From Amaurobius ferox (taxonomy: Eukaryota > Arthropoda > Arachnida > Araneae > Amaurobiidae), in the NCBI GenBank assembly GCA_951213105.1, contig OX578136.1, forward strand, positions 74,889,230 to 74,953,229: a DNA stretch of 64,000 nucleotides, in the 5' to 3' direction. Below the pieces are notes generated by a model. That model saw nothing but the letters and a program-made list of their open reading frames with translations, ran no database searches and was not told the origin of the DNA. Position 1 is the stretch's first letter, and each line of letters begins with the position of its first letter. The translations under genes were made by a program, and so were the position numbers. Below are positions 1 to 64,000 of this stretch, piece by piece.

Positions 1-212
1 CGTTCAAATCGGTCCATTTGTTCGTCAGTTATCGTCTCCACAGACTCACTGACACACACACACACGCACACACACACACACAGACATCACTTCAAAAATG
101 TTTGATTCGTGATCAGGGATACTTGAAACGTGCTCTCCCGTCGAAAACTCGAATTCGAATTTTCGACCCCGTCACAATAATTTCCTTATACATTATGTAT
201 ATAATGAAAGTA
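1..212 (+). repeat. Family A interspersed element, 3' portion (cut by window edge)
   Basis: Contains the family A right-hand landmarks in order: GGTCCATTTGTTCG, a (CA)n tract at 52-82, TTTGATTCGTGATCAGG, CGAAAACTCGAATTCGAA, GACCCCGTCACAATA, and the terminal hairpin of near-palindromic TTTCCTTATACATT / ATATAATGAAAG. The same order is seen at 33457-33674. The open reading frame across it is repeat, not a gene. Confidence 0.85.
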
Positions 213-295
213 AAAAAATCATTGCATAATATAAGTCATAGCAGCATAAGAAAGAATCTTCCTCATAAAATGCTGATAATTAAATAACCATTTTT

Positions 296-512
296 AACAC
301 TTTACTACATAGTTGGAAAGTGGTTATGGCTTTGTTCATTCTGTCTGTTTGTCCGTTAGCACGATAACTGCCGTAAAAAGCCATAGAGAGCCAGGCGATT
401 TATATTTCGATGACGTCATTTGAATCAAGTTCGTTTGAATGAAGTTTTTAAGTTTTCAAATATAATTAATTATTACAGTATATTACCGTTGAATGTATTG
501 CATTTTAGAGAT
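296..512 (+). repeat. Family B element, internally deleted copy
   Basis: Begins with the family B terminal hairpin AACACTTT...GGAAAGTG, then TTCATTCTGTCTGT and GTTAGCACGATAACTGCCG, then jumps to the 3' segment with GATGACGTCATTTGAA and AATGTATTGCATTTTAGAG. Compared with the 1.26-kb copy at 21680-22940 about a kilobase of interior is missing. Confidence 0.75.
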
Positions 513-1836
513 ACTCCGTACGAAGAACAGGCATGCTGCTAGTTAGGCAATAAAATTTTACTCTGCACGGTGAACGCAGATGGGTCAATTTAGAACCCGA
601 TACAGAAAAATTATAATTTTGGATAAGAAATTGAAGACTTCTTTATTCTACTACATTCCGAAGTCTAAATTAAACATTGCTCTTCACAACATTCAAATTT
701 GTAAAGCTATAGTAAGAGAACAAAAATTATGCTCTGGCCTGGATACAGCAGTATAAATATACACCGATGCACCAATTGTCATGTTTCGTAACATCATGTG
801 ATTTATAAATTGAATAGGGAAGAAATACATTCCAAATTTAATTTTTGAGGAAATGATCATTAGATTATTATCATTGGTCAAGTGCCAGTTTCAATTTGTT
901 TTATTTTTAAATTTGTCGCAAAAAAGTTTAATCTCTTTTGTACTGTGATTGTTTGTCTGGTGGTGGAAATATGAAATCCAATAAATAAATGAAAATAAGA
1001 AATCCAAGATACTGTTTACTTTAAAATTTATCACTGATATTTTATGCAATTTCTTCTATGATTTTAATTTCAGTTCTTAGATTTCGAATGTTTCTAAATT
1101 ATCAAAATTAAATAAATTTTATTCTTAAACACAGTTCCGACGATTTCTTTCCTATAGCAAATGTTGAATAAAAATTTATCTGAGCAAACTGTCATAATTT
1201 GAAATCAACATATAGATAATGCGAATTATTGTCCTTGAATGTCTTACACTTTTACTAAAATTATTAAATTTTAAAAATATTCATAATTATGTCATAATTA
1301 AAGAAAATATTATCTATCTATATTTACATAGAAAGTTTAATCGCATTGAAAAGTTTTTAACAACACTAACAATTGCGGCATATGACATGTTTGTTTTGCT
1401 ACCGCTGCAACGAATCTTTGATGCTGATGAGTAGTTCTAACTAAATAGTCATTGCACTGTTCACTGATAAATGAAGAAAGCATTTTTAAAAACATAATCC
1501 CAGTCTTTTTTTATCCCTTCTCATCTTCAACCAAAATGATAAATAAAAATTCATTTTATATTAATGCTCATTCTTGACTTTAATTATTTTTAATTTGAAA
1601 TTAATTTTAAAATTTGGGTTCCTTTACATTTAATACTATATGTGATGAGCTTGTGTTTAATTCCTTAAATGGCAAATTTTAATTCGCATACAAGCCAACA
1701 GGTTTCAAAATATTCAGGCCGGTCCGCGTTGGAGTTGGTTTTGAGTATTTACGGTACGGCTCAGGTATATTCCAATGAAAAAATTTCGGGCTTTGGACGA
1801 GTCAAATCTTGACATTTTTGAACCGGGAAAATTTTT
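513..1836. other. AT-rich intergenic DNA, no gene seen
   Basis: No conserved coding pattern, RNA gene or terminal repeat pair found. The short open frames are compatible with chance in AT-rich sequence. Confidence 0.6.
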
Positions 1837-2785
1837 ACTTTCCTTATATACATAATGTATAAGGAAAGTATTGTGACGGGGTCGAAAATTCGAATTCGAG
1901 TTTTCGACGGGAGAGCACGTTTCAAGCATCCCTGATCACGAATCAAACATTTTTGAAGTGATGTCTGTGTGTATGTATGTGTGTGTGTGTGTGTGAAAGT
2001 ATGTGTGTGTGTGTGTGTGTGTGTCAGTGAGTCTGTGGAGACGATAACTGATGAACGAATGGACCGATTCGAACCAAATTTGGTACAAAAATCACAATCC
2101 GTAAACACTGGAAGCCTATTGTTTTTATACGTAATCGAATGTTCAGAACCCCCCTAAATTTTCGAATAAAATTTTGAAAAAATCGTCAAAAAATCAAAAC
2201 CGCTAATAAAGTTACGCAAATAGACATTTCTTATGTAATTTTTCATTAGAAAACGATTGGCATAAGTTTTAGAACGCTAACATGAACCGTTCTCGAGATA
2301 TTGTACATTTTTCAAAAAAATTATGAAAAAGTCACATAAAAAAAAAATTCCTATTTAGAAACATGTTCACTTTTCATATGTAATACCATGCGATAAATTG
2401 AGTGACATCATTCTCGTGGATCTAGCTTGTTCCATTCATGAAAAAATATACTTTGAATAATACTTTTGTATTTAAACGCCAATAGTCATTTATCTGCTGT
2501 AAGAATAACTTTTTTCTTAGTGCATAACGCTTGGCGAGATTTTGGCGACGAATTTGGCGGAATGTCGCCAACTTGGCGACTTTTTTGAAATGTTGCCAAA
2601 TTAATGAAAATCTCGCCAAATGGATAAAAATGATGCTAAATCAATGAAAATGACGACTAATTGTCGAAAATTCAATATCTTGGAAAGAATATTAGTATCT
2701 ACTATAAGAAAAACCTATTTTTTTACTGTAAAAGTAGTAAATTCATTACATTATATAAGGAAAGTCATGTGTTGCCCACATCAGA
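1837..2785 (-). repeat. Family A element, near full length, short subfamily
   Basis: Reads on the minus strand from CTGATGTGGGCAACACATGAC (right side, ends 2785) to the terminal hairpin ACTTTCCTTATA...TATAAGGAAAGT (1837-1870). The interior has a block of TTGGCGA/TCGCCAA motifs (2530-2640), conserved blocks around CTCGAGATATTG, and a (GT)n microsatellite at 1969-2023. No protein is encoded. Very close to the copy at 32778-33674. Confidence 0.88.
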
Positions 2786-4804
2786 TTTTTTAAATTAGAC
2801 CTGTGCAGACCTCTAGTCTCTAAATAACTGACTTTTGATCTTCGACTTTTCCTTTTCTTCTGCCGGCTCCAAGAACTGGGATTTTTCCAAATTTAGATAA
2901 TTCCCCCCATTATTGCAGTGACGCAGTAGCCGGAACACATTTTTTTTTTTAATTCTTAAATTCTAAAAACTCCTTACTTATTCCCATTATTTATTTATTT
3001 ATTGAAGATAAAAACGGGTTGCTTTTCTAGTTCAAGGACTCCAGAATGACAAACTGAATGATTGAGTAAATATCTTTTATCACATATGTGTTTAGGAAAC
3101 GTTTTGAAACTTTAATTTCGAAGGGGGGTTAAATACGCCTATGCGCATGTGCTTAACATGTGTGTTAAATGTTTAATTGGCTGAATAACTGAGAAATGCC
3201 CAGTCTAAAATGAGACATATATTTGAAATTTGGTGCATGAGTGAACAGTCTGAAAAAGACAACTGAAAAAATTGAATTATTTAAAAAATCGTGTTTTGTA
3301 GGTTTGCTCATTAGGAGGCCGTTGAATTTCAATGAATATTCAGCTAGTGTTTAACTATTTGGTAAACCAATTAGATTTTCCCATTAAAATTCCTGCTGCG
3401 TTAGGTTCTGTCCCGCATTTGAATTTATGAGTGCACAAAGATTTAGTCTTCTAGGTCACAGGAAGCTTCTGAAGGGTTTGGAACGACAAATACACGCAGA
3501 ATAATAATTATACAGGTATTTATTGAATTACAGTATCTGTATAAATGAAATCATTTTTCCTTTCTTGTTTGTAAATAATTTTTATTGTTTGTATAAATAT
3601 TCGGTGAACCAGTAGTTTTTCTCCCTCAAAATTCCGACTGTGTTAAGTTCTGTACCGAAGTTGAATTTTTGAGTATACAAAGATTTAGTCTTCTAGGCCA
3701 CCGGGGCTTTTGAAGGGTTTATAAAAACAAAACACATTCAGGACAATTATTATATAGGTCTCTATTGAGTTACTATGTCAACAAATGAAATCATTTTTCT
3801 GTAAAAACGCCGTGAAAGTGCAGTACCGCTACTAGAGACTAGCTATTTGAATAGAATTGCAGTTCCGCAGCGCCCGTGTAGTGGCAACCGCCATTTCTAT
3901 TCATTACTAGGCAGAACCCGAGATTTTCGAGTAACCCCGGTTAAAACAAATCGTTTTCAACACATGGAATTCTCATGCTAAATACTATAATTTCTAAATA
4001 TATTCTGCAAGGCTAAAAAATGCGGTATGTAGAATATCACATATTTTTAATGCTGTATCGTCCATTTCAAACTACAAATTTCATACAATGCACTCTAATG
4101 TATACTATTTAAAAAGGAAATAATGATATATTCAAAATGACTAAATAAATATTAGTTTTATACCATCGCTCTGGACTCATAGGCATAGAAATATCATTAA
4201 TTTTATTTTTAATTCCAGTTTTTTAATACACACATTTTAGTGTTGTACCTAGATTAGTCTCCAAAATACACATTGAAGTTACACACACACACATATATAT
4301 ATATATTTATATTATAATTATATAATAATCGGTTAGGAGAACTCTTTGGTTATTCCTTGACAAGAAATAGAATGGATAGGAAACTTTCTTTCAGTAAGTG
4401 GGAAAAGCCTCCAGTTACGTTTTTTTCATTCTTTCATTCATTTACTTTGTCCCCCAAACCACACACCCTTCTAAGATTCCCCCTTTATCCTCTTGGACAG
4501 GCGAGCAAGTCATAAACTATAGAGGTCCAAGGGCCTTTCGTCACCTTTACTTACTCTCATTGGCCTATCAGATGCCAATCATTTGAAAAAAGGAACTGCC
4601 CATCTCTTGAGCCACCGGGTGCAATTTTCAAGGGAACGGTGATTTTTTTTAACTGAAGCGTCCCCTTAAGAGCTCATACGGTTATTTTGTCCTGAAAAAG
4701 GGGGGATTATAATGCCATCGAAGCAACTGTAGTCACCTAACTGACATGTATATGCTTTCCTCAAGGAAGTTTTGTAAGTTAATGGCTTCCAAGCAGCAAT
4801 TTTG
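2786..4804. other. Non-coding stretch with a tandem duplication
   Basis: No gene seen. It includes an ancient two-unit tandem duplication (listed separately) and a short CA/TA microsatellite at about 4281-4308. Confidence 0.55.
3366..3805 (+). repeat. Two-copy tandem duplication, period about 241 bp
   Basis: The segment starting AACCAATTAG at 3366 recurs diverged at about 3607 (AACCAGTAG). Both carry CAAAGATTTAGTCTTCTAGG, GAAGGGTTT and AAATGAAATCATTTTTC in the same order. Divergence suggests an old duplication. Confidence 0.7.
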
Positions 4805-5026
4805 GAGTGAGATAACCGAGTGGTTAAGTCACGGGGATTGTACTCGGAGGACCCGAGTTCGGTTTTCGGCTTTGCCTAAACTGTTCCCGTGTACGAGCAC
4901 GTTAAATTTGTGGGTTTGAAAGTCCTTCCGAGCGATTAGATGGCATTGTCTCGGCGGTCTAAACAGATATCTTACACCTTCGGGCAGGTCGGACGGGCTG
5001 GCTCGAAAGAAAGATATCAGCAGTTT
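4805..5026 (+). mobile_element. tRNA-headed SINE sharing its tail with the 5S-headed SINE
   Basis: The head looks like a Ser/Leu-type tRNA: box A is TAACCGAGTGGTTAAG at 4813-4828, and a decayed box B (GAGTTCGGTT) is at about 4855. The body has CACGTTAAATTTGTGGGT and AAGTCCTTCCGAG, which align with the body of the 5S-headed SINE at 16400-16470. The end, CAGGTCGGACGGGCTGG, matches its conserved tail. Flanking duplications could not be set with confidence. Confidence 0.7.
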
Positions 5027-6750
5027 TATTTATTGTACGATAAATATTTTTAATCTTTTTAGGCCTATTTATATTTGTAAGCTAAGCGTTGATTAGTTTA
5101 TCGTTGATTAGAAGCGTTGATTAGATTTTAATATAAGAATGAACTAGTAGCAAAGCTGTTAATTAATAAAAAAAAAATCTGAAAGTTAATACACGTTAAC
5201 GCTTAATATCAACTCTTAACTACCTATCAGGTGATTTTGACACAAATTAAAACAATGAACCCAGCAACAATACAAAAGTATCCAAATACTATTGTCTATA
5301 TTTAAATATTTTTAAATTAAATATGTAAATAAATTGATCATCATTATAACCACACATTCAGCTAAATTAAAAAATATTTAAAACAAAGCAATTTACAAAA
5401 AAATCTCATAAATAATATTTTTATGCAAAATTTGGATGACATGTTGGTTGACATTTCTTATCACAACTAAAACTTTAATATTTTTATCAGGGGGGTGGGC
5501 TGAGTATACCTAGTGTGTGTGTGTGTGTGGGGGGGGGGGCTTAGCTCCCTCTGGCCCTTGCCTGACTACGGTGCTACGTCAAACGTCCAGTGCTCACCAG
5601 GAACTTACCCGCGGGGTTTGCAGCTTCAAACGGAATGGATGCCACCTGTAAAGACAGCACTGATATATAGAATCCAGGAATAATTACAGATAAGATCTCT
5701 TTAGGTAGACAAAATAAGTCATCTCTACTTCGTGGTAATCATTTATAGTTATTACTGGAGGGAGACAGCTATTTTTTGAAAATGCCAATCCCAGAGCTGT
5801 AAATTTTCCATTTCTCTTTTAATTAGGTGGTCAGTCGAAAAAGTACTGGTAACCAGGTGTTTTTGTCATTAGCGTAAACATGTTTCCTGGGAGTAAAGAT
5901 CAGCTTGGTTTGTGTGCGAGATAGTTCAGGGAGCTATGGTAAGGAAGATGTGAACAAGACTGAGATGTGACATTTACGTTGATAGGATTTTCTTTCAAAT
6001 ATTTTTATGTTTAAAAAACTTCATTTTTTGGTATTTAGTAAAATATGAAGTTAGAAAAATCTTGAAATTTCCCAGAGGGGGCAAAGCCCCCTCTGGAAAA
6101 GTTCAGCGGGGGCTCGTGCCCCTCTGCCCCCCCGTAGTCGGCGCCTATGGTGACCATGTACTAGGGTTGAACTGGGCGTGTTTTTCGGCCCGGCCGATTT
6201 TAAAGTAGCGACCCTAGTTCAGTGATAATGGAGTGGGAATCAACACAATAAAAAACAACTGCAAAAGTCCTATTTTTCAAGGGAATGTTATAAAAGAATA
6301 TATCTTAATCTATAATAATAAAATGCAATGTCTGTCTGCGTGTTCGCTACTCCTCCAGAACAATTACCAGGTCGCGCTCAGTTATAAAATTTTACACGCA
6401 AAGAGTGGCGAAGCATTAGGAAAGACAAGGTTATCAGTGTGTATCCACGTTACTTTTATTTTAATTACGGCCAAGTATTTTAATTATATATAATTCGAAA
6501 TACACGTATGAAATGTTTTTCGTGTAAATAAATGCAGGGAGATATTGACAAATTTTTGCTCTGCTTGGTTTTCTTTTCCTTGCTTGCATTGAGAGAACTC
6601 GCCGCTTGCAGGAGAGACATCTTTTGTCTCTCCCTTCAATGTTTTATTGAGGGCTAGCTGAAAGAGTATGTGTGCGTTAATTCTACGCTAGCTATAGTTC
6701 TCAGATAGACGTGTCTATATGCTGTTTTCAGTACATATATTTGCTGAGTT
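5027..6750. other. Non-coding stretch, with hairpin and Helitron-like 5' motif
   Basis: No gene seen. It holds a GT/G tract at 5512-5540 and a GC-rich hairpin at 6072-6096 (CCAGAGGGGGC, loop AAA, perfect complement). It also has a segment starting about 6310 with AATGTCTGTCTGCGTG after TA-rich sequence, resembling the 5' end of many arthropod non-autonomous Helitrons. That last reading is weak. Confidence 0.4.
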
Positions 6751-6754
6751 TCAA

Positions 6755-7900
6755 GTCTTTGAGGCCCTAACTAACTAGGTTCCACTATTGATCATGTCGT
6801 TTTCATTGTGGTATGCAATTTTTTATTCCTTGGATACAGAACTTTACGGGTCCAGCTTGTTTTGGGCCCGCAATAGTTAAGGTGCACATCTTTGGGATTG
6901 ACTTGAAAGCCGGATTACCTAGAAAGATCAAATTACGCACATCTTGCCTTTCACTGTATATTTTGAATTTCGAATCTTACTTGCCCAGCCAGCCCTTTCG
7001 TTCTGTCGCATGTTTTTTGGAATAGCTCGAGAACCGAAGCAGCTAGAAAGCTTAAATTAGACACATCGTTGCCTTTTGTTGTAATATATTAATTCTATGG
7101 GTTTTGTACCTTACCGTCCATTCCAGTCTGAGCCTGCAATAGTAAAGTACATGTTTTTTTAGGAATGACTCTAGAACAAGAGCAGCTTATCATCGTCACC
7201 AATGGCTCGATAGACAGCCCACTGTGGGCCTTGGCCTTCCTCAGAAGATTCTTTTAAGCTGTCCTCCATGGAGCAGTGCTTATCCAATTTTTAATCTTTA
7301 ACACTTCAAAGTCCTTGTCCACATAATCCATCCATCTCAACTTCGGTCGTCCTCTATAGGTCTTTCCCGATCGGTGAAAATATATTAATTCTTTGGATTT
7401 TGAACCTTACCGTTTCGTCTAGTCTGAGTTCGCAATAATAAGGTGCATGTTTTTTAGGAATAACTCGAGAACCGGAACAGCTTATCATCATCGTCAATGG
7501 CTTGACAGTGAGACACTATGGATTAACTTAAAAAAGTTTAATAACTTTAGTGTTGTTATTAGAATCTCCGACAGCTTTCTGCAGGGCTAAGTTGAAAAGT
7601 AGACAAGCAATTCTATTTTTGATAAAACCAGAGACGCTACAAAGCTGAAATTAAACATAGCTTATCTTTCATTGTATATTTTGATTCTTTGAATTTTTAA
7701 CCATACTGCTCCAGCCCATTCAGGACCCATAATAGAAAGTTACATGCTTTGGGGAATAACTCGAAAATCGAAGCAGTTAGATAGCTTAAATTTGGTATTC
7801 GTTTGATATATTTACTTTGGATTTTGAACCTTACCGGTATTACCTTTCAGGGCCCATCATAGAAAAGTACAAGTTTTGAGGGAAATTCAAGAGAACAAAA
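6755..7900 (+). repeat. Diverged tandem array, unit about 145 bp (array 1)
   Basis: Repeated motif order: ATAACTCGAGAACCGGAGCAGCTAGAAAG, AAATT..., CTTTTGTTGTATATTTT, TTTGGATTTTGAACCTTACC, then GGGCCCGCAATAG and a GTACATG T-run. Occurrences of the 'aactcgagaacc' landmark lie at about 6894, 7023, 7166, 7461, 7620 and 7757. A foreign segment at about 7187-7372 (CACTGTGGGCCTTGGCC... CTTCGGTCGTCCTC) interrupts it. The same unit forms the array at 17700-18430. Confidence 0.75.
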
Positions 7901-10900
7901 ATAAATTTTAAAGATCCACACAAACTTTTATTTTAAAATGAAGTAAAAAGTACAAATCAAATTAGAAACATTGTATTTGCTAATTTTGGTTGCTTGTTTT
8001 ATGTCTCTCCAAATTATTTTATTACGCTTCGCTATCAATAGTCAAAAAGTTAAAAATATCTTCGTAAACAAAACATTCGATTTAGCTCTGCAGAAATAAA
8101 ACCATTATTAGAAACTTGTGTTTCTAAAAACATTAAAATTAACGCTTCCAACTAAAGCGACCCAGCCGGTAACAGTACAGCAATGTGCCGTGCAATCCGT
8201 GTTCGGCCTGAGGGTCAGACCAGCCCGAAAATTTACCTACACGACCATTGAAAATCTGTTAAATTGCCAGTACAAGTCCTCATTGTTTAACAACGTGCCT
8301 ACCTTGAAAGTTCGAGGACCCGAACCGTCCCGTTATTGTATGATAAAGGGCCGGTCCCTATTCAGTCCATGGACTGCACCAATCAAAAACCCATCGATGT
8401 TCTCGGCCAGTGATTAGAGTGGATAAGTATGTTCATTGGAATGTTCTTTATGTTGATTGAAATGCTGTCCCTCATGCATCATGAAATGCATCAGGCATTG
8501 CCCGATAGGCCAGTCCAACCCTGCTATGTACCGTTTTGCCACACCTTTGAACAACCTTGCCGTTTTGAACACCTAAAACTCCTATAACTAGAACCATCCT
8601 CTTTTCCGAAAAGTTATGTTATTCAGTTATAGATGCATAGAATGACCATAAGACAGTTTTGTGTCTTTTACTTAAAAATGTACACTGAAATAAATATAAA
8701 TTCAAAGTTACTGACTACTCATTTAATAGCAAGCTCACACATTTGTCCTTTCCTGTTCGTTATCAATATTTTACTTTCCCACTTTTTTAAATTGACACGT
8801 GGTAGTACATTAAATTGACTTATGACGGTATATTCCACGAATAAAACATCCGTATACGGGTTTACACCTATTTTCTTTTGAGTTTGGGCTGATTTGTGGT
8901 AAAAATAGCGGTAAAATCTATTTTAACGTTAGGCGATGAAATCTTACCTCTTTTTTACTAGCTTAAGTAGTCGGCTTTTGTGAGTTTTTCTTGGTTTTCG
9001 ATTTCTATATCTAAAACGCCGCCAACAATAAAATGTAATAAAATGTGGCGGAGATCGCTACCGTCTTGAACACTGCAAAATGTGACTGAACTTTTTCTTC
9101 TGTTGAATAGGCAACTCTTTGTGTTTGCAGTTCTCCGAATAAATCGCTACAAGTAAAAGGGGGAGAAAAAAATGAAAATAAAGTTTTGCCGGTGACATGT
9201 TACTGGAGGGTGTGTAGAGTTTTTCTTTGGCGTTGGCATTTTGATTGACGCCTGTGCCGAGATTGCCGCCTACGTGTTGACTATGACAGGGTAGTGTTCT
9301 TATATTTTTCTCATTATGTTCCAGTTTTGGTCGTCGAAAAGTCTTGCGCCCTGTAATCATGTCCTCGATTGGATTTTATTGATACCATATGTTATCCAGA
9401 ATTAAAGGAAATATTGCCGTTTCAAGTTTAAGACGTGTAATTGTTGAAACTGACAGTTAGAATAATTTTTTCGGAAACTCTATGTATGTATGTTTGTTTG
9501 CGGTTTTCACCAACTTCAAGAAATAAACGCTGGAAATACATAATATTTTTTATAATTGAAGGAAAATTATTGCGATAAGTTGAAAATTTTTGTATCATTT
9601 GAAAGGACTGACATCCTTCGAGTTGCAGACGTAACCAGGATCTTGGAAGGGGGCGTCGAGGATTGAATCATAGATCTTCTATTATATTTTGTATAGCAGA
9701 AGGTCTATAATTGAATCCAGTGGAGTCATATAACTCCAATGGAGAAATCGTATAGCTCGACTTTTTCATATATCTATATTCCACACATTGTTTATATCCA
9801 CTTGAATCACAAACAGTAAAAGAAATGAAAAGAAGAAACACTTATATAAAAATCGAGGATACGTTTTAAGGACATATAATATAAAAATTCAATGTTTAAA
9901 AATGGAAGTGCAAACAAATTTACAACTTATGTATCCACAGGTAATCTTCTATTTGGCTGTACCACATATTATTCATTGGAAGATATTTTGTAACGTTTCA
10001 CTTTAATAAGATACATAATATTTTAAACTATCTCATTTTTACTTTTGAAATTCTACTTCGAAACACATAGCGCTTCTCTTGGAACAAGGTAATTATTTTA
10101 GAAAATTTGTTTAGCTTCTATTGTGTATTTTGAGCGTTTTTATTACAAACTTATCAACTAAATCTGATTCTCAACAATTCTGAATTCAGCTTATGATTGC
10201 TCTTGTAGACTTGGTCAAAAGTTATGGAAACGAAACATTAAATTTACATTAATTTTAAATATAGAAAATTTTAAGAAATGTTAAAAACCGCCTCAAAACG
10301 CGAATTTTCGTCTTAGAAAAACAAGGTTTATCTTAAATGGAAAATGCAGATTTTGAAAATGGAGTTATATGCATATGAAAAAAAATGCATTTTTTAATTA
10401 TTTGCTATTAGCAGCTCGACACCTGCCATTTTGCTTCAAAAGAACGCTTATGGTACGATATAGGTATATATAATATCCGCGTTAAGGAAGAAATCCCATA
10501 CTGAAAACACGGATGCTTCAAGTTGATTAGAAGAAGATTTGGATATTGCAATGTAGGGATATAAAAATTAACTTAATGAAAAATGTTCCAATGGGGTATA
10601 AAAAAAATCGGATGCATCTAAACAAAGAGAAAGATAAAAAAATTTCATTTTTGAAGTCATTGGGGGAAGGGGGGGGGGAGGCCGTAAGTTTGCTTTTTTT
10701 CTTAGTTGTATCAAAATGAATGAATAAACAATTAGATACCACATTTTCATTTTTGTAGTCCGTGGAGGAAACGGAGTAGACTAAATTTTCACCCACAACT
10801 TAGTTTTGGGAGTAATAAACGAAAAATGATTCAAAGGTGTTCCAACTCAAATACAGGAAAATAATATGGGCGCTTCAGGATGATTGGAAAAAAAAGAGGA

Positions 10901-13268
10901 TTTATTAAATGTAGAAGGCAAAAAATCTATTAAAATATTCGAGTTGGATATCAAAATATCTGGCTTATCAGTACTAAGATGAAAACCATTACGTTTTTCA
11001 ATTTTTCTGAGTGGATGAAAAAGTAATCAACATTCTCGTTTAAAATAAATTTCAAAAATGCATTAACCTAATCCAAAACAGGAGACAAATACCATAGCCG
11101 CTTCACGTTTATTAGAAGAAGATAGGGAGGAGGTATAAAATGTGTGTGTTTTTGTAGAAGGGAGTGAAAAAAAAAAATCAAAACTCGCATGGTGCGCCAA
11201 GATTTGGAAAATAGGAGACATTAATATTTAGAGAAAATAACAATTTTTTATTTGTTCATTCATTGGAGAATGAAGACATTAGCTATACATGTTTTTGTAA
11301 AAATTATTAAATGAAAACATCTAAATTAGTTTCAGAAATACCATTAAGTCATGTAATATGCAGCAAAAATTATCCGGTTGCTGCAATTTGATTAAAAAAT
11401 GAAATATTTTTAAAACTGCGAGGTTAGAATTAATGAAATTTTAGTTGCTGCGTCTAACACGTACCAACACGACTAAGAGAAAAATGCAAATTTCACAATC
11501 TTGCATACAGAAACATTAATAAACAGCGCTGATCCATGTGCTTGCTTCCCAAATTATTGTTGCTTGTAAAGAATGGGAACCTAGAAAATGACATTTAACT
11601 TGAGAATAAACTGGTTAAAATGCTTTTTCAAATAAATATTGACGTCACTTCTTGCCTTCATTAAAAAAGACTAGATTTTATTTCTTGAAATGGAATGCAC
11701 CATTCCCCTTTTGACTTTCCATTCTATGCCAAATTATAGGTTAAGATAGGGTAACGCGTAGCGCTCCTGGGAAGTCGCATGTGCAATGAACTACAAAAAT
11801 GATTCGTCCTTGAATTCTGTGAACTAATTTTTTAGTGTCTTCTGTTATTTTATTTCTTTGCGTAGTTTTTCGTTGGAAAATCTTAAGACTGGCCTTTTCA
11901 AATGCTCCCCCTGGTGTGCAATTATTTTTCTGTAATGCTCTTTTTCGCGATGCTTTTTTTCTATGCTATAAGCAGAACTGTGGTTTAAAGAAAGAAAAAA
12001 TTTTGGATCACATCTCACTTTAAATTAAACCTAGATATTTGTTCTATTGTAAAATGGTTTCATAAATAACAGATATTTTTATGCTATTTCTCTCACATTG
12101 GATTCGAAATTCCAATTTTGATGACCTCATTTCTATGATTGCATCCGCAGCTGCGCGCTGTAATTCATGTATGCCATTTTCCATTCGTAATTATTCTTTT
12201 GTCTTCATTTTGAAGTATGATGTTTTCTGAAAAATGGCCAATCTTTCCTGGAAAGATATTGGTATTTACCGTTACATGTTTTTGTATGAAAATGCTTGTC
12301 TTCCAGAAAGATTTTAAATGATTTTCTTATGTTTGTTGTTTTACTTTTCTTAATTTCTGAGTTAATCTTCTCTCCTTTATAACTAGGGACGTACTGTATA
12401 TTCAGGATATTAAGACTAGCTGAAATGTACAAGGAATTCTCGAATATTAAAAGAAAAACTATTGAGTCACACAAGTCGTCTTATTACACAGGGCAATTTT
12501 CATTGCCGGAATTTCAGTTCCACCCACACCCAAGCATTTTAAAGTATTTTTGTAGTATAATCGTGATTTTTAAGGTACTGTATATTCAATCATGCAATTA
12601 GATAAAAGTTCATGTAATTGTCATTCCATATCCGATGTCCACCTTAGAGCCAAAATTATAACCACCATCTTTGAAGACAGAGCCAAGACTAACTAGAAAG
12701 ACAGACTTTGGCGCGAAATTGCAGCGGTTCTTTCAAGTTAGTCTTGAGACAGGGCGGTCTGACGTCAAATTTTGTTGATCTCGGATTGAATTGCGGTCAA
12801 GTGACTTGATCAAATTTTCTTGTTGTGCACGACAAAATTGCGGTAATTCGGGAGCATGCTTTCATACCATTAAAATGTAGTGTTTCTGCAAGATTGCTGG
12901 AAGCAGGCCCTTAGCCTTCAAATATTTCCGTAATGGCCTAAAGCGTCATCAATGACGTGCACGAAAATTTCAGCAAAATTATTCGATATATCAGCGAAAT
13001 TAATGTTGTATGATCCAGATTTCTATTATACTATTTGTTTTAAACATTTTTTTACTATTGACGATATAAGTAAATATTAAAATGTTTTGTAGAGGATCCC
13101 CAAATGCAATTAGGCTCTGGGGTCATCTAGTGTGGGTCAGGCCTTGGCTGGAAGGAATTGCTGGTAGGACCTAAACGTTTGTATGAATTCAAACACTTTG
13201 GCTGAGAATCAACTCTGCATTAATAAGCTCAATGCGGTGATGTCTTTGCTCAGCTATATGGAATTTGT
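7901..13268. other. Long non-coding AT-rich stretch
   Basis: No recognisable gene, RNA or complete transposon. A somewhat GC-richer segment at 8118-8420 has a 99-codon frame with no family resemblance, and 9058-9360 has another on the minus strand; neither is convincing. Poly-G near 10668-10678. Confidence 0.5.
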
Positions 13269-13270
13269 TA

Positions 13271-14857
13271 CAGTCGAACCTGCCTTAAACGGAATTCAGG
13301 GAACTGGAAGAATTGCCTTGAAAAGGTTTCCGTTCCATGCAGGTCATTTCAGGAAAATATAAGTTTAAAAGTTTAGCTGAAAATGCTGATAGTTTATATG
13401 TATGTAATTGCTCACTTATGCACCAGATTTTAAAAATTCTGAAAAGTATTTTTAGATAAATCCGATTAATACTATATTATACCATATTAGCTAATTTAAT
13501 AATTTTAAATATGTATATACGTACAATTTTGCATACTGCAATCACAGTAGTATATGTAAATAAGAAAATAAGAATATAGTGTACCCCATGTCCTTAACTG
13601 TTGCTTGTTATTACCATACCTTAAAACTTAGATGAATTGACTTACAGGCAGAATATTACTGCTTACCCTAAAACAAAAACAAAAAATCTGATGTGGGCAG
13701 CACATGACTTTCCCTGCAGACTTATATTCACGTTCTCTTTATTTTAATTAAATTTAATTCACTTTTAATTCAATTTTCGTTCTCATTTGATAACTGGACT
13801 GATTTTCAAAGGTGGCGTAGAGAAAATACAAAAAAACTAAAATATCTCGAACGGCTAGTCCTAGTGTAATGGGGGTTGGTCTTATTCTTTTCTTCGTTAA
13901 AAATTACGTATTAAACAAGCATTTAATGGATATATTTGAGCATACGTAGTTGTTTATTTTAGATTTTGGCGATTTTTGCGGGCCATTTTGCAAAAAAAAG
14001 GCAGGTTATTTTTTTCCGAATCGTATCAAAATCTAATCAGCACCAGGGTGTTTCACAAGTGACTTATCTATCGAATTTTGTGAAATTCGGTCCATTAGTT
14101 TTTCAACTAAAGTGGATACAAGCTTTTGCGAGCTATTTCGCAAAAAAAAAAGGCGGGTTCTTTTATCCCGAGTCGTACCCAAAACTAATCAGCACCAGCT
14201 TCGCCCACAAGTGACTTACCAACCAAATTTTTTGAAATTCGGTCCATTAGTTTTTTAGTTAGAGTGTATACAAAATCTGCACAGACGTCACGCTAAAAAT
14301 AGTTTTTTCGTATTCTAGAGGTCTTGAAACGTGTAGATCCGTCGAAAACTCGAGTTGCGATTTTCGGCATGATTCCAATACTTTCCCTATACATTACCAT
14401 GTATTGCAGGGAAAGTAATAATTAAAGAAAAAATGTGAGATGAACTTTCAAAATAATTCAAAATGGTTTCTTGGGCATGTGTCTTACTAATGATTTCAGT
14501 TAAAAATCGCGCATTGATTAATATTTCTAGCATATTTCAGAGTCTCCCTGTATAACGGAAAATTCTTGGAAGTTCTGAAATGCCTTTCAGAAAACCGTGA
14601 TAAAATTTAATAGAAAGTTCTGTGAAAAATGGTTTTGATGGAAATAAATGGCTAAAATAGTTGAATGATTTTTACATTTTCTGTTTGTTACAACAGGCGC
14701 TTTTCATTAACGAGATGTTTTAAATTGACCGCCCACTACCGCGTTGTGCAGATTCCGTTTCACACATGGAAAAATAACATGAATTTCCTATATTTTTGGA
14801 CGGGGCTAAGAATATTTTCCGCTTATTATAGTATTCCGTTTCAAACAGGTTCGACTG
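13271..14857. mobile_element. pogo/Tigger-like non-autonomous TIR element with nested family A copy
   Basis: Left end CAGTCGAACCTG...AAACGGAAT at 13271 and right end ATTCCGTTTCAAACAGG...CGACTG ending 14857 are inverted repeats of about 26 bp with four mismatches. Each end is bordered by TA (13269-13270 and 14858-14859), the Tc1/mariner/pogo target duplication. CAGT ends with an AAxCGGAA core are typical of pogo relatives. Without the family A insertion (13687-14417) the element is about 855 bp and carries no coding sequence. Confidence 0.78.
13687..14417 (+). repeat. Family A element, divergent subfamily, nested in pogo-like element
   Basis: Begins TCTGATGTGGGCAGCACATG and ends with the hairpin ACTTTCCCTATACATTACC...GCAGGGAAAGTA. 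The interior differs from the main subfamily (TTCGGTCCATTAG, GCACCAG...CACAAGTGACTTA blocks repeated twice) and lacks the CA microsatellite. It shares this layout with the copy at 20717-21463. Confidence 0.8.
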
Positions 14858-14859
14858 TA

Positions 14860-16220
14860 CCGGCAGTCAATTGCCGCCTAGATCTTGCGTTCACATTGAC
14901 AAGTCTTCGCTGAACTGTGAGAACTATTTTAATTACGCCCAATGTAATTAGCGCTTGTTAGCGAATTATAGCTGCTATGTGTGATAGGTACTTATTTAAT
15001 TAAAATTAATAGTATTAATGAACTGTTGGAAAAGACACCAATCTTTGAGCTTTGGTATGAGAAAAAATTGTGAATTGAACTTAGTGACAGTACTTTCTGA
15101 ACTCGAAATTCAATTAAACAGAAGAAAGCAACTAATCCTATACTAGGAGTTGTAATGCAAACATAATTTTTAGAGTTTCGTGTTAATGAGCAGACGATAT
15201 TCTCAAGTGATTTGCGAAACGAAATTGTAATGAGTATTCCAATGTTTACATCTTGCATAATAAAATATGTTTGTCTGTGCGTGCGTGTGTGTTGTCTGTA
15301 GGGTAAAGTAATTTTTTTTTTCATTTTAGCGACTTTTAGTTAGTATTTTCATCGTATTCTGCCAACGATCGGCGATTGAGCGCTTTTTTAGGGTCTATCA
15401 GATGAGCTTATTTAGGGTGTATTGACGCCCGCGTTGTATAATTGATATGGTTTCCCATGGAAGAAATGCTCAGCGTGGAAATGATTTTAGTTCAAAACAG
15501 GTGGTTTGGCAATAAAGTGATGTTGGCTGCATCTGTAGTGCATTATTTAAGTAGCGGAAGCTTATTTAGGACCCCGGCAACGTCGGGTAATTCTTTCTAG
15601 TATTTCATAAACAGCACATTTTGAAGTGATAAAGGAATCTCTTGTCAGTGTTTTGTCTGAGAAATATATTTTTCTTTAAATCCTGTCATTGCTATAATTA
15701 CTAGAGTGTGGACAAAATTAGTCCTAGCTTTCGCAGTACTGTGAAAGCTAGGACTGCCTATGTTATTTACCCGATTTTGATTTCATACGCTCATTAACTA
15801 TACTTGCGGCAAAACTAACTTTGCTTTAGAGAAGGTATAGAAAGAAAAACTATGACCCTCTGCTAATTTATATTTAACGTTATTGTTTTGCTATATGGTT
15901 TGAGTTCAAATCTATTGATTCTTCCAATTTAAATCCAAAATTATATTCATGGTTTTTTATATTTTGATAAAAAATATAATTCTAAATTGATATTCAACAT
16001 TCATGATTTTTCATATTTTAATAAAAAATATATATCCTAAATTGATATTCAAAATTAAATCTGTTGCAATGGAAACCACATAGAAGACATCTTCCTGTCT
16101 GTTTGTGTCGTCTGTAGAGCGAAATCTATGTGTCGTACGGCGATGAAATTCATGTCCAGTGTGATCAACATCTGGATGTATATGAAGGTAAAACTGTGTA
16201 AATAGGCAGTTATGTCTTTC
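14860..16220. other. Non-coding stretch with palindrome and short tandem repeat
   Basis: No gene seen. It contains the 36-bp palindrome at 15720-15755 and a two-copy AT-rich tandem repeat of about 55 bp at 15945-16060 (TTCATGGTTTTTTATATTTT versus TTCATGATTTTTCATATTTT). Confidence 0.55.
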
Positions 16221-16236
16221 ACAGTAATACTGCCTG

Positions 16237-16607
16237 AGCCAACGGCCCTACCGTGCTGAAAACACCGGTTCTCGTTAGATCACCGAAGTCAAGCAGCATC
16301 GGGTGCGGTTAGTACTTGGGTGGGTGACCACCTGGGAACACCGCGTGCTGTTGGCACATTTCGGGCGCGGTAGCCCGGTAGTTTGCACGCTGCCACAACT
16401 GCCGCCGTGTTCATGCGGAGTACGATCACGTTAAACATGTGGGTCCGTAAGTCCTTCCGAGAGGTTGGTGATAGAGGAAGGAGGGTACGGTCCCTGTGAA
16501 TGCCTCCCCCACTGGGTTTCGGTCTAAATTGAGCGGCACTTTCCGGCCGTCCAAACAATTACCTTACACCTTTCTGGTAGGTCGGTCGGTCTGGGTCTCA
16601 ACAAACA
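16237..16607 (+). mobile_element. 5S-rRNA-headed SINE, complete with 16-bp target-site duplications
   Basis: The insertion of 371 bp is flanked by identical ACAGTAATACTGCCTG at 16221-16236 and 16608-16623. The first 119 bp is a full 5S rRNA-like sequence. It is followed by a body with CGCCGTGTTCATGCGGAGTA, GATCACGTTAAACATGTGGG and AAGTCCTTCCGAGAGG. The conserved tail CTGGTAGGTCGGTCGGTCTG is then followed by GGTCTCAACAAACAA. The exact duplication on both sides shows LINE-type retrotransposition. 5S-headed SINEs (SINE3 class) were described first in fish; the body here differs from what I know of those, but I could not search. Identical flanks suggest a fairly recent insertion. Confidence 0.88.
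16238..16356 (+). rRNA. 5S rRNA-like head of the SINE (not a stand-alone 5S gene)
   Basis: Starts GCCAACGGCCCTACC and ends GCGTGCTGTTGGC, which pair as helix I. It keeps the internal control region (TCACCGAAGTCAAGCAGC; GGTTAGTACTTGGGTGGGTG; CCTGGGAACACC). No poly-T terminator follows; the sequence runs straight into the SINE body, and the target duplication surrounds both together. It therefore functions as the pol III promoter of a retroelement rather than as a ribosomal gene. Confidence 0.85.
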
Positions 16608-16623
16608 ACAGTAATACTGCCTG

Positions 16624-16787
16624 GAATTGCACTCGGTACTGCCAAAACTGCCGCCGTGTTCACGCGGAGTACGATCACGTTAAACATGTGGGTCCGTAAG
16701 TACTTCCGAGAGGTTACTTAGAGAGGAGGTAAGTACTTCCGAGAGGTACACTTTTCTGGTAGGTCGGACGGTCTGGGTCTCAGCAAC
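16624..16787 (+). mobile_element. Second, 5'-truncated copy of the same SINE body
   Basis: Directly follows the right target duplication of the first element. ACTGCCGCCGTGTTC, GATCACGTTAAACATGTGGG, AAGTACTTCCGAGAGG (present twice, at about 16697 and 16731) and the tail GGTAGGTCGGACGGTCTGGG are shared with the first copy. It ends CAGCAACAACAGTAATACTG, again giving the ACAGTAATACTG target sequence. This is either an earlier insertion at the same site or a tandem dimer product. Confidence 0.8.
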
Positions 16788-16800
16788 AACAGTAATACTG

Positions 16801-17699
16801 TCAAGTTAGCTTTGCCGCAAATATATATTATTAAATCAGGCGGCCAAAATTGCTTTTTTTTAAGGGGTATCATTTTTATACTGGGTTAATAAAACAGTTA
16901 TTACTCTTTATGGATGCGTCATATTTTTTTTTCTTAATAAGTGATTTGCCAATAATTATTTTAGGCAAAGGTGACCGCCAATGAAATACGTTCTACTAGT
17001 CAGTGGCCACTAATAAAATTTTTGAGTTGTTCATTTTCCGTACAATGCACATTGTACATAACCATAACGGATCTTCTCTATATTCATTTCGCCGTTGACA
17101 GTTTAAATTCTGTTTTCTTTCAATTTTGTGAAAATTAATGAATTCCTACTTTTATGTACGAGTCTTCATGACTTTGTTCCGTATTTTTTGTATAAATGGG
17201 TGTATGGGCCCTTAAAAGTTTCAATAGCCATGTGTTTTTTGGTAACTCGTTAATTCATTATTGTCTTATTTAAGTTATTATTACTTTTCTTACTTTACAT
17301 AGTATACGTAAAGAGGAAAAAGTCTGATGGGACCAAAACATTCAGGTCTCTGATTTTTATGCATCTACACATTTTGAGCATACCATCTTTTAAAAAAAAT
17401 TGAATACATGAATGCAATTAATCCCTGCTTTAAATTCCGGGCAACAGCAGGTACATTTTCTGGTATAGTATGTGGAGGGATTGATAATGTGAACTACCAA
17501 ATGGAAGTTAATAGTATGAAAATAGTTTTTAGTAACTGAGTTTAAACCAAATGTTTACACAGGTGGCACTAAGCTGTTGCTAGCGTGAGAAAAAATATAC
17601 TTTTGAAGAATTTGTACATAAAATATTAAAAAAGGAAAAGAAACTTTTTTGCAACCTTTTATTTAACTTGATCTGGTGTTTATTTATCTGTGTGATTCA
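16801..17699. other. Non-coding AT-rich stretch
   Basis: Nothing recognisable beyond short AT-rich low-complexity sequence. Confidence 0.5.
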
Positions 17700-18430
17700 A
17701 ATCGTCGAAACCCTAACTAATTAGTCCCCATTTGTCACGGTAACATGAAATTTGGTATGTCGCTTTCTTTTGTGGTACATTTTATTTCTTTTGATTTTGA
17801 ATCTTATCGGGCTAGCCCGTCGAAATGTACTCTTTTTTTAAAAAAATAACTCGAAAACCGGATCAGCTAAAAAGTCCCATATTTAGTATGTCATTGTCTT
17901 TTATGGTATATTTTAATTCATTGAATTTTGAACCTCTTATCAGGCTAGTTCGTCCAGGGCCCGTCGAGGAATGTACTCGATTTTGGAAATAACTCGAGAA
18001 TCGGAGCAGCTAGGAAGTCCAAATTTAGTATGTTATTGTCTTTTGCGGTACATTTTAATTGTTTGGATTTTGAACTTTATCAGGCTAGTCTGCTTTGGAT
18101 CCGCCATATGAATGTACTCACTTTTTAGGTTTGGGGATAAACTACAGAACGAGAGAAGCTAGAAATTCCAAAATTTAGGGTATCGTATTTTGCCGTGTAT
18201 TTTAGCTCTTTCCATGGCAAAGATTGAGGGGACTTACTTTGTGGTTTGGAGCAAGTGTTTCCCCAACCAGGATTTTGAACCTTATCGTGTCAGCTCATCT
18301 TGGGCCAGCAATAGGAATGTACTCGTTTTTTTCCCTCTTGGGGGGGGGGGGGTTGCTTGAGAACCTGAGCCACTAGGAAGTCCAAATTTAGTATATATTG
18401 TTGTCTTTCATACATCTAAGTTACATGTAT
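17700..18430 (+). repeat. Diverged tandem array, unit about 145 bp (array 2)
   Basis: The landmark 'taactcgagaacc' appears at about 17847, 17990, 18138 and 18353. Each is followed by AGCTAGGAAGTCCAAATTTAGTAT, GTCTTTTGTGGTACATTTTA and TTTTGAACCTTATC-GGCTAG. The left boundary CCCTAACTAATTAG matches the start of array 1 (CCCTAACTAACTAG at 6764), so the two are copies of the same repeat. A 12-bp poly-G tract is at 18341-18352. Confidence 0.75.
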
Positions 18431-20009
18431 TTTAATAAAAGGCGTAATTTTCTTTCTTTTACTTGTTTCATTTTGATAATGATTGTGATACAAGTAATAT
18501 GTGTACTAAAATAATGGAACATGAATGTAGGAGAAAGTCCAGTGGAGACTCACAGTTCAGATATTTCTTGAAAAGAATCATGAATGTGTTGTTTATATTC
18601 TCGCAAAAAGCAATCTTATTTCAAATTATTTTAGCTATTCACCATTATGCTGAAATAATGACTGTTTTTCTGGTGATTGCATTTCTTCCTTTATTTATTT
18701 ATTTTTTAAATTCTCCTATTGTATAGGTGGTTTTCTTCATGGCATTAAGTTTGCTGAATATGTGTATTTTCTGCTTTTATAAATTATATGTTTAAGCCTT
18801 TATTCTTTTAAGGTTTTGGTAGTTGTAAGAGTTCGTCGATGCTACTGGTTGAAAACTCTAAATCTTTCACAGAAAACTATTTAGTACAGAGCGGTTTATT
18901 ATACCGCACGGACAATTCCTTTGATGCTGCCGGTATTTTATTGTTTGAAATGTTTTTCGCCATTTTTTCTTGCATTATTTTAGAACTGCATTTTCCAGTG
19001 TTTAGATTTCGCTATTAACATTGAAATTCTTGAAAGATTTTTTTTTTAAATGACCGTGAATAGTATTAAAAAAATGTTGTTTAGTACCAGTTTCAAAGTA
19101 GTAGTTATAGCTAGTAGTGCTCAATTATTTTCAAGAATACATATATTTCCTTTCGGCTCGAGATAAGTAGCTTGTGTTGTACGGTTCGTTATTTCAGAAA
19201 TTTTTTATGCAGTAATGTAATTCCCCCCTTTTTACTGATTATTAATGTAATTCATTGTTTTTTTTTAAAGCTGTATTTATTGAAAATACTGTTGATGGAC
19301 TTAATGTAAAGAAATATCTGGCGTCTTGAACTATGTAAAGAAATATCTGGCGTCTTGAACCCATCTTTCTCTTACATTCCATATTTTTACGCCCATTTCT
19401 ATCGCAATCAGTACCAGCGAAAAATGTATCTTTTTAGTCTTTGTTGGCAAATTATTCTAAGGTAATTAAGCCGATGCATTGTGCTAATTTGTATTATTGC
19501 ATACTATTTTAATACCTTATACTATAGCTTAAATTATGTGGTATCCAATAGCCAACTGATTAATAACTTTCAAATTTGGCTTGTACACTTCTGTGTACTA
19601 GTGGCTACAGTGGCTAGTAACTTTTTGCCATCAATCCTAGTGATGTCAAAGATCAGTCGAGAAATTTGTAGGAACCTGGCCAAACGAGGGGCAAATGGGA
19701 TAAAAATATAGTCCAAATCTCTTTTTTGTATGTATTTATGTAATATATTTTTTTAATTATTGTTTTTACCGAGTATAACTTTTCTTTGTTGCATTTATAG
19801 TAACTTGTGCTTATGTCATTGGCCAGTAATTAGTCAAAAGTGGCTAGTAAAAATGTGGAGTTTACTAGCTAGTGGTTACTACTAAACTCTAAAACTATTA
19901 ATATTTAAGCAATACTTTCTACATGCACTACATCTACTCAGAAAATTCCAGTGATACTTGCATTCATTCTAAAGTTATCGTGTCCTCATCACACACACAC
20001 AATGACGGA
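18431..20009. other. Non-coding stretch
   Basis: No gene supported. A perfect 28-bp tandem duplication (GTAAAGAAATATCTGGCGTC core) with 29-bp period lies at 19304-19360. A 76-codon frame at 19481-19711 has no recognisable family. Confidence 0.5.
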
Positions 20010-20600
20010 CATTTTCTTGGCTGAACTCTACTTTTTCAAACCAGAATCCACTTTTAAGTAGCTTGTGTGATTTTATTTATTTATTTTGTAAATTTTACAA
20101 GAATTTTTTTTATGAAAAATCTGTGTTGTTGGTTCAAATAATCGCATGTCACCCTCCATTTTAAAGGGCTTGAAAATATTATCTTTTGATAGATATCAAG
20201 TTTTATATTGTTCCCTGGCGGGTGGGGGAGGGGGAGGGGGATAATAACGTCACGAACACAAAATTGTGTCACGGCTATTTTTCACTTCACTGCGGTAATT
20301 GAAATTGCTTTCGTGATCATTAAACCATAAATGACGCCTTTTATGTCAAATTTTGTCCTATGCTGCTATGTTTTCACTCGAATTTTAAAAAATTCTTTTC
20401 GATAACAAAGCCAAAAATAAAGTTTCGTTAAAATCCATTAATATTTTTGGTATCTATAGTGTACACAAGAAATTGACCACAGACAGACGGACATCACTTT
20501 ATAAACAGCCAGAACGTATTCAGGAGGTCCTAAAACATATATTGACATCAAAATCTCGAAATCGAAAATTTTCGTAAAAACAATACTTTCTCTATACTTC
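20010..20600 (+). repeat. Family C partial copy followed by a family A-like hairpin end
   Basis: 20020-20240 carries family C landmarks (CGACTTTTTCAxACCAGAAT-like sequence, TTTACAAGAA, CACCCTCCATTTTAAAGGGCTTGAAAA) also seen at 49140-49330 reversed and at 50930-51080. 20470-20610 has GACAGACGGACATCACTT and the hairpin ACTTTCTCTATACTTCGTATGAGAAA, a distant family A-type end. Confidence 0.55.
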
Positions 20601-20716
20601 GTATGAGAAAATAAATATTTTCAGGTATGTAATACCTTCTGTATATGAGAAAGTAAACTAGTAAATCAGGGAAGTTTATTGTTTGCGTATTAAGTTTTTA
20701 AAAATAAAAAATAAAA

Positions 20717-21463
20717 TGATGTAGGCAGCACATGACTTTCCTCGCACACTCAAATTCATTTTCTCTTTATTTCTTTAATAATTCTTTATCAATTGCATTT
20801 TTAATTCAATTTTTGTTTTCATTTGGTAACTGAACATTTTTTTCAAAGGCGGCATAACAAAAATGCGAAAAAACTAAAATATCTCGAGAACGGTTAGTCC
20901 TAGAGTAATGGGGTTGGTTTTATTCTATTCCTCGTCAAACATGACGTATAACACAAACATTTGAGCATGCGTACTCTTTTATTTTAGAATTTGTCGATTT
21001 TTGAGGGCCATTTAAAACAAAGCCCGGTTCTTCATTTTCGAATCGTAACAAAATTTAATTAGCGCCAGGGTATCCCACAAGTGACTTATCTACTAAATTT
21101 TGGGAAATTTGGTCAGTTGTTTTTTAGCTAGTGTGGATACATGAGATTTTTGCGGGCCATTTCGCAGAAGAAAATAAAAGGCGGGTTCTTTTAACTCGTA
21201 TCGTACCATAATCTAATCAGCATCAAGGACACACACAATTGACTTACCTATAAAATTTTTGAAATGGTCCATTAATTTTTGAGTTAGAGTGGATACATAC
21301 AGATCGCGCATACAGATCAGATAGACACACAGACTCACGCTAAAAATAGTTTTTCGTGTTCTTGAGGTTCTAAAACGCGTAGATCCGCCGAAAACTCGAG
21401 TTGCGATTTTCGACACGATTTCGATACTTTCCCTTTACATTACCATGTATTACAGGGAAAGTA
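20717..21463 (+). repeat. Family A element, divergent subfamily
   Basis: Starts TGATGTAGGCAGCACATGAC and ends with hairpin ACTTTCCCTTTACATTACC...TACAGGGAAAGTA. It has the same internal order as the copy at 13687-14417, including CTCGAGAACGGTTAGTCCTAG and the two CAC-AAGTGACTTA blocks. Confidence 0.82.
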
Positions 21464-21679
21464 AAAAAATTACATTAGGAAAATGGCAGTGTCAAAAATA
21501 AATTTGAAATGCAAGCGATAATCCAGGGATGCAGTATTCTGGATTTTTAATAAATTGAAACAACAAAATATTTATTATGTAAAATTCAAAACCTACTGTG
21601 AATTGTGGATAAGTTTAAAAGCATTAATATACAGTTGAAGTGCAACAGCTTTCTTTTTTATTAATTTATTTCTATTTTT

Positions 21680-22940
21680 AACACTTTACAACAAAGTTGA
21701 AAAGTGTTTATGACTTTGTTCATTCTGTCTGTCTGTCCGTTAGCACGATAACTGCCGTAAAAATGACTTAATCAAAATGAAATTTTAGTATGTTGTTCAG
21801 ACGGTATGTAGGACCTATGGGAATATAAATGAATAATATCACCCAATTAGTTTTGGATTGAACCCGGGTTGAAAAAATGAAATACATTGAGCCCTATGGG
21901 ACCTAATTTTTCAAACATTTTTTAAGCGGATTTAAAATTCACAAATTGCTTCGAAAATTTTAGGTAATATTCAAATTGTTCCATAAAATATATAAAAAAA
22001 AATTCAGCGAAATATATTCAGTAGTTTTTTAAATAAAAATTAAAATAATAATTACACATCTTATATGAAACGATCACGTGACCATGATATGAAACGATCA
22101 CATGACCCACTTCAAAATGATATATGGCATCCATCTTGTTTCAAAATCGTGATTTTTTAAAGTTCTTTTTAATTCATATTGAGTGTTGTATCCGTCCTAA
22201 AACTACTTTATTTTTGCTTAAATTCTGTGCATCTACATACTAAAACAACACAATGACAATATATTTGAGTTTAAATTCTCATTCAAATTTGATTATTTTT
22301 ACAACTAAGCCTATTTTTCACGTATGTAAAATGTAAACAGCAAAATATGTAGAATGAGTTGTATTAGAATTACTATATTTCTTTAACACAAAATAATTCA
22401 GTCCATGGAGTCTGCATGGCTGATATGAATGAAATATTGATTGATTTTATAAAGAGAAGGACGATTTTTTTCGATGAAGTTTCAAGCATAGAGTTTAATT
22501 ATTTGTAGCTCCATTGTCTTAAATAAAATGTTTAAATAAAATAAATTATTATAGTATTGTGATGAATGAAATGAATGGGAGAAAGTTATGAATGAAATCC
22601 TGTTTTTATAGAGAGATCCAGGCGTGTTATTTTTTCTATGACGTCATTTGAATTAATTTCAGTTGTTTTCGATGAAGTTTTCAAATATAATAAATTATCG
22701 TAGTATTGTGATAATTCTAAAACTATTACCGAGGAATGTATACCATTTTAGAGATGTTTAAACCAGGCAATTTATATTTCAATGCCGTCATTTGAATGAA
22801 GTTCATTTTTTTCGATGAAGGTTTAAGTTTTCAAATATAATAAATTAATGCAGTATTGTGATAAGTTTCAAAATATTACCGAGGAATGTATTGCATTTTA
22901 CACTTGTTTAAATAAAATTGCATTGAAGTTGGAAAGTGTT
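21680..22940 (+). repeat. Family B element, full-length reference copy
   Basis: Starts with the hairpin AACACTTTACAACAAAGTTG/AAAAGTGTT, then TTCATTCTGTCTGTCTGTCC and GTTAGCACGATAACTGCCG, then GAACCCGGGTTGAAAAAATG. Next come a non-coding interior and several diverged copies of a block with GACGTCATTTGAAT and ATAATAAATTATxGTAGTATTGTGATAA. It ends TTGAAGTTGGAAAGTGTT, so its two ends share the hairpin arm. There is no coding sequence. Confidence 0.8.
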
Positions 22941-25539
22941 CATAATCAATGCTTTAAGCATGATTGATCTTTCTTGTATTTCAGTGTTCCAAAATAAATG
23001 TACTATTTATCCCGTATAAATATAAAAATCAAACCGAAAATTTATTCTGTGTACTCGCAAAATACGTACACAGAATAACTACTGAAAAATCAAGGCCGCG
23101 TTTACCCAAGATGGACATCCATTTGCCTATTTTACGGATATAAAACGCCAGGCCCGTCAATAGCTCAGATGTATTATTTTAGGTATATATTGAAAGAAAG
23201 CACGGGATTAAAAAAAATTGCAAAATATCTTCAGGCTCAGGTCAAGACGAGCAAATTCTAAAATTTTGGCCTGTGCAGATCTCCAATGCAAACATCGATT
23301 TGTAATATTCAAACAGCATAGGTAAAGCTACAGGGGGAGAATGGAAATGGTTCTATATATTGATACGCACATTTTCAATATTCAGTACCTTTTATTTATT
23401 TTCTCATTAATAAGGCAAATATTGCTTGTATGTCCTTTTATACACGAACACCTAATATATCATATTTTAATGCTATATCTCTCTAATCATAATGTAATGA
23501 AGAAACTAAACCGTCGAGTATTGATAGCAAAAGTCTATGTAGAGCAGTGGATTCTCCAATTGGAAACGATTAGCTATGCTTCTTTAGCATCGAAAACACT
23601 CTCAGATATCTATGGAATCAAAGGCTTGTTCATTCTCCAGGGAGTAATAATTTAGAAGTAAGGTACACTTTTGTATTTAAATATTTTCTCCGTCTCAAAC
23701 TCCTTACAGACTATTATCCCAGGAAATTAATGTTCGGCCCAGCGGAGCACTTTCTCTAGATCGTTATCTCCCGATAGTGAATACCAGACAAAGCGTCGGC
23801 GATTTCTTCATGTTTCACCTGTGATTACTACAGACATCCAGTTACATGTTCTTGGCCCCTTACTGCAATGAATGTAGTCATCAAGTACCAGGTGCTGCCT
23901 GCTCTATTATCGGAAAAGGAAAGCGGAGAAGTGAGGGGGTTGGCACCAAGAAACAAATAGGGAATCTTCGGGAGGAGTGGTCTTTGCTCAAATGAGAAGA
24001 GAATGAGACAGATGGGTGCTGGGTTATTGTCAAGATCCGGTTTCGGTCTTTTCGCCAGGCTGTTACTTCGCACGCGAGGACGTGACTCAACGGTCCAGTC
24101 TTCCACATTCCTCGCACTCTGGAACCCCCCTTTTCTTGTCATTTATTGGAGTTCAACCCCCCATCTCCAGACTTCCCCATCAGCGCATTCTTGAAAGCGC
24201 ATTACTTTTTCCTGTGCTGCAGATTTTCGTTCCTCTTCCAAGGTAATAGGTTGTAGATCAGCGGCTTCTTTCAGCTCTTCGAGTGAAAGGTCCATAATTC
24301 TTGCTTCCAACTCGCCCCCTGAAACCTCGGAGCTGTTTCGTTTTGCCAGCTCTTATCTACTGCTGCTGGTGAAAAGTCCGCCCCCCCCCCCCCCCTCCAC
24401 AATTTTCGCGGAATTCTTTGGCAGTCGGGGAGTGTTAAGAAAATTCAACATAAAGTAGTATTTTTGCTTGGCGATGCTTTGCTTGTTTATTTCCATTTCC
24501 ACTTGGCTGATTTATTCAGAAGTTGTTTATGTGGCCAATTTCGTTGATGTATTTTGAAGTTGTTTTTGTGACAAATAATACACCGAAGCCTCGCTTTCGT
24601 TGGATGGGTGGGGTGGGGATGTGTTCTTTGAAAAAGAAATTCAAATCAAGGTAAAATGTTGCTTAGGAAACAACTGAAGTATGGAAGATAACGGCAATGG
24701 AATTTTCAACAACATTTATTTATTTCAAAAATGTAGTTCCTAATACCCCATCTTGAATTATGAAGTTTAAGTATGTCATGTTAATAGAAAACTACATATT
24801 ATCCACTATATTGTTGAAGAATAGAATAAATTTATAATTCAGAAAGGTCTTCCTAATCATTGAAAATAAAATATTTCTGTAATGTCCTCTGTACCCTTAA
24901 AGTGGTCCTACTCCTTGTCATAAATATTGCCTTTTTAAAATCCATTAAAACGCAATACAGGATATCTATAGATGTTGAATGACCTTAAATTTAAATCGCC
25001 AATTGGGACTTCGAATTGCGTATAAATTTTTTAAGATGTCATTTCGCGGCATTCCCATTTTTCAGTAGCTTGCTAATGGATTATGTAAAAACCGAGTGAC
25101 TTGGCAAAGCAACAACACGTATCGCAGAATTCCGATAATAACCCTCCCCTTTTTTCAAAGAAAAGTTATAAAAAAACACTCATACACAGTGATTATAATT
25201 ATATATATATATATATTTAAAAAAAAAACAGTGGATTACTATCAAAATTTTGAATATAAATGAGGGGATCACAGTTTCAAATAAAAGGCTGATTTTTAGA
25301 ATCAAATTAAAAACAATTGTATAAATTTTTTATTCTATTAACACTCCAAAAACTTACTTAACTTTCCTGTTGCTATTCTGACTTACAAAACAAGGAAGGC
25401 GAGATTAAATGAGGGGGGAAAAACTTATATATTCTTTCACGTTTCAAGAGTGTCATTTGCTAGAAGTAGCGACTTTGCATCTGGTGATAAAAAATTCACC
25501 TTTTTAAAATAGTTCAAAATATTAAAATATCGGAATTAT
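22941..25539. other. Non-coding stretch with a GC-rich unidentified segment
   Basis: A 13-bp inverted repeat (TTATTCTGTGTAC / GTACACAGAATAA) lies at about 23042-23080. A GC-rich, coding-like segment at 23690-24420 is listed separately. The rest is AT-rich; there is a poly-C run at 24380-24396. Confidence 0.45.
23690..24420 (-). other. GC-rich coding-like remnant, unidentified (possible retroelement fragment)
   Basis: Base composition is clearly higher in GC than the surroundings. On the minus strand an ATG at 24295 opens a 43-codon frame rich in Glu and Ala (starts MDLSLEELKEAADLQPITLE), and more minus-strand frames run to 23828. Near 23780 a minus-strand frame reads EEIADALSGI, reminiscent of the ADALSR end of retroviral-type RNase H in Ty3/gypsy elements, but too short to be sure. 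No intact gene. Confidence 0.3.
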
Positions 25540-26060
25540 AACCACTATATTTCGAAAACTAAAGATCCAAAATCAAATTATATATACTTGTAGGGCTTTC
25601 AAAGGCTACAAATTACTTCATAATAGTTCAATAGTTCATAGCACTTTTAGTTTTCAAGATATAAGCGTTACAAACTTGAGAAATGGACAATTTTCAGTCT
25701 TTATAAACTTGACAAGACAGACGATTCCTTAAAAATTATAAGAGATTTGTAACAACAAATTATTAATTTAGTAACTGGATTTTTTACTGAACATTTTTGT
25801 CCCTTACTGCTTATATCTATCTTTTATAATTTAGAAGATATTTCGAGTGAAAATAAATAAAAGGAGAAAAAAACTTCATTTTTTTTTTGTTTTTCGAAAA
25901 AAAAAATGTTTAAAATATTAAAATTGTTTTTATATATTTATAAATAAAATAACTACTTCTCCGACAAAATAAGTTAAAATTGTTTACATTTTTATCGATT
26001 GGGTTAGGAGATTATTTATATCTTATAGTTTGAAAGATATTTTGCGTAAGCAAAGTGAGA
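25540..26060 (+). repeat. Family C element copy
   Basis: Landmarks include GCTACAAATTACTTC, TTTTCAAGATATAAGCGTTACAAACTTGAG, GACAATTTTCAGTCTT, TATATTTATAAATAAAA, CTCCGACAAAATAAGTTAAA and ATTGGGTTAGGAG. The same order occurs at 55500-57720 and, inverted, at 49440-49850. This copy holds the empty site of the Tigger element (GATATAAGC at 25670). Confidence 0.75.
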
Positions 26061-28241
26061 TCAAAAGTCAACCAAAACAAACTGATTAACTACACAGGAA
26101 CTCACAGCAAATTTCTGAGCTGGGTTAGTTCCCCTGCGCCTGGGATTGGCCTCAGTATTTAAAAAAGCTCCGGAAAAGAGTGTCCGCTCCATAATCGGGA
26201 AACGTTAGGTTCATTAAAATAAAATCTTAAGACGTAGCTCGCTTAAAATATTTATAATTAATCAACGAATGGATTTATGAATTTTTTATGGAATAGTCTG
26301 ATATATTTAGCAACTGCTGTCAAAATATAAATGTTGGACGGCACGTCATTTTTTATATCGTAATATAAAAATCTGAGAGGTTTAAAACGCACGAAAAGTA
26401 AAGAAAAATATATATTTTTAAATTCATGAAGATTCGTCTTATTAACCGTAAGCATTCCGTTCACAATTTGTTTGAAAGATAATTTTTCGATGGTGTCAAG
26501 ATGGAAACGATGGAAACCCTGTGATAATATCTAGGTCTTTAATGACAGCATTTGTGTAAAAATAGTCCTAAGACTTAAAATAACTATTTCGAAATTAAAA
26601 AAAAGGAAAAAAAAAAGCCGAAGGTCACCTGTTTGGGTCCGGAAGTACCTGTGTATCTAATTTAGTGGTCGTGCGACGCTTAGATTTTTCGCTATAAACT
26701 GCACTCATACACAGAGAGAAAGATTTCCTTTATTGAGATTGCTATATGGCATATTTCAGGGAATTTTGTCACTCCAGATATTTATAGCTGCAATCTGGAT
26801 AATCATGCATGATAGATAGCTGCAATAATATGCAGCAATGGCTGAAATAAAATGATAATGTGACCTCTGCTGCGATTCTTAAGTCTGATATTGTTATCTA
26901 CTTATCTACATGAAGGAACTTCACTGTAGAAACAACAAAAGTACCCTTCCGTTGATGCACCGATCCCCAAACCTTTGCAATTTTGGAGGACAAAATACAG
27001 CTTCTTTCCGCAACTTAAACTTCCCTGTTAGAATCCTGACTGGCAAAAAAGCGAAGGGGAGATCAAATGAGGAGAAACACTTTTATATTATATTCTTCCA
27101 TGCTTTCTAGGGGGAGTACTCTAAAATCTACAACGAACGGTCTCATGGGAGATCAATTCAGAAGAAACACTTGCATGCTTTTTAGAGGAGTACCCAAAAA
27201 GCTACAACTAGTTGCCTCATGTCCAGGGCCCGACTTAACCTAACTGGAGCCCGGTGTCCCAGTTAAGCTAAATTAGACTAAATCATCTTTCGACATATAT
27301 GAAACAAGCAAAAATATATTTTCAAAAACATAATTGCATTCTAGGAAAAGAGAGAAATTGCATTTCTCAAAATGAAGTTCTAACACATTGTAATGGAATT
27401 CAAATTATTGATAATTTTTTCATAGCCGAAACCAACACGCTCTAGATCTTGAATTAGTGCGATAATCCCTATATATCCCCAAAATGAATCTTTTCTCTGG
27501 GCAAATCTATTCTAATGGTATATTTTTTTCAGGAACAAGTCCTTCATTTTTTGATGTTGCAATTGTTGGGATACCTCTGGTACAGTGTCTAGAAGGAAGT
27601 GTCTGTCTCTCTTCCTTCTAGGCACTGTACCTCTGGCATGAGGGGCCGGGGCAGCTGCCCCACATGTCTCTGCGTTAGTCAGACTTTGCTCATGTCCGAA
27701 GTAAAATATGATGACCTTTGAGAAGTTCCACTTCAACTTTAATGTCGAGAAAAGCGTTAAAGGGTTAAAAATGGAAATTTTATAGAATATTTAGAGTTGT
27801 CAATTTTCAAATGAAAGTATATTCCGGAATCCCACCCTACGGTACTTTCAAAATATTCTATGCTCAATTATGTTACATAATGTTTGTCACTAGAGCTTTA
27901 TAAAACCTATTTTGTACATTTTATAGATTTTTTTTTATTCCTTTATTTCCTCCTCCAACTCTCAACTACTTGCCTAAAATTCTTCCCCCGATTATAAGGG
28001 AAGATTCTGGATCCCCTCCCCCTTTTCATACATTTCATTATCTATAATGGCATGTTTGTAGCTTGCAGATGGTCTTGCTTCAAAGCAAAATGGTCTTGTC
28101 ACCCTCTTAGAAGTGCAGTTCTAAAGAAAAGGTATTCACGAAGAATAGATTTCTATATAAAGGAGAGAGAAAAGGCAAAAAATGTTTGGTGAAAGAACTC
28201 GCTGTCAAACAGGGACATCATTTTTTATCTTGCACTTGTAC

Positions 28242-28243
<2 letters not shown>
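26061..28243. other. Non-coding stretch with a long hairpin
   Basis: No gene seen. It contains the 21-bp-arm hairpin at 27579-27631 (listed separately); the short open frames carry no recognised domains. Confidence 0.5.
27579..27631. other. 53-nt near-perfect hairpin
   Basis: Arms GGTACAGTGTCTAGAAGGAAG (27579-27599, 21 bp; one position pairs only as G-U) and CTTCCTTCTAGGCACTGTACC (27611-27631), with an 11-nt loop TGTCTGTCTCT. Nothing nearby looks like terminal repeats of a transposon. It may be a short inverted-repeat transposon remnant or an RNA hairpin such as a miRNA precursor; the sequence alone does not decide. Confidence 0.55.

Positions 28244-28325
<82 letters not shown>
28244..28325. 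repeat. (TA)n microsatellite, about 41 units
   Basis: Uninterrupted TA dinucleotides. The 80-codon open frame over it (Ile-Tyr repeats) is an artefact. Confidence 0.97.
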
Positions 28326-28327
<2 letters not shown>

Positions 28328-29159
28328 CTACACGAGCTTTAGTACTGATCATTTATCTATGATATTTATGCTTATCCGGCCTTCGATTACATATTGTGCT
28401 GTTTTCATTGCAGGATTTTTATAAAGAAGCTATACTTTTGTTTTTCTACTGTGTGTAAACATACATAAGTTGTGTTAACAGGGCTTCAATCATTTTTGCA
28501 AAAGCCATACACTTGAAATAACTTGAATTTTTTTCCTTTATATACAGTGACTAAGTGTGTTTAAAAGAAAGTAAACAGTGGAAGGTCTTTTTTCAACTGT
28601 TAGCTGTAGACACACAGTTTCAGTTGCATAAATGCTTTAAGTAAAGTAGATTATTTGCAATTTAAATAATGTGTAATATTTTTATAAAAAATTAAAACAA
28701 TTAAATTTTTATACAACCAACCTTTTTGGTGAAATGATTAAATTTCGGAAATGTTATTTAACGTATATCGTTTAGTCAAAAAAAAAAATGTATCTTAGAA
28801 TTACAAATTTAACGAAATAAATTTGTCAAACTTCCTGACATACACCACTTTATCGTGCTTTTGATACGCTTGTAATCATCACAATTCATGAATCCAAGAG
28901 CCTTTTACAAATTGAAGTGATTCACAGAAATCATTTAGTAAGGTTTTAAAATATTTTTATTTTCTGTAATTTGTCTTTGAAACCATTAAGAACAGACAGA
29001 TGACTCTGGTTAAAAATTATTTTAACCCTTAAATAAGGACAAAAAATAAAATAAATAAATAGAAATAAAAAATAAACCCTTATAATTATGATTTTGTTCG
29101 ATTCTGTAAAATGGTTTCTTAACAAAAATCTATAGGTGAAAAAAAGCATATCCTTTATT
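28326..29159. other. AT-rich stretch, nothing recognised
   Basis: No coding or structural signal seen. Confidence 0.5.
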
Positions 29160-30008
29160 ACTTTCCTTATATACATATAATGTATAAGGAAAGTATTGTG
29201 ACGGGGTCGAAAATTCGAATTCGAGTTTTCGATGGGAGAGCACGTTTTAAGCTTTCCTGAACACGAATCACGAACGTTTTTGAGATGTGGTGGTGGTGGG
29301 GGGGGGGGGGGGTGAGACGATAACTGATTCATGAGAAGAAAAGATACTTTGAGTAATGCTTTTGTATTTGCACGCAAATAGTCATTTATCTGCTACAAGA
29401 ATAGCTCTTATCTCCGTCCATAACGCTTGTCGAGATTTTGGCGGAATGCCGCCAACTTGGCGACTTTTTAAATGTTGTTAAATTAACGAAGATGTCTCCA
29501 AATTAATAAAAATGACGTTAAATCAATGAAAATAACGACTAGATGATGAAAGTTCAATATCTGGGGAAAACCATAAGCGTAAACTATGAGAATAACACAT
29601 TTCTCCGTCCGCCCGTACCATTTGGCGAGATGTCGCCAACTTGGCGACTATTTTAAATGTTTCAAAAATGTAGCCAAATTGATAAAAATTACGCCAAGTG
29701 GGGAGTATGTCTCCCAAATTCTGATTTCCGTTATATGACTGGCATATACCTTCTATAAGAAATACTCTTCTCCCCGTTTGTCTGTAATACCGAATAATTT
29801 AGCAAAGTATTTCCAACTTGGCGATAGTTCGCCCCAGATTGACAAAAATATCGTCAAAATTGCAAAAATGACGTTAAAATAATGAAAATGACGCCTAATT
29901 GATGATTATTAAGATATTTTAATATATGGACTCTATCGTTTATTAAGGATGCTATCAATATTGATGACTGTTGATTTAGAGCTGAGCGAAGTATAAGATA
30001 ATTGAGTA

Positions 30009-30710
30009 CAGGGTGTATCATATTGAATGGGACAAAAAGAATAGCATAGTACAAATTCTGTAATTGATTTATTTAGCCGAAACAAATTAATTCTGAAACT
30101 ACAATTATACAAGTTTTATCTGGCAACAGCGAAAAATCTTCCGGTTACGAAATCTCCGCTAGAGGCACTGTTAATTAAAATGGCGCCATCCATGCAAGAG
30201 AAAGCGTACTGTGTTTTGGAATACGCCAAACATCATCGTTTATCGCCGTTCAAAGACATTTTAGCACGAAATTTGGTAAAGAACCACCGCATCGTCACAA
30301 CATCGAACGGTGGGTGAAGCAGTTTGAGGACACTGGCTGCTTGTGTATGAAAACCAGCCCAGGAGGACCAGGAGCCAAAACCGAAGTGGTAAAAATTCAT
30401 GAAAAGTTTTTACGAAGTCCCACAAAATCAACGCGTCGTGCGAGTTCTGAACTTAATGTGCCTCATAACAGCAACTGAAGCAGCGGATAACTGAAGTGCT
30501 TGAATCATTAACAAAGGATGTTCTATCACGAGTGTGGCAAGAAATGGAATACATCATGGATATTTGCCGTGTCACTGGAGGGGCACACATAGAACATCTA
30601 TGAAACTTGGATAACTATAGTTTCACTGTAAATTTGATTTATCAAAATAAAGTAATTACAGCGTTCACAGGTATTCTTTCTTTTCGTCCCATTCAATATG
30701 AAACACCCTG
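30009..30710 (+). mobile_element. Internally deleted Tc1/mariner-superfamily element with TA duplication
   Basis: Terminal repeats CAGGGTGTATCATATTGAATG (30009) and its inverse CATTCAATATGAAACACCCTG (ends 30710) are flanked by TA. It keeps a 5' stretch coding for an N-terminal helix-turn-helix (QEKAYCVLEYAK, then ERWVKQFEDTGCLC in a shifted frame) and a 3' stretch coding for the C-terminus (EVLESLTKDVLSRVWQEMEY ending in GGAHIEHL). The whole DDE/D catalytic core is missing. The matching position in the sister family A copies (32154 and about 37560) is empty with a single TA. Confidence 0.88.
30180..30605 (+). pseudogene. Transposase remnant (HTH end plus C-terminal end, core deleted)
   Basis: Starts near ATGGCGCCATCCATGCAAGAG (30180) with the DUF4817-type helix-turn-helix start common in arthropod mariner-like transposases, shifts frame around 30260, and loses the catalytic domain. 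It ends with CRVTGGAHIEHL and a stop at 30601. It cannot make active transposase; movement would need a full-length relative elsewhere. Confidence 0.8.
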
Positions 30711-30987
30711 TATTTTGAAAGAGTTTTACATGTTGTCATCCGGAAAATCGCCCAGTGTACAATTCAACAATAAAAACACAGCGCCGTGGATCTTATACAT
30801 TATTTTTTGACTGTAAAACTAGTAAATTCATTGCATTATATAAGGAAAGTCATGTGTTGCCCACATCAGATTTTTTTTTAAAAATGGATTGGAGTTTGGT
30901 TGTATTCGGAACTGGGAGATTGATTACATTTGATGTAAATCTCAGGGTTCGGCATTACTGAATAACGACATCATTTAAACTCTAGTT

Positions 30988-32315
30988 ACTTTCCTTATAT
31001 GCAATATAATGTATGAGAAAAGTATTGTGTTGTGACGGATTCGAATTCGAGTTTTCGACGGGAGAGCACGTTTCAAGCATCCCTGAACACGAATCAGACG
31101 TTTTTGAGATGATGTGTGTGTGTTCAGACCCCCCCCCCCCCCCTTAAATTTTTGAGTGAAATTTTGAAAAAATCGTCAAAAAATTAAAACCTTTAATAAA
31201 GTTACGCAAATAGGCATTTCTTATGTAATATTTCATTAGAAAACGATTGACATAAATTTTAGAACTCTAGTATGAACATTTCTCGAGATATTGCACATTA
31301 AAAAAAATTATCAAAAAATCATATAAAATTAAAAAAAAATATTACCTGTTGTGAAATATGTTTACTTTTCATAAGTAATATCATGCAATAAATTTGGTGA
31401 CATCATTCTCGTGGATCTAGTTAGTTCCATTCATGAGAAAAGATACTTCAGGTATTACATTTGGACGCCAATAGTCATTTATGTGCTACAAGACAAACTT
31501 ATTTCTCCGTCCATAGCGCTTGGCGAGATTTTGGTGGAATGTCGCCAACTCGACTTTTTTTTAAATGTTGCCAAATTAACAAAATGTCGCCAAATTGATA
31601 AAAATGACTAAATCAATGAAAATGACGTCTAGATGATGAAAATTTAATATCTTTGAAAGAATATAAGTGTAGATTATAAGAATAACACATTTCTCCGTCC
31701 GTTCGTAACGCTTGATGAGAAATTTAGCGGGATTTCGCCAACTTAGCGACTATTTTTAAATGTTTCTAAAATGACATAAATGTCGACAAATTGATAAAAA
31801 TGACGCCAAATGAGAAGTAATGTATCGTAAATTCTGATTTTCGTCATATGACGGGCATACCTTCTAGTATATAAGAAATACTCTTCTCTTCGTTTGTTTG
31901 TACCACTTGGTGATGCATTTGGTAAACTTAGCGAATAATTTAGCAAAGTATTGCCAACTTGGCAATATTTCGCCCCAGATTAACAAAAATATCGTCAAAA
32001 TTGAAAAAATGATATTAAATTAATGAAAATTTAAGCCCAATTGATGAAGTAATTATTAAAGTATTTTAATATATGGACTATATCGCTTATTGAGGATGCT
32101 ATCAATATTGATGATTGTTTATTTAGAGTTGCGCGAAGTATAAGTTAATTGAGTATTTTGAAATAATTTTACATGTTGTCATTCGGGAAAACGCCAATCG
32201 AAATGCAACAATAAAAACACAGCGCTGTGGATCTTATACATTATTTTTTTACTGTAAAACTAGTAAATCCATTGCATTATAATATAAGGAAAGTCATGTG
32301 CTGCCCACATCAGAG
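30988..32315 (-). repeat. Family A element, long subfamily (empty-site copy)
   Basis: From the hairpin ACTTTCCTTATATGC...GTATGAGAAAAGT (30988) to CTGCCCACATCAGAG (32315), minus strand. It has a C16 run at 31128-31143 where others have the CA microsatellite, and the TTGGCGA block at 31520-31980. GAGTATTTTG at 32151-32160 is the unoccupied target of the mariner-like element found in the neighbouring copy. Confidence 0.87.
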
Positions 32316-32777
32316 TTTTTTAGTCATGTAGCAGCGTTACTTAAATGCTTAAATACAAACTGTGAATCGACGTTAATGGTTATGTAATATATTTTCTGAA
32401 ATATTTGCATGGAATAAATTTCAATAAGTAGTAAAAGTTCTAGAAACTACTATTTGCAAACGAAATTGATTTTTGTACGCCCCTTATTCTTCAATGAAAA
32501 TTTTCATTTATATCAAATTTGATCGTATTACACCCAAATTTTGTCAGTTTTACTAAATACGGTAACATTTTTGTAATTTGACTTTTTCACTAGAGAGACT
32601 ATAAAAGTTATTATTTTTTTAATTATCGATAAAAATATTGCACATCATTTAAATTACTATTTCATATCTTCCTACCTGGCAATTGGAATTAAAAGGACGT
32701 GTCTACAACGAACGGTTCAAAACAATTTCCGATATTCACCACTTTTTTGAAACGTCCGTATTTTATACTTAAAAAAA
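32316..32777. other. AT-rich spacer
   Basis: No feature seen; separates the inverted family A pair. Confidence 0.5.
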
Positions 32778-33674
32778 TCTGATGTGGGCAACACATGACT
32801 TTCCTTATATAATGTAATTAATTTACTACTTTTACAGTAAAAAAAAGTAGGTTTTTCTTATAGTAGATACTAATATTCTTTCCAAGATATTAAATTTTCG
32901 ACAATTAGTCGTCATTTTTATCTATTTGGCGAGATTTTCGTTAATTTGGCAACATTTCAAAAAGTCGCCAAGTTGGCGACATTCCGCCAAATTTGTCGCC
33001 AAAATCTCGCCAAGCGTTATGCACTAAGAAATAAGTTATTCTTACAGTAGATAAATGACTATTGGCGTTCAAACACAAAAGCATTACTAAAAGTATATTT
33101 TTTCATGAATGGAATGAGCTAGTTCCACGAGAATGATGTAACCCAATTTATCGCATGGTATTACATATGAAAAGTGAACATGTTTCTCAATAGGAATTTT
33201 TTTTTTATATGACTTTTTGATAATTTTTTTTTAAAAAATGAACAATATCTCGAGAACGGTTCATGTTAGCGTTCTAAAATTTGTCAATCGTTTTCTAATG
33301 AAAAATTACATAAGAAATGTCTATTTGCGTAACTTTATTAGTGGTTTTGATTTTTTGACGATTTTTTCAAAATTTCATTCAAAAATTTAGGGGGGGTTCT
33401 TAACATTCGATTGCATATAAAAACAATAGGCTTCCAGTGTTTACGGATTGTGATTTTTGTACCAAATTAGGTTCGAATCGGTCCATTCGTTCGTCAGTTA
33501 TCGTCTCCACAGACTCACTGACACACACACACACACACACACACAGACATCACTTCAAAAATGTTTGATTCGTGATCAGGCATGCTTGAAACGTGCTCTC
33601 CCGTCGAAAACTCGAATTCGAATTTTCGACCCCGTCACAATACTTTCCTTATACATTATGTATATAAGGAAAGT
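32778..33674 (+). repeat. Family A element, short subfamily, complete
   Basis: TCTGATGTGGGCAACACATG at the left, TTGGCGA block at 32925-33020, CTCGAGAACGGTTCATG, a (CA)n tract at 33521-33544, then CGAATTCGAATTTTCGACCC and the terminal hairpin ACTTTCCTTATACATTATG...TATAAGGAAAGT. It is the best-preserved copy and nearly collinear with 1837-2785. Inverted relative to the adjacent copy at 30988-32315. Confidence 0.88.
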
Positions 33675-34089
33675 AATATTGGCGTTGCCAGGATCTCTGA
33701 AATGGTAGGATGCGACGAAATAGCGAATAAGGGGACAGAGAGTTACAATGCTCTGTTTCTTTTTCCAATAGGGTGGGAAAAGAAAATTTATATAATTTTA
33801 CTTCCATAGTTTAGGTAAGCCATAACCCCCTCCTGCCCAGACCATAAATTTTACTGAAGTTTGTACTGCATGACAAGGTGAAATTCATTCCTTTCTACAT
33901 AACAGTAATGGCATTTCTGGAATGAATACAAAATATTTTATGTGATTGGGCTACTAGAATATTTTTAGTCCTTTAAGTTTCCACAGTATATGTGTAAGGG
34001 AAATGTTGTGGGAGGCATACATATCAGACGATCGGATTTTGAGGGATTTAGCGTTTTGAACAACTTCGACAACAAGAGCTTGAAATTTC

Positions 34090-34161
34090 GTCCCAGTAGC
34101 TCAACGGTAGAGCGTCGGCTGACCAGTTCAGAGATCCAGGGTTCGATTCCCGGTTGGGGCA
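34090..34161 (+). tRNA. tRNA-like sequence, probably degenerate or SINE-derived
   Basis: Acceptor strands GTCCCAG and TTGGGGC pair (two G-U pairs), the D arm GCTC-AACGGTA-GAGC is intact, box A is TAGCTCAACGG and box B GGTTCGATTCC is perfect. The T arm has one mismatch. The anticodon arm does not fold into a proper 7-nt loop with U33, so no anticodon can be assigned. A CTTTACACCTTTT run follows within 25 bp and could terminate pol III. It is more likely a pseudogene or SINE head than a working tRNA. Confidence 0.5.
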
Positions 34162-34774
34162 GCAAGGCACTTTACACCTTTTATGTTTTGAATCATAATT
34201 TAAGCTATTCTCTCTTTATACAGTGGAGGCCATTTAAGAACGAGTTCGCTTTCTATTAATAATGCGTTATATGAAGTTTGGGGCGGACCTCTACTTTATA
34301 CGTATTAATCGTTTATAGCTAGCTAAATAGTGACATTGCGAATAAATATTTTGATACCTCACATTCGGTATAAGCAGGTTCAACTGTATATATTTCCTTT
34401 TGCAAAGCACATTCACTCCACACACACACCTTTTTATATTTCCCCCCCTCCTGATATTAAAATATTAAACTTCCTCTACTTATATTATTCTTACCCACCA
34501 CGATCATCGCTGTCTTCAAGAGAATCCGTGTTCTAAGGACACTATTTGCTTCGAGGAGCTATTGAAACCTTAAAAACACATTGGACAAAAGCTCAGTGGA
34601 GCATCTCTTAGCTTGTGATTGACTTGTAAAAACACGTTCTCTGTTTTTACGCGTCACTTAATTCTTTTAAAATAATAAAAATATTTGAGCGGTTCCGCCT
34701 AGTATTATGTAATGGAAATGATGGATCGAGAAACGAAGTGTCCTGATAGTGTTTTATTTCTCTTTTAATTCCAG
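34162..34774. other. Sequence upstream of exon 1, no further feature
   Basis: Non-coding, ending in the polypyrimidine tract and AG acceptor at 34774. It is probably the end of a 5' UTR intron. Confidence 0.45.
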
Positions 34775-34780
34775 GTTCCA

Positions 34781-34789
34781 ATGAAGTGA
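34781..34789 (+). promoter_or_regulatory. Minimal upstream ORF (ATG AAG TGA) in the 5' UTR
   Basis: If the exon begins at 34775, the first ATG of the visible leader is at 34781 and is followed after one codon by TGA. It lies 28 bp before the main ATG. Such a two-codon uORF could dampen translation of the main frame; this is inference, since the true transcription start is not in evidence. Confidence 0.35.
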
Positions 34790-34817
34790 CAGGAGGCATT
34801 TGGATCTACACGTTACA

Positions 34818-61796
<26,979 letters not shown>

Positions 61797-61833
61797 GTAA
61801 TTCTCATTTTATTTTCCAACTTGGTAATTGTAT

Positions 61834-62021
61834 CAGGCGTGGCGACACGTCAAAATTTTCAAATCATTAAATTAAATAAACAAATGACAAATCTTGAAGC
61901 CAGATCCAAAGGTCACTTTATTAAACAATCATCCTACAGATGTCTGTAGGATAATTGTTTAATAAAGTGACCTTTGGATCTGGTTTTATAAAATTTGTCA
62001 TTTGTTTAGTTAATTTAATGA
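61834..62021 (+). mobile_element. Snap-back insertion with 13-bp target duplications
   Basis: TTGGTAATTGTAT occurs at 61821-61833 and 62022-62034. The 188-bp insert starts CAGGCGTGGCGACACGTC and then forms a near-perfect inverted repeat with arms of about 75 bp (61863-61940 and 61943-62020) centred on CTACAGATGTCTGTAG. Lies 37 bp after the exon 3 donor. Confidence 0.8.
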
Positions 62022-62034
62022 TTGGTAATTGTAT

Positions 62035-62395
62035 TTCGTATAAATATTTCATGACATTATTTGTTTACAGAATTTTTTTATATAGTCAAAGATATACAAT
62101 AATATGTCCAAATAGAGTGATAAATTTTGTGAGGAAATGACAATTTCTTAATATATAATTAGTTATAATGTTCAAGTTGAGTTTTTATCAAAACCCAGAT
62201 TTAGCCAGGATGAAAAAGATAAATTCTTTTGTTGTATAAAGTAGATCAACAGAAATTATATTTGCTCATTTTTTCTAAACTGTTTTTTAGATATTAAGAG
62301 AATTTACTGTTGCTTTTCATGTAAAGTATTTTTGTGGATAGTTCTTAATTTTTTTTTTTTTTTTAATTTATTTTAGCGTATTTATTCCCAGTACA
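62035..62395 (+). other. Intron 3 spacer
   Basis: AT-rich; nothing recognised. Confidence 0.5.
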
Positions 62396-63395
62396 TACGA
62401 GGGTCACACTGAAATTTTGAGACAGGAGCAGGCTATATGCACTAGAAAAAAAATTATTAGTTGGTTATTTAAATTTGAACTCTTATGTCCGCAGATGATA
62501 ATTTGTGGCAACAATTACAATTTGGCTATCATAGAATAAATTTTGAAAGAAAAGAAAATGAAGTTGACATGAGAGGAGCTATAATTTTTTATGATTTTAA
62601 AATGGGACTAAATCAAGAAGAATGTCTTCAATGTCTACAATTAGCATGTGGAAATAATCCTTCATCTCGTGCCACTGTATTCAGATGGTTTACAGAGTTT
62701 AGAAGAGGTCGAAATTCTCTCCTGGATGAAGCACACAGGAAGATCTTTGTCAACTGTAGTCCCAGAAAATGTGTTGGCTATTTGAAAAATGTTATTCGAT
62801 GATAATAGCTGTACCTACCAACTGATACAGAAGGAACTTAGCATTGGATTCGCAGCTATACATAAAATTATTCATGAAGAACTGCATATGAAACAATTAG
62901 TTTGTCGTTGGGTCCCCCATAATTTAACACACCAAAAAGTGGAACGTGTCAGAATCAGTAAAGAAACCCTAAAATTACTTAATGATGGTGGACACCGCAT
63001 TATTTTTAAAATCATAACTGGTGATTAAAAGGACATATCATTTTTTGACTTTCCAACAAGTCAAGAAAGTAAAGTATGGATCTTTAAAAATGACACCAAA
63101 CCAATAATGGTGAAAAGACAATGAGTGATTAAAAAATAAAAGTAATGTATGCCGCGTTCATCAGAAGTACAAATCTGGTCAAAGCCATAAAGCTAGAGGG
63201 ATAGAAGACAGTTATATAGCTAACTGGTACACCACTAAGTGTCTTCCAGAAATTCTTCAGAAAGTGAATGTTAGGGGACTCATGCTTTACCATAACAATG
63301 CATCTTCTGATTCAGCAAGAATGATAGTTGAATTTCTTGAACAAAAAATCATCAAAGTGATAGAACATCCACCCTATTCTCCTGATCTTGCTATG

Positions 63396-63460
63396 TTGAA
63401 GACCCAGACCGTCCGACTCGTCCAGAGGACTTAGAGTAACAAGTTGGACGGCTGGGAAGG
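63396..63460 (-). mobile_element. 65-bp SINE-tail insertion with 14-bp target duplications
   Basis: CTGATCTTGCTATG at 63382-63395 and 63461-63474 flank it. The reverse complement ends GAGTCGGACGGTCTGGGTCT, the tail of the 5S-headed SINE family. It interrupts the mariner motif just before the third catalytic Asp. Confidence 0.85.
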
Positions 63461-63811
63461 CTGATCTTGCTATGTGTGATTTTTGGCTATTTAATCTTAA
63501 AAAAAAAAAAAAAAAGTAGGCTTTGTTTTCATTCCGAAGATGAGGCTATAAAGAGCTTATTTTTCATCGATTCCAAGAAATGGATGGCTTGAAACATTTA
63601 ATCTTGAAGACCCAGACCGTCCGACTCGTCCAGAGGACTTAGAGTAACAAGTTGGACGGCCGGGAAGGCTGATCTTGCTATGTGTGATTTTTGGCTATTT
63701 AATCTAAAAAAAAAAAAAAAAAAGTAGGCTTTGTTTTCATTCCGAAGATGAGGCTATAAAGAGCTTATTTTTCATCGATTCCAAGAAATGGATGGCTTGA
63801 AACATTTAATC
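63396..63811 (+). repeat. 208-bp perfect-looking tandem duplication
   Basis: Unit 63396-63603 repeats at 63604-63811 with about two differences. The unit includes the SINE-tail insertion plus the A17 run and the next 130 bp of the mariner, so the duplication is younger than the insertion. Confidence 0.92.
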
Positions 63812-63905
63812 TTTGGAAAATTCGCCTACAAAAATGCATTGATGTTGGAGGGGACTACTATGAACACCAAGAGTATATCTCAAAAATTTCAGTGTGACCC
63901 TTATA

Positions 63906-64000
63906 TATAACCTTCAACCCAGTCCTCCTTTTTCTCTTGTTTGGTTTCCTCAGATCAGGTGGTTTTGATGAGCTGTGCATGCTCAATTTTTGTAGTATTC
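63906..64000 (+). other. Intron 3, runs off the window
   Basis: No exon signal seen in the last 95 bases. Confidence 0.5.

Follow-up and report, generated by a model that had tools for sequence, protein, structure and literature searches.

5S rRNA-headed SINEs in the spider Amaurobius ferox and their insertions at shared target sites

Positions 16238-16607 of the window, the whole 64,000-nt stretch of DNA analysed here, very probably represent one copy of a SINE3-type retroposon family of the spider Amaurobius ferox, which carries a 5S rRNA head and has undergone the same-site insertions proposed below. Both a tRNA-headed sister SINE and a probable LINE partner occur in the same genome, which allows the exchange of heads to be followed base by base.

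The element in the window and its dispersed copies

Read directly, the element is enclosed on both sides by exact 16-nt duplications (Table 1). Its 5' head is derived from 5S rRNA, as is expected of a SINE3, and matches the Rfam model over its full length. A sequence-only reading had described such a 5S-headed SINE between two exact copies of ACAGTAATACTGCCTG in an arthropod-like genome; the element, its flanking repeat and the arthropod host all stand.

Table 1. Features of the window that belong to or resemble the SINEs and LINE tails discussed in the text
Feature	Position	Strand	Basis or remark
Left target-site duplication ACAGTAATACTGCCTG of the 5S-headed SINE	16221..16236	+	Exact 16-nt repeat
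5S rRNA head	16238..16356	+	Rfam RF00001 5S_rRNA, full model, 105.9 bits, E 3.3e-22
Linker CATTTC, joining 5S to tRNA remnant	16357..16362	+	Read directly
5' half of tRNA head, box A region present, box B absent	16363..16389	+	Alignment to tRNA-headed SINE
SINE body common to tRNA-headed SINE	16390..16542	+	Consensus comparison
3' tail, hairpin and (CAA)n-type end	16543..16607	+	Covarying stem; likeness to LINE 3' end
Second copy of duplication ACAGTAATACTGCCTG	16608..16623	+	Last bases CCTG continue into truncated SINE
tRNA-headed SINE with 5' truncation and internal deletion, probably inserted first	about 16621..16788	+	
Third copy of target, ACAGTAATACTG, 12 nt	16789..16800	+	Direct reading
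Diverged tRNA-headed relative, within a ~1.48-kb repeat (about 4666-6149)	4803..5014	+	
SINE tail, strongly truncated, flanked by 14-nt duplications CAGACATTATCTCA	50735..50776	-	
~66-nt LINE-type tail, between ACATAGCAAGATCA duplications	63394..63459	-	
Second copy of that LINE-type tail	about 63604-63667		Other unit of 208-bp tandem duplication

At least 40 places in the genome, the window included, match essentially the whole 370-nt query at 92-100% identity (the best 40 of 4653 loose candidates); two further scored rows are tail pieces of 30-34 nt. Because scoring favoured the copies closest to the query, the age of the family cannot be read from their low divergence. The 5S-body junction is common to all 30 copies read, again including the window, and these lie on many contigs. 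Target duplications vary from site to site among the 5S-headed and tRNA-headed loci read. They were detected in 29 of 30 5S loci and in 30 of 30 tRNA loci with a permissive search (at least 8 nt, one mismatch allowed, run without a shuffled control), which returned no duplication at L026, and those of L004 and L028 sit in CA repeats and carry little evidential weight. The element had been predicted to belong to a dispersed family with variable duplications, and this is what the genome contains: the single junction of a SINE3, neither unique to the window nor restricted to 5S gene clusters.

The 5S-headed copies come in two forms of ~367 nt and ~380 nt, which differ by one 13-nt stretch; the window copy is of the 367-nt form. 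A further 5S subfamily is present in L008, L073 and L081. The 104,121 first-look 5S candidates across the genome are loose matches and give no copy number. Among the 47 scored 5S matches, the six that were read comprise five that run on into the 5S-headed SINE family, one of them (L091) into the tRNA half only, and a sixth, L096, that heads another 5S+tRNA element; no plain host 5S gene was found among the six. A 5S pseudogene, or a cluster of tandem 5S genes, adjoining an unrelated repeat would fit the completeness of the 5S part, but an identical junction in all 30 read copies, on many contigs and with their own duplications, leaves this explanation with virtually no chance of being correct.

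Several other sequences were seen alongside the SINEs. Two stretches of the window (42412-42948 and 61469-61870) hold open frames that by eye resemble immunoglobulin-type receptor exons, and a long imperfect TA/TG microsatellite lies at 60447-61130. Elsewhere in the genome, contig C276 yields a 296-residue stretch of COX1 (invertebrate mitochondrial code) with 95% identity to Amaurobius and 88-91% to the spiders listed next. COX1 copies on C14, C17, C18 and C182 are as complete as the copy on C276 and contain TGA codons of the mitochondrial code; those on three large contigs are probably recent mitochondrial insertions.

The head swap, the tail and the LINE partner

The body was also said to be used by a tRNA-headed SINE, and the comparison of the two consensus sequences agrees: from AACTGCCGCC to the end, tail included, only 1 of 208 positions differs, which is the HaSE3-type arrangement, where body and tail also occur in a tRNA-headed SINE within one genome. 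This sister SINE occurs near full length at 97-100% identity in at least 40 places, query included (the best 40 of 2645 loose candidates), of which 30 loci were read, and it has a box A and a box B, which we take to be such from the consensus motifs. The diverged relative at 4803-5014 is a copy in the window. When used as the family query, it retrieved its carrier repeat instead of the SINE family, and cleaner copies of the sister exist elsewhere in the genome. The ~1.48-kb carrier (about 4666-6149), with its old tRNA-headed SINE, has copies elsewhere that are up to 99.8% identical.

Compared with this sister, the 380-nt form of the 5S-headed SINE has lost box B in a 27-nt gap and preserves the first half of the tRNA head, which includes box A; the 367-nt form is shorter still by 13 nt. 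The 5S head thus stands upstream of a tRNA-headed SINE that is without its type-2 promoter, and both the join and the loss are visible in the alignment. The CATTTC linker recurs, with small changes, in the 30 copies aligned and also in L096, a second element that combines 5S and tRNA. In that chimera, a 5S head and a CATTTC-like linker precede a different tRNA, which looks complete and in which box A and box B can be made out by eye, and a body of another kind. The type-1 promoter of the 5S head would replace the type-2 promoter of the tRNA, and a template switch of the reverse transcriptase probably joined the two parts. Neither consensus sequence contains four consecutive T, which is only compatible with Pol III transcription from the 5S promoter. 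With ARAGORN, neither the window nor any of five submitted SINE sequences gave a tRNA call. A tRNA match of 36.3 bits at 34090-34161 of the window, over the Rfam cut-off and without an ARAGORN call, may be a gene or a SINE head.

The tail was analysed in an alignment of 16 sequences, namely 15 of the 17 listed LINE-type tails and one SINE consensus; the alignment omits a half-length tail in L008 and the tail of the L086 LINE. Its stem consists of 8 pairs and an inner hairpin of 4, in a model drawn from the same sequences that were used to test it. The stem cells are paired in 93.2% of cases against 85.4% in shuffles and at most 49% in slid versions, and covariation amounts to 0.365 against 0.211 in shuffles and at most 0.119 when slid. 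Changes on both sides were counted in 20 cells, where the shuffled mean is 7.0 and 0 of 500 shuffles reached as high. Two further measures do not stand out, as the number of pairs with a both-side change was equalled in 100 of 500 shuffles and that of further pair types in 337 of 500. Pairing is lower in the inner hairpin (84% of cells) than in the outer stem (98%). At E-values up to 1, Rfam returned no family for the tail hairpin in the three loci examined; the microRNA names in that search fall on an inverted SINE pair and score under their cut-offs.

A LINE with a tail of this type was found at L086, where an ORF with RNase H is followed by a 3' UTR and then by the LINE-type tail. The UTR and tail match at least 40 places, L086 included, at 97-100% over essentially all 495 nt (the best 40 of 654 candidates); the join between the two was read at L086, and the other copies were matched. 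As in other SINE3 elements, the 3' end is held in common with a LINE: the last 63 nt of the SINE are about 75-78% identical to this LINE 3' end. The latter is without the (CAA)n run of the SINE tail, and the true partner may, on such sequence likeness, be another LINE of the same lineage. RNase_H was found in both LINE ORF pieces read, which are C-terminal parts in which no RT match was obtained. Among 16 related proteins, most of the named ones come from Araneus ventricosus, two of these Araneus relatives bear the source label R1DM, and RT accompanies RNase H in several relatives. RNase H is present in other LINE clades too. We infer that the LINE with RNase H, or a close relative, likely mobilises these SINEs. 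At its 3' end the SINE RNA would carry a hairpin and an ACA-rich tail, like the RNA of the LINE. A nick made by the LINE at TTWC|ACA-like sites, followed by target-primed reverse transcription of the SINE, would yield duplications of about 8-18 nt.

Many LINE-type tails measure no more than ~58-66 nt, start at the 5' base of the hairpin (CCGGCC...) and mostly have a visible target duplication. They were located in L008, L021, L026, L029, L067, L073 and L081 and at 63394-63459(-) of the window, as if reverse transcription often halted past the hairpin or a discrete 60-nt RNA was copied. The tail in the window is carried by a 208-bp tandem duplication (63393-63808) with 99% identity between its units.

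Insertions at shared targets

A second body had been noted at the site of the 5S-headed copy. It is indeed a truncated relative (its identity to the first is 92% in a part of 89 nt and 93% in another of 55 nt, and the middle is absent), but it is a separate insertion and not part of one element. The truncated unit starts inside the tRNA head, with CTGGAATTGCACTCGG; the CCTG at 16620-16623 is contiguous with it, and CTG fits its tRNA head. This CCTG is present in the left duplication as well as at the start of the truncated unit. Because it adjoins the truncated SINE and is absent from the right-hand genomic flank, the genomic target is probably the 12-nt ACAGTAATACTG, so the reported 16-bp duplication holds as an exact repeat and probably not as the target. 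Most economically, the truncated tRNA-headed SINE inserted before the 5S copy, an order that depends on three to four bases. The truncated SINE would have entered at ACAGTAATACTG. The 5S copy would then have used that nick again, to the left of the first SINE, and its duplication would have taken in the 12 target bases together with the CCTG at which the first SINE starts.

Adjacent bodies with the same motif between and around them could also suggest a single composite or dimeric SINE at 16221-16803, made up of 5S head, body, site and second body and mobile as a whole. This reading has hardly any probability left and was rejected, as the pair recurs in 0 of the 29 other 5S copies read, the neighbours vary by locus in family, truncation and spacing, and the separator is local target sequence that differs at each locus.

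Separate insertions at one site are not limited to the window. For the count of such stacks, 58 loci were used, without the window copy (L001) and L061, which belongs to the same stack as L002. A relative on the same strand lies at most 60 nt away in 16 of the 58 and one on the opposite strand in 2 (18 and 2 under a slightly wider overlap rule), where 0.92 loci are expected from the density 201-1500 nt away; the tail library for this count was taken partly from L008, L010 and L021 and favours those three. On reading, a target duplication common to several units was found in 9 of 58 loci (L002, L008, L010, L016, L020, L021, L024, L073 and L081). For the others among the 16, the target of L086, L087 and L090, ACACCTTTCTGGTA, is also found in the tail of the SINE itself, L075 may share a duplication of which the third copy carries two mismatches, and no shared duplication was found in L026, L030 and L082. 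In L074, outside the 16, the target likewise occurs in the SINE's own tail. The largest stack, L008, comprises eight site copies and seven insertions; L021 and L073 comprise five insertions each, with one L073 unit inverted.

Head-to-tail units with near-identical separators are also what unequal crossing-over between target duplications would leave behind, and tandem duplication of this kind is known from the window itself, in the 208-bp duplication at 63.4 kb. Further points in its favour are the locally duplicated flank of L008 (with a copy at -916) and neighbours of the same kind in L081 (two full tRNA-headed units), L075 (three) and L073 (two LINE tails). In most of the nine stacks, however, the units are of different kinds (5S-headed, tRNA-headed and LINE-type tails) and differ in truncation and divergence. 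Because units so unlike in kind and truncation argue against simple tandem duplication, we consider it improbable as the origin of the stacks and read them as separate insertions.

Such insertions might be expected to extend a stack leftward only, because the target is retained in the left duplication, whereas CAACA|ACA is the sequence at the right junction. Strict leftward growth was rejected, as divergence is mixed: the younger copy is the left one in L024 and the right one in L008. It is also the right one in L082, where the neighbour has no shared duplication. An order of insertion is claimed for the window alone.

The target sites lean to T/T/[AT]/C before AC. This was read from 41 sites picked by hand, one per locus, of which 37 are left edges and 4 are the leftmost sites of stacks; the other 19 of the 60 loci read were excluded from the motif set. 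C stands at -1 in 31 of the 41 sites and A or T at -2 in 36 of the 41, whereas the AC at +1/+2 is partly imposed by the way the start was set. For the window as a whole, [AT]C precedes 413 of 2940 AC dinucleotides (14%). The motif was rejected as the full cause of the stacks, since it looks too loose to account alone for stacks of seven, and our guess is that site accessibility accounts for the remainder. Tentatively, and with somewhat less than even confidence, we suggest that SINEs and short LINE ends re-enter the same nick, that the duplication preserves the target, and that certain sites stay open beyond the effect of sequence. If so, stacks of two to seven different elements at a single position would be a record of which elements were active and in what order, and a natural assay of the choice made by the LINE endonuclease.

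Comparison with known SINEs and LINEs

SINE3 elements have been published from vertebrates and some insects. In amniotes, AmnSINE1 combines 5S and tRNA pieces in one head, as does the Amaurobius element, from which it would be set apart by its Deu domain and a different tail. Among the matches listed from open-licence literature on SINE, 5S and spider, no spider 5S SINE was present. That an arthropod case would be exceptional, as first supposed, is contradicted by the available parts of publications on Tribolium, Helicoverpa and other Lepidoptera (PMC3272025, PMC8010984, PMC10886601, PMC7245038). The closest of these is HaSE3 of Helicoverpa armigera, which, in the portion of PMC3272025 at hand, shares its body and 3' tail with HaSE1, a tRNA-headed SINE of the same genome, and for which the authors propose template switching as the origin of the chimera. 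By the description given there, HaSE3 is a moth element with an RTE LINE-related tail, whereas the Amaurobius element is a spider element with a tail like that of a LINE with RNase H and, unlike HaSE3, keeps half a tRNA head behind the 5S.

Several other lepidopteran SINE3 families, including PxSE4 and PxSE5, have 5S heads with boxes A, IE and C and copy numbers of hundreds to thousands (PMC8010984 and PMC10886601, as excerpted); their tails, where given, are (TGA)n or (ATGT)n, unlike that of the Amaurobius element, and their hosts are Lepidoptera. Another arthropod 5S-headed SINE, from a beetle, is the Repbase element SINE3-1_TC of Tribolium castaneum, to the extent that the text citing it (PMC7245038) describes it. 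The accessible text of the same paper names CR1 for the SINE3 elements of vertebrates, whereas those of beetle and moth seem to be moved by I and RTE (PMC7245038).

With several insertions per position, the Amaurobius stacks make target choice and relative element age testable. Tandem Alu insertions, in which SINEs inserted side by side, were reportedly described by El-Sawy and Deininger in 2005, as cited in PMC3415434. Compared with these, the Amaurobius stacks hold several kinds of element and up to seven insertions per site. The available passage of PMC3415434 calls tandem Alu insertion common. As for the LINE, R1-clade elements include some with AC-repeat targets, such as Mino (PMC3124438, as far as its accessible part goes). 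The likeness to this clade lies in the two Araneus relatives labelled R1DM and in the ACA of the Amaurobius target sites, and the difference from Mino, as described in that part, in a target that is a loose motif and not an AC repeat. The element is a further SINE3-type family with a plan as in HaSE3, which adds an arachnid to the arthropod SINE3 families found in print; the repeated use of one target is less expected.
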